The translations under genes were made by a program, and so were the position numbers. 64,000 nt of DNA from Acheta domesticus. Lineage: Eukaryota > Arthropoda > Insecta > Orthoptera > Gryllidae. The notes beneath the pieces are model-generated. The model searched no databases. It worked only from the letters and a program-made list of their open reading frames with translations, and was not told where the DNA came from. Below, in pieces: positions 1-64,000 of this stretch (the stretch's first letter is position 1; each line of letters opens with the position of its first letter). The stretch is taken from the NCBI GenBank assembly GCA_031308135.1, contig JAHLJT010003656.1, positions 52,181,665 through 52,245,664 on the forward strand. Direction: 5' to 3'.

Positions 1-340
1 GTGTGAAAAACGGTAAGTCGAAAACGTTTAGAATTTCGTGACAAATAGTGGAGACGCAAAATACATTGATGTAACATGTGTATATTTAACAAACATTAAG
101 TATAAATACATGTGTGTACAAATTATACATTCGTTGCGTGATGGGAAACGTGCCTTCTCAACCGCCATGGTGTCATGGTGCAATAAATTGCATCTCTTAG
201 TATATTATTACTATTCAAAATTTGAAAATCGTTGATAACTGAACGGACTGTTTTGTTTCATTTTATTTATTCTTTTGTTTGTCCTTCGTGGTTCAGAAGG
301 CCTAAATCTGCCGAGTGTACCTGTTTCTGAATATTTTAAG
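1..340. other. Intergenic or intronic DNA, nothing recognised
   Basis: AT-rich unique-looking DNA. No coding similarity, terminal repeats or RNA gene was seen on either strand. Confidence 0.5.
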
Positions 341-960
341 GAGCCGCTTTGTCCGTGACGGTGAGTGTGGGCGGGGACGGGGAGCGTGGTCCAATGCGTC
401 GACGCCTCCCGGAGGATTATGGGGCGGCCGTTGAATAAGTGAAGTCGCGCGGGCGCTCCTATTGTGCGGCGCTTAGCCACCTCCCAGCCCCCACCGCTCT
501 CCCCCTACTCCTCCCCCACCAACCACTGGCACCGCTGGCGGCCACCGCCAACGCCTCCACCACCGCCGCCATCGCCACCTCCAACGCCAAAGCAAGCGCC
601 GCTGTCACCGCCGCCACCACCACTGCCGCCCCCAGCCGTCTCCGCCACCACCACCGCCACCCCCGCCGCCGTCGCCTCCACCGCCCCGATCGCCGCCGTC
701 GGCGTGGTCGCTTGGCCTTGGGCCCGCCGGCGGATTATCCCCGATTATCGAGGAGTGGCAGCGGCATCTGCCCGCCCGCCCTTTGTGGCTGGGCATTGTC
801 TGGCCGCTGCCCTCCGATGCCCAAATTTACACAGATCCTTTCCAGTCGACGTGTCAGCCCTCACTGCCTCCCGACCCACGCCCAAGGGCGGGCGTTCCAG
901 AGTCCCCCACAAGCGATTCACCATCCACTCGTCTCCGACGGGGAGACAGCAAGTGTCATT
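340..960. repeat. CpG- and CCN-rich low-complexity island
   Basis: The composition jumps abruptly to very GC-rich. From about 480 to 680 the sequence is an irregular run of CCN/GCC triplets (CCACCGCC-type). This opens long, biased reading frames rich in A, P, T and R in several frames at once, which is typical of simple sequence and not of a gene. The flanks (700-960) are still GC-rich and CpG-dense, so an unmethylated promoter-type island is possible. No TATA box, initiator or coding exon could be tied to it. Confidence 0.6.
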
Positions 961-1169
961 ACATTAAGAGAATCGCTTTGGAATTCACACCACTGATGGT
1001 TATCGTTTCCAGACGTCAAAAAGACCGAAGAATATGAAAATTCAGGATTATAAACACCAGGAGCCCACAACCCTGATAATCCCACAATTCTTGAACTATT
1101 GTCTTGAAGAATTGTAAACAATAGAATGTTGCTCTGAGATCTATGTTTAATGATCTATTGTATGTTGTG

Positions 1170-1171
<2 letters not shown>

Positions 1172-1229
<58 letters not shown>
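1172..1229. repeat. (AT)n microsatellite
   Basis: About 58 bp of uninterrupted AT dinucleotide, abutting the left terminus of the hAT element that begins at 1230. Confidence 0.97.
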
Positions 1230-1232
<3 letters not shown>

Positions 1233-4020
1233 GCGCGGATCCAGAAAGTATAGTTGGGGAGGGAATTTACTCTCACTCGTTTTCTCTAGTATATAATATT
1301 ATATCATAAACATGACAAATAATTTATTATATAATATAATATTCTAGCAAAATATTAAAATGATTATTTAGTGAATTACTGTATGTTGTAAAAATTTATT
1401 TATTTATTAGCAAAATCATTGAATTTAAAGTTGCTAAATGATAGACAATTATAATATAATTTTCCTTCTATTATTCAGTTGTGAATGTTTACGATTTCAA
1501 TAAAAACACAACAAATTTACGTAAATATTTACATTTTATTTAATCATACAACATAAGAATATTACATGTTTTATTTTTAGACTTTCACAATACTATTCTA
1601 TGGTTCGCCATTTTCGAAAATCGATCCACCACTTCTTCTGGCTTTAATATGATATCACGTGAATGTGTAATAACGCCAATCCAATTAATCTTTCCTGAAG
1701 CATTGTTTCTCGAAGCCAAGTTTTTAAACAGCGCCATGAGGAGAAAGACCGTTCAGAACTTGAGTTTGTGACTGGCAAAGTACTGAGAATCGGGAGAAAA
1801 TTTTGAATTATAGGATAAATATCTTTATCACATCTCTCAAGAGTTTCGAGAGCAGAATCTGGAAAGATTACAGTCACTTAAGCATTTTTGAAGTTCCCAG
1901 TTACTGCCAATGTGCAATTTCGCATTTCAGTTTTAAAATTTGCATGTCTTTGGCTCCTTCCAGTAAATTGCCAAATCTTTCAACGAGACAATTGATAACT
2001 TCTCTGATTTGTTCGGAATTCAAGCTAATCACATTTTCAGGAAACAGTAAAATTAAGTGGAAAGCATCTAGTACATCCTGAGAGAATCGTGATTTTAAAT
2101 CATGTATACCATTATCCAAAAGAGGAATATATGCAGAAATTCTGTAGAAATTCTGGCAATCTTCTACTTCTGGATTAGTGCGATTTGTTTGTCGACCGCA
2201 AGTTCGGAGCTTTTTCATATCAATATTTAATTTTTCTGTCATTTTCTTCGCATTGTTAAATATTTCACAAAAGTGTTCCTCTACTTCTTGTCGAGCGTTC
2301 TCCAGGGTTACAATCAATGATTGCACAATTTTCACTGCTTTTGCCAGGTCTATAGCTTTCTTTTGCAATAGGACGCTGAGTGGAAGCGTAAGCGATAATA
2401 TATCACTAAGGCCAAAAAGCCCTAAAATAAATTCACACGTGCACAATGCATGAACATGAACTGATGCCTTACCAGCCGTTTCCTTATTCTTCCACTGACT
2501 AATTTTTGTAAGAGCCTCAATAATCTCAGGTAAACTTACCGTAAATTGGAGAACTGCATCATGTCTTTCTACCCACCGTGTATCACAGAGCTGAACAAGA
2601 TTTTACCAAGGAATTGAACCAAAGCAGTGTTTTGTTTAGGTCTGGATGTTTTGAAAAAACATGTCACTTCCCTTATAACGTTGCAGACGTTGTCAATCAT
2701 AGATACTTTTGATGATTTTGATATGTTGTTATTGAGTTTATGCGAGAATCATGGTGTCATGACAGCATTCACAGCATCTTTTTGTATTTCTTTTACTGCT
2801 CCATGTTCTCCAAGCATGACAGGACACCCATCAGTACCTATAGCAACACAATTTTTGAAACTGAGATTTATTTTGTTAATTTCCTTCAAAACTATTTGCC
2901 CTATTGATGCCCCAGTCTACGAAATTTCTTCCGTCGTATTCCCGCTACTGGTCTTGTTAGTCTGCATATTGTTGCGTGGTATGAACTCTTCAGTTTCAGC
3001 TTCATCTTCCTCACTTTCGTCTTCGTCATTTAAATTCTTCGTTAATTCTCCGAAAGCATCAATAAATGCTACAAAATATTCTCTTATGCAAGGTTTATCA
3101 GTGTTCGTGTAATCAACATATCGAAGAATAACACTAATCTGAGCTTTGCCTGATATATCCGGAGATTCATCAAACATAGTTGCGTAATATCTTGAATCAT
3201 TTACACGTTTTATTGTTTTCTCTAGAATGTCTATTCTGCAACACTCAATTAGCTTATCTTGGACAGATTTGCTGATATAAGTTGCTCTTGATGATGATGT
3301 TTTCAGATGTTGTTCAAGGTTTAAGTCTCCAGCGTGAACCCTAAATCTAAGCAGAGCTCTAAAATTGCCTTCATTCTTCGTTGGAACGGTTTCACTTAAT
3401 AGCGGTACATCATCTCTGTCCACGTAGTGGTATATTTAGCTAGCCAACAAAATGATAGTTTTGATAATAGGAATAAGTCGTTTCCTGTTTTCTTGTGCCT
3501 GAGATAGACGATTTTCATCGAGGATATTTCTCACTTCCAAATTTGGGTTACGGTAGGTTTTAAGAAATTTTCCCGGAAATTACTGCGTCCTTGTGATAGG
3601 AATAAGAGCAATGGTTTTCTAAATGGCTCTTTACTCCAGTCACATTTTTAAAATTAGTTAACGGTCTTGTGACTAGAGCTCCCTATGGCACATTTTTTGG
3701 ATAGCCACCCTCATTGCGTGTTGTATACCATGGGCAATACTTACAGTATAAACCCTTTTTAACATCTGATAGAACGAGCCAATCTCGATATGTTTGAAAA
3801 TGCTTGTTGCTAACATAGTTTTTTACTATTTTTCCTGAAACAATTCTCGTCGATGTAGGAAAACTGTAGTCTTTTGGCGGAGTCCAAGGATTTTCCAGCA
3901 AAATTGCTTTAATTCGATCGTCAATATTTTCACCAATGTAATGCCCCACATCATTGGAAATCACTGCCAATGTATTATCCTGTATATTGTCTGGAATATC
4001 CTGAAGTCGACGGATGGATT
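1230..4020 (-). mobile_element. Degenerate hAT DNA transposon (Tip100/DUF4371-type)
   Basis: The left edge reads CAGGCGCGGATCCAG immediately after the (AT)n run, which is a characteristic hAT terminus (CAGG.GCGGATCCAG class). The interior encodes, right to left, an N-terminal zinc-finger region, a DUF4371-like region and a C-terminal hAT dimerisation region. A matching right terminus was not found near 4020-4110, so the 5' end may be truncated or interrupted by the AT-rich patch at about 4075-4100. No 8-bp target duplication could be assigned. Confidence 0.75.
1644..3970 (-). pseudogene. hAT transposase, DUF4371/ZMYM1-like, broken
   Basis: Four open segments on the - strand are in the order expected of this transposase family. 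3970-3683 has ENPWTPPKDY followed by a CKYCPWY cysteine motif (TTF-type zinc finger). 3423-2917 contains RYYATMFDESPDISGKAQ, the DUF4371 motif with the acidic D-E residues of the RNase-H-like core. 2446-1901 is the helical middle region. 1877-1644 contains LPVTNSSSERSFSSWRCLKT and LALLHIH, the hAT C-terminal dimerisation signature. The segments lie in different frames and are separated by stops, so no full-length protein can be made. The family is related to host genes annotated as zinc-finger MYM-type 1-like. The broken frames and adjacent terminus argue for a dead transposon and not a domesticated gene. Confidence 0.85.
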
Positions 4021-4029
4021 TAAAATGGA

Positions 4030-5240
4030 TGAAATGGTGGCTAGGGTCACTGCCTGAGTTATCTTCTGTTGCACTAATATATATTATTATATTTATATAT
4101 AGACATTTTTACTTTATTTCTTACTACAGTACTTCATAATATAGAGTAATTGTAAGTAGTAAATGCTGCAGTCGAAAAGGGTCGAAAAACGCGTTTCTAT
4201 CCTAATTTATCTGTATTTTAAACTAATTTGATTAGAGTGTAAAATGGGCTTGAATTGACAGTTTTTCGCCTCTGTAACTGCTATTGAAATATTCCTGGCG
4301 ATGCAAACCCAACATGCATGAAACATCAAGCGAAGTTTTTTGCATGCTGAAGATATTACTACACAGTTTCATTATACAGTCCAGAGAAATGTAATGTCGA
4401 GACGAACACCACTTACTAAAACATAAATATTGTAATATATTTTATATTCTTGAATATGAGAAGGTAATGATGGCAAACTCTTATCTCGAGATTTTGAGGT
4501 ACTGTTTTTGAGATCAATTGAATGTTCATCGATTTTTTGATGAACCTTCAAAATAAGTTATTAATGAAACGTCTTTCATTTTGTTTTAGTCAAACTATAT
4601 ATATAAACTTTTATGAACAACGACTACAGAGGCATTTTATATTTAATCTCATGTTCATTAGTAGTTTTATGTCTTCAGTCATTAACTGGAGAGATTTAAA
4701 ATGTATTTTTGATGCAGGGGAGCACATATCTTTTTACTTTTTCGTCTTAGAAAGAACTTCGTAAGAAGAGAATGTTATATGGTTCGCCGGATAACGGTGA
4801 TTATTTTCTTCTTCTTCTTCTAGTATCGTTTTGCGTAGTGTACAACTGTTTGATTTTGTCAGATTCGAATTTTAAGGTAATTCACCTTCCGATCAACAGG
4901 TCACAAATCACACGGTCAACAATTTGTAATGCCACTGTTGTGAGTGCTACACAGAATCATCGAAGGAGATTCATGGGCGGAATTAACAGAGTTCGTGCCA
5001 CTTCCGTCGTAATTACATTTATGCAGTTTAACCATCAGCTGGCGCGCCATCGGCACATCGCATGAGCAGGTGCGTGCAGCATTCAATGCTGCCTTCGAAC
5101 TAGGGGTGCTAGAACGGCACGTACATTTTCGGATTATTTGTAACGACTCCTCAATATTATACTACGAGTACTACAAGAAACTGCAAAAAGTGTTTCCAAT
5201 ACATCAGCAATTCTTTTGCCGCGCCAAAAGTTGAGCACAG
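4030..5240. other. Non-coding, nothing recognised
   Basis: AT-rich DNA. It has short open frames without family resemblance and a (TTC)n-like patch near 4808-4821. No element termini were identified. Confidence 0.45.
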
Positions 5241-5812
5241 GACAGGTAGATGTGGCTTAGGGCATTGATGTCACTGTAGTGTCTCTGACCGGGAGGTCCA
5301 AGGTTCGAGTCCAGACGTCAGGATTTTACAAATTAGCTAGGTAGCTGGGTCGAGTTCAGTCGCTATCTGGAGGAGAATCCTAGTGACCTGGCTGCTCTGA
5401 TCGGTAGTTTTCCATGGTTTTTCCTATCGATTCTTCCAGGCGAATGCCGGAGCAGTACCCTAACAAACGGGCCACGGACCGCGCGCCGATCTTTCCTTCC
5501 TCTTCCTTGTCCTACCCTCACCCCTTACACACACAACACACACACACACACACACACACACTGACTACACTACCACACATGCCGGGAGCCCGATAGGGAA
5601 CTTAGAGCTTGTCCCGGCATGAGGTTGGGCCCCGGTGGTTGGAGAAAACCCTAGTTGCCTATATTTGTTCAACGCCGGATCTCACCATCTAGTAGGGGAA
5701 AATCACCGCCACCTCCAGAGGAAAAACGTGCACTACACTTACGAAACTAATGGCCTTGGCAGTAGCATGACCTTAGCGCCGGGAAATCAGTAATCAACCA
5801 ACGAAAATTAGA
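5240..5812 (+). mobile_element. tRNA-derived SINE, family B, copy 1
   Basis: The head carries pol III promoter boxes: an A-box-like TGGCTTAGGGCATTGA near 5253 and a B box GGTTCGAGTCC near 5312. The body (TGACCGGGAGGTC, GAATGCCGGAGCAGTACC, ACAAACGGGCCACGGACC) recurs at 17760-18050 and 27300-27660. A (CA)n stretch at 5537-5561 sits inside the body. The 3' boundary is approximate. No flanking target duplication was resolved. Confidence 0.75.
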
Positions 5813-5824
5813 ACCTGAGTGTTG

Positions 5825-6535
5825 CTAGAGATGTGCTGAAGGCTTCAATTCTGTATGTCTGCGTGTATTATTGGGAGCGGCGCGTGCGCATCGAAGGCGA
5901 TCGACACCCCAAGCACGTGGGCGACGCCGCATGCGCGCAATTGGCACGTGCGGAGGGGGCGGGGGACTCCTCTGTGCACCTCTCAGCCTCACGGCCCTTG
6001 CACAGCCCCGCTCCCTCAGCATGCCCGCTCGCTCAGCACCTCTCCTCCTCCTCTCCTCCTCGCCCGCTCTCCTCACGCTCCCCCGCTCCCGCTCCCCCTC
6101 CACCCTCCCCGTCTCACGCTTGCTATCTCCCACTCTCCCTCTCTCGCTCGCCCTCTCCCACTCGCCCTCTCCCACTCTCCCTCTCTCGCTCGCCCTCTCC
6201 CACTCGCCCTCTCTCGCTCGCCCTCTCCCACTCGCCCTCTCTCGCTCGCCCTCTCCCACTCGCCCTCTCTTACTCGCCCTCTCCCACTCGTCCTCTCTCG
6301 CTCGCCCTCTTCCACTCGCCCTCTCCCCGCTCACCCTCTCCCACTCGCCCTCTCTCGCTCGCCCTCTCCCACTCGCCCTCTCTCACTCGCCGTCTCCCAC
6401 TCGTCCTCTCTCGCTCGCCCTCTCCCACTCGCCCTCTCTCGCTCGCCCTCTCCCACTCGTCCTCTCTCGTTCGCCCTCTCCCACTCGCCCTCTCTCGCTC
6501 GCCCTCTCCCATTCGCCCTCTCTCGCTCGTCGTCT
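5825..6535. repeat. 14/28-bp CT-rich minisatellite
   Basis: From about 6110 to 6535 the + strand alternates CTCTCTCGCTCGCC and CTCTCCCACTCGCC, giving a 14-bp unit organised as a 28-bp dimer, with roughly 30 monomers and point variants. Because the 28-bp dimer is not a multiple of three, all forward frames stay open and give S/P/L/R-rich (forward) or E/R/G-rich (reverse) pseudo-proteins. These are artefacts of the repeat. The preceding 5870-6110 stretch is GC-rich and irregular. Confidence 0.93.
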
Positions 6536-6599
6536 GCTTCCTCCGCCACGATTCAGCGGAATGGCAATCGCTTAACGCATCGCTTTCTCTAGCGTGCCT

Positions 6600-7575
6600 C
6601 TGTTCTGTTACTACTGAGTGCTTGTCCCTCCCCAGACAGCTACGTAGGCTTCGGACGCGGGTTCAGATGAGAATGAAAGGAACCTTTGCTTTGCATTTCC
6701 CACTGTCAAAACGTCAGGCGTCATTCTGCGACGCACTTGGATGCAATACGATTGAGTAATGGTGGCCAATTGCGCAATTCAAGCAGCTGGTTTCAGGGTC
6801 CTTGTCTCGAAATCGTAAAGACGAAGCACACATTATTCACTGATTGTTTACGTCGATCTTCATTTTTGGAATCAAGAATAATTTTTACTTTTTCTCTCAT
6901 TTTTAGAGTTATCCTAAAGTTTGAGAGCTTTTTAACTTCTTCACAACTCTACAACGAAATTTAGTAAACTAGCTATCAGAATCCAGAGTTTAACGAATAA
7001 ACATCCAGCATAAATGGGAGTCTAATTAAAGCCTTTACGAACCACCGCTCTCTGAGTTCTACCAACCTCTAATTTGCACAAAATGTTTTTGTTTTGATGA
7101 CAACTGAGCTCAGATTTTATTGTATTTCAATCTAAGGGTGTTGCACATCTTAAATAGAAATTTTTAGTCTTAAAAGAACTCATATTCATGCTATAATGTT
7201 GTTTATATTACGTAGAGCAATATCATGAAGGTTTCGAACACATAAGTGATTTTTAACTTTCCAGTACTCAAGCGTGATTATTTGGTTACACCATGGTCTA
7301 CATTTTTGTTGTTACTGCTAGAGATGGTGTCGACGGATAACAATTTATGTTTTCTTCAACTTAAGCTATAAGAAATACCTTTTGATTCGTTGTATTCATG
7401 TATGTTTTTCTTCCGGGCTTTTCCAGCTTTCAGAGAATGCCGATTCCCGGCTATCCACGCCGGGTCCCCACTATGGGGACACATATTAATCTTTTACACT
7501 AGACACACATGCGCGCTGCTCGGTCTGTGGTGAGCAGACCCACAAGGCCCTACGCGATAACACATTCATCAAAGA
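6600..7575. other. Non-coding, nothing recognised
   Basis: Mixed-composition DNA without recognisable coding or transposon ends. A small GC hairpin lies at about 7440-7480 (ATGCCGATTCCCGG, CCACGCCGGGTCCCC). Confidence 0.45.
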
Positions 7576-7577
7576 CA

Positions 7578-7665
7578 AGGAAAAGAAGAACCATGCCCGA
7601 GGCGGGACTCGAACCCGCGATCCTTGGCGCTGAGTCGCCTCCCGCTCCAGCCACCTGTGAGGCGG
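7578..7665 (-). mobile_element. tRNA-derived SINE head, family A
   Basis: On the - strand the B box GCGGGTTCGAGTCCCGC is followed by CTCGGGCATGG. The same block occurs at 19545-19632 (+), 35450-35530 (-) and 45960-46050 (-). The body would run toward lower coordinates (about 7480-7578). A cloverleaf cannot be folded well enough to call a tRNA gene. Confidence 0.65.
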
Positions 7666-7744
7666 CGTTTTTCCGAAAGCCACTGGAAAAGGGCCGTTGT
7701 GCTGCTCCGGAGCAAAAGAAAGCGGCTGGTTAATTGCTGAAAAT

Positions 7745-8035
7745 GCTCAACACCCCCTCGCCACCCTCCCTTGTCCACTTCCCCGCTCATCGCCCTCGGT
7801 CTCAGATCCTCTCTCTCCTTGTCCCTGCGTCTCCACTCTTTTATTCCCTCGCCCCTCGCCTCCCTTCCACCGCCCCCTCCCACACGCTCTCTTCCTCCCT
7901 CCTCACTCTCCTTTGCCTCTCTCCCTCCTTCCATCTCCCTCTCCCTCGTCCCCTCGCTCCATCGCTTTTTCCCCCTCCTCCGCTCGCCTTATTGTCCTTT
8001 CGCCCTTTTGCTACGTGGCGCTTCTTGGCCCTTTT
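7745..8035. repeat. Pyrimidine-rich (C/T) tract
   Basis: About 290 bp of nearly pure C and T on the + strand (CCCTC/TCC mixtures), giving overlapping S/P/L frames in all three forward frames. It is irregular, with no fixed unit. Confidence 0.85.
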
Positions 8036-8049
8036 TGATATTTCCCCTC

Positions 8050-8630
8050 CACTGGACCCCCAGGAGGCGGGAATGTATTTGCTAAAGTGCGATACAGTTC
8101 ACTGCTGCCTTGCGGCTTAAGCAGTTGACAGGGAATTAACTACAACTAATTTAATTTTAGCTTAAATCTAACTTTTTAGTTTGACATTGCACATTGCGTA
8201 CCAACTCTAACAAAAAATTTCTTTCTTTTTCTTAGTCCTAAAATGTTTAGTTTTTGTTTTCTCTAGATACTTTTTTTTTATTTGTTTTCATTTGCATCAT
8301 TCAGTACCTGTTTCATTATATACATAACCAGTTGTTTCTACTCATTCACACCCACTGCACTTCACCAGTCTTCTGTTCGCCGCGGCGCTGGCTTGCCTCG
8401 AAGCGCCCTTGGCCCTCGCCCCGGGCGATTGGGCGGTTGTAAGGCCCTTAACAAGCGCATTTGCGTTGTAATGCTGTGGGTCGCTCTTCCAATGGCACGA
8501 AAACGTTTGCGAAGAAGCAAAGAGAGAACTTGTGATTCGTCTTCCAGCCGCCCTTCCCTTCCCTTTCCCTCTCTCGAGGTCTCGAAGAAGTTGGTCGCAC
8601 ACTAACGATAAAGCATTACAATGTAAATGT
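8050..8630. other. Non-coding, small GC-rich patch
   Basis: 8380-8460 is GC-rich (GCCGCGGCGCTGGCTTGCC and following). No exon signature or family was recognised. Confidence 0.4.
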
Positions 8631-8635
8631 GAGGT

Positions 8636-8985
8636 TTGCGATGGTGTACCGGTTAGCGTAACGGCCTGCTGTACCTAAATCCGCGGGTTCAAACCCGATC
8701 GAAGCCGTGGCGAAAAAATTCTTCGTACGCCTTCCTCCGGAGGGGAAGTAAAGCCGGCTGTCCCACGTTTGTAGATTCACTTGCATGTAAAAGATCCTCA
8801 AGCCTAAATGAAGCCTCTGAGCTAAATTCAAATCGCCTGTTTCGTCGCCCGAGTTAATACCTTTTTTCTCCGCTAGTTGGTGAAAGGAGTGTAGCGAAAT
8901 TTGTGTGGTCAGACGGAAAAGCAGGCCTCATGGACTGAGTTTCGCCACGTAAAATAAGGCATCCATTCAATTCAATTCAATTCAA
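8636..8985 (+). mobile_element. Near full-length tRNA-derived SINE, family C, with (ATTCA)n tail
   Basis: The head has box A-like TGGTGTACCGGTTAGCGTAA (8643) and box B GGGTTCAAACCCG (8685). The central body contains CTTCCTCCGGAGGGGAAGTA and GTAAAGCCGGC, a block seen in widespread invertebrate SINEs. The element ends in a short pentanucleotide tail, TTCAATTCAATTCAATTCAA (8966-8985). The head-body-tail order gives about 350 bp and + orientation. Confidence 0.8.
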
Positions 8986-9479
8986 CGCACCCTCGGGAGT
9001 GTACGCTCTCGTAACACAACTACGTAGTAATATTCCTTGATAGTCCCAGCGTCCGCTCGGAATGATTTAGATCTTTAATTTCGAGAAAGGTAATTTAATA
9101 CCCAACTTCATCTGTTCTTGTTTCGTTTTGCTGCTGAGAAATCAACCTCGAGTCGTGGCAGCCACATTTCTACTTCAGTCCTTAACAAACTGCGAAGTAA
9201 TTTCATTTCGGGAGTGGCTAATGGAATTTAATGAGTGTACGGTTTTCACTTCATCGCTCGAAGGAAGTGGGCGAAAACTGAAATGAAAAAGAGAAAAATA
9301 AACTTCAAGTATTAGAATAAATGTAAATTATGTCACGTTATACGACTGAAAACGAGTTTCTTTGAAATAATCTCAGAGGAATGCAGGAGTAATAAATGAA
9401 CTAACACACGCACATATAATCAGTCATTAAACTGTTTCAAAATTTGTCCTTCATGCAGGCGTCACGTATAAGACCAGAG

Positions 9480-10250
9480 AGACGTAAACGAAGTGCAAGT
9501 GTTAGTGGCGAAGCCGGAAATCTTCAGAAAATAATTTGTTTCCTGCATCCACAAAGAAGATATATTCCGTTTCAATCGTTACGACATAAGATATCATTTT
9601 AAAAATAAGAAAAAATCGTTTAAGCTGTAGTGTATGTGCGAAATTTCAAGATCTGTTTTGCAGGAATCTATTTTGTTTTCGAAAAACTTCATTTGAAGTT
9701 ATTTGAAGTACTTTCACTCACAAATGCAATGAGTAAATTCAGAGATAACAGTGAAAATTGGACCTGCCACCTTTATTAGTCTATTTTACTCCATTCTTAC
9801 AAGAAATGTAAAGAAACATTTTGAGCAAATATTGGAAATGTCCCAAGAGCTTCATGTCAAGGCTTCCCAAAAATTAGTTAATGCTTTTCATTCAAAATCG
9901 CAAACTTGGAGTAGAGCCAGATCAGTAGGAGAATATTTATTTTGGAAGAAATCCTAAGAATGGTAGAGGCGATAGTGGTGTTCACGGACGGAGAGACAGA
10001 CGGACGTTTTGAAAAAATACACTTTTACGGTATCAAGATCCATCAATTTCTGAAATCGAACTACACAACGTGTTAGAGGGAGTAATTTACTTCACATAAG
10101 ATATTTGTTCTACTTTTTTGATTCAGGAATCCACAAAACAGGTTTTCTTTTGTCCAAAATTCTCCGCTTTTTCGCGCAGAATTGCATAACTTTCTCTATA
10201 CTTCGTATATTACTGCGTATATACGTATGTATACGGAAAAGTAAAATATG
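9480..10250 (+). repeat. Unclassified interspersed repeat R1, copy 1
   Basis: It shares with 46070-47665 the block GTGTTCACGGACGG/GAGACAGACGGACG, the phrase AATTGCATAACTTTCTCTAT, and a terminal stem-loop of ACTTTC-CTATAC pairing with GTATACG-AAAGT near 10190-10245. The weak reading frame at 9751-9957 (LHVKASQKLVNAF, SVGEYLFWKKS) resembles one in the other copy (LHIKYLQFLKNLF, STGEYPFCKKS). This suggests a shared, now decayed, coding or structured origin. Confidence 0.6.
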
Positions 10251-11750
10251 CACAAAAGAAACAATGAATTATTATAATAATTACATATCTTGTTAATACA
10301 ATTTCAGAGAATTAACGTCGTAATCCTTTCTTTCTAAATCTGTCAAAGTAATATAAAATAACACTAATAATATAAAATAATTTTAATGTAACATGTTCTA
10401 AAATAATTACAATTTATTTAATGTATTAATTACTTTTTGACATTCTGAGTGAAAGTCTCCAACACCGTTGAAGGTAATTCGTTCCAATTTTGTATTGTCC
10501 TGTTCATAAAGATATGGTGACAGTAATGATGTGCAAGGAGATAATGGGGTGGAGGAAGAAGAAGACTGTGATAAAATAGTAGATGAAGAAGTCAAACAAG
10601 AAGTTCCATCTCGTCCGGAGGTTGAGAGCGGAGCCACAGAGAGCGCGCTGGGGTGGGTTGGGGGGGGGCGCGGGGCGAGGTTGGGGGCGGGGCCGCCGGC
10701 GCCGGAGGTGACGCATGGGATAACGTCACCTCCCGTCGCAAGTTCCGCGCGAGCGACGCCGCGTGATAACGCCGTCGCCGTCGCGGCGCTCGTAAATCGG
10801 AAGTTGAGCGACAAACGGGTCCGAAAGAGAGCACTCTGACTTCCTGTGCGTTAGCGAGAATCAATCCTGCGCGTCATTTTAGATCTCTTAGAAGTGCATT
10901 CCTTCATATTATTACAAATTTGATATTGAGTGTGAAATAAAATCAAAATGTGTTCATTGACGTTTAGAGGCAATTTTTTTAAATTATTTATCAAACGGTA
11001 GGTGAAAATGACATTATCTATTAATTATTTTACATTTTAATGAATTTGTAATTTTGTAAAAAGTAGTTAATCTAATCTAAAATATTAAAGTCCAGGAATG
11101 GGATACCTCGCGTATAGTTTAGGTAATAAGTAATCAAAATTAATTTATAGAATACTTTAGATTTCACTTTGGTTTTCGTACAATTATTCAAAACATTGCT
11201 TGCGGTATTCCCTAAAACCCTTCTTTTATTTGACTCGCACATAATATTAATCAATTTTGAATAATTTCAGTAAGTGTACTCATAAAAATGCTAATTATTG
11301 CGTACTCTTTGCTCATCAACCAGTTAACTGTGCACTGTGGGTTCCGGTGCATTGGGTGGCTAATAAATGGATCGTATCGTATTGTTAATAACTTGAAAAC
11401 TGCAAAGACATCAAGTTAAATTACTAATATTTTTAATGATTACTTCAGAATATTTCGCGGGAAAATTATTAAATTTTACTAGAATTAATTAACTATTTCT
11501 GTTAAATTAATAATGAATTTGGGCCCCGTTCCGAGGCCTAAAATTTAAATAAATCGAACACGGGTAATATCTTCAGAAACATAAATCCAGGAGCCATGGC
11601 GCCTTTCCACAAGAAACCTTGCAACCCGCTGTCCACTTCTGTGTAGCAGGTTGCATCGCACCTCGATGCACACCGCTCTCCATAGATAGCGCAGGAACAC
11701 ACTTTTCACGTTTGTGCTCTTCCTACTTAAGAACTGTCGCAGCAAACAGT
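10250..11750. other. Non-coding with a CpG-rich island at 10590-10860
   Basis: The flanks are AT-rich. The island includes a G-run (GGGTTGGGGGGGGGCGCGGG near 10650) and CRE-like halves (TGACGCATGG, AACGTCACC). It could be a promoter or enhancer, but no transcript start or exon can be assigned. Confidence 0.45.
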
Positions 11751-11760
11751 AGTGTTTTAT

Positions 11761-13672
11761 CATAGAGGAGAGATACAACTAGAGTGCGCGTGAGCCTACT
11801 ACGCAGGTTTCAACATGAGGTGGTCGTAAGTCACGTGACTTTGGGACACCGGCAGCTCGTGCCGTATGTAGCTTTGCGTGCTGTTTGCCTTTTTGTGGTG
11901 CTACAGCGTAATTATTTTGGGACGTTGTGGATATTTGTTCACTGCTTACGATCCAAAACTCTTTTTCTTTTCAAGAAGTGCAATAACAATTTAACTTTGC
12001 AAATTGTGTTCCACACGATGAAACAACTGTGTTAAATGTCAGTTCACGCCAGTATGCAAGTGTGCCACAAGTGAATGATCCTGAACTGGGCAGTGAGGTA
12101 CTAACTAACTATATGTACTTGTCATCAGTACACAATCTTGAAACTAGATTGTCTCCCAATGTTGTGGACATTGTAACTTATATTGGAGGATTTTTAGTTA
12201 CAAAGTTGCAAAAGTCTCTTGCTTGTGTGGACTGTAAGCTAGTTCTTTGCCGGACTGATAGTGATGAAGGATCATATTCCTTCATTCAGAGGAAGGATGA
12301 TTATGGACTGAAATACCCTTCTGCAGATGTTATAAAAATCTGCAAAAGTGAAGAGATAGAAGTAAGAATACTTCAGGGAGAGATGTGACATTTTTAAAAA
12401 GGCAGCATGTAGTACAATTGTAAATAGATGTCTGAGAGAATTTGTGAATAGTTCTGTTTTTAGTAATTTGACATATTATATTATTGGTCAAGAGGCCATA
12501 ATGAATCACAGGATGTATTTAATTAAGGCAATATTGTTTAAATATATTGACATAAGATTAAAACATGTAGGAAGAGAGCACACCCAATTTACCAAAAAAA
12601 TAGTATTAGATCAGTTAACAACAGTATGATTTCATTTAGAGGGCATTAATCCTATGTGTATTTACTGGTGTAAGTTGTGTTTATAGTATGTCAGTGTTAG
12701 TAATTTGTATGAGTGTAGTTGATTTTTATCAGTAATTTCCTTGAAAAATATGTACTTCAGCTTCCAGGTCAAAGACGCCCATTTCCATCATGTTTTTGTC
12801 CAGTTTTCCTGATTCATTGAGCAAATGCTGAGATGTCCCCTTGTTTTGCTTTTGGACATGAATGTAGCGTCACTATGCCCACGTTTTCTTGAGCTTACTT
12901 GCTAGTAGTAGTAGTAGGAGTAAAACCAGTGGCATGTTACGGTTGTTAGTTATACGAAGAAAAAAATAAAACATGCAGTTTGTTTCTCGATGCAAAAATG
13001 TTTTGTATAACTCGGGAGGGAAAATGTCTAATGTTATAGTTAAAATATTGGGAAGAGCTTTTGAAGCTTAAGAAAATGAGTGCAGATGGTACTTCTCCCC
13101 CAAATATCACATACAGTTTTTACTGTTTTTGACTAAATAAATCAAAAATAAAAGCCTTTTTTCCCTCTATAAATCCTTGAAATATCATTTTGATAACTTG
13201 CTATTATAAATGTCACTGATGTGGATCTTCAATAGTAGAATGTCTAACATTGAGTAATAACAGAAATTTGGATTAATGCATCCCATGGAGTTAATTTATT
13301 TTACAAATATTTTTTATTTATAGTCCTATGTAATTGTTACTTGTAAAACAGGTTTAGTGGAGTATGCGGTTGAAAGTGACAAGTTGGACAAAAATCGGAA
13401 TTTTCATGTACTTGAGCAAATAGAGCAGAAAAAACTTAAATTCCTTTTCTGCTATAAGCAACATTTTTAGGGTTGTTTAATAAATGAGAAAATAACGCTG
13501 GAATGAAGCATCTTACGTACATATAAAAATAAATCATTTAATGCGAGACGGGTGTTCTTGTAGATGCCACCTAGCTGTCCCAAAGTCACGTGACACTGGC
13601 GCGAGACATGTTGATACCCGGCCGGGCCTTCTGCGCAGCTCGGTGCGCACTCTAGTATATCTCTCCTCTATG
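11761..13672 (+). mobile_element. P-element-superfamily transposon, deleted, with exact ends
   Basis: Termini are CATAGAGGAGAGATA (11761) and its complement TATCTCTCCTCTATG ending at 13672. The terminal inverted repeats are about 90 bp with gaps and share CTAGAGTGCGC and GTCACGTGACTTTGGGACA. The 8-bp sequence TGTTTTAT flanks both sides (11753-11760 and 13673-13680), and an 8-bp duplication is the P-element hallmark. The 1.9 kb copy keeps only the C-terminal third of a THAP9/P-type transposase (12035-12650). The rest is AT-rich non-coding DNA. Confidence 0.88.
12035..12650 (+). pseudogene. P-element/THAP9-type transposase, C-terminal fragment
   Basis: The + strand frame encodes VTYIGGFLVTKL, then SLACVDCKLVLC, then GLKYPSADVIKICK. 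These three blocks are in the order found near the C-terminus of P-element and THAP9 transposases (YIAG-type block, CxxC, YPS-x-DVIxIC). After a stop/frameshift near 12388-12444 the fragment continues with LIKAILFKYIDIRLKHVGRE and LDQLTTV. The N-terminal THAP zinc finger and the catalytic core are absent, so the copy cannot make active transposase. No host-gene features such as introns or a polyadenylation context suggest domestication. Confidence 0.82.
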
Positions 13673-13689
13673 TGTTTTATCCGTGTAGA

Positions 13690-15040
13690 GTGCTCGCAAA
13701 TTTGTTCCAGTGATTTTATTTCTCTCTCTTTGTAATTTCAATTTCGTTAAAAATTACTATTCTGAAGATTATTAGTAACATGATTCTTCAAATTCGTTTC
13801 TACATTCTTCGTAATTTAATTAATTATATAAGGTTTAAGAAATTATTATTATTTTCTTCTACCGGTTCTATCGGTAAGAAATAAATTAACATTTTCTTCT
13901 ATCGGTTTATGTCCTGTTTCGTCTATTTCTTTTCCTTTTCGGTAATTTATTAGCAAAGTTTAATGTAATGCATTAAACATCACTCTTCATTCATGAATTT
14001 TAATCACATATTTCATAAAAATCTTTTCTTTATTTAATCGTGCAGAAATATAAAATAGCATCAACTTATTTTGTCCATAGTTCCTCTGGGTCCGCAATGT
14101 GGTATTAAACGTGACGTCACCTGTCGACCTGCAGGGCCGCGAGCTGTGAATCGATACATCGATACGACGGCGGAGTGGCGTTTCTGTCGATAGATCGGGG
14201 ACGCGTGACAGGTTGATAGAGGCCGCGCGGGGCTGCTGAGCGGCTTGGCCGACGCGCTGACACCTCTCCCCGCCACGCCTCGCCCCGCCACTCCCCTCCC
14301 CGCCTGCCACGCCCCGCCTCGCTCCAATCCCACTCCCTAGAAGGAGTGATTTCCTATTCCACAGTGAAGCGTTTTCTTTGTACACTCTAGTGGTTTATTT
14401 ATTAAATGTATGACATATTACTATGATATGGCATTTGGCCATGAAGTCTAAACTCTTAATTTCAATGATAAATCGCCTCGAAGGCGCAGAACAGTGACTG
14501 CGTGAAACAGTGAATGGGATTTGTAGTCTGTAGTAAAATATTTGTAGTAAGTTAAACTAATATCTCCTTAACACGTTTATAACTACATTATATAATTTAT
14601 TTCTAAGCATTAAAGTGTACAGCGTTTTTCGTTTACACGTCATTGTCCGGAAAGTATATTTTCTGACTTACACCACTTTTCTTCTCGACGGCTCATTTAT
14701 TGTTATCTCCTCTCATAACTTCGTTCAGAGTGTAGTCTTAAACAAAGCAACGCGACACCATCGCCACAAATGCCCTCCTCCGCGTCAAGGACACACATTT
14801 TCCTGTGCATATTCACCTCCCTAGGGAAACACACAATTATTTTTACTATTTTCGCCTTTGATAAGTACAACTCGGTGCACCTCTTAAGACATCCGAGAAG
14901 GTTTTCAACAGGTTATTGTTCTCCGTTCCGCATATCAGCTCCCTCGCTCTCGCTCGTGCTACACCTCAGCCAGCCGCACCACAAATTAACCTTAGTAGCT
15001 TCACTCTTGTACATTGCATTATATTTTTTCTCTCCCTTTA
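13690..15040. other. Non-coding; GC-rich patch with a CRE octamer at 14090-14340
   Basis: 14112-14119 is a perfect TGACGTCA. From 14225 to 14330 is a degenerate CCCCGCC/CACGCC repeat. The rest is AT-rich with no recognised gene. Confidence 0.45.
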
Positions 15041-15044
15041 ATTT

Positions 15045-15200
15045 ATCTCTGTTCCATTAAAGATGACAAAGACAGGATCGATTTCATTTTTTTAAGGAAA
15101 AGGAAGAAAACAAGAAGAAAAAATCTCTGTTCCATTAAAGATGACAAAGACAGGATCGATTTCATTTTTTTAAGGAAAAGGGAAGAAAACAAAGAGAAAA
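15045..15200. repeat. Two-copy tandem duplication, unit about 78 bp
   Basis: The block beginning ATCTCTGTTCCATTAAAGAT and containing AAAGACAGGATCGATTTC occurs at about 15045 and again at about 15123, head to tail and almost identical. This suggests a recent duplication. Confidence 0.9.
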
Positions 15201-15439
15201 AAGCATTGTCCATTTAGTATAGAGTACAGCCGATGTTTCCGTCGCTAGTTGAGCACCTGCTGGAGGCTCGTCGCTGCCGCCAGCGCCGCTGACCTGAGAG
15301 AGGCAATGCGCTCGTGGGAGAGAGACCCGGGAGGGCGGAGAAGGCCAACCTTTCATTTCCGGTGGACAGAAGACGGCGCCTCTTGCGCCGAGTGTTTGCT
15401 CGTCGCGGTGCGGCCAGCGGAGCACCTGTCGTCCGAACG

Positions 15440-15785
15440 CCGCGCCCGCGCCGCGCCCCGTCCCGCCACGGCCCTGCCCCTCCGCTCATCGTCCCGCCTC
15501 CGCCCCTCCGCGCCTCGTCCCGCCACGTCCACCCCTCCGCGTCCCGCCCCCTCCGCGCCTCGTCCCGCCCCGCCCCGCCCCTCCGCGCCCCGCCCCTCCA
15601 CGCCTCGTCCCGGCCCAACCCGCCCCTCGGCGCCCCGCCCCCTCCGCGCCCCATCCCGCCACGCCCCCCCCTCCGCGCCTCGTCCCCCCCCCCCTCCGCG
15701 CCCCGCCCCCTCCGCGCCGCACCCCTCCGCACCCCGCCCCTCCACGCCCCCACCCCTCCGCGCCCCGCCCCCTCCCGCCACGGCA
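15440..15785. repeat. GC-rich minisatellite of CCCGCCCCTCCGCGCC type
   Basis: An irregular array of 14-18 bp CCGCCCCTCCGCGC units embedded in a larger GC-rich block (15220-16030). It keeps frames open on both strands (A/P/R forward, G/R/A reverse), but none looks like a protein. The flanks 15240-15440 and 15790-16030 are CpG-rich and could mark a promoter island. Confidence 0.88.
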
Positions 15786-15789
15786 CGCC

Positions 15790-16500
15790 AAGTACCACGG
15801 AGACATGCGGTTATACATTCGGGCAAGGAATGCAAGCGAGAGGGAAATGAATGTTTTCGGGGCTGTTGCTGCGATTGAAGGGGCCCAGAAGATGAAAGGG
15901 AATCCACATGGCGGCGACCAAAGAGCAAACGCTTTTCATCCGCTCCAGCTCCCACGTGTCGCTCACCGCGCGCTCGTTGCCATGCCAATGGGATTAACGC
16001 CGCCCTCGCCTCACTTCGCCTCGCCACGCCACCGATAATAAAACACGCTCGCAGCGAATTAGCGGGAATCATTTGGCAGTAAATACGTTATTTCAGCGTT
16101 GATAGGAGAGGACTTGCGGTGGTGACACGGGTTGGTTGCTTTTCGAGAGTGTGAACTTTCACTCGCATTCGCATCAAAGGTGTTGCTTAATCGAAACTGA
16201 AACTTAGACACGTGCATAGAACAAGGAGATGCAACATGAATTCAAGGAGAACAAAGAAACATTCGAAGTATCAGAAATGCTCATCAAATGCAAGGTTTAC
16301 AAGGACTGAAAAATAATATTCATCTAAATTAACAAATAAAATTGTTTTTTTAAGAAATAGCAACGAACATACACTGGTGTTTGTGAAAATTCCAACACCA
16401 AGAAGGAGATATACTATTACAATGAAATTTATTCCACAAATTAGGAATATCACAACATGCAAATGATTAGAATGACAGACCTGTCCCTTGAGAATTTAGT
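15790..16500. other. Non-coding, CpG-rich to AT-rich transition
   Basis: A GC-rich block to about 16030, then AT-rich DNA. No gene, repeat end or RNA was recognised. Confidence 0.4.
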
Positions 16501-17075
16501 GCGGTGTGAAGCCGCCATCAGAGCCTCTAGAGGTCGTGGCGTTAATTGAAAGAAAGCCTCGATATGCTGCTGCGGAACACACTGTCACGCGGTTTCTATG
16601 CGTGACCACAAAGCGTTGACCGTGGCTGCAGAAGTACCAGAACGAACAAGTTGCTGACCGATCACAGCCCAGAGATGTTCTATGTAAACGTGCAGGTCAG
16701 GGAAGCTGTAGTACCCGTCGCTCTTTGCAGAAACCTTGCACATTGCTCGCCACATGCGGTCGGGCGTTGTCCTTCTGAAATATGACAAGTGGAGCTTCTT
16801 GCAGGACGGGCAGTACCTCCAACTCTAAAACCTCTGGTAGTTTCTGATCAACGGAATCCGACGCAGTGGTATGCGTGCCACTAGTCCAGCCCTCAGCAGA
16901 CGGCGTCGAACCGCACCTGTTGCAGTGCTCCGGAGTCGAGCCAACACTGCGGACGACGCCGTTCTGACGGTTTGGCAGTCATCTCGCGCAGTGGTCACAT
17001 TGTGTGGTCCAGTACCCGCTCGTCGCTGCGTACGACCCTCATCTACCCACTGGTTCCACCCACGCATCGCTGTTG
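16500..17075 (-). pseudogene. Tc1-like transposase relic
   Basis: The - strand from about 17060 encodes VRRRLLRAGLVARIPLRRIP, the N-terminal helix-turn-helix region of Tc1 transposases. Around 16770 it encodes VIFQKDNARPHVA, the block carrying the second catalytic aspartate. 16720-16585 encodes DLHVYIEHLWAVIGQQL followed by NALWSRIETA, the C-terminal block in which the third acidic residue is normally followed by an IEH motif. The catalytic middle is largely missing and the frames are broken. The upstream edge is overlapped by the large inverted repeat at 17078-17238. Confidence 0.8.
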
Positions 17076-17077
17076 TA

Positions 17078-17238
17078 GTCAGTTGGAACGGGGCAGAATG
17101 ATCGGTCTCCGGGAAGCGAGTTTGTACTGCGACTCGACTGCGTATTGCGTACTGCGTATTGCGACTGCGTACTGCGATTCGAGTCGCAGTACAAACTCGC
17201 TTCCCGGAGACCGATCATTCTGCCCCGTTCCAACTGAC
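17078..17238. repeat. Perfect 59-bp inverted repeat, 43-bp spacer
   Basis: The left arm 17078-17136 (starts GTCAGTTGGAACGGGGCAGA) and the right arm 17180-17238 (ends TGCCCCGTTCCAACTGAC) are exact reverse complements by eye over 59 bp. The spacer 17137-17179 is made of short repeats of ACTGCGTATTGCG-like sequence. The left arm is continuous with the Tc1 relic on its left, so the palindrome probably arose by a recent inverted duplication. Confidence 0.93.
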
Positions 17239-17239
17239 T

Positions 17240-17758
17240 CAGATGCTTATTTTCGTGCTTTGTCGTCGACGAGGCATACCGGCACTTGTTTACACGTTTC
17301 TCCGTCGTTCGACGGTTCTACACCGACTGTGCGGCCTAACACTGACTTGGCCTGTCACACAATGGAGGCCAACGTGCACGCCATCTCTATGCAAATTTAA
17401 CCGCTTCTTATGGGTACATTGTCCTACATATCCATCGATTTTTAAGTGATTCTGACCATTCCTTCTATGTGTTGCAACGTTCACAACCACTAGTGTGCGT
17501 ATGTATAGGGTGAGTCACGTAACGTAAGCACCTCCTGTAATTTTGAACTGTTAAAGTTACTGCAATGTAGTTTTCTCCGAAGTGCATGAGGGAATGGGGC
17601 TAATTGATGTATGAATTCGTTTCCATTTTATCACTTGTATTTTACGAGTTACTGAGGTAACTTGTTTATTTTTTCAAACTGAACTCTACATATTTTTAGC
17701 CTATCATGACGAGCGTAAAAATACCAATCCAATGATATACTTTTTGTCATATGTATAC
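17240..17758. other. Non-coding, nothing recognised
   Basis: Possible continuation of Tc1-related DNA to about 17500 (no motif seen), then AT-rich DNA. Confidence 0.35.
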
Positions 17759-18050
17759 CAAAGCAATACCCTAACAAACAGGCCACGGACCACGCGCGAT
17801 CTTTCCTTCCTCTTTCTTGTCCTATCCTTACCCCTTACTTGCACACATGCTCACATCCACTACACTACCACCTTTGTCGGAAGCTACCACACCAGTCGAG
17901 AACTTCGGACTAGTCCCGGCTGTGGCGATGCCTCACTGGTGGGAGATACCAGGTCGGGCAAAATCCTCGCAATCCGGCGTCGGATCTCACCATCCAGCGG
18001 GAATGCTCTCCTCCACCTCCGGCAAGAAGGCATGCACTGCGTCTACGGGA
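17759..18050 (+). mobile_element. SINE family B, copy 2 (5'-truncated)
   Basis: It begins at ACCCTAACAAACAGGCCACG and matches the 3' half of the 5240-5812 copy, including GGACCACGCGCGATCTTTCC, ACTAGTCCCGGC and GGATCTCACCATCCAG. The pol III head is missing. Confidence 0.75.
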
Positions 18051-18109
18051 ATAACGATATCGTTCACGCGTCCAAAATTACTAATAAATCTATTGATTTT
18101 CGTTTCGTT

Positions 18110-18745
18110 TTGAAAATCTCAGAGAATTGAGTCAAAATGAATCTTCTGCCAAATTTAGATATTTGTGTGAAAATAAGACCTCTAAGATCCTTTAAGGCGT
18201 TCTTCTTTAGGATAAACCATAATCTTGAAATGTCTACTTATTTTTGAGGAAGTTTTGAAAATGTGTTCCTGTAGAGGACCATATAAAAACAAAATATCCG
18301 TTTCAAATTCTCAGGGCGTGGGATTAATTTATATAAATCGGGAAATATCAGTTTTGGAGAAAATCATGTGGACGATTTAGGCACTATCGTACATCGGACG
18401 AACGTTTGGCCTTCAATCAATTGTTTGGTGTCAAGGAGTCACAAAACGTTGATTCTGACTATTCCAATTTTTTGTTAGCAGGGCTCGATTTTTTTATAAT
18501 TTCTTGCCAAAAACTTTTATTCCTGTATTCAGAATTCAACTAATATACGGTTTAGGGTAGGGACCTCAGAATTGCGACAACTTGCACAGAATAAACTTCC
18601 CCTCGTAGCACATCACACACAGTTTTGTTTTTTCTCGTCAAATAAAATAAAAAAGATAATACGAGTTTTTCTTAGTCGATTTCCACCGCACAATTACAGA
18701 ACTTTCTCTCTACTACGCAAGTACGTAGTTCGGTGAGAAAGTAAA
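18110..18745 (+). repeat. Unclassified repeat R1, copy 2
   Basis: It ends in the same terminal stem-loop as the other R1 copies (AACTTTCTCTCTACTACG pairing with GGTGAGAAAGTAAAAATGA, about 18698-18748) and shares scattered upstream blocks. It is more diverged than the copies at 9.5 and 46 kb. Confidence 0.5.
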
Positions 18746-18749
18746 AATG

Positions 18750-19540
18750 AAATCAATAGAATGTCATAATATTAATCTTATCAATCAAATAAAGTATTGT
18801 CTAGCCTTGAAAACCCCTAACACATTAATGAATTTTGATAAACCAATCTGCTTCTACAGATACGCAAGTGTAACAAATTCGCAAACTTGCAACAATCGTA
18901 TTATTAGCATTCTTACTTTTCGTCCATTTTTTAAATATAATTTTAATTATGTTCCTTGTTAGGAAGTTCTAAATTGTGTGCGGTAGCCACCGCCCTTATA
19001 TCGATAGTTGGAAGGAACGAAGAATTTGCATGTGTCAGCATAAATCAGTTAACACGTTCCCAACTCACTTGATGTCTCACGCAACAAGGCAGCTGAAAGT
19101 CTTAACTTCGAACAAAACTTCAAAACTAACTTCGTGGCTTAATAAATTTATAACGATGTTAAGTAAGAGTTGTAGCACATGCACTTCGTTTCTAATGTTA
19201 ATTTATTGCAGTCATGAAAACTTCCTCCTGATGTCACTCGTTTACGAAACACGGCCTCCTGCTAAACGATGTAATATTATAAAATGATTGCATAATATTT
19301 CGTTTTTCTTCAGTGCTTTATTTAACTAGCATTGTACAGTACAGGTTTAAGTGTTGATCTATAATATTTTTATACTTCTTACTTACGTTGAGCCACTTTG
19401 ACGTCACTAGAAACTTCGATAAGTGACGATTATGTGGTTTTGATCGGTAGAGCATCTATTGCAAAGGAGGAGTTGCATCCCCTTTGTCTAATAGTAACTT
19501 ACAATATACCAAAATGTTTACTAGAAACAATTCCGACAGA
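18750..19540. other. Non-coding, nothing recognised
   Basis: AT-rich DNA, with short unsupported frames only. Confidence 0.4.
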
Positions 19541-19544
19541 ATTC

Positions 19545-19632
19545 ACCGGCTTGGGTCGCCGAGATCGCTAAAGCTGAAGAACCGTAGCTGCCTCGGCTCG
19601 AGTCGCGGGTTCGAATCCCGCTTCGGGCATAA
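19545..19632 (+). mobile_element. SINE family A, tRNA-like head
   Basis: Reads GGGTCGCCGAGATCGCTAAA (box A region), then CGCGGGTTCGAATCCCGC (box B), then TTCGGGCATAAATG. Related copies are at 7.6, 35.5 and 46.0 kb. The body probably continues to about 19740. Confidence 0.7.
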
Positions 19633-19639
19633 ATGTTTG

Positions 19640-21960
19640 TGTGTGTTCGTGTTGTCCGTACGTGTTCTTTCTACAGTTCTCCAACAGTAAAAACATTCAC
19701 AGTGGTCGCTGTATGATCCAGTTGTTGAAAAACAACCTAAAAAATCGCATTCGTCATCTTCATGTGAATAGCAAGTAAGCATGTATTTAAACAGAAACCA
19801 AGCGCCTAGCGGCTGAGTTGTTCTTTCAGACGCTGCTCACGTTCTTCAATGCCCCCTCATATTTCTAAAAGTCCACAACCGTTGTGCTGCATGTAAATAA
19901 AACTACTTTTTAAAAAAATTGGTTTCTTATGTTGAAAACATACTATTTAACAAACATTTTGTCAAATAGTACAAGAATGAGAATATGTGCACTTAAGATT
20001 ACCTAGAGTGTACTATTATATTTTCTAACTGTTGGCTAAACTGTTTCGTCCAACACATTTGTATTTTTCCTCTGTGTGTAGTAAACATCTAGCACCATTT
20101 AGTGGCAGATACCATGCGTCTAGAAAGTGGAAAAGAATTAGTTTTTGAATAGCTTAATGTAGTTTTCTCATTCTGTTTCTTAATCTCTGAGACGCTAAAA
20201 AGGTCATTTGCTTCAAAATGATCTATTTATTTCGAAAGAGTAGATTCTAACCTTTGCTTTCATTACAATGTTTTTCTTTGAATATCTACTAATATGTGAA
20301 AGAGTACTCACGTACGTACATTTTAATCGATTTTTTAAATTTTTTGTCCCCTTTATTAGTTTTATGAAATGAGGCTTGCGGAATATCGTAGAGAATTGGA
20401 CTCTGTGATAATATATTAAATCATGACACAGATTTATGTAAAAAGTAAGATTTTTTAATCAGGTCAGCTCGGCCAAAAATATAACCAAAATACAAAGTCG
20501 ATGAGCCAAAATTCTCACCGAGTTGTCACCGCCAGAAGAGTCCAGAAGAAATTTGTTGCCGTCGTCGAGATGCCGAAGAATTGCCAGAGTTTGAAAAAAG
20601 CTCGCATATCCTCACGTTACTCGTAATCTGACGTATTCGCTACCAGCTCCGCTGTCTGGGCTTTTTTTCATTTTCCCGTCCCCAGTAGCCAGGAGACGTG
20701 GAAGTTTATTCAATAATAAGGGCGTACAGCAAAAAGCTTCAGCCGATTAGACTTTTGAAGCAAAGGGCGGGAAGATACCTTGAAGAAACTGGCTAAAACT
20801 AACTTATATGTTGTTCTACAACGAATTGCAAAGGCCTCTTTGGGCCTTAGTTTAGTTAAACTATCGCTCTTTGGTATATTTCGAAAGTTTATTTTGTCTT
20901 CTTCTGTCTTCTTTTTTCTTTGTAATTACATTCAGAACTCTCATTCGTTCTTAAACTCTATTTACAAACACAACCACACCCTCAAGCACGCAACACTTCA
21001 CATTACTATTTACACCACTTTACGTCGCCACGGCTCAAACGTCCGAGGCTCTGGGACGTTTTATTGTATTCTCTCTCATACTAAAATAGTATGGCGGTTA
21101 TCGATTTGGTTTGGAGGCACTTTTCACCCCTTTATTCGGCTACATCATTTCTTGCTTTTTATTAAAAGTGAGAGAGTTAGAACTATTTAACGCTTAATTC
21201 TTCTGTTTGCCGCTCAAGTCTTGGCACAAGGGAGCCGCTATCGAATCGCTTTTATGCTTAGAACAATTAAAATATTACACGACGCTACTAACCTTCTTTA
21301 CAAATTCTTCATTCCTGTAATGTTATAACAAAAAACTGCTCTTTCACTATCATGTAATTGGCTCCAGAACTGCGCGGCATGTGCGCAATCTCACAGGTAC
21401 ACGAGGGTGTACTTATATTCATAAACTGGAATTCTTGGAATGCGGTACACGTTGCGTATCGTGATGTTCCATGTTAATGCTGCGTTTGCGTCGACAAAAT
21501 TATCCCCATTGTTTGAAAAGCAAAGAAAATGAACATGCCTGCCTCCGACATTTTTGCGTGGCATTTGCGGAAATATCAGGGTAATTTCCGATCGATATCA
21601 TGGTGTAATTCACTTTAATGTAGTATATGAATATGTACATAATGTTTATAATACATCTCTTTCCCTTCTGATATTACTTCGACAGTGATAATTTCCGTAA
21701 AATAATGCAAAGTAAAGAGACATTTGAATGTACTGTTTACAGAGCCGTAAATGAGAGAGAACTGAAGTAGATGAGTGCGGCTCAGACCGGACAGCAATAT
21801 CTACGCGCCCGTAGGAAGAAGGAACGTGAGAGAACAGAAAGTGGAAGAAGTTGTGAAGGGAACAGACATGAAGCGGACACCATGAATTAAATTTGAACTG
21901 ATATTCTGATTATAATAAATATTTATTGCCCAACTTTTACAATTATTAATACTAATTTAT
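19640..21960. other. Non-coding, nothing recognised
   Basis: AT-rich DNA. Short frames such as 20780-21190 (+) show no family resemblance. Confidence 0.4.
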
Positions 21961-21969
21961 TACATTCTT

Positions 21970-23235
21970 TACATCCGATCATATAGATAGATTTATTTAA
22001 ACTGCAAATGGGTATAACCCGGTGGCAGCTAATTACAAAAACATAAAAATACACAGTCTCTCAGTAACATAGAACACTAATACAAATAATAATAATAAGG
22101 TAATATAACTAGCAAATTATATACTAATTATAGTAATAATAATAATGGTAAAATAATTATAATAATATAAAAATTGACTGATTCATTAAACATTAAACTA
22201 CATTAACAGAGAAAAGAAAAGAAAAAGAAAGAAAGAAAACCTTCTATACTCTAACTCCGCACTGAATGTTTATACAATCAGGATCGCACTGCACTTCACT
22301 TCACTAAGATCTGAAAACATTTCCTTCTTTATTTCTCTACTATACACTGCACGACACCTCACTTCACAATAGAACACTTATGCATCGCTATATAACCCAC
22401 TATTCTCCCTCATTTACTTAATAATACCCTAAATTAATTTCCTAAACTGTTGAACACTTTGAGGAAAGGGTTCAAAGGTTTTTGCAGGCAATCTATTCCA
22501 TTCCGTAATCGTTCGATTTGTAAAAGAAAATTTCCCGACATCCGTTCTCTGCTGTCTTAAATTTATTTTGCGCCTCTGATCCACTTTACTGATGTATGTA
22601 GGAATTCATAGCCGCCGATTAATTTCTTTCCAAGCTGGATGACCATTATAAGCGTTATACAAGGCGCAGAGTCTTGCTACTGATCGCCTATTTTTGCGTG
22701 AATCCCACCCTGCCATTTTCTTGTCCCTGAAAGTAAATTTAGCTCCCCTATGCTGAATCCTTTCCAAGTGTTTACACTGCATAATTTTGTGCGGATCCCA
22801 ACAAATTGTTCCATATTCCATCATCGGACGAACAAGAGATAAATAAGCAATTTCCCTCGTTCAGTACTCTTTTTTAGGATGCGCATTACAAAGTGAAGAG
22901 ATCTCCAGGCTTTCCCTACAACAAAATCTACGTGTTTTTTTCAACTTAATTTACTATCGAAATGAATTCCTAGGTACTTGCACGAGGAAACTTTCGTAAT
23001 AATGTCATTATTTAAACGGTAATTTGTTTCACTGTAATTATGACCCCTGCCAAAAGTGATAGATTTACTTTTAGAGCTATTTATGGACATTCCATTATTT
23101 TCCGTCCAGTAATATAACGTATCAAGATCCCGTTGCAGAATTTCTTCATCTCTTTTCGAATTAATACTACGATTTATTATGCAATCATCTGCAAATAGCC
23201 GAACATTTGAGGTTAATTGCGCCGGCAGATCATTG
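21970..23235 (-). mobile_element. Non-LTR retrotransposon (LINE), 5'-truncated
   Basis: The - strand encodes the 3' half of a reverse transcriptase. LPAQLTSNVRLFADDCIINR carries the catalytic FADD box at about 23190. This is followed by MSINSSKSKSITFGRG and SCKYLGIHFD, then MMEYGTICWDPH and LERIQHRGAKF, then the C-terminal TITEWNRLPAKTFEPFPQSV at about 22500. A few stops and frameshifts show it is dead. Truncation just upstream of the FADD box is the usual 5'-truncation of LINE copies. The remaining 21970-22440 is probable 3' untranslated sequence, AT-rich. The clade is Jockey/CR1-like, judged by the motifs and not by phylogeny. Confidence 0.88.
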
Positions 23236-23765
23236 ACGAAAGCTATAAATAGAACAAATATCTCAACGCTTAGTAGAATAGTAGTACGCCATTATGGACT
23301 AGCTTCCACACTCGTCCTTTTCCAACTTTGGCTATTCTGTCAGTCACAATATACTGCTCAAGAAACAATATGGCGAAGAGTTAAGTCCCGCGTGTTTAAA
23401 CCCTGCCACTTAGGTATGTATCCTGCTTCTATACAGTTTACATTGTTCATTTGTATCTCATTTATTCCTGTGTTTATGTAATATCAATTCATATGTTAAT
23501 TACATTTGGTCACCAATTTTCTTCCCTGTAGAGCCAAGGCCACTAAATACGAGATAAATTATTCCCGAAACCCGTGTATGTCTGTTAATTATTAATATTA
23601 AATTGTATTGTAATATACTTTGTTGTTGATAACTCCTCGATACTGAATCAGCTGAATAGAAATTTGTTTGCTATACTAAGCCCAACAAGCTGGACAGTAT
23701 TCCAGTGAGTGCGATCGCAGAGGACCTGCAAGCGCGCGTTTCTGGCTTCCCAAAGCGCTTTAATC

Positions 23766-24106
23766 CAGGGCTTCCCAACCGGCGGCCTGCGGGCCGCATG
23801 CGGCACGCCGGAACTTTTTGTGAAAAATTTTATACTAACCAAATACAATGCAATTGCACAATTCATCTTTTTATATATTATATTCATTATATATTTATTA
23901 TATTCAATGTTTATTATATTTATATATGAATTTTCTCGTTGTGTGTACATTAATCATTAAGTATGTTGAATAAAAGTCGTATCTAACATATGTTTCATTG
24001 TAATCTCAATAGCTAGGGTAAAGACCATCTTAAATGACGGTGCGACCCGCGGCTTAACTAGAATTTGATATGTGGCCCATAAGCCCTTCTAAGTTGGACA
24101 GCCCTG
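23766..24106. mobile_element. Non-autonomous hAT (MITE), 341 bp
   Basis: Terminal repeats are CAGGGCTTCCCAAC (left) and GTTGGACAGCCCTG (right), 12 of 14 matching, flanked by the identical 8-bp CTTTAATC at 23758-23765 and 24107-24114. The subterminal GGCCTGCGGGCCGCATGCGG is typical of hAT MITEs. It has no coding capacity. Confidence 0.92.
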
Positions 24107-24114
24107 CTTTAATC

Positions 24115-25161
24115 AAAATTATTAATTACTTTGCGCGCGACATTCCATTATTGCCACAATGAAAGGAAATGCGTTAAAATAGCCTCATTTGTTCCGAAAT
24201 GTTTTTCCACGTTCAATAAACGTACGCTGCCTTATGTTATAAATTTGCGAGCTGATGCAAACTGGTTAAAACACTTAAATGACTTTGGGGATATAAATTA
24301 AGCACACGCTCTCAATTTTGAAAATTCTCCGAAGGTGCTTTAGCTGAAATCAACGTGAAATGAAACGTGACTGGAATCGTATTAATACTCGTAACTGTTT
24401 TATGAACGGGAATATTAACTTTGTAAGGCGGAAAACTTCATTTTCCGCTGGTAAAAATTTCATTATCGGTCTGAATCGCAGGGAGCGCGGTCGTTCCCTC
24501 TACTCGAGCGCGTCCGGTCCTCTCCTTCGCCGTCTCATCAGGAGATGACGTTCGCGTGAAATATTGCGGCGGGGAGCGAGTGTCGGTCTGGGGCAGACGT
24601 TATATTTGCACGCTTAATCCTTTCCTCGAAAATGAAAGCGAGACCCAGAGAGAGCTCCTTCAGTTTTCTCAAAATGACAAATCTCTACTGTAATTACTCT
24701 CAGTAATGTCTTAAATTATCTTCCCCCCTCTACAAATCTCAGTCGCTCGGATAGAATCGTGAGGATTCATTTAGACGAGCTCGGCAGTGTAAATGTACAA
24801 CTTGAGATGCGTCAACACGTATTTCGTTACATAAACACTCTCTGTTAGTCCTAAAAGGAATGGAATCAATTTAGCAACTCGCACTCCAACAAGCATGCGT
24901 GCGGACGTATGCATAGATTCATCCTGAGACCAAAACAAGGTCGAATGCGTTCTATGGCATCTCCGTTAGAAAAAATTCAGGATGATTGCCAGGCAGCCTG
25001 AAGCACAAATACTCTTTCAACGGCAATACGAAGGCTACATAGATTCTCGTCTTATAGGAATCAAACGACTATTTTTCAAAAGATATTTTAGTCTATTTTC
25101 TTACCTTTTGTATTGAGCCTTAAGTTGGTTTTGAAAGTTCATGCTTCTAAATTATTTATTG
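24115..25161. other. Non-coding, nothing recognised
   Basis: AT-rich with a small GC patch at 24480-24600. No gene signature. Confidence 0.4.
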
Positions 25162-25169
25162 GTCATGAA

Positions 25170-27007
25170 TAGGGCCCGGATAATTATGTACTAAAAATTG
25201 GGAAAATATGTACATATATATGTATCATAATATACAGAAATATGTACTCAAAAGTATGAAATATGTAACATTAAATATCATTACATCAATAATTTTTTTA
25301 TTAAAATACCTTTATCTTAGTATATATTGTTCTCTAGACTTAATACAAAGACTAGAATTAAACATTATAGTTCTCATAATCCTATTATTTACAAAGATCC
25401 CGTATCAATAAGAAACCTATATCGTCTCCGATATTATTTCAGTAGTATACCTTCCCTTTGCTGCTCTAACACGCAAACAATGAGGTCTCAAAAATGAGGT
25501 CTCTAAAGAAAGAGAACTTCAAGGAGACGTAACGAATTGCATTTTGACTGCATTTGACTTACAGTATTCATGTAAAATACACTTTCTATCCTTCTCCGTG
25601 TTTTCTGGATCCAGTGTGACGGAATTGTCCCCTCATAGCACTGCACTAATAGCACAATTTTTTTTCGAATCCTGGGTTTTTCTCCAGAACGAAAGACCTC
25701 TTTTTCTTCAGTAGATCCTCCTATTGACCCTCGAAGAATCTGCTGATTGGGTAATTTCAAAGCTACCAGAAAGTTTCAGGGAAGATGTTTACAAAAATTT
25801 AATTGTAGTGCTTACTGAAAAATGAGGCAATATAGTTATTCAACTTTTTGAGTTCAAACAATTGCTTCGATATGCCTATAGATCCTTCAGCTTCACAATC
25901 AAATTGATGTATAACTTGTTTTACAAAATCAAAATTTTGAGTATTATAGCTCATAGCGTCGATCCAGATGCCCCATCTCGTTAATCCTTTTTTGTATTGG
26001 AAATCAATATTTCAACTTTATCAAACTGAGATCTAATCAGTTCTGCAAACGCAACGCACGCACAAGGTAGGTTAGAAATAGTAATTTTGGAACAATACCT
26101 GCAGGGCTTCTGCTGCCTTGCACATGTACGGCGCTGCACTAGTACCGGAAGGAAGGCATTATGTTTAACTTCATTAGGCCACAAAAACCCCGTTGTATTG
26201 TTAAAAAGTTTTGTAATAGTTTGATGGTTGCATTTGGGTAACACTTCACAAGTTAACAAAATACACTTTAAACGTTCATTAAACCTATCACAACCTTGCC
26301 AATACAATTTCCTTGCACATCAGTTCCACAGAGATTTTACTTCAGATTTTTGGTCCATAGAGATAATTTACGAACAACGGTAGAGGGACCCATGAAAAAA
26401 TCAGGGAAAGAAAAATGTCAACAGCCCTTCTTGAGCTGGTGCGTGTAGTTTCTGGTGAAGGGTATCAAGGTCAAAGGAGACCTCTAAAATATGCGAAGAG
26501 GGTGCGCGATATCGCCTGCTAAAGATATCATTTTCACAAATTTCAAACTTCCCTTCTGTTCTCTGCGATACTCGCGCTGGAAACTAACAGAACAGAATCT
26601 ATGGATTGCATCGTCGCCTTCCCCTTTTACTTCTAATATCGTTGGCATTTATGGATACACTCATTTCAGCGCGTAATAATAGCTTCATTTTAGTGAGGGG
26701 GACAGAGAAAAAAGTGTTTGACATTGCTGAATTGTTTGTTTGGATGATTCCTTATCAAAAACAGATATGAAAAGTAAATAATATTTTTTTTAAATGTAGG
26801 ACAATGGAAAAAATCAGTAATATGTAAAAATATGTTCATTTGTGTAAAATATGTAAATATATGTAATTCGGGCAAAATATGTAAATATATGTACTAAAAA
26901 CTCAACGATTTTGGCCACTAACCGATGTAAAACGTGAACATATCGTTGATTCGACTTGATAGAGTTACCTTAGGAAAATATGTAATTACATAATTATCCG
27001 GGCCCTA
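25170..27007 (-). mobile_element. hAT transposon with 8-bp target duplication
   Basis: Terminal inverted repeats TAGGGCCCGGATAATTATGT (25170) and its complement ending CCGGGCCCTA (27007), flanked by GTCATGAA on both sides (25162-25169 and 27008-27015). The interior holds a decayed transposase on the - strand. The short identical target duplications and well-kept ends suggest moderate age. Confidence 0.92.
25440..26310 (-). pseudogene. hAT transposase relic inside the 25.2-27.0 kb element
   Basis: - strand 26307-25981 encodes NERLKCILLTCEVLPKCN and later LIRSQFDKVEILISNTKK. A little downstream comes TRWGIWIDAMSYNTQNFDFV, the conserved TRWG-W-A block of hAT transposases preceding the third catalytic residue. 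Further blocks continue to about 25440 with stops. A sequence homologous to its distal end recurs at about 40190-40330. Confidence 0.78.
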
Positions 27008-27069
27008 GTCATGAATAAGGGTTACTTACATGGTAGGTTTGTCATTGCCTCCCGCTTCCAACGAGATTA

Positions 27070-27135
27070 AGTCCCATGTCTTCCCCGGGTTTGAACCCAC
27101 GAACATTCACTCTGCGCTTCACAACCTGTGTAAAC
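27070..27135 (-). mobile_element. tRNA-like SINE fragment
   Basis: The - strand has GTGGGTTCAAACCCGGGGAA, a pol III B box. No good box A or cloverleaf was found, so it is called a SINE relic. Confidence 0.45.
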
Positions 27136-27299
27136 GCTTCACAACACAGTCATCTCTGTAAAAATTACTGTAGGTATTTTAACAAAGTAGAATCCTGAAA
27201 GATCTGCATTTATGAAATAAATAATGTAATGTATGAATTTTAATGCGTTTTGTAAGAACTCTCGTGAAAAATTACTCGTATTTGCCCTCACGTCCATAT

Positions 27300-27660
27300 T
27301 CCTACTGGTTCAGGTGGCTCAGTGCATCAACCTGATTGTCACTGCAGTGCCTGTGACCGGGAGGTCCTAGAGTTGCACTCCCGACAGTGGAAGGATTTTC
27401 GACACTGGCTACATAGCGAGGTTGAATTCAACCGTCGACTGGAAGCGGATGGACTTAACCGTTAACTGGAATTCTAGCAACCGGCTGCTCTGTTGGTAGT
27501 TTTCCTTGGTTTCTCCTATCAACACCAGACGAATGCCGGAGTAGTACCTTAACAAACGTGCCACGAACCGCGAGCGACTTTCCACCCTCTTCCTTGGCTT
27601 CTCCTCATCCCTTATTGACATACACCTATATCTACGCTACACATGGCGGGAGCTTAGGGC
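27300..27660 (+). mobile_element. SINE family B, copy 3
   Basis: It starts with GTGGCTCAGTGCATCAACC (box A region) and continues with TGTGACCGGGAGGTCC, GACGAATGCCGGAGTAGTAC and ACAAACGTGCCACGAACCGC, parallel to 5250-5590. The B box is degraded (AGAGTTGCACTCC). Confidence 0.75.
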
Positions 27661-28955
27661 TTATATAAAAAGTTAGTCGCCCGATCTGAAAACCTCTTCC
27701 CGTTCCTGATCGTAATTTCAGAGGTTTTGTTAAAAAGGTGGATGCTACGACTTTTTGAATGTGTATATTATTTCGTATTTCTTTGTTCCTTTCTTACATT
27801 GGAGCTTTTGTAATACGTTTACAAATTAATCTTTTAGAAATTATGTAAAGTAAATACGAAATAAAGATTGATAACTTTCAGTCGCCCGCTCCGAAATTAC
27901 GCAGTTGGATGCTATGTAAATTAGAATTTGTATATTATTTCTTATTTCATTTTATTATTAATTATTTATTATATTTACATTATATGTATGTTATTTCATT
28001 TCAAATAGTGTCCCTTTAATTTTGTTAAATGTGAAAACGAATAGATGAGCGGTCATTGTCAGTTGAAAAAACCCATTGTTGTAAGGTACTGGTAGGGAGA
28101 CAATGACGGCTGTTTTTTTCGGTAATATAAACTAATACTTTTATATGTTTGTGGAATATTACAATACCATAGATTTTAATAATAACTACTATATATTAGT
28201 AATATATATTCATGAATACACTTCATACCTTATACAGTGAATTCAATGCCAGAAATATAATTTTACTTTCTCGCGTTTTTTTATTTAGTTTTGAATAAAA
28301 ACTTTTGCTTGAAACTAATTAATTTTCGCACCAAATGTTCTATGATTTCTAACGAATTTGCAAAAAAAAAAAACGATGACTGAGATGTGTTAATATGGAG
28401 AGAAATTGTGGTATAAATAGTATTACATAACCATTACTAATGGCAAGAAAGTAAGTGGTTTCAGCACCTCTAGTTTCAAGTGTATTTGAATTGATTACAA
28501 GGCACCTGAATATGGGAACAGAATTTATAAAGTGCGTGCAAAATAATTTCGTTCTATAAATGCAAGGCCACAAAATAGGCATGTGATTTGTGCTCTACGA
28601 ATTGAATGTAGTACAACAGATTTTCAAATGTTTAATAGAAATATTGTGCCTAATAGTTAGGCAATGTGGTAGAAAATACATTTTTCGAAAGTATTAAAAG
28701 GAAAATAAACACCGTAATGCAAAGAGTAAAGTCTAGTTGTATGGCTGTTATTTCGAAGAATTCAATTGTTTTTGCGATGAGGAAGTTCCTGGAAATGACG
28801 TAGGTACTTCGTAACATCGTATTGCGGAATTCTGGAATTTTTCGATTTCAATAGTTTCCGATATATACTTTAGGAATAATCACTTATCGATATTCGCTCC
28901 TTAATTAAATTGAAGGGGAGCGGTGGAGCCCAGGAGAAAATTGAACGACGTGTAC
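27660..28955. other. Non-coding, nothing recognised
   Basis: Strongly AT-rich. No coding or terminal-repeat evidence. Confidence 0.4.
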
Positions 28956-28959
28956 TTGA

Positions 28960-29200
28960 CCAGTATTTTAAAAGACCCTATTTTTTACTGCAGCAAATAT
29001 TTATGAACAATGTTTTTGATTGTCTATGATAGGTTTATATTAATCAGGTTCCACTTAATTATAGACAATCAGTTCATTCGAAATAAAATTAACAGTTCAT
29101 AAACAGAGTTTATTTCACAAAGTCTTGAAAATACACAACGTTTCGGAGCCCTATTGCGTCTCCATCATGAGGGAAATAATGTCTAGCTAAACTTTTTAAA
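28960..29200 (-). mobile_element. Possible Penelope-like element terminal fragment
   Basis: On the - strand CTCATGATGGAGACGCAAT is followed by AGGGCTCCGAAACGTTGTG. The arrangement C-U-N-A-U-G-A, a GGAG/CUCC stem, then G-A-A-A-C matches the hammerhead-ribozyme-like segment in Penelope-like terminal repeats, with one core substitution (C in place of G). No reverse transcriptase or GIY-YIG domain was seen nearby, so the call rests on the motif alone. Confidence 0.4.
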
Positions 29201-31640
29201 TCGAAAAGCATAACAATTAAAAACTGAATGAATAAATATACTAAAAATGTTTAAACATGAAGGAAATGTGTGAATTATGTAAGAAGAAAGCGATTAGATC
29301 AGATTAGGAAGATTACCGTATGAAGTTATCAGTAGAGTGAATTCAAATTCAGATTATGAGGCATAATGTTGATAAATGACATTTTTGTTATTCAGGATTA
29401 CGTAAATCTGACATTGGCCCTTCTTGCACCGACCTACAGAATTGACCTCTGGTCGTCTGTAGCTTGTTGAACGAATTGGTCGTGGTTTGAATGGAACGTG
29501 AGGAGATAGTAGGAGTATGAGAAAATAACTGCTCGTAAATTTTCGATGTTACGAGCTTCCCGGCCTTGGATGGCTCTTGTCGCCTCGCCAGAATATTCAA
29601 TGACAACGGACAACCCACCAGGATGCTGTGGCTCAGTCAGTGATCTAGATTTAGCTTTTGGGTTGTCGGACCTCTCCGGACATCGTTTCAAAAATGTTCG
29701 GAGGTAATAAACAAACTGGTGGTGCTACAACAGCACACACTTCCTCGAATTATTTCTAAATTTGCAATTTTCGAAAATTTAGAGAGCTCAACGAAAATGA
29801 GTCCCTTTTTTCTATCCATGGACAAAATTGAAGAAAACATTTGGGGCGTTTTGTAAAATGTTTTCTTTATAAATTGCATTCATTTTAAGCCCAAATTACG
29901 CAAGAACTACTCTTTTTTTCAAAAAACTGCACATGACCTTATTACTGTCTTAGCGATCTCGGCTACCTGGATCGACATTATTATTATTTTTAAAAAACGA
30001 ACGACAAAGCTACTGTAATACATGAAGAAAACATGTGCGTACGATGAAGTCCAAAGAATATTTATGTGTAAATACACAGGCTGTAATTGTAATCACATAG
30101 AATATGAGTACTTTTGGTAAAAATGTTACTAAATGGACATCCTTAATAGTACCTAAAAGTTAAATAATTTCATTTTTGTTTTCGTCTTTAGTTTACTCTT
30201 TTCTCCTTTCGTGACGAAACTTGTAACAAAGCTTGTCCACTCGCCAACCACGGATCCGGATGTGCTCGGCCGCCGGTCGACTCATCGCTTTATCGCTCGC
30301 GAACCTACTTGCAAGACAAAAGGCGGCGAACCGCAAGCAACGACCCTGCATGCGCGCAGATAAGAGGCGATGACCCAGCAGCCTGTGGTTATCGCATTCT
30401 TATCATGCGCAATAGCTACGATACGAATACAACCCCAAATACATCTACTGATAATTATTTAATTCGTTGTTTACTTGAATATTTACATCATTTTCTGAGC
30501 GGAAGGTAGAAGAGATTATTACGTTTACTGAGCCATCAATGCAGTGTATTCGATTCGTCAGCGTTTCGAGAAATCAGTCGTTCTTGAGCTCAAAGAAGAA
30601 AGAGTGGTGACATCCCCCTCCCCCCCCCCGGACGGTCAAGTTTGGTGTTATTGTGGCACACCCTTCTCATGAATTGATGCCCTAAGGCCAGAACAAAGGA
30701 GCTGCATTAAAGTTTATAATTTCACTAAAGAAATGTCTATTTTGAATCAGGTGGGAAATAATTATTTATCTGTTTGAAAATTGAAATTAAAAAAAAATAT
30801 ATCCCAGCTTTGATTACATTGTATCAGTTTGTGTCACCTCCTTAATACTAAATCCAGGTTGTTCACCCGTTTTGACATCACAAAATTAGAAGAAATATTA
30901 GCATGATGGTTTGAAATAAATTAATCTATTAGAAGTTCCGATTTAGCTGTCCACTGTCAAATTAAATTTTGTTGCGCACGAATTTAATGGTTATTAAACC
31001 AGCATTAAAACATGACTATTTAGAAACATCGATTGGTTTTGTTCGACTTATTATTAATATGGACATTTTAATTTTGAACATGTGTACTTCCATGAATGTT
31101 TTGTTATCGATGTCGCGTCTCTGAGTCTTCCCAGCTGTGGCTCAGACCTTGGCGGCGAGGCGGCGAGGCGCGATTGGGATAAATTGGGAAGGTAAACATT
31201 GAGCAGCAGCAGCTCGGAGGTCTGCACCGGCCGCTCCCGCTCCTACGTTTTCTCCTCCTTTCCTGCTCGCTGGATCTCAGTTTTCTTTTCGTTGAACTGT
31301 TCTCTTATTGAAGTACACAGAAAAATGATAGACCAATGTAAACAACGTTTATTGAGCATTCATGTACAGCGACGCAGATCAACTTATACCAAATTCGCAA
31401 TAAAATTTAACTTGATAGTGGCCCAGTTTATTAATTTAAAATAATTAAGATTTACGTGAACACAAAGTTGATAAACGCCTCTCCCTGAGCGAAATGCCAG
31501 GAAAGAAGTACATTCTTTTTGTGTGAAAAACATGTCAAACCGAAAATACATACATAACAAATGCTGACAAAAAACTTGTTGCATGCAACAAAGATAATGA
31601 CTGCATGCAACAAAGATAAATAAAAAAATATGTAAAGGAT
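29200..31640. other. Non-coding; short repeat relics
   Basis: 29715-29760 resembles the start of repeat R1 (CTGGTGGTGCTACAACAGCA). 29945-29975 resembles the head of SINE A. 30613-30640 is a poly-C/CT run. 31140-31260 is GC-rich with GGCGGCGAGGCGGCGAGGCG. No host exon was recognised. Confidence 0.45.
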
Positions 31641-31669
31641 AAAAGTATTCAGACATTCAGCTATTTTAA

Positions 31670-32100
31670 AATTGCTTCTTTCCTCTGTAGAACAGTTTTC
31701 AGTTGCCTTGGCATGGAGTACACAACCTTTTGCGTGATATCCGAATTGATATTATCCCATTCTTCTGTTAGTACCTCACGATTTTTTTAAAAATAGTGAC
31801 ATGTCGTTTGAGTAGTCTCTCTTTCGGTTCATTGCAGACGTTTTCTATAGGGATTCAGGTCTGACGACTGCGCTAGGGTAAGAAGACGATATGTCTTATT
31901 GGATAAAATCCACTTTTTGACAATTTCCGCCGTATGCTTCGGATCATTGACTTGCTGAAATAAAAAATCTCGTCTCAGATTCAACTTTGCAACACTGTTT
32001 TTCATATTTCGTTTCAATATATCAAGATACACAAATCTATCCACGATACAACCGGTAAATACGAGCTCCCCGACACCCATGGACGACATGCATCCTCACA
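31670..32100 (-). pseudogene. Tc1/mariner transposase relic, second family
   Basis: The - strand from 32089 encodes MSSMGVGELVF, then NLRRDFLFQQVNDPKHTAEI (the D-PKHTA block with the second catalytic aspartate) and QSSDLNPY (DLNP block before the third acidic residue). It resumes near 31720 with MPRQLKTVLQRKEAILK, the C-terminal block. The CTGAATACTTTTATCC that follows resembles Tc1 3' termini. Frameshifted and 5'-truncated. It belongs to a different lineage from the relic at 16.5-17.1 kb. Confidence 0.85.
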
Positions 32101-33800
32101 CCATCACACTGCTACTTCCGTCTACTCCGTCTCCTCCCTGAAAAATTCTAAAGGGGCCTCTGTTCCTTATGTAATAAAACATTTTATTTCCGTAAATATA
32201 TTGATTTCCATATTCCCCCTTTTCTAAGGTGATAACTTGGATAACTCACACACATTCGTTGAGGTCGAGATTCTTCAAACTAACTGACAACCCTGCAAAT
32301 GGTTCAACATAAAATCAGTTCAACAATCACATCGTAGAAAACAGTGTTTGCAGCGCAGTGTTCGTACGTCTTCTACGTTTGCAATGACAGCGCAGCTCAC
32401 CACTCGCCAAGAGTCTAAACAAAACCAGCCAAGAGGCGCTCGCAGCCCTCTTAGGCCTGCAACAGTCTACACCGAGGAATGCGTTGCGAGAAATGAGGAA
32501 AGAGGCCGGCGACACTGCGTCCACACTCTACAAAGAGGTTATTCGATGTCTCGAAATGCCCTTATGTCCCACAAGCCAAGAGTGGTGGCAGCAGTTTTAA
32601 CCATACTCGGGTTTTAGCTATGAGATCATCTACAAGCCCCATTTCTTGTTTTATTAAATGCTCTTATGTAATTTTAACTCGTGAAATCCTTGTTTTGTTA
32701 AATTAATCGTAAGAGTTCGAATTACCTAGAGAGAAACACAAGCATTGCACACATGTATGCAAACACTGCATTGCATTCAAATCATTATTTAATGTAAAAA
32801 AACAGGAAATTGTGTGACCTACAAGGGAGAAGTAGTACATCAGCAAATTTTCTTGAGCTCCGTAATCTCTACCCATCTCTGGTTTACTATATTTGTTGGT
32901 TGAATAATGAATGATCAAATAATTCATAATAAAATTCTCAATTAATAAATTCATTAATAAATACCAATTAAGAAAAGTAATAAATTAATTCAATTATTTC
33001 AAAATACCTTTTCAAGTTTCTTGCTTCAAATTTTTATTTTTGTATTACTCATTATGGGCGGGCTTCATACAAATAAGAATATCTTCCATACAAGCTTTTT
33101 CTTGTTCATTTCCATTTTAAGAGAAATTTCAAGAAAACAGTAAAAAATGGTAGTTTAGCGCATCTTTTACGGCTAAATGTTATAACCTCACTCAGTTCTA
33201 CGCATTGTTTGGTGTTTGCCTGCCGCAGCGAACGCCTAAATGTCGTATAACAAGTGATGGAGTAGAAATGTGTGCGAGAAAACTCGCTCGCCGACCGACT
33301 CGAGCGAGGAACTCTTTCGCCTCCGCAGAGGCGAACGAGAAAACTCTTTCTAGTGTGTGGAGGTCCACAAGTGTCCCTTGTTTCGATTTTCCACATTTCT
33401 AGTCGCACATTTCTGGAAACACATTCCTCGGTGTAGTCTGTTGCGGAGCCTTATGCCAGACTCACCTCCAACCTTTCGTTTCGGCGGCTGCTTCTTAGAG
33501 CAGACGAGCCCGAAGGTGCGTCACCCTGTTGAGCGCGCCTCATTTTCGAATGCCCCCCTCCCCCCGCCACCACAAATATCAGTTATTTCGACTTACGGCA
33601 ACCAAACTGAGAAACGGTACACATTTCCTGCAAATCATTACAATATCCAAATTTTGCATTTCGCTCGACTAAGACGAGGTTTCGATGGGCACGCATCCCT
33701 TCATTGTTGTTTTTTAATTCATCGCTACTCACCAAAAGATTAAAGAATCTTTGTATATTTTTTAATCGAAATTATGAGTAACGGTTGGCGTGAAATAATT
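32100..33800. other. Non-coding, nothing recognised
   Basis: AT-rich with a GC-richer patch at 33220-33560. Short frames lack family resemblance. Confidence 0.4.
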
Positions 33801-33808
33801 CCATTATA

Positions 33809-34500
33809 CGAGGGTTGGGGCAGAAGTCATGGCAAATATTTGTTTCTAAAAGAAATGCCATCGGATCATACAACTTTATTTGTCGTGTGAAAGCAATGCT
33901 GTACAAATGTGTTTTCACAACAGTCTGCGGCTGGCTGGGTGGACAATGTGTGAGTGCCCCTAATAGCACAGAGAGCAATGTGAAATCAGTTGTCTGCCGC
34001 CGTGAGAGATGAATGTAACATGTTCCGAGCACAGTGCTCACAGTGCTCCTAGAAAGCCGTTTTCCATGAGAGAAGTGCCTGAGAATGTCAAGGGATTGGT
34101 GGAAGTTCTTGGGAATAATCCCCTTCCATACCAGGCAGTCGCGAGATGGGCACGAGGGTTCCTACCAGTGACCAGCAACGCACGTGGCGACCTGTGGGTG
34201 CGCGGACCGATGTGGCACGTGGGGTAGTCGAGCATCTGCCTGATCGAGGCTTTAGAACGGTGATGCAATGCTTTTGAAAATGTTCTTAAACTCGTAGATG
34301 CTGAAAAACTTTAGAACATGAAACCAATACTGTAATTTCAATTATCTTAATAAATATGAGAAATACCTTTTTGGTGGATCATTAAATGTCTTTACACTTA
34401 GATCAAACCTTCATCTTTTCATGTGTATATTTCACATTTTCCATCCATGTCCGTATTCTCACAAAAGAACAGTTGCTGGTGACTTCTGCACCAACCCTCG
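33809..34500 (+). mobile_element. Internally deleted mariner element, about 690 bp
   Basis: Ends are TA-CGAGGGTTGGGGCAGAAGT (33807 on) and TGACTTCTGCACCAACCCTCG-TA (to 34502), giving inverted termini of about 22 bp flanked by TA, the mariner target. The interior keeps a decayed transposase N-terminal region on the + strand (VEVLGNNPLPYQAVARWARG, a mariner helix-turn-helix block near 34100-34160). The catalytic domain is gone. Confidence 0.85.
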
Positions 34501-34659
34501 TATTTATGTTATGTTTTACATTCATTGCATATGAAAAGCATATTTTAATACTAGTTGCAATACAACTCGTCTTCCAAAGAAAGTTCGCCTGTAGATTTGA
34601 TCAGTTATTCCTTGAAAATTGGAAAGGAAATCAAATTGCTCCCTGTATTGCATACGCAG

Positions 34660-35140
34660 TGTACCAGGATCCTGGTGCCAGACGTACCAAGATCCTGGTA
34701 CTTTCACCAGGATTTTAATGAAGATACCATGTACCAGGATGGCTCCACCTTGGTACGTTTAAATACCTGAATTTTAAGTTTGTTGTAATTGATAATGTAC
34801 GATTTAAGATTTACTATACTCATAATTTTTTATTCCATAATTTAAAATTAACACCAATATTATAAATAACTACAATATTGGTGAAAGCATTGCAGTAAAA
34901 ACATTGAATATGACATATAATCGTATTTTTGCTAGTATACGGTTTAGTAGAAAAGGATAAAACGTTTCAGTCTTCCATTTAGTTTATAGATATAAAATAA
35001 ATCCATTTCGAGTTAAGTTTAACGAATTTTCTGAGCGTACTTGAGTTATAATATGAACAATAGCAAAATTTAAATCAATTAGTACCAGTAATTTTAGTGA
35101 AGTACCAGGATTTTTTAAGGTTGGTACTGGGAAATGCATT
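34660..35140. repeat. Cluster of GTACCAGGATCCTGGTAC palindrome sites
   Basis: Variants of GTACCAGGATCCTGGTAC or its half sites occur at about 34661, 34684, 34705, 34731, 34750, 35080, 35104 and 35123, in both orientations, between AT-rich DNA. They end about 70 bp before the acceptor of the CCAP-receptor exon. This could be the ends of a small inverted-repeat element or a protein-binding cluster. Confidence 0.6.
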
Positions 35141-35208
35141 TACTCATCTGACAACGTCGTGCACATGGGGTTCAAGCAGTGAATGGTAATCGCTGGCTGT
35201 TGTTGCAG

Positions 35209-35344
35209 ACGGAGCAGTTCGCCGTGCTGTGGATCCTCTTCACCCTCATCGTGCTGGGCAACTCGGCCGTGCTCGTTGCGCTCTTCCTCAACAAGAACAG
35301 GAAGTCGCGCATGAACTTCTTCATCATGCAGCTCGCTCTGGCCG
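35209..35344 (+). CDS. CCAPR: CCAP receptor, exon encoding transmembrane helix 1
   Basis: A 136-bp internal exon. The acceptor TGTTGTTGCAG precedes it, the first codon is in phase 0, and the donor is GCCG|GTGAGT, leaving one base of the next codon. The translation starts [20 protein letters not shown] (helix 1 with the GN motif conserved in class A GPCRs) and ends with intracellular loop 1, [17 protein letters not shown], with the split codon beginning with G (Asp in the expected LALAD). The basic RKSRMN loop is characteristic of the crustacean cardioactive peptide receptor/NPSR group of neuropeptide receptors, which couple neuronal CCAP release to ecdysis and cardiac responses. Neither the N-terminal nor the helix-2 exon was found nearby, so the flanking introns are long. 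An alternative is another vasopressin/CCAP-like receptor paralogue. Confidence 0.85.
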
Positions 35345-38300
35345 GTGAGTCACGCATCAACTACGGGGTCATTAGCAATCACTATCGGATTTAACGTTGT
35401 TGTATGATGATGAAACGATATGGTGATGAGGGTAAAGGGCGAACACATGCAACCATGTCCGAGGCGGGACTCGAACCAGGGTCCGAAATCACTATGGCAC
35501 TACTGCTTTAGCGATCTCAGCCATAGGGCCGACTATAATATTTTTATTTACTTGAAAACTGCTAAAAACCGAGTGTGAAGTTAAAGTGAAACTTACATTT
35601 GAATTGTAAATTTGCAAAACGACCTTAGTCCAGTGACGTAGTTTTCGGGAAAAAAAAAACAGTTTTTTAACCTCTCTAAACCACACGTCATAGTTTTAGA
35701 TATAACTAAGTGAAGAAGTTTCGTGTTAATTTACAATTCTAGGGAATATTTTCCAGAACCTGAAATCTTTAACAAATTATAGGACTGGTTTTGAAAAGTA
35801 ATTTTAGTCACGAATCAAATAAAAATAAGATATTAGTAAACAAAAGCTTTAAACCATTTAAATTTTTATCAAAAGTATAAAGTAATGATGTAATAGGCTT
35901 AATATTATTTTAAATAATATATGCAAAAAGATTAACGTCTTATAGGCAATTTAAAAAGGTAACATCAACTTGACTTCTTTCAATGGCCTTTTGTTCCTCC
36001 TGTTACGGTACTTTCGTTAAACATTTGAATAAAATAATGTCCAAAAATGTACTTAAGCTTTATACGAATATACTGAAGTTTGACTTCATTTACGGCTCAA
36101 ACACCTCTGGATAAAAGCTTCTAAGAGGAGAATCTAGAGAATGTGAATGTATTGGTCCAAGGATGAAAGTACACTTGCACTGAAATATCCCTTCGTTGTG
36201 TTTTTAAAAAGTTACGTTAAAAATTCCCGTGTAAAAATATCTTTGTTATACTTGAAAAACTCCTCTGAACTTGACCCAGGAACTGTCGCACAGCTCTGCC
36301 ATATACAAATGGCCGCTGTGAAACAAAACTATGTAAACAATGTGACCTTTATTTTATATAGTCGACAGCACAACCTGTGCTATGACGATATGAAGAAACA
36401 TACTTCTATATATTTAATAGTTCAAAGAAGTACATCACCTACTTGTTATTTTAAGAGTTGTGCAAGCATCATCACGTTTTCCATGTATGACTGAACAGTT
36501 ATACCTTAAATAAATAGGTATACCTTAAAATGATCAATGTGTTTTTTCACGTTTGACTAAATAGTTATTTTCATGTTAAATAATGTCTTTGCATGGTCGA
36601 GATTGAATGATTTTGCCGAGACTATAGGAAGCAATAAGTCAATTGAGACCATGAAGAAAACACCCACCTCGCTCGCGAATTATAAGCAACTGTTTTATAC
36701 AACTGTATAAAAATTAAAATATTTGAAAACGTCTGTATTTCAAGTTGGAATAAGATGTTTCATATCTTGTGAAATAGGAGTGTACTATATACGGCCAAGA
36801 ATGCGGAAGCAATACAAATGGATACATCTGTTTGCTACATTATATTTCCATGCGTGAAATACTTTTTCCACTGTAAAATGACAGTTGTCTTGCCAGTCTA
36901 TTGTAATGGATTAAAAAAAATTTCACGTGCGGATAGCAATGCGCAAATTCCGTCTTTTTATACAGTTGTTGAAAAAATATTTTTCAATTAAAGGGCTCAG
37001 TAGAACTAGGAGCTATCCCACATTTTTTGTAAAAATGAGTTACTAGCATTAAATAAAACTTCAAATATTATTTTATTCTAATATGCTATTTAAATTTAGT
37101 ATGGACTTACACGCAAGTGTACTATGCTTAAATGTTTAAAAGTGAACGGAGTTATTTAAGAAAGTTGTAGTAAAACCCTCAATATCTCAGAACTGTATGG
37201 CCCTTGATCTACAGAGCTCTTCAACGGTCTAAATGCAGGACTTAAACGAGGTATCACTTATGCGAATAAAGGACAATGAATTCTAGCAGATGCAATTGGA
37301 GCAGATGATAATAAACACGATGACAATGAAATGAGTGTTGGTGATAAAGTGAGTGGTTTGGTAAACAGGAAATGGCCTGTGACCTACTGCGCACCCGCTT
37401 GGTCTACCACCAATTCCTAAATAAACGACGGGATGTGTTTTCTCTATTTTCCTCATTGCGTGATGGGCTCGCAGATACGACATCCATCGTCCACTCGCAG
37501 AAATAAAGTTTCCATCGTTACCATTCTTTATTGTGCAATAAACAAAACAATGTCACAATAATTTCCTGGATCACGAGCGTGAAGTGAAACTTTTCCAAAC
37601 GAGGTTGCTAATATTTCGAGCTGAAAATGTCACGTCGCAGAGGTATTAATGGCGCAACTTTTCTTGAACGATGACCTTGCTTCCCCCTCTCTGGCACAAT
37701 AAACAATTGAAGGCAAAAGCTCGCAGCGAGCACTGATGACCTCATTCCAAACACATTTTCACGGGAACGAAGTAGAAAATATTTTCTGTTGAAGAGAACT
37801 TCCAACCATGATTTGCTCCAAAAAATCTAAAGAAATGACCGAAGCAAATGCAGATCCATCATAGGAGATACCTCGAACTCCTGAGAAAGTTCGAACGCAA
37901 ATTATTGAGAAAGTTGCGAAGACATGACTGATTCTCCAGAGATTGGCATTGCTTCATAAAATCTAGGGGCCTATTTCGTAACTAATACCCTTATTCCACC
38001 CGCATTTCTTCAATCCATCGTCAAGAAAAGTTGCGCGAGTGATATACAAACTGTTTACTCTCACATTTCTGTTGTTGCTATTTGGAGAGGTGGCCAAGAG
38101 TAAAGACAGCAGCTTCCAGCTTCTCAGTGCTCCGCACCCGTCTCCTTTTCCTCCGATCAGGAGCAAAGCCACCCGGCCGGCCGCTCGCCCCTCCCGTATT
38201 TTCCGGTCTCTAAACGAGCATTAATTGCTGTGTTTTAATTTGCATGTCAATTATTTCCTCTCCAGCTCAGCTTCCACCCCTCCCCGTCCCCGCGGCGAAG

Positions 38301-38525
38301 GGCGTCATTAGCATCCACCGGAGGCCCCGATAGACGGCAGCGGCGCTGGGCGTCAAAGGGTTCATTGTGGGCGGGAAGGCGCTTCGGGTCAGGAGGTGGA
38401 GAGGGGGAGTGCTGCTCAGCTCCGAGGGAAGCGGTAGGCAGGGTTGTGGGAGTCGCGTGTCCCCCACGTCTACAGGATTCAATTCCGGTGTCGGAGGGAT
38501 GGGGGTATGAACGAAAAACGTCCGC
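35345..38525 (+). other. Intron of the CCAP receptor (presumed)
   Basis: AT-rich DNA. A SINE family A head lies on the - strand at 35450-35530 (GAGGCGGGACTCGAACCAGG). A GC-rich patch at 38130-38490 was inspected for a helix-2 exon and none was seen. No other coding evidence. Confidence 0.5.
35450..35530 (-). mobile_element. SINE family A head
   Basis: The - strand reads GGCTGAGATCGCTAAAGCAG (A region) and CCTGGTTCGAGTCCCGCCTC (B box). It lies 105 bp downstream of the receptor exon donor. Confidence 0.65.
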
Positions 38526-38700
38526 AGCTACTTGAAAAATAAGAAAACCAAACTAGACTCCTTTTACTTTAGCGACATCACGTGGTGGGTGAAGGAACTT
38601 ACGAACGCGCTGGTCAGTTGCATAATGGCGCATGTTGGCCTGTTGGCGCAATCCAAGACAATAAGATGGAAAAGAAGTAGTAACGGAGCACGTCCTAGAC

Positions 38701-38774
38701 GTTAGCAGGACCATTTCATCCAATCACAAAACTGCATAGCTCATAATGTTCCGCTATTTTGCCGTTTTTAAGAT
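38701..38774 (+). repeat. Left arm of a perfect 74-bp inverted repeat
   Basis: It begins GTTAGCAGGACCATTTCATC. Its reverse complement is at 39609-39682 with no mismatch by eye. Short copies of the outer motif (GGTCCTGCTAA..TTCCAT.GGAAGTTAG) also occur at 39526 and 39671. Confidence 0.93.
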
Positions 38775-38777
38775 ACG

Positions 38778-39330
38778 CGGCGCACATAATGAATTGTTAA
38801 GGCCAATTGTTTAGGAAACTAGGCGCACTTTTCTTGTAAGAGACCGATAGGGAAACTTTTGGAATTTTGAACCTGGGGAACTGTAACCGGTTCGCGGCAA
38901 ATTTTTTGATTACAGATTATATTTTACACTTTCTTGCAGCTAATGTCGGCGCACATAATGAATTGTTAAGGTCAATGGTTTAGGAGACACCGCGCCTTTT
39001 CCTTGAAAGTGGCTTCCAAAATGTAAATTTATGGGATTCGAACCCGGGTAATTTAAACTAACCGGTCCGCGGCAAATTATTTTATTTATGATTATGTTTG
39101 CCATTTGATTAGTGCTAATTTCGGCGCACAGTATGAATTGTTAAGGACAATGGTTTACTAGAGAATGCGTCTTTTTGTTGAATGAGGCTAATTTAAGAGG
39201 TGCATATCTGGGATTCGAACCCGGGTAATTGAGTCTAACCGGTTGGCGGCAAATTTTTTATTACAGATTTTGTTTTTCACTAGTTTTCGGGAAATTTTGG
39301 CGTCGATTTTGAGTTGTTATGTGTGATTTT
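38778..39330. repeat. Tandem repeat, unit about 170-178 bp, 3 copies plus a part
   Basis: Units start with CGGCGCACATAATGAATTGT at 38778 and 38947, with a variant at 39122 and a decayed one near 39300. Each contains AACCGGTTCGCGGCAAATTT (or a variant) about 115 bp in. Confidence 0.9.
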
Positions 39331-39989
39331 TTACGGGGGACGTCTTTCGTTCTTTGATGGCGCTCTTATATTGAACGTATCTTTAATATTTTTTTAATTC
39401 TTAATATTTTTTGAAAGAATGGCGATATCAATATGATTTCTTCATTAATCGTTTAGAAATAAAAAGCGGCAAATTTGGAGTATAATTTGGTGTGTATACG
39501 TGCATTATTAGCTGATTTAGAGGTGTGGTCCTGCTAATTTCCATTGGAAGTTAGCATGAACACCGATTTTGGGGGGAAAATGGCTCGCGGCAAATTTTTG
39601 GTTTTCACATCTTAAAAACGGCAAAATAGCGGAACATTATGAGCTATGCAGTTTTGTGATTGGATGAAATGGTCCTGCTAACTTCCATCGGAAGTTAGTA
39701 CAATCTAGAAGATTGCAAGGCAGTGAATTGCATCTCTTTTGGCAGGTCTTCACGCGTTTTGTGATGTATTTATGTGAGAAACTTATAATAATTGATTTAT
39801 TAATTATGGTTATTATCATTATTGTCAATGGCGTGTCCCCTTAATACTCGTAAATAAATATTGCTTCCCGCGGAAACGCTTGGCTTAGCTGCCATTGGCT
39901 GCATTGACGGGTTCCTTCGTGGTTCTTTCATTCGCCGCGTGGTGTCGCTGAAGTAAAAAGGGTCTATGTTTCATTTTTCAAGTAGCTAC

Positions 39990-41640
39990 CGACATTTTCT
40001 GTACATACCCCCACCACCGGAGTTGAATCTCCTTCCCGTAGACTTCTTGCGCCTATCCAGCGTGGGAATGGCCGGTTGTCTCAGCGGCGGGTGAGGGAGA
40101 GATGATGATAACATAAGTTCAAATGTGAACCGCGTCTCGAGAGGAGAAAACAGGCAAATGTTTAATAATTCTCAGTTCTAGGAATCGTCCTCTTCTGTAT
40201 TATTTCAGTAGTATAGATGCGTTTTGCGGCTCTCACACTCAACCAGTCTTTTTAAATGAGGTCTCTTTCTTAGAGAATTTCACGCAGACGTGTCGAATTG
40301 CACTTAAACTTTAATAAATTGAAGTATTTTTTGCAGAAACGCATCGAAATAATCATATCAAATGCAACCCGCAACATTCAGGCACCGTTGTTGAAATTTA
40401 TATAGTTGTATAAGGAGGAAACGATGAGTTCTAGAGCTTTAAAATATGGAACATTGAGACCAAATGCCTTAAAGGAACGTTCCTCACACCATAACCTACA
40501 GGATGAGATCTTACTGGACACTAATGCAGTTTTCCTGGTTCAACACTTTTCGATTCTACCCCATCTGTTCAAAGACGTTCAGGATCTGCAGCTGTATGGG
40601 AAATTAAACTTATTAATTTATATTCTTAGCGATTGTATTACGCGAATGTACCTCTCTATTTGGCAATAAAGTTAAAAATAGTTTTGTATTTATATTGACA
40701 AAGGTGTATTGTACTGTTAAAATACGTTCAATTAATACAATTACAAGGAGACATGCAGAAGAAGGGAAAGAGGATAAGAGGGTATTGAAATACATTTTGA
40801 GTTTAAGATGCGAGAGTTCTCGTATGGGTCCGCAAGTAACAATTTCATTCTCGGTGGCCTTATTTTCTCTTTATTGCTTTGCCTACCTGAGATCGGAGTA
40901 AATAATGTTTCGTGACTTCTCTTTTTCTTTCTCTCCCTTATAATCGTATTCCATCACCCCCTTTCACTGTTATTATCGTCTGGTGTCACGGTCATTATGC
41001 ATCTGGTGTTCTCTGCTCTGTCTTCTGAAGACATTTGAGCTGATGAGAGTAAAAGTGGAATAAGTCAAATTTTGGAACATTTGAGTTAGGTGCACTGGTA
41101 GGTGATTTCAACATCACGGGCATGTTCCATCACGGGCCAAAATGGTGTGGTTCAAACTTGAATATTTCTTCGCTAAAGGCCAGCACAGTGCAGTTGTGGC
41201 CAGCTCGTCGCTCACACCGTTGCATGCAATTGTAGAGTAAGACACAGATGGGACGAAACAACAGCTTCCAGAAAACAATAGCTCCCCTTCTTTCCACTAT
41301 TTTGCGATATTAACCTATTATAATATACACTGTAGAAAATATCAAAACATTGGTATTTTCAAAGAGAAGGTTCTGACAAATTGCTTCAGCCTATGTTGCA
41401 GTCGGGCGTGAAAGGAATTCGAAGATGTCAAAGGAAGCCTTTGACGGAGAAACACATTATAGGAATGGTGATAATACGTAAATTGTTACAAATGAAGCAA
41501 GCTTTAACAAGTTTTCTGAACGTAAATCTATTTATTTTAAGAAATAAAATTGGATAAATATATAATTACACTCTTTTCTTTGAATATGTACGTACAAAAC
41601 ATAATGCCAGTTAAAATGTTATATTTAAAAAAATACCTTT
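39990..41640. other. Non-coding, one hAT-related fragment
   Basis: 40190-40330 (TATTATTTCAGTAGTATA, GAGGTCTCTTTCTTAGAGAA, GAATTGCA) matches 25430-25570 inside the hAT at 25.2-27.0 kb, so it is a fragment of a related element. Otherwise AT-rich DNA without recognised features. Confidence 0.5.
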
Positions 41641-41689
41641 TATTTGAGGTGAACCTTAACTTTTGTATGCTCAATTTTCTTCTCGAGAT

Positions 41690-41862
41690 ATGGAGGAACT
41701 TGAGTTACGGAAGAGTTCGATTGTGTAGGTATTATAGATTAGAAGGTATTCGAGATATGGAGGTATTTGAGATACGAAGATATACGAGATACGGAGGTGT
41801 TGGAGATACGGAAGTATTCGAGATATAGCGGTATTCGAGATACGGGGGTATCCGAGATAAGG
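41690..41862. repeat. 17-bp minisatellite just past the painless stop codon
   Basis: About ten units of GGTATTCGAGATACGGA type (17 bp), clearest from 41755 to 41862. The array lies 40-210 bp downstream of the painless stop, so it would fall in the 3' untranslated region of the transcript. Confidence 0.92.
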
Positions 41863-41900
41863 CTGGAAGTAAATGGAAAGCACTGGGTGGAGAGCGCTTC

Positions 41901-42092
41901 TCAGCAGGAGCTGTCGCCGGCGGTGGATGCCGTGCGGCCGACGCCGGAGTCCATGCGGGAGTCGGGGCCGGGCGTGACGGGCTCCCAGTCTTCGGGCGCC
42001 TCGCTGAACACGCTGTAGAGCGGCCCCCGCGCCTCCGCCCGCGCCCCCGGCCCGCAGCGCGCCTCCAGCCCGCTCAGCACCTGCAGCACCTC
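41901..42092 (-). CDS. pain: painless TRPA channel, terminal exon
   Basis: The acceptor TGTGCGCAG is followed by GAG in phase 0, matching the phase-0 donor of the exon at 45189-45417. 63 codons run from EVLQVLSGLEARC to TAGDSSC and end with TGA at 41903-41901. The joined reading LEDVDARVQ-EVLQVLSGLEAR is a short amphipathic/coiled-coil segment like the C-terminal end of painless channels. The acidic, Ser/Pro-rich tail (SVFSEAPEDWEPVTPGPDS) is cytoplasmic. The first 20 bases of this exon and its acceptor are copied about ten more times immediately upstream, so the true acceptor in use is uncertain. The innermost copy was chosen because it yields the conserved junction. Confidence 0.75.
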   Translation of the reverse strand, partial: EVLQVLSGLEARCGPGARAEARGPLYSVFSEAPEDWEPVTPGPDSRMDSGVGRTASTAGDSSC

Positions 42093-42510
42093 CTGCGCAC
42101 ACGCACACACACGCTCAGCACCTCCTGCGCACACACACGCGCGCTCAGCACATGCAGCACCTCCGGCGCACAAATACGCTCAGCACCCGCAGCACCTCCT
42201 GCGCACACGCGCACACACACACGCTCAGCACCCGCTGTACCTCCTGCGCACACACGCTCAGCACCTACAGCACCTGCGCACAGGCACACACACACGCGCT
42301 CATCACCTGCAGCACCTCCTGCGCGCACACACGCTCAGCACCTGCAGCACCTTCTGCGCACACGCGCACACACACTCAGCACCTGCAGCACTTCCTGCGC
42401 ACATGCACACACACACATGCGCCCAGCAACCGCAGCACCTCCTGCATACACGCACACACACACATGCGCTTAGCACCTGCAGCACCTCCTGCGCGCGCAC
42501 ACACGCGCTC
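42072..42510 (-). repeat. Tandem array of 3' splice sites (about 11 copies)
   Basis: On the - strand each unit of roughly 30-47 bp is a GT/TG-rich tract, then TGCGCAG, then GAGGTGCTGCAGGTGCTGAG. This is the acceptor of the terminal painless exon plus its first ~20 coding bases. Units differ by (GT)n length and point changes. In some the internal CTGCAGGTG is shortened. Most keep the CAG|GAGGT junction, but one reads CCGGAGGT and one GAAGGT. The innermost copy is the real exon edge at 42093/42092. Confidence 0.88.
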
Positions 42511-42520
42511 GGGATTAACA

Positions 42521-43306
42521 CAGTGGCGTAGCGTGACTCACGCGTTTCGGGATGCTCAACAATAACGCGAACTGAAGCCATCATGATTCTTAATGTTCTC
42601 TAGAATCTATGTTATTGAAACAAATGGTACAATACTTCGACAGATTTATGTCAGGAGACTTCCTGAAAGCAAATTATGAAATGGCTTAGCTTTTGTTTTC
42701 ATGCGCGATTGGCAATGAGATCACTTGTGAATTTATAATTTCGAACCAAAATAAAATTTAATATATTTAAATAAGAATTCAACTTCTTAGATTTTGAATA
42801 AGAATGATTAGGCAAGCACTATTTCTGCTGTTGGTGCCTATGACCAAGCACAGAATCAAGAGTGAGAAAGAATAATATTTCTCTGACACCCTTGAGTGTG
42901 CTGCGCTCTCCTGCACAAACGAGCAACTTGCTCATAAGCCTTTTCTCAGCCATAAGCTAGCGTCTCGGGACTCGAGAATTGGGGGCAGAAGTGAACAGGG
43001 GAAGGGGGAACCTCACCGTCTGCGCATGCGTCGTTGCTCTTCGCAATTTACAAACTTCATTGGTCCAATCTTCTGCTCAGCAAACTAAGCTAGCAAGTAT
43101 TTTAGCATCCAAGCAATCAGTGGCCAGCTTTTAACAACGCGGCCGAATTCAATCACAGGAAATCACTTTAAAATTAATACAAAACGTGTTTCGCTCAAAG
43201 TGTTTCACTCACTTGGAAGATTATCAGTACAATATTTATGGTTCTTGATTAATATTTTACGTGGGGATACTCAGCATCATAGCGTCCCCTCGACGCTACG
43301 CCACTG
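42521..43306. mobile_element. Non-autonomous hAT, 786 bp, in the last painless intron
   Basis: Ends CAGTGGCGTAGCGTGA and GACGCTACGCCACTG, flanked by GATTAACA (42513-42520) and GGTTAACA (43307-43314), an 8-bp duplication with one mismatch. No transposase frame. It begins 10 bp beyond the acceptor array. Confidence 0.85.
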
Positions 43307-43309
43307 GGT

Positions 43310-44370
43310 TAACAACCTTTTTTGTAGAGACCACCGACGGTAAACAATAGCCATTAGGTGGAAACGTCATTCGGAATGTTGACGTGACCATCAGAACATT
43401 CAGTTACTTGTCCAACATTGTGTATATTGAGAGTACACACAGGTCGAGCCATTTCGTGAAGAAAAACATCCCCCCACCGCTCGTCTTCCGTTAGATTATA
43501 TTTCCGAAAAGCTCGTTTCTGTACACTAGTGTGATAGGCCAGAAAACACTGGCTTTATTTGAACAGAAAAAACATTATAAATACGACATAAATACCTGGC
43601 ATATAGAACGCTTATGGCCAAGGTTAGTTAGGGCGACAGGTAAACAAGATACGAGTATTATATTCACTTAGCAATCGCTGCGTCGCCGCCGTCTGTTGTA
43701 GCCCACGCACGATGCGGTCCTTTTTTCCGCAGAGAAACTGAATGGCATAATGACATCAGTAAGGTCCGTTGCCTTGTGCTCAGGGGGGTGACTTCTTCGA
43801 TGATGGCCTTTGGCCGACGATATTTTTCCAAGTTGCCCAGTGTTTGAATTTGTGGCACTGAGGAGGTACTTTTCCAGGACGGTGTATTTCCCACGTCCCC
43901 TACATCCGAGGTTCAGGTTCACTGCAACCGAACTTTCTTATGCTTATTTGTAATGGAAATGCAAAAGGACCAGTGAACTAAGTTCACTATAACCGAGGAT
44001 TCACTATATCCGACTTCGCCTAGTGGACTGTACCAGGAACAGGCTAGTATGTTTTATTTTTTACCCGAAATGACTCACCTGCAATGTAGATCGTACATTA
44101 TTATAATCGTAATTTATTGCGTAATTCAATGGCGAATTTTAGGGGGAGGGGCCACGGCAAAAAGGCCTACTATTTTTTGTTATCTTCCTAAACTTGGCAA
44201 AATTGATTGCAATGTTTATTTATATTTGAATTACGTAATTATTTAAACAATATTAAACACTATCATACGCTACAAAAACATACAATATAATCCCAAATAT
44301 GTGTATAATTTAACAAAAATCTTTGATTCCCCCCCCCATTCAATGCGCTCCTGATTGGCGCGAGCTCACC
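43310..44370 (-). other. Intron DNA with a Tigger/pogo relic at 43660-44029
   Basis: 43660-44029 matches the Tigger MITE at 58271-58859: the - strand shares TNSNTGQLxK, and the right end shares TTCACTATAACCGAGG and CACTATATCCGA, ending CTG-TA at 44029. Its left terminus is missing. The rest of the stretch is AT-rich with a run of C near 44331-44338. Confidence 0.65.
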
Positions 44371-45213
44371 AGCACGCAAGCGTCGACTTCCTCGAGCGCG
44401 AACCAGGCTTACCTGCACGCGCGCGTCGACGTCCTCGAGCGCGAACCGGGCTTACCTGCACGCGCGCGTCGACGTCCTCGAGTGCAAACCGGGCTTACCT
44501 GCACGCGCGCGTCGACGTCCTCGAGTGGCAAACCGGGCTTACCTGCACGCGCGCGTCGACGTCCTCGAGCGCGAACCGGGCTTACCTGCACGCGCGCGTC
44601 GACGTCCTCGAGGGCAAACCGGTCTTACCTGCACCGCGCGCGTCGACGTCCTCGAGGGCAAACCGGGCTTACCTGCACGCGCGCGTCGACGTCCTCGAGT
44701 GCAAACCGGGCTTACCTGCACGCGCGCGTCGACGTCCTCGAGCGCGAACCGGGCTTACCTGCACGCGCGCGTCGACGTCCTCGAGTGCAAACCGGGCTTA
44801 CCTGCACGCGCGCGTCGACGTCCTCGAGCGCGAACCGGGCTTACCTGCACGCGCGCGTCGACGTCCTCGAGTGCAAACCGGGCTTTCCTGCACGCGCGCG
44901 TCGACGTCCTCGAGGGCAAACCGGGCTTACCTGCACGCGCGCGTCGACGTCCTCGAGCGCGAACCGGGCTTACCTGCACGCGCGCGTCGACGTCCTCGAG
45001 GGCAAACCGGTCTTACCTGCACGCGCGCGTCGACGTCCTCGAGGGCAAACCGGGCTTACCTGCACGCGCGCGTCGACGTCCTCGAGTGCAAACCGGGCTT
45101 ACCTGCACGCGCGCGTCGACGTCCTCGAGCGCGAACCGGGCTTACCTGCACGCGCGCGTCGACGTCCTCGAGTGCAAACCGGGCTTACCTGCACGCGCGC
45201 GTCGACGTCCTCG
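44371..45213 (-). repeat. Tandem array of 5' splice sites (43-bp unit, about 20 copies)
   Basis: On the - strand each 43-bp unit is CTCGAGGACGTCGACGCGCG, CGTGCAG, then GTAAGCCCGGTTTGCA. It holds the last seven codons of the painless exon (LEDVDARVQ end), an intact CAG|GTAAG donor and the first intron bases. Nineteen near-identical copies plus one diverged distal copy (CTG|GTGAGC at 44371) were counted. Variants alternate CGCGAA, TGCAAA and GGCAAA in the intron part. One copy (near 44886) has GAAAG in place of GTAAG and has lost the donor. One copy near 44634 carries an extra C and another near 44526 an extra G. Since 43 is not a multiple of three, all + frames stay open and generate spurious proteins. 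Confidence 0.93.
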
Positions 45214-45417
45214 AGCGTGAGGGTGCGCGCGGCGGCGGCGCCGCGGCGGCTGATGATCTGCGTGGCGCGGTCCAGCGAGCGCTTGGAGAGGCAGCGGTGC
45301 TCGCCGCCGCTGTCGCCCACGCCCAGCGCCAGCTCGCCCGTGTGGTTGGGCCAGACGCGCGCCTCGCGGCCCTCCAGCGCCGCGCCCGGGAACAGCACGG
45401 CCCTGCGCACGCGCACG
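45189..45417 (-). CDS. pain: painless TRPA channel, C-terminal cytoplasmic exon
   Basis: The acceptor GGAAATGACCAG is followed by C completing the split AG|C codon from the preceding exon. 76 codons then run to CAG and the donor GTAAGC in phase 0. The translation (VRVRRAVLFPGAALEGREAR, WPNHTGELALGVGD, CLSKRSLDRATQIISRRG, TLTLEDVDARVQ) corresponds to the cytoplasmic tail after the sixth helix of painless, with the basic helix ending in a heptad-like segment. The last 27 bases plus the donor are the first unit of the 43-bp array. Using donor 2 or 3 (at 45146 or 45103) would extend the exon by 43 or 86 bases and shift the frame of the last exon. In the continued frame the third donor itself forms a TAA (45101-45099). 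Confidence 0.85.
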
Positions 45418-45429
45418 CTGGTCATTTCC

Positions 45430-45655
45430 AGGGAAGAAGAACTGGCCGGGTGGATGTTACAAGAAAGGACGAAATGTATTCTTTTTGAAGTAAGAAGAAC
45501 TGTTCGCGTGATGTTACAAGAAAGGGCGAAATGTATTCTTTTTGAAGTAAGAACTGTCCGCGTGATGTTACAAGAAAGGACGAAATGTATTCTTTTTGAA
45601 GTAAGAAAAAGTGTCCGGGTGTATGTTACAAGAAAGGACAAAATTTCTTCTTTTT
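45430..45655. repeat. 56-bp tandem repeat beside the acceptor of the C-terminal exon
   Basis: Four units of about 56 bp contain GATGTTACAAGAAAGGACGA and ATGTATTCTTTTTGAAGTAA, starting about 13 bp from the exon acceptor. On the transcript strand each unit supplies a pyrimidine-rich TTCTTACTTC stretch. Confidence 0.9.
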
Positions 45656-45959
45656 ATTGGAAAGAGGCTGTTACTTTAAATGCAACCTAGACGTATGATG
45701 TACAAGGATTCTACGTTTACTTCACCAATTGGGAGTCCCCGACATTGTGAGATTTCATTTTTTAGGTCGCTTCTCAACATCTTGGTCATATAACGACCAC
45801 AGTGATTTTTACACTGCAGGGGAAAGTGTAGAAAGAACACTTGAGCCGAGGCAGCTAGGTCTCTTCAGCCTTAACGATATAGCCCTGGTCATATAGCGAC
45901 CACTGTGATTTTGTAACTGAAGGGAGAACACGTAACAACACGAGTACACTAACATCCAG

Positions 45960-46050
45960 CTCGAGGCGGGATTCGATCGCGCGACCGTTCCAGCCGAGAC
46001 TGCTACGGCCCTTCAGCTTTAACTACCTTGGCTATCCAGGCCGGCCGTAA
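45960..46050 (-). mobile_element. SINE family A head
   Basis: The - strand reads GCCAAGGTAGTTAAAGCTGA then GCGCGATCGAATCCCGCCTC. It is more diverged than the copies at 7.6, 19.5 and 35.5 kb. A direct repeat of TGGTCATATA-CGACCAC lies just left, at about 45783 and 45886. Confidence 0.6.
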
Positions 46051-46069
46051 CATTTCATTCTTGAATAAA

Positions 46070-47665
46070 CTAGTGGTGCTACAGAATGGCACAGACTTTC
46101 CCGTATTAGTTTTTTTATTTCCTTGGGTCTTCGCTAGCTATTCGGAATTGCCACAAACTTTTTCTTGCCAGCTGTCATCTATCACCGCCAAAAGAACATT
46201 TTTTTAAACATTTTCTTAATTCTTCGGTTTCCTATTGCCAGAACGGAAACATTAATTTTAGAATATTAAAGAACACAAAACCTAGTCAAAATGGCAATTT
46301 TCTTTAAAAAATTATGTGCCGTTTACGGGAAAATGGCGTTTTAGCGCTACCAATAAATGCGAAATTTGAAGCTCATTTTCACAGCGAATGTTGGAGCGTT
46401 CCAAATACTTTATTTGAAGTTACTTGAAGCACTTACACTCAAATATAATAATGTTTACAAATTGCTGGTAATGTGCATATTAAAGATGTGAGAGATCTTT
46501 CAAAAAAATACAATTATGTAATTTTTGAAAAAACAAAAAATAACTCAAAATAAACTTTACGCTCTACTAAAGAGTGTAATTAGCACTATCCGTTTCAAAA
46601 GCTTCACGAAAAAATTTGCAGCCATATATGAGAAAATGGCGTTTGAGCGTTTCTGAAAATGCGGAATTTTGAGCTACTTATCACAGAAAACGGTTGTGTT
46701 TTCGAGAAACTTTACTTAACATTATTTAAAGCACATGTACTCGTAAATATGTGAAAAAATCGCCGCTAATGTGAATATTATCGACGTGAGAAACATGTGA
46801 AAACATTTACATTTTTGTAATTTTTGAAAAAAAACAAGCCATGGAGCAATGTGGCTTTTATGTCATCTGATATAGTACATTTACCACTATCCTCACCAAA
46901 AGTTCAAAGAAAAAATTTGGAGCCGTTTTGAGAAAATCTTGTTTTTGTATTTTTTTAAAATTGCATATATTGCACGCAATATTGCACGAAAACTACTAAA
47001 ATTTTGAATAACATTTACATGGTATTTATGAAAGAACTCAAAATGCAGAACAAATTTTATTTGAAGAAAAATCTCTATCTTCAATTTTGTAGTTGGAGAA
47101 AGACTCCGAAAAAAATTCAAATTTTCACAATTTTCGAAAATTTAGTAATTCGTGAAATTCGGACCTATGCCATGTTAATAAGTATAGTTTACTCTAATCA
47201 TACAAGAAATTTAAAGAAAAAATTTGGAGCCGTTTTTGAGAAAATTTTGAAAATCCCCGATGGACTTCATATAAAGTACCTTCAATTTTTAAAGAATCTT
47301 TTTCAAAATCTCAAAGCTTCGACTAGAATCAGATCGACCGGGGAATATCCATTTTGCAAGAAATCGTACGTGTGGTTTAGGCGCTAGCAGTGTTCACAGA
47401 CGGACAGACAGAGGGACGTTTTCCTTTCAATTGGTTTTTCGGCATCAAGGACCTAGGAAAACAGGGTTCTGGCTACACCATGTGTTAGGGGATTTTTTTC
47501 TTAATTTAGCAACTGATTTTATCCACTTTTTCGTTTTCACGGCCCGGCAATTAATTTTTTTCCGCCGAAAATTGGCCATTTTTTCGGCGCAGGATTGATA
47601 TAACTTTCCCTATACTACGTATATCACTCCGTGTATACGTACGTATACGAAGAAAGTAAAAATGA
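46070..47665 (+). repeat. Repeat R1, longest copy, with ~300-bp subrepeats
   Basis: Begins near CTAGTGGTGCTACAGAATGG and ends near GAAAGTAAAAATGACATT. Internal subrepeats start with AAAAAATTTGGAGCCGTTTT-like sequence at about 46303, 46608, 46909 and 47216. The 3' end has GTTCACAGACGGACAGACAG and a stem-loop (ACTTTCCCTATACTACGTAT pairing with ATACGTACGTATACGAAGAA) at about 47603-47660. It lies in the intron between the pore and C-terminal exons of painless. Confidence 0.65.
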
Positions 47666-47669
47666 CATT

Positions 47670-48475
47670 AGACTTCAACTTTCTCACAAAACTACCGCCA
47701 AAATCAATTATGAATGATATCTCCATTTACAACATTTACTCCTTGAAATGCGGTAGTGCCACCTGGTGGTACAACATATTGTTACAACGTAGTCTACTGC
47801 TGGTGCTGGATATAGATTCTGTGGTCTCTGTTAATCCTGTCTGTTCTCTAATGGCAGGGGTGTCAAGGTCTTCTACTGGTGGCAATGGCACGCGTCGTGG
47901 CACCGTAGAATGCCATGAGCTTCTCTGCGCAAATAGCGTCGGGAAAGGGAACTATTAGTAGTAACCACGCCGTTTTACAATAGGGATGGCATTATACGTT
48001 TTACAATAGGGATGATCTTGCGGCGGGGCGATGAACTGCATGGAGGGGAGATTTCGCGCCACGGACTCCCGCTGGTAGAATCGACCTTGGCAACACCGCC
48101 CTATGGAGTTATACTTCGATTAAAACACGAATTCCTTTCAAAGTCACGAGCTGAGAGAGAGAGAGAGAGAGAGGGAGGGACACTGCCATCCAGTCGAGAG
48201 TTTCAACACCAACAATTCAAGACGTAACGAAGCGCGCAATTCGCTGACAGTGTTCCCCACTTCTGCCAGCTCCTGACCTTGAGAAACATCCTGTTTTAGT
48301 TCGAGTAGAATACTGCTGTGGGGTGTTTATATTTCGAGCATGATGCCAAAAAGAAAATCCTTGTTTAATGATATACTAAAAATGTTTCAAGGCAAACAGC
48401 AGCAAAGCTCTACTTGTTGAGGGAGATTTCATCATCCGGCAAATGCTAGTGGTATAAAAGTGGAATGCCAAGAGT
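47670..48475 (-). other. painless intron DNA, nothing else recognised
   Basis: Contains a short (GA)n run at 48149-48176 and a direct repeat CGTTTTACAATAGGGATG at 47970 and 47998. No coding evidence. Confidence 0.5.
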
Positions 48476-48477
48476 AC

Positions 48478-49728
48478 CTGCGCAGGCAGGGCCGCAGGCA
48501 GGCGGGCAGGGGCAGGCCGCCTGCGTTGTGCATGTGGACGAGGATGCGCTCGCTGCGCTCCACGACGCCCACGCGGCTGCGCAGCTGCAGGCGCTGCGCC
48601 TCGGCCTCGATGCGCGCCGTGTCGCTCACCGCCAGCCCCCGTCAGCAGGTTCAGCACCACCACCGTCACCAGCAGCACGAACAGCACGAACAGCGCCGTG
48701 CTCAGCAGCGGGCTGTGCGCGCTGCGCGGCAGCGACTCCACGTCCACCTCGCCGATCATCATGACGAGCGCGCTCACCAGCGACATGTACCACGTCTCGA
48801 AGCCCGGCTGCTGCTTCTTCGCCTTCTCCTTCTCACCTCCCCCCGCCGCCGCCGCCGCCGCCTCCGAGTCGTGGCACAGCGCGAAGAAGCTCACGCTGAA
48901 CGCCACCAGGATCACCGAGTACGACAGCAGGGGCAGCAGGTAGTTGGTGATCACCACCTTGAGCATCTCGATGTACTTGGCGAACTGCGAGATGCGGCCG
49001 AGCAGTAACAGCCATTCCAAGCACGACAGCATGATGGTGAGCACGTTGATACGCCTCACGGCAATCGAAGTGACGGGGAGTAAGAGGGATAAAAGGCTGC
49101 ATGTTAACAGTGCCCAATCTAAATAATTCTCCCAACTTTTGACGTAGTTTCTGAAATCTAAAAGTATCTGACAAACTTCACGCAAGGCCAGGATCGTCCA
49201 AAAAACAAGGGTGGTAACGCAGACTGCAATAATTGCATTATAACGGTTTGAATTCTCACCGTTCCCGGTCACATCAACGGTCTGGTTTTGTATATTTCCA
49301 ACTGTCGTGTTTCCTACAGAGGTCATTGTGCCGGTCCCCAAAACGATATACACATTTAAAGAGATCGTGAAAAGGACGTACAGAATAAAATTCGCGTAAG
49401 TAAGATATTTTAAGCGGTTCCACTTGAGTTGCAAAAACGTCAACGCAACCGGATGGTGCAAGAGAGCGCTCAGTTCGTTGTCCTTGCTCATCATGTTGAG
49501 GAAGTCCATCTCGCTCACCAGCTGCGCGCCGTCGGGGGCGTCGGCGGGGCGGAAGTGCACCGCGCCGTTCTCCAGCGCCGCGTTCATCGGCGCGTACCGC
49601 TTGTCGGCGGCGTCGCCCCGGCGGCGCGGCCCGGCGGCCAGCAGGCGGTAGTCCAGCACCAGCTCGTAGTCCTCGTCGAGGGCGTTGCGGCCGTTGGTGC
49701 GCACGCACTGGTCCAGCAGCGCCTCCAC
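48478..49728 (-). CDS. pain: painless TRPA channel, transmembrane and pore exon, with a 1-bp frameshift
   Basis: The acceptor GTTCTGTGCAG is followed by GTG in phase 0, and the donor is CTGCGCAG|GTACTC. The exon encodes the end of the ankyrin linker (VEALLDQCVRTNG), a pre-S1 region (FLQLKWNRLKYLTYANF, about 98-114) and six helices: S1 about 108-131, S2 163-183, S3 201-222, S4 227-246, S5 262-285, S6 341-363. The pore loop FETWYMSLVSALVMMIGEVD is at 310-329. This is a cation channel of nociceptive and thermosensory neurons. An Ala/Gly/Lys-rich insertion (288-306) precedes the pore. After NLLTG the frame breaks: a run of five C on the + strand (48636-48640) where four are needed. One base fewer would give the conserved S6 end, TRP-box-like LAVSDTARIEAEAQRLQLRS, and the correct phase (AG|C) to the next exon. 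It may be a sequencing or assembly indel. Confidence 0.93.
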
Positions 49729-49774
49729 CTGCACAGAACACGCTTTAAAAAAGGAACCTCAATCCTCTCAAATC

Positions 49775-51182
49775 AACCGCCAACTGGTGACGTGCCTTCG
49801 AACTTCTGTTACTGCTGACGTGCGGTCACTGCGACCGGGACAGTTTTACACTGATTATTAGACATCGGATGTTTAAGCATTAAAAAATCGTCTTTTAGGC
49901 GCCTAAAAGGCTCTGAAAATGTCAAGAATAAGGAGAAAAAAGGCATTGTCATCAATTATATTCATAATAAAATTAAAAATTATTTGTCAAACTGCATACA
50001 TATTTACAACTCTTCTACATTTTATTCTTAATAGTTTCCATTGCAATATATTACCAGTAACTTTTCAAGGATTGCAATTTCAAATCTTCAACAATTGGGA
50101 AACAAATTAGTTTGAATACAGAGAAAGATTTCTGAACACGTACTGATGTGTTTGGCATATATTTTAGAAGTCCAACATTAGCAACACTGAAACCTTCTGG
50201 GAATTTATATTTATTTCCACTCAAAAGGTGCCCTCGGTGTATTGTCAATCGACCATTTTCTCAGTACATGGCTTCCCCGGTATTTGTGAGATAGGGAAAT
50301 GGAGAAAAATATGTTGATATACTTAAAGGAATTCTCTCGTATTTCAAAATACAAATACGTGAATTGACGGTTTTGTAATGAATGGTCAGGTTCTACCATG
50401 ACCGATTTTCTGATATTTTAACATTGTATATAAAAATAATACATAAAAGGCAAAAACGTGCAATAATTCTAAAGAAATCGCATTTATGCAAAAAAAGGCA
50501 TTTATGCTGAAATAAGCAAAAATAAGCATTATAAAACTTCGTCATATGTCATCATTTGTCATGATTCGTGTACAAATATTGTCAGCCTGTAAATAAGTTC
50601 GCTAGAAAAAAATAGGCATTTCCCTAAACATCCTATGTCTACTGAATATATTCTCAATTTCATTTCACATCGAATTCACAATTGTTTTTATGTTAATAGA
50701 GGCATAATAAAGAGAAAAATCGAAGAGTTTATAAAATAATCAGAAAATTATACAATTTTTTATTACTCACTGAGAGAATTTCAGATCATATATTGCCTCA
50801 TGTTGTGTTTTTTCACAGTTAACAATTGAAATACGCATAGAAGGGCTTTGAAATAATATTGACTACATAAAACTCCATTTATTTTAATAAGTAAATACAC
50901 TATTAAATGAAAATTATTTACTAAGTATAAGCATGAATTACTAAGTATAAACTTCTACTACTGGTGAGGTGCGGTCATCGAGACTGATCCGTAACTTCAA
51001 CTGATTCTCAGATGCAAACGGTTGCAGCTAGATAAGCTAGCCCACGCTCGAACATTGTCTAGAAATTGAAAGAAGAGACTGTAAGAGACTGCAAAACTTC
51101 CTGCGTTGCAATGGTCGAGAGGACAGTGAGTTCATTTTTCCTCGCCGGTCATTATGACCGCACGTCACCAGTTAATGGTTAA
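49775..51182. mobile_element. Inverted-repeat element(s) with CTGGTGACGTGCGGTCA termini
   Basis: AACTGGTGACGTGC is at about 49781 on the + strand, CTGGTGAGGTGCGGTCATC at 50961, and the reverse complement TGACCGCACGTCACCAGTTA at 51156-51175, ending near TTAA (51179-51182). The right end could pair with either left end, giving a 220-bp or a 1.4-kb element. The nearby TTAA hints at a piggyBac-type MITE, but a matching left TTAA is absent. It lies in the intron between the ankyrin and pore exons. The interior is AT-rich and non-coding. Confidence 0.45.
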
Positions 51183-51435
51183 ATCGAGCTCGAGTTGTGT
51201 ACCGCGACTTCGTTCAGTAGATCATTCACCATTACAGCTATCCGAGCCTGGAATGAACTACCAGCGAGTATAAAATATTCAAATACTTTCCGTAAATTCA
51301 AAAATGAATTAACCATGTCAATAAGGAATACTGACATACATAATGGCGATAACGTCTTCAATCTCCAGACTTTTCCCACTTCCAAGCACCCGGTCACCGC
51401 CCCCTCTAAATGCCGTACTTTCCCCACTCTCTAAA
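51183..51435 (+). mobile_element. LINE reverse-transcriptase C-terminal fragment
   Basis: + strand TSFSRSFTITAIRAWNELPA followed by SNTFRKFKNEL is the R-WN-LP block that closes many Jockey/RTE-type ORF2 proteins. It is only the 3' end of a severely truncated copy and is a different family from the LINE at 22-23 kb. Confidence 0.7.
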
Positions 51436-51769
51436 TTCAAAATTCCATCCCATACCTCATTTCTCTATCCTCATTTTCCATTCTCTCTCACACCCTATAA
51501 ATTATTAACAATCATATATTTTTCTGTGTATCTTAATGAAATTATTTAAATAAAATATACATAGTGACTAGCGACGTTCTAGATAAAATGTACTTCATCA
51601 TTCATTCAAAATGTAATTCATCAAAATGTACAGTCATTGTGCTATCATAATCTTCATTGCAATATATTCTTATATTGCACGACAAAAGATGTTATTAGTC
51701 GGCTCAAAGCAAAATATACTCTGGGTTGCAGCCAGCTACCTAAGGAGCGGATCTAGGGACTGTCAGTGC

Positions 51770-52385
51770 CTCTACAATGCTTTGCGCAAAATGTGAGCTG
51801 TTCCAAATAAAGCAATGTCTTTCAATTCCCAGTCTTTTGAATGATTTGGAAGTTTAGCCAAGTTCTTACACAAATTTTGCGGAACAAATCCCAGAGCTCC
51901 GATAACTATCGGGACGACCTGTGCTTGTACGCTCGACATTCGGCTGATCTCGATTTCCAAACGCTTAAGACGTTTCTCTGCCTCCTTGGTTACGACATTT
52001 TGATCACAAGGCACAGCAACATCTTAGAGTAGACAATTTTTTTTCCAAATCCCGATTAAGAATATCCGGTTTGTTTGTCGCTATCGTGCGATCAGTTTGA
52101 ATTTGTTGGTCGTACAATATCGTACACAATCCAACAGACGTCACCGGTTTCAGTGAGTGTTCGTACCACTTGGGGCATGTGCTTGGAACTTCGAGGGCGG
52201 TATAGATGTGCCAGTGGAGGTAGCTACACCCCCTGTCATGTCTTTTCAGGTATTTGGTCTTAGCTAGGATTGGACAAGCTGAGACAATATGATCAATGGT
52301 TTCTACTTGCTCCTGGCAAATTCGGCATTTGTCATCGTGGGAAATTTTGAAAACCGGTTTATCATAATGTCGCGTTCTCAAGGCC
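51770..52385 (-). pseudogene. LINE ORF C-terminus with restriction-like endonuclease domain
   Basis: The - strand encodes CRICQEQVETIDHIVSACP with a following R-H pair (a CCHC-type finger, CxxC..H..C). It continues with YEHSLKPVTSVGLCTILYDQ, then TNKPDILNRDLEKK, which contains the PD of the restriction-like endonuclease site. After a frameshift come VVTKEAEKRLKRLEIEISRM and VVPIVIGALGFVPQNLCKN, and near the end IALFGTAHILRKAL. The downstream catalytic D (expected about 12-15 residues after PD) appears lost in a short deletion. This is the C-terminal architecture of R2/NeSL-like LINEs. It lies in the painless ankyrin-pore intron. Confidence 0.78.
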
Positions 52386-52389
52386 TAAT

Positions 52390-52904
52390 CTTGGGTAGCT
52401 ATTACAAGTGCTTCCGATTCGTGGCGTTTTGAGCCATATCAATGATTGGTCTTTATTGACCTGCACGTGAGTTCTTTCGCATTTTTTTGTAGTCCAGCAT
52501 TATAAACGACCTTTTCTGTTGCAAGAAATTGTTCAATACAGGCGTTTTATGGCACAAATGATGACGTATTATATTTTACGTCTCGAATGATTGCATCATC
52601 ACACATTCAGCCAATCGCAGTGAGAGAATTAGGGGAAGGTAGAGGTAAACAGAATAGCCCACCACCGTTTTCTCGCACAGATGTCAAGCACTCGGGACAT
52701 CACAGGAAAGTTCTTCGCAAATTTAAGTTTGATTCTCTTATAATTTATAATGCTGTCATATAAAAAAATAGTATGCAACTCGTTTATGATGTTGGTTTAT
52801 TGCATTCGTAGAAAACTTGACAAGTCGCTCCTAACGCCGCTCGTTTTGAAAACGTGTCCTCATGCAATAAAGCTTAAACCGATTGCATAAACTGCGCTTG
52901 TTAC
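52390..52904 (-). other. painless intron DNA
   Basis: Nothing recognised apart from the donor of the ankyrin exon at 52904-52903 (CAG|GTAACA). Confidence 0.5.
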
Positions 52905-54772
52905 CTGCGGCGCGCCGAAGGGCGGGCGGCCCAGCTTGTTGCGGCGCGCGGGGTCGGCGCCGGCGCGCAGCAGCAGCACCACCGTCTCCAGCCCTTGGTC
53001 GGCGCGCGCCGCGTAGTGCAGCGCCGCGTTGCCCTTGGCGTCGGCGCGGTCCACGTCCAGCGCGGCGTCCTCCAGCAGCGCGCGCAGCACGGGCGCGTGG
53101 CGGTGCAGCGCGGCCAGCACCAGCGGCGGCGACGGGTTGCCGCCGGGGCACGTGTCGTTGGGGCCGGCGCCCGCCGCCAGCAGCGCCCGCGTCGCGCGCG
53201 CCAGCCCGTAGCGCGCCGCGCGCTGCAGCAGCGTGAACGTCTTGTCGTTGGCGGCGCGCAGGTCGGGCGGGCGCGCCGCCGCGCGCAGCCGCGCCACGAA
53301 CTCGTCCTCGCGCAGCGCGTTCAGGCACTCGAACAGCTGCGCGGCGCGGTCGCGCTCCGCGGGCTGCGCGCGGCGCACCTGCACCTGCACTTCCCCGGGC
53401 GCGCGCAGCAGCGGCGCCAGCGCAGGGAACTGCTCCACCAGCGACGCCCGCAGAGGCTTCTCTTTGGCGTCCCAGCGCACGCGTTCCACGTCGACGTACG
53501 GGAAGTGGGTGGGGGAGGCCAGGAACGTCTTGATGATGCTCTTGTTGCCGTCCTCCACCGCCAGGAACAGGGCCGTGTGCCCCGCCTTGTTGGCGCGCGC
53601 CACGTCCAGCGCGGGGCGTGCGAGGAGCGTGGCGAGGCACTCGCGGCGCCCGGCCTCCCGCCGCTTGTCGTCGCTGATCCTGTCGACGGCGCAGTGCAGC
53701 GGCGTGTTGCCCGACTTGTCCTCGCAGTTGAGGTCCACGTCGAACTTGGAGTGGCGCAGGAGCGCCTCGAGCGCGCGGTGGTGACCCTTCTCGCACGCCA
53801 CGTGGATGGGGTACTTCTCGCTGAGCTTGCTGGGCACGTTGGGGTCGGCGCCGGCCTCGAGCAGCGCGCGCACGAAGTCGGCGCGGTCCTCGCGCTCGCA
53901 GGCCAGCTCGAGGCACGTGGCGTGCAGCGGGTAGCCGAAGGCGTGGTTGGCGTCGAGCGTCGGGTTGCCGTCGGCGTCCGTCTGCGCGAGCAGCGCGCGG
54001 AACAGCTCGAGGCGGCCGTCGCGCAGCGCCTCGGCCAGCGCCGCGTGCGGGTCGGCGCGCGCCTGCGCGTCCCGGCGCGCGGGCAGCTGCGCGCGCAGGC
54101 GCGGGAAGCGCAGCTCCACGTCCTCGCGCGCCGTGCGCCCGCGCGCGCGCGCCGCGTCCACGTCCAGCGCGCCGTGCGACAGGCGCAGCAGCCGCTCGGC
54201 CACGCGCTCGCGCGCCGCCGCCACGGCGTCCGCCTCCGCCCCCGCCCCCGCCACCGCCCCCGCGCGCCCCTTGACCGACTGGCGCTTGCCCGGCCCGCGC
54301 ACTAGCGCGTGGAACGCCGTGAAGCCGTTGCAGTCCGTCTTGTTGAGGTCCGCCACGCTCATCTTGGGCACGAGCAGCGCCACGCACTTCTCGTACTCGT
54401 CGACGCGGTCGGCGGTGAGGTGCATGCAAGCCAGGTGCAGCGCCGTCTGGCCCTTGCTGTTCTGCTGGAACACCTTGGTGCGCTTGTCCGCCAGCAGCAC
54501 GGCCAGCGCGTCGCTGTGGCCCTTCTGCGCCGCGTAGTGGATGGGCTCCGGGATCACGTGGTTGATGTTGGGCTTGACGTGCTGCAGGAGCAGCTGCACG
54601 AACTTGCTCCTGCCCGGCTTGCGGCACGCGATCTCCAGGCACGTGGCGTGGTAGGGCTTGGGGTAGCGGAAGCGCTTGTCCACGCGCCGGTCCCGCACCA
54701 GCTCCTCGAACGCCGGCAGGTCCCCGTCCAGCAGCGATTGCAGCAGCTGCTCCTGCAAGGCTTCGCGCTCCT
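52905..54772 (-). CDS. pain: painless TRPA channel, ankyrin-repeat exon
   Basis: A single 1868-bp exon. The acceptor CTTCTTCCTGTTCCAG precedes it, two bases complete a split codon, then 622 codons follow to the donor CAG|GTAACA in phase 0. No in-frame ATG exists before an upstream stop, so the start codon lies in an unseen upstream exon. The protein carries about ten ankyrin-type units (for example EPIHYAAQKGHSDALAVLL, GQTALHLACMH, YPIHVACEKGHHRALEALL, GNAALHYAAR). The order is tripartite: segments starting LLQSLLDGDLPAFEELV, LAEALRDGRLELFRALL and LFECLNALREDEFVARL head similar blocks, two of them continuing with HATCLE(I/L)AC. This cytoplasmic N-terminus precedes the channel exon in painless. 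Third positions are almost all G or C, in sharp contrast to the AT-rich introns. Confidence 0.93.
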
Positions 54773-54959
54773 CTGGAACAGGAAGAAGGATCTATATAAA
54801 GTTGCATTCATTAAGTTCATTCTTCCAGTTTGGTTAGGTTCACTTTAGACACTGTAAACTACTATTTACTGCCTATTGTTTATAAACATTATTTCAATGT
54901 CAATAGTTTATAAATACACTTCACAAAATATCGCTCAAGTTCGTACTTCCAGATTTTTA

Positions 54960-55178
54960 AACTTGACTGCCTACAGACTGGACTGCCTACAGACTGGACT
55001 GCCTACAGACTGGACTGCCTACAGACTGGACTGCCTACAGACTGGACTGCCTACAGACTGGACTGCCCAAAGACTGGACTGCCCAAAGACTGGACTGCCC
55101 AAAGACTGGACTGCCCAAAGACTGGACTGCCCAAAGACTGGACTGCCCAAAGACTGGACTGCCCAAAGACTGGACTGC
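54960..55178. repeat. 16-bp minisatellite with a sharp unit switch
   Basis: About 13 units. The first half repeats ACTGGACTGCCTACAG and the second half ACTGGACTGCCCAAAG. The change is abrupt at about 55067, so each subtype expanded separately. It lies about 190 bp upstream of the ankyrin-exon acceptor, in the 5' intron of painless. Confidence 0.95.
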
Positions 55179-55189
55179 CGTATATAAGG

Positions 55190-56979
55190 AGTTTTATTTT
55201 TCCTGAAAACTATGCTCTAAAATAATATTTTCTTCGAGATGTAGGTGAAAAATCTTTGAAAAATATATGAAAACAAGTCACCGTATTGGAAAATCTCCAG
55301 CTTTGCAAAAAAGATGGAGGTCATTCTTGATCTGCATATGCGTTGTGACTTGCTCTATAACGAAGGGCCGGATACATATTGGACTAGCTCAGTGTCCAAT
55401 GACAGATGTAATGAATAGGTTGCAAAAATTCAGATTGTTGCAGTGCATTTATAACAAAGAGGAGTCACATCGCTTAAAACATTAAAATGTCTGTGTGAAA
55501 TACTCTCTTCCACCTTGCAGCTTATAAATTACACAGGACGTGTGGTTATGACATTCTCAGTCTCGACAAGCAAACACGCATGTTATCGCTGGAGGAAAAA
55601 ATGAATTCATGATAACTTTTGTCTTGTTTCTTCATAGTAATGAGTAGACCATGGAGACAATGAGAAACTTGCTCGAAGAATAATGTGAGTGCGTCATAAT
55701 GCAAAAAGGTACTGATCAGTCTGCTCGTCATCAGTGCAAGTTGACAAATATATTATGTTAAATGACTATTTTTAACGTAATGAGGTTTTAGGGAAGACTC
55801 AAAATCAGACAATCGGGAACTTTACACATGAAGGCATACTCTTTTAAACTGACAATATTGTTTTATAATAAATTTAGAATTATCATTAACGTATGAAAAC
55901 ACGTTTGAAACATGGGAATAAACCACGGGATTTTAATCTTAATAATAAAAAGGATCAATGACATGTTGAAGTATGATGTATATTTTACAAATATTTTTCC
56001 ACAATAAATGTCTTGGGGGTGGGGGTAAATCTTCTTTTTTGTTGCTTTTGTATCAGTTAGCCTTCAAATTGCATTATTGTCGATAAAGTTGTCAAATTGT
56101 TAACGATTTATATTTCGTTTGTTTCATTAATTTTAAAGAAAATTAAAACATAAACCTAAAATCTTATGAAACTTCAATTTATATTCATGCTTTGCTTCAC
56201 TATATACTTATACGCTTATACACCTGTATACCTCATTATAATATACACTTACATAATAATAATGTTAATTCAGATATTGCTATACATGGGATATTTGGGC
56301 TGCTTTTTTGGCCTTTTTTTCTACTTTTATGTAGGTATACGAAGTTAAATGTAGACATTTTATTAATTTATAATGTTACAGGAACTACATTTATAATGCT
56401 TAAAATGCAAGTCTATTTTATTGTAGATTGGTCAAACTCCTATAATTTTAATTAAAGATGCGGAAATTTTAAGGCGCTCTTAACTTTCATTGGATAAGTT
56501 AATTTGATTATTTTCAACACATGCAGAAGACATTTTTTCGAACCCTGCTTCAATGCAATAATTTCATTACATTTAAACAGTTTGTAATAAATGTAAAAAT
56601 ATTAAATTTCGTGTGTCAGAAGTGCCATTTAAATAACAGTATAAACAAAAGTGCCGATAAAACATCTTGAAGTAAAATAAACTTTATTCTGAAAATTTAT
56701 TTTAATATCAATTTATACGGCCTGTTTTCACCTTTTACGTAGCCATTTTAGGCACCTAATTTATTCTATATTCCATTTTAAGCATCTATAATGGCACGAT
56801 TTCAAGTCTAAACATCCAAAGTGTAGATATCATCTAGGCTATCAACGTTCGGTACTCCCGGCTGTTCCATCCCGAACAGTACAAAAGCATCCCTTCACTA
56901 CACATGATGGTCATGAAAGACAGCTGCAGCTGTTTCTTTCTTCCCCTTCTCTCAAGCAGGGCCCAAATATCACCCAACC
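55190..56979. other. Probable 5' intron or flank of painless, nothing recognised
   Basis: AT-rich DNA. The first coding exon of painless was sought on the - strand and not identified. Confidence 0.4.
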
Positions 56980-56988
56980 TCCTGCGAC

Positions 56989-58155
56989 GCTTCAAGGTCA
57001 GTAGGTCTACAGCGAAAATGTCTAACTGTATTAAGTTCTAACAGAAAAAATGTCCAAATAAAAATGTGATTATTAATTATTATGCTTTATTAAGTCTAAT
57101 GATTAAACGACCACAGGTGAAATGTCCACCAACAAAAATGTCTACTAACTACAAAGTCTATCAGCTGAATGTCTACTAGCTAAAAGCCTAAAAGAAATGT
57201 CTAAGAGGGAAATTTGATGGTGAAACAAGGTTCGGCAGCACATGGGGCTGCCCTTCATATCTCTTAATAATGTTGTGGAAGTCTTCGTGTATTTGTACGA
57301 AACGATAAGAGATGAAGTGGATCCCATTGCCAGCTTTACGCAAACATAAAGCTGGCGATGGGTTCCACTTCGTCATCAAGGATGTGCCTAGAAGAGGAAG
57401 GCGACAAGCAATACTTCCACGTTTCCCGCCTGATACTTGGAATGTTCATGAAACTGTGTTAAACGGGTTTCAGAGAACCATTAATAACATCGAAGGATGG
57501 CATAGCAAATTTCAAAATCTTATTGTGACTCACCATGCAAATATTTAGAAATATGTAGACTGTTTCAAACGCGATCCGATAGACAAGAGATCCTTATTAT
57601 ACAACTTCTAGCGGGACACTTAAGATTAAATAATCCTATTAAAAATCGTATGGCGTAATGGCGTCAATATGGAACAAACCGAAATAATGGTACCGCGCTA
57701 TGAAGACTATACACAGCGAATTGAAATACCTACTTGAGAGGTATCATGAGAAATCGCCTACATGAGAGGACTAAGTTATCGTCTGGAAATGCAAGCAGAT
57801 GAAGTAGACGAATCTGACGAATGATTTTAATGAAACTCTGTCCTATTCGTGTACTGCATATATTTTATAAATATGTTTTTCGAGTTAAATATGTCTTTCA
57901 TACACAGTATATTTTTAAATGTAGGCATATTTGCAATATTCAATTTTGAACGAAGACGCTTTTGCCAGTAGACATTTAGGCGGCAGACATTTCCGCATGT
58001 AGACATACTTGCATTAGACATTTTTTCATGTAGACTAGCGCAATGTGTAGACATTTATTAAATAGACCTTTCAGAGCAGACCAAGTGTCGTTAAACGTTA
58101 AATATCAAACATTATTTACGTAGACCTTATTTTTGTAGACCTACTGACCGGTAAC
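56989..58155 (+). mobile_element. MULE (Mutator-like) element, deleted
   Basis: Inverted ends include GGTCAGTAGGTCTACA (56996) and TGTAGACCTACTGACC (58134-58149). The 9-bp flanks TCCTGCGAC (56980-56988) and CCCTGCGAC (58156-58164) differ by one base, and a 9-bp duplication fits MULEs. Subterminal regions are packed with AAATGTCTA/TAGACATTT repeats. The interior at 57312-57570 encodes FPPDTWNVHETVLNGFQRTI followed by EGWHSKFQ and HHANI, the C-terminal block of a MULE transposase family, with stops after about 57548. An internal inverted repeat (57313-57375) interrupts the frame's start. Confidence 0.82.
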
Positions 58156-58270
58156 CCCTGCGACATATATTCCGTTCTGGAATCTTTTCTTTCCTTTTCG
58201 GAAATTTATGTTATTAAAATATCACTATGAAAAATATTAATAGTATTGAAGAAATCAGTGTTTTGAAATA

Positions 58271-58859
58271 CAGTCGACTCCGGTTATAGTGAACTTTTGG
58301 GAACTAACATGTTTGGTTCACTACAACAGAGATTCACTATATCCGATCTCAAAATTATATAGAATTTCTCCACATTGATTTTATTAATATAGAGATACCG
58401 TAAAATACATTAACAGCCTGAAGTGAAACTTTCAATATCTTTATTTGCCCTTAAAAAGCAATTATTTTCAATAGTTTGCTTCGTACATTTTTCATTAGCA
58501 ATTTTTCTAGATTCTTCCCTAGAGTTCGTGCTCTCTCGATTCTTGATTCTGCATTGTCCATCGTCTGTAAGCATCGCAATGCAGTCTTGACCCTCTTCAA
58601 TGTCTCTTGCAATGTTGTAAGACCCACTCTTCTAAAATATGATCTTTGGTCGATATTTTTTTCAAGCTGCCCAGTGTTCGAATTTGTGGTACGAGGCAAT
58701 ATATTCTTTTCCAGGAGGGAATTAATTTCCAGGTCGTATTTCCTATAACACAGGTTCACTATAACTGAATCTTCTTATGCTTATTTGCATTGTAAGTGAA
58801 ACGGGACCAATGACTTAAGATCACTATAAACGAGGGTTTACTATAACCGGAGTCGACTG
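58271..58859 (-). mobile_element. Tigger/pogo-type element, 589 bp
   Basis: CAGTCGACTCCGGTTATAGT at 58271 and ACTATAACCGGAGTCGACTG ending at 58859 form perfect 20-bp termini, flanked by TA on both sides (58269-58270 and 58860-58861). The - strand interior keeps a short frame (58759-58451, with TNSNTGQLEKN and ALRCLQTMDNAESRIERART) that may be the C-terminus of the transposase. A truncated sister copy is at 43660-44029. Confidence 0.9.
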
Positions 58860-58869
58860 TAGATACCCA

Positions 58870-60325
58870 TGTAGTTAATAACTTTATAAATATATTTTAA
58901 AATTGTGAATACGAATAGAACATCACTCTGGGAAAAAATATGCCCTTTCTGCCCGTGTGCTTAGAGGTCAAAACCCCTTCCCTCGCTTATGCCTCCGTCT
59001 TTTATGGACGACTCCTATCGAGATGTTTCGACAGGTGCTCAAACAATCGTGCATCGCCGGTCGCACAATATAAAGTGAAATGTCAGGCGCTTTGCCAGTT
59101 CAATTCCTATCAAACATACAAAGCAAACTTCAAAGGAACAGTTCAAACTGCTGGCACACTGAACAAGGCTAAACATTTTAGGAAAGATGCTGTAATTTCA
59201 AGGCAAGGAAACAAGGATCTTACGTAAGTGTTTCGTAAGCTGCAGGAAGATCACTAAACATTGTTTAATGATGAACTAATAACACCATGCAACAAAATTT
59301 TGTTTAAGTTTTTTTTTTTGATGCAGTATGTTTCAAAATACTATGTAAACACAGTTTTTCATATGGAAAATTGTTTTTAGGGAAATGGCATCGATTTTCT
59401 TAATTTGATGAAAATACATATATTTGAAACAAGGAATACTCGTTTACGTATACCCATGAAACAAAACAAAAGATATTCTTAAATACGTTTGGAAAAATGT
59501 AAATGCAGTAAATATATATGACAAAAATGTTAAAGTACATGAAAATGTTGACATATCACGTACAGTGTGCTTCAAAATGTATTGTCTTTCTACATTCCTC
59601 TTGTACGTTACATCACTCTCTCTGATCAGTCCCCAGATATAATCACCAAGCATTCCCTCATTATACTGTCCCTGGTACCTTCTTTTAAACAATTGTAAGT
59701 CCTGATGCAACCTTTCACCCCCGTTACTCTGCATATAAATGTATAAGCTATTTCTTGTCTATGTCGTTTTCTACGTTGGATATTAATTTAGTTTTTAGTT
59801 GGAAAGGTGATCTTTTGCTTCTCGCCAAATACTTGACACTTCAAATTTCATTTTTCTGTTTTTCTCCTCTTTACCAGGCCTCGAGAGTGGATCTGCAACA
59901 TCCACGTACAATATGTGGTGCTCAGTTCTTGTCTTGGGTTCCTAGGCATACCAAACTATGAAGTGTATGCTAAGCAGATGATGTTAGGATCCTTTATTCT
60001 ATGCTTCAGTGCTTTCGATCCTGGGAAAAGCCACACACATAACAAAAACAGTCTGGATTACGCTTACAACAACGGGAAGATGCCATTATTCACCAGTTAT
60101 GTGAATGTGAAACAGATAACATATAATTGGTTATAAAAAGCTATGAAACAATTATACAAAAGTAGGAATACTCAGTGTAGTTTAGTTGAGACCTAAGATT
60201 AAAATTCACTTAAACAAGCAAAAGGTGTTTTCTGTTACATGGTGTAATGAACTGTGAATACAAGTTCATTCGGTCTGGTGAGAATGATAATCACAATGAG
60301 TTGGTTTGGGTCAAAAAATTCCGGA
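58870..60325. other. Non-coding except a small exon-like segment at 59600-59745
   Basis: See the separate entry for 59600-59745. The remainder, including the frame at 58940-59227 (+), has no recognised similarity. Confidence 0.4.
59600..59745 (-). pseudogene. GERxHQD-type repeat-borne coding fragment
   Basis: The - strand encodes SNGGERLHQDLQLFKRRYQG followed by MLGDYIWGLIRE and a basic stretch. The G-E-R-x-H-Q-D...YQG...M-DY-W pattern recurs in many arthropod genomic repeats and predicted proteins of unknown function. A TTTATATGCAG just upstream could be an acceptor. It runs into stops after about 59560. It is probably a relic of a mobile or retrocopied sequence, and no host function is proposed. 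Confidence 0.45.
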
Positions 60326-61415
60326 GCTAAGGTCCGTTCACTCTAACTTTACTCAGCACGTAAACAAAAGCACGTGGTCGTCACTTGTTCTCATTGGCTG
60401 ACGGACACCACACTCCCCTTCAGGGCGTCGTGCGCTATAGGAGTTAGGTCCGTTTTAAAATTGACTTATTTCCTGACTGTGTTTGTGTAGACAAACAGTC
60501 GAAATAATTTTCTCCTTTGCCTTGAAGTAAACTCAGACACCGAGCGTGACCTTAACTGCCAACCTTCAGTTGCCAATGGACCTCTTTGAGATGGCGTTTG
60601 TTCGCCAGACCGTCGGCGCCGCTCCTGCCAAATTTTATCAGTTGCAGTTCCTTTCTCAAATGAGAAAGTTCAAAAAGAGTGCTGTATTTTTGTTTGGTTA
60701 GTGAAAGCAGTGTGTTTGCTCTTGGCGTTGATTTTTGTTTCCACGTCGAACACAATAAGTGAAGCAGTTCCCGGGATAATCCGGTTTCAAACATTCGCAG
60801 GGAAAACCCCTCAGAAGTGGTGAGAAAAAGGTGGTTTTGATGTGTTTGAATAATTAGTGGCTAAAAACCCGTCAATGACTTTGTGGTAGGTGGAAGAAAT
60901 GACTGCTGAATTGCAGGTGTCGGTGTCAGAAGTGTTTGAAAACGGTGTAATGAATTAAGTCATTGGAAAGGTAACTTCTCCACGTAAGAAGAAATATAGA
61001 GCAAAACAGGTGGAGGGCAAGTGCGATGAATTTGTAAATCCGCCATTCGTATTCATGTGCACAATTTTTTCGTAGAAACGACTTTCCAACATAAAATAAA
61101 ATTCTTGATGTGGTTAATGCAGATTTGTAACTGCCAAATTTTAAAAGAAACATCACTGTATGTTCTATTGAAATTCGTGCTTTGGGCGGGATTTCACTGC
61201 TAATCAAAATATCTGCATGTTTTGGTTGATATTTTGGGCGTATTAAAGAAGTACTAGTGAAAATAATATGGTATGACAGTTCTGGCTGTGACACGTGCCG
61301 GCATTTGAGTATGGTCGTGGCGCGAATGGCGTAGCCAATCACGAACTACAGGGTGGAGAGATACTCTCAAAGTTTGTTTACATGCGGAGTGAAGTTACAG
61401 CGAATGGACCTTAGC
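60326..61415. mobile_element. Unclassified TIR element, 1.09 kb
   Basis: GCTAAGGTCCGTTCACTCTA at 60326 pairs with AGCGAATGGACCTTAGC ending at 61415. Imperfect inverted similarity continues inward for about 80 bp (TAACTTTACTC, GTAAACAAA, ATTGGCT blocks). No target duplication was resolved. Neither open frame inside (60794-60552 and 61342-60926, both -) resembles a known transposase. Confidence 0.65.
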
Positions 61416-63890
61416 AGTTCACACAGTTCTGTCCGATATGGAACGGAGAAATGTTCTTTACTGTACACCTACTGAGAACGGAATGTTAGTATAATCAGCT
61501 GACGGTTCTTTGAACTCTAGAATCCCTACCGCTTCTCCTTTACCGTGCATGAATGAATAATGAATAAAAGATAAAAAGTGTTTTTTTTATTAACTTCAAT
61601 ACACTGGTCAGCCCTTATGGACTTAGCTGTTTGAAAGTAACCCTTGAGAAGTATTTCACATTGCACTTCTGTGTATTTAAGTTTATGGGAAGTGGTTATA
61701 TTTATCGTTTAGAATTATATTAATTTTCTGAGATTATCAAAGGGAGAAGTGCAACGGATGTTCGGGAAAAAGGTCGTTTAGGTAACGGAAGGTCGCGATC
61801 TAAACAGAAAATTGAGGTCGATGGGCGGAATAGAGGAAATTATGCTTAGTTCAACTGCGTTCAAATTTAATTGTCTAAACACAACATCGGCAATCCAGTG
61901 AAGAATTTTAAGGCACGTTCTCCGCATGTTTACATCTTAACAGCGGAAGGTGTTGTGATTGTAAACATATAGTTCTAGCGGACTGAAAAGCATTGAAAAT
62001 GGATTTGATAGCTTCGTTAAGGGCTTTAGGAATTGGTGTGCACAGGGTCAACCGGCCTTCTGTTCACGTTGCGGAGGCAGCATCTGAGGAATGAAGTGTA
62101 GATGGAATTATTTCTATTTTTTGGAAAACCAGGCCTCTGAAGTTTGTAAGAATTTGACAGTGCTGCTAATTTGGGCAGGACAATATTAATTTATGACTTG
62201 GAGATCTTATTGAATTTTTTATTTTTGATTCAAAAATTTGGCCTAAATGAATGTTGAGCGTTCAACAATGAACTATGAGTTTTGTTGGTTTCACTTGATA
62301 ATTAGATATTGTCGCTCACATTTAACAGCTTTGGAAATGAACTACATATGTGCTTTGATTGTTTTATCGATAAAATAACTTTACTCTTATTCATTTAGCG
62401 AAGCAAGATGAAAGCCTTGGAAACGCGCGCGGGTAGTGACGTCACTTCGACTCTCGCGCTCCTAGCGGACTGCAGCTGCAAGCTCTGCGTGCAGCATCGA
62501 TGGGTGGGAGCCCGCGTGTCTTGTGGTCCACGGTTCTATAAAAAACTGAACAATCGTTGAAAACTGTGTTTTTGTGTATGTACCGCATCATTCGTCGTTT
62601 TATAATTGTAACACTAAATTGCTCTGTAATTCGTAGCTTTGAAGAAGGAATAACACGAATCCGTATTCCGAAACTGACTGAACTAACATGTTTCAGGCTG
62701 TGCCTGATTCACATCCTGTCGACATAATTTTACATGAAACGAGTGGTTGTGATGTTCAACTTATTAATATTATACAAGGATAAAACGATTCTTTTAAAAT
62801 CTATACATAAAAATAAACATGCCTACTATGAAAAAAAAGTTATTGTATTTAAAATTGCAAAATCACATACATGAGAAATTGGTATTGGCAAAAATCGACG
62901 ATTTATTGATGTATTAATCGATTACAAGGGGGTTTTTGGAAAGTGTTGTAGTAATCGCAGCACTATAGATCTGCACATACGCAAATCGAACTTCGCATCA
63001 CTTTTGTGCATCTGAGCAAGCGCAAAAGATGGAGATTGCAGTCTATTGCTTCGTGCTAAATAGTGTAAAAAAACTCCCTGTTAGTTGATATGTTAGAGTA
63101 GAGAATTGGAATAGAAGTAGAGTTGGAATAGAGAATGAATTAGACTTTGACAAGGAGCGAAGCACCACAGCATCCACCACTTGTGAATCTGTGCGCCTGC
63201 TCAACCAGAGTTGCGTGTGCGCGGGGGCTCAAAGTGCCCCATGCTGTGCAAGGCAGCATTTTTTGAAGTAGGCTATTCTCGCGGCATGTGATCGCTTATG
63301 TCCATTGCGCGCGCTGTGTGTTGGTCGGAGTTTTGTATTGTACCTCTGCTTCTGGTTCAATGACCCTCTCCTCCATGACACTCAGTTTTTTCTTCTCCAT
63401 CACACTCAGTCAACTTTTTCGGAAATGTAGATATTCAGGTATTCAAGTTTTCTATTTTCTCGTGGCAGCAAGTCGATTGCTTTGCGTAAAGCAGTCGAGA
63501 TAATACCCTAAATTTGTGGCTGACCTGCCTTCGCAAATAGTTTTTTATTAAACGGGAGCGAATATTTCCTCATCAATTCTTGCTCGTTGCTACATTTATT
63601 CATAATTCGACTTAAGTATACGAGTTGGTACTGAGATCCCAAAAGTCTAGAAACAGCCCACTTATTGCATCGATTGATACGTGATTTCAGGCGTGTCAAC
63701 TGCTAGCGACATTAGTTCCGTAAGTGTTGTGCATGTTTTTGCTCGGGTGGTGGCGGTGATCTCCCCTCTCTGGATGGCGCGATCCGGCGCCAACCTAGCC
63801 GTCGGCTTGAGGGCCGATCTCCCGCTAGAGGGGCACCACCCCAGTCGGGACAAGCTCTAAAGTGCGATTTATTCAACCCTGCCCCTGGCA
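61416..63890. other. Non-coding, nothing recognised
   Basis: AT-rich DNA. A GC-richer patch at 62420-62525 contains a perfect CRE octamer TGACGTCA (62437-62444). 63720-63850 is moderately GC-rich. No exon was assigned. Confidence 0.4.
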
Positions 63891-63891
63891 G

Positions 63892-64000
63892 GAATCAGCT
63901 GCTGACGTTTCATCCAATCGGGAGCTTGTATTTCGCTACAGTGACGTCACTATGGTGACGTTCAAGCTCCCGATTGGATGAAACCGTCAACAGCTGATTC
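63892..64000. repeat. Hairpin MITE-like inverted repeat at the window edge
   Basis: GAATCAGCTGCTGACG and TTTCATCCAATCGGGAGCTT on the left pair with AAGCTCCCGATTGGATGAAA and CCGTCAACAGCTGATTC on the right. The arms are about 37 bp with one mismatch and one indel. The central spacer contains TGACGTCA (63942-63949). It ends exactly at the window boundary, so it may extend further. Confidence 0.85.

Follow-up and report, generated by a model that had tools for sequence, protein, structure and literature searches.

How a gene copes with an intron whose two ends have both been multiplied in place is the question raised by a window of 64,000 nucleotides, the whole stretch of DNA that was analysed, from Acheta domesticus (contig JAHLJT010003656.1). 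The last intron of a gene on its minus strand starts within one tandem array and ends within another. The earlier note had described these as two independent minisatellites, each repeating its own junction of the one intron, and both arrays were indeed found in place, with no mutual similarity at E ≤ 0.01. The explanation that we prefer, and to which we assign a probability of roughly two in three, is that minisatellites have grown across both splice junctions and are tolerated since the exon-proximal sites win.

The painless-like gene and its exons

The gene, which had been named painless, is better called painless-like. It encodes a TRPA channel with ankyrin and ion transport domains (PF12796, PF00023, PF00520), the ankyrin repeat matches lying at 52907–54770 and the Ion_trans match at 48650–49728, both on the minus strand, as are all exons and arrays described below. 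The closest relative is the hypothetical protein P0001 of Gryllus longicercus, at 68% over residues 600–1180; it is the best of the 25 matches listed, from 7,990 candidates scored. Among these 25 the proteins called painless show 25–31% identity. P0001 is an annotated protein rather than a known cDNA; the annotation of the G. longicercus genome is described as having been produced with BRAKER3 from RNA-seq and protein evidence (PMC11213874).

Four exons are visible. The exon model and the domain matches place the first of these, with the ankyrin repeats, at 52905–54772, and the second, covering the transmembrane region, at 48478–49728, the latter also being supported by the alignment with P0001. 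Exon 3 (45189–45402; 214 nt) is flanked by introns of approximately 3 kb each, and its start was set by the P0001 joint WLR/RAVLFP (here and below a slash marks the splice junction); in-frame alternatives exist at 45417 and 45441. The fourth exon (41901–42092) carries the stop codon and, according to the exon model, the P0001 alignment and the translation, the native C-terminus ...TAGDSSC. Aligned end to end, P0001 spans all four exons and the joint of the last intron, VQ/EVL (...TLEDVDARVQ/EVL...), from which we infer that the C-terminal exons are genuine coding exons. A single surplus G in the G run at 48636–48640 of exon 2 shifts the frame past LNLLTG; this could be an assembly error or a real break. 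No other frame break was seen in the gene. A dead gene, or the relaxed constraint on the C-terminal tail that had been suggested, is not favoured and was set aside, as the tail that exons 3 and 4 specify aligns closely with the ortholog over much of its length, the joint included.

Arrays at the two ends of the last intron

The donor array (44364–45217; tandem-repeat call and unit alignment) consists of 20 units of 43 bp, except that units 14 and 16 measure 44 bp. The call of 43 bp × 19.8 with 94% matches places it among minisatellites, whose head-to-tail units are roughly 10–60 bp long. Read from exon 3, the unit consists of CTCGAGGACGTCGACGCGCGCGTGCAG/GTAAG and an 11-nt linker, and occurs 20 times with minor variants; 27 nt of it match the end of the exon and approximately 16 nt are intronic, comprising the donor and the linker of about 11 nt. 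Unit 1 is itself the coding end of exon 3. The GT is intact in 19 of the 20 units, and CAG/GTAAG is present in 18. The donor has been lost in unit 8 (44888), which reads CAG/GAAAG, and the outermost and diverged unit 20 (44370) reads CTG/GTGAGC. The exon-derived 27 nt of units 2–19 are identical to those of unit 1, bar one inserted base in unit 14; the additional length of both 44-nt units is due to single-base insertions. Six of the eight inferred variation events in units 1–19, the degenerate unit 20 having been excluded, fall in the linker (P 0.005, a weak value since the split was post hoc and the events were counted by eye).

A higher-order repeat is evident from comparison of the units (44440–45215): units 1–9 (44829–45215) recur as units 10–18 (44440–44828), with the order of the variants kept. 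Units nine apart differ by a mean of 0.33 edits over nine pairs (three edits in total); when the order of the units was shuffled 50,000 times, this value or a lower one arose, at any lag, in 8 cases. Because the linker variants share their order nine units apart, the nine-unit block has probably been doubled en bloc, the pattern expected from en bloc unequal exchange. Reshuffling of variant units by block duplication is likewise a property of minisatellites, and was assessed in the donor array alone.

At its other end the intron terminates within an unrelated array (42071–42508; tandem-repeat call, unit alignment and similarity search) of 11 units of 30–47 bp. These contain 11 junctions, ten of them CAG and one CCG. 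Each unit is made up of approximately 21 nt of the start of exon 4 (shorter in two units) and a tract rich in TG/CG whose last letters are GCAG (GCCG in one unit), so that AG is found at 10 of the 11 junctions and CG at 42163. The acceptor units are more diverged than the donor units. The junction lies inside the unit in both arrays, with an exon-like and an intron-like part, as is characteristic of exon-intron boundary repeats. The expectation of about 20 donors and 11 acceptors thus holds for units, but the intact GT and AG sites number 19 and 10. A candidate branch A, recognised by motif only as GCTGAGC or a near variant 15–29 nt upstream, accompanies nine of the 11 acceptor positions; among the ten that have AG, eight are so equipped. 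The GCTGGGC before the acceptor at 42394 has no branch A and was left out of this count, and the acceptor at 42488 has no GCTGAGC-like branch site. The motif belongs to the exon-derived portion of the repeat, and each duplication would in this way have supplied the branch-like site of the next acceptor.

Two further arrays lie close by. The third (45434–45655; 54 bp × 3.9; tandem-repeat call and similarity search) includes four copies of TGTAACAT, pyrimidine-rich stretches and three CAG; it lies upstream of exon 3, from which 31 bp separate it if the exon starts at 45402, and it would overlap the exon if the start were at 45441. The fourth (41683–41859; 17 bp × 6.8; tandem-repeat call) begins 42 bp beyond the stop codon and would belong to the 3′ UTR provided that the AATAAA seen by eye at 41639–41644 serves as the poly(A) signal. 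A transposon-like insert (42515–43312, no strand assigned), which has TTAA ends and terminal inverted repeats of 20 bp, lies in intron 3 and adjoins the upstream side of the acceptor array. When the four arrays were queried within the window (the donor query being about six units), none matched beyond its own region at E ≤ 0.01, which rules against a common origin.

The window holds 27 merged tandem arrays of period at least 10. For the placement tests, 11 arrays (period at least 10, score at least 100) were thrown uniformly into the window. Arrays fell on both ends of the last intron in 47 of 20,000 random trials and 14 of 1,279 rotations, and on at least two of the seven junctions in 1,150 and 78, respectively. 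An array at most 50 bp away at four of the eight exon edges, as observed, was reached in 77 of the 20,000 placements and 15 of the 1,279 rotations, the rotation mean being 0.57 edges. Under four other threshold settings the rotation counts (out of 1,279) were 67–100 for at least two junctions, 10–14 for both ends and 15–29 for exon edges; under the strictest of the five, three of the eight edges had an array, a number reached in 29 rotations. These tests are post hoc, use uniform placement in one window and ignore a possible preference of minisatellites for GC-rich DNA; the arrangements tested are best called uncommon, and are no proof of a cause.

Coding outcome and explanations for the arrays

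Every donor was joined in silico to every acceptor and the 220 modelled pairs were translated. The frame is kept in 72 of them, and the native C-terminus is reached in three, namely (1,1), (2,2) and (2,3), where sites are numbered outward from the exons. Pair (2,3) runs through the dead CCG acceptor, so that two remain of the 190 pairs in which both GT and AG are intact, and (1,1) alone reproduces the joint of G. longicercus P0001. Donors 4–20 (187 of the 220 pairs) all lead to one common stop, which follows residue 101 in the model of the tail and lies within the donor array, ahead of the last junction. With donor 1 and the ten inner acceptor positions, nine of which have AG, the native end is lost and a stop follows in the last exon 2–61 residues past the joint. 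The 200 or so ways of removing the intron that had been envisaged carry little meaning at the protein level: the modelling suggests many splicing routes, essentially one of which would yield the ortholog-type protein.

Under the preferred explanation, one tandem duplication would by chance have taken in the donor of the last intron and another, independent of it, the acceptor, each then expanding into a minisatellite through slippage and unequal exchange. The spliceosome would mostly join the exon-proximal donor to the exon-proximal acceptor, and the surplus units would leave with the intron; the gene would survive because these proximal sites are mostly paired and the extra units spliced out. 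The coding end of exon 3, being unit 1, may turn over with the array, and selection there could homogenise the exon-derived part of all units. The analysis establishes the anatomy of the arrays, the numbers of intact sites, the duplicated block and the coding result for each pair, while the sites used, the order of these events and the neutrality of the growth are inferred. The anatomy and counts of the units, the doubled nine-unit block, the agreement of pair (1,1) alone with the P0001 joint, the bias of variation towards the linker, the unremarkable folding of three of four stretches and the many other arrays in the window all favour this account.

As regards the choice of site, alternative sites in large flanking introns are reported to be selected by closeness across the exon (PMC9225289). 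With an exon 3 of 214 nt between introns of about 3 kb, such a preference for proximity would favour donor 1. The rule is less direct for the acceptors of terminal exons; here the explanation is at its weakest. Since eight of the ten AG acceptors have a candidate branch A, simple scanning gives no clear reason for the proximal acceptor to win, which counts against tolerated growth. Folding of RNA gave z values of 0.61 and 0.44 for two stretches of the donor array and 0.29 and −1.93 for two of the acceptor array. The last of these also counts against it, as this stretch folds better than most shuffles, 8 of 200 being its equal. A special RNA structure as the cause is unsupported, three of the four stretches not being unusual and one acceptor stretch leaning that way.

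The arrays might instead be in use, with copy number setting channel dose and the choice of tail. Donor 1 with inner acceptors would then give alternative tails, such as EVLQVLSVCARVRRRCCRC, on stable mRNA, and donors 4–20, by stopping before the last junction, would direct the transcript to decay. The termination of all donor 1 and inner acceptor combinations in the last exon, the stop in the donor array that 187 pairs have in common and the self-contained appearance of several acceptor units are consistent with such a switch and rheostat. However, the tails result from the frame alone, the gene tolerates a dead site in each array, and the ortholog protein has the proximal joint only, and we regard this use as unlikely. 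Another possibility is that the donor array erases itself. Its units end in ...GCGCGCGTGCAG/GTAAG, in which AGGT is a possible acceptor as well as donor, and AGGT occurs in 18 of the 20 units (AGGA and TGGT in the other two). After splicing from an inner donor, a second reaction could join donor 1 to the AG of the resulting joint, whereby exactly the extra units would be lost and the message restored; because nearly all donor units end in the identical AG/GTAAG, most inner-donor products would be restorable in this manner. Against this, the sequence would make a poor 3′ splice site, with U 0.12 and pyrimidines 0.47 over 17 nt. A recursive (ratchet) site comprises a pyrimidine tract and then AG/GTRAGT; the donor units do read AG/GTAAGC, but with these values for the preceding 17 nt they do not qualify as such. 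The acceptor of exon 3 at 45402 is equally poor, and that of exon 1 has U 0.47. Dual-specific sites are described as scoring below single sites (PMC10809524), and a weak site is therefore no decisive objection. We consider self-erasure very unlikely. The least probable proposal of all is a splice buffer combining both ideas, whereby re-splicing from donor 1 to the AG of a unit would allow any number of units and, with several self-contained acceptor units, copy number at both ends would tune dose and tail.

Two other explanations concern the origin of the arrays rather than their use. The copy numbers, the nine-unit block or the single-base indels could be errors of assembly, as might be suspected from nine-unit blocks that differ by just three edits over nine unit pairs, from single-base insertions in the 44-nt units and from the surplus base in the G run of exon 2. 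Yet the unit variants are recurrent base changes and not random indels, and each array continues into its own exon; moreover, arrays of less than 900 bp would be crossed by single long reads, if the assembly used these. An artefact is accordingly quite unlikely. Alternatively, the 4-kb end of the gene may readily acquire tandem duplications at the edges of its exons, which would have given rise to four unrelated arrays at exons 3 and 4. The arrays near four of the eight exon edges speak for this, and hint at a local cause rather than the two chance events of tolerated growth. The failure of all four to match beyond their own regions speaks against it, as do their units, two of which are GC-rich and two AT-richer (judged by eye from the consensus). 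Of the 21 alternating purine-pyrimidine runs of at least 14 nt in the window, nine fall within the two arrays, and every one of these belongs to the acceptor array, the donor array having none. A shared Z-DNA-type cause was rejected on these counts. No common sequence cause was found for the shared replication property proposed in the earlier note, and we think a shared local cause highly improbable.

Comparison with known systems and meaning

The earlier view that the locus matches no repeat class was too strong, as boundary repeats and AGGT arrays have already been described. De Grassi and Ciccarelli (2009; PMC2812944) report variable tandem repeats at exon-intron boundaries in human segmental duplications, with 162 alignments that have boundary repeats and, after inspection, 27 intron modifications. 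As here, minisatellites lie at the boundaries; the mean unit in the human cases is 30 bp, and exon-intron structure can change. Their repeats average four copies and, as far as that account goes, include no case with both ends affected, whereas the cricket array pair has 20 and 11 units at a single insect intron. Tandem arrays of dual-specific AGGT sites, able to act at either end of an intron, are described for UBC and for repeat genes such as VCX3A (PMC10809524). The donor array resembles UBC in having an AGGT core in a tandem unit and many equivalent splice sites. In UBC, however, the units are coding ubiquitin monomers, whereas the present unit of 43 bp is no multiple of 3 and is mostly intronic, with an acceptor role that is putative and looks weak. 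Nor does a single repeat enclose the intron and set its length as a multiple of the unit, the acceptor being in a separate and unrelated array. Intron gain by tandem genomic duplication of an AGGT segment is stated in a review to have in vivo support (PMC3443670); there too a duplicated AGGT segment yields new splice sites, but in our case existing sites have been copied, and this one sequence shows no sign of a new intron. In the earthworm, minisatellites are described inside an intron, and no junction array was found in that description (PMC12783039).

Among the titles and abstracts listed from one open-access library on junction repeats and duplications, there was no precedent for amplification of both ends of one intron. 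As far as the sources cited describe their cases, what is new here is that both existing sites of one intron have been copied in two unrelated arrays; the logic is common to published cases.

Artificial tandemly duplicated splice sites were reportedly used by Reed and Maniatis in 1986 for the study of site choice. The locus is a natural counterpart of that classical experiment. As in artificial duplications and in work on the proximity rule (PMC9225289), near-identical competitors differ chiefly in position; here they are natural, and 19 donors face 10 acceptors together. On the donor side, position is the main variable. RNA sequencing of this species could gauge the bias of the spliceosome towards the exon-proximal copy, and its choice of the right AG among ten. 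The gene also has a coding exon whose last 27–29 bases are inside a minisatellite, and which may evolve in concert with the array.

Exon 2 reading frame and transposable-element-like sequences

The G run at 48636-48640, which follows LNLLTG in exon 2 of the painless-like gene, contains one G too many, and this places the remainder of the exon out of frame relative to the Gryllus longicercus protein. The extra G represents either an assembly error or a real break. Within intron 3 of the same gene there is a transposon-like insert (42515-43312) possessing 20-bp terminal inverted repeats and TTAA on each end. Translation of the minus strand reveals transposase-like open frames at 1901-4108, which we take to resemble a hAT-type transposase, and an open frame at 22941-23291, characterized by FADDCI, which resembles part of a reverse transcriptase.

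Additional tandem arrays

A long array at 6055-6529 exhibits unit sizes of 14, 28, and 56 bp and is pyrimidine-rich on the plus strand. Approximately 190 bp 5′ of the first visible exon of the painless-like gene lies a 16-bp × 13.7 array (54961-55179; 98% matches), the unit of which, read on the minus strand, changes from CTTTGGGCAGTCCAGT to CTGTAGGCAGTCCAGT partway along. Closely 3′ of the stop codon, 17-bp units form an array at 41683-41859, which is probably inside the 3′UTR.

The array at the exon 3 acceptor

The third minisatellite (45434-45655; 54 bp × 3.9) is found immediately 5′ of the exon 3 acceptor, and its repeated content includes TGTAACAT together with pyrimidine-rich stretches. 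The minisatellite may multiply the branch sites of intron 2.
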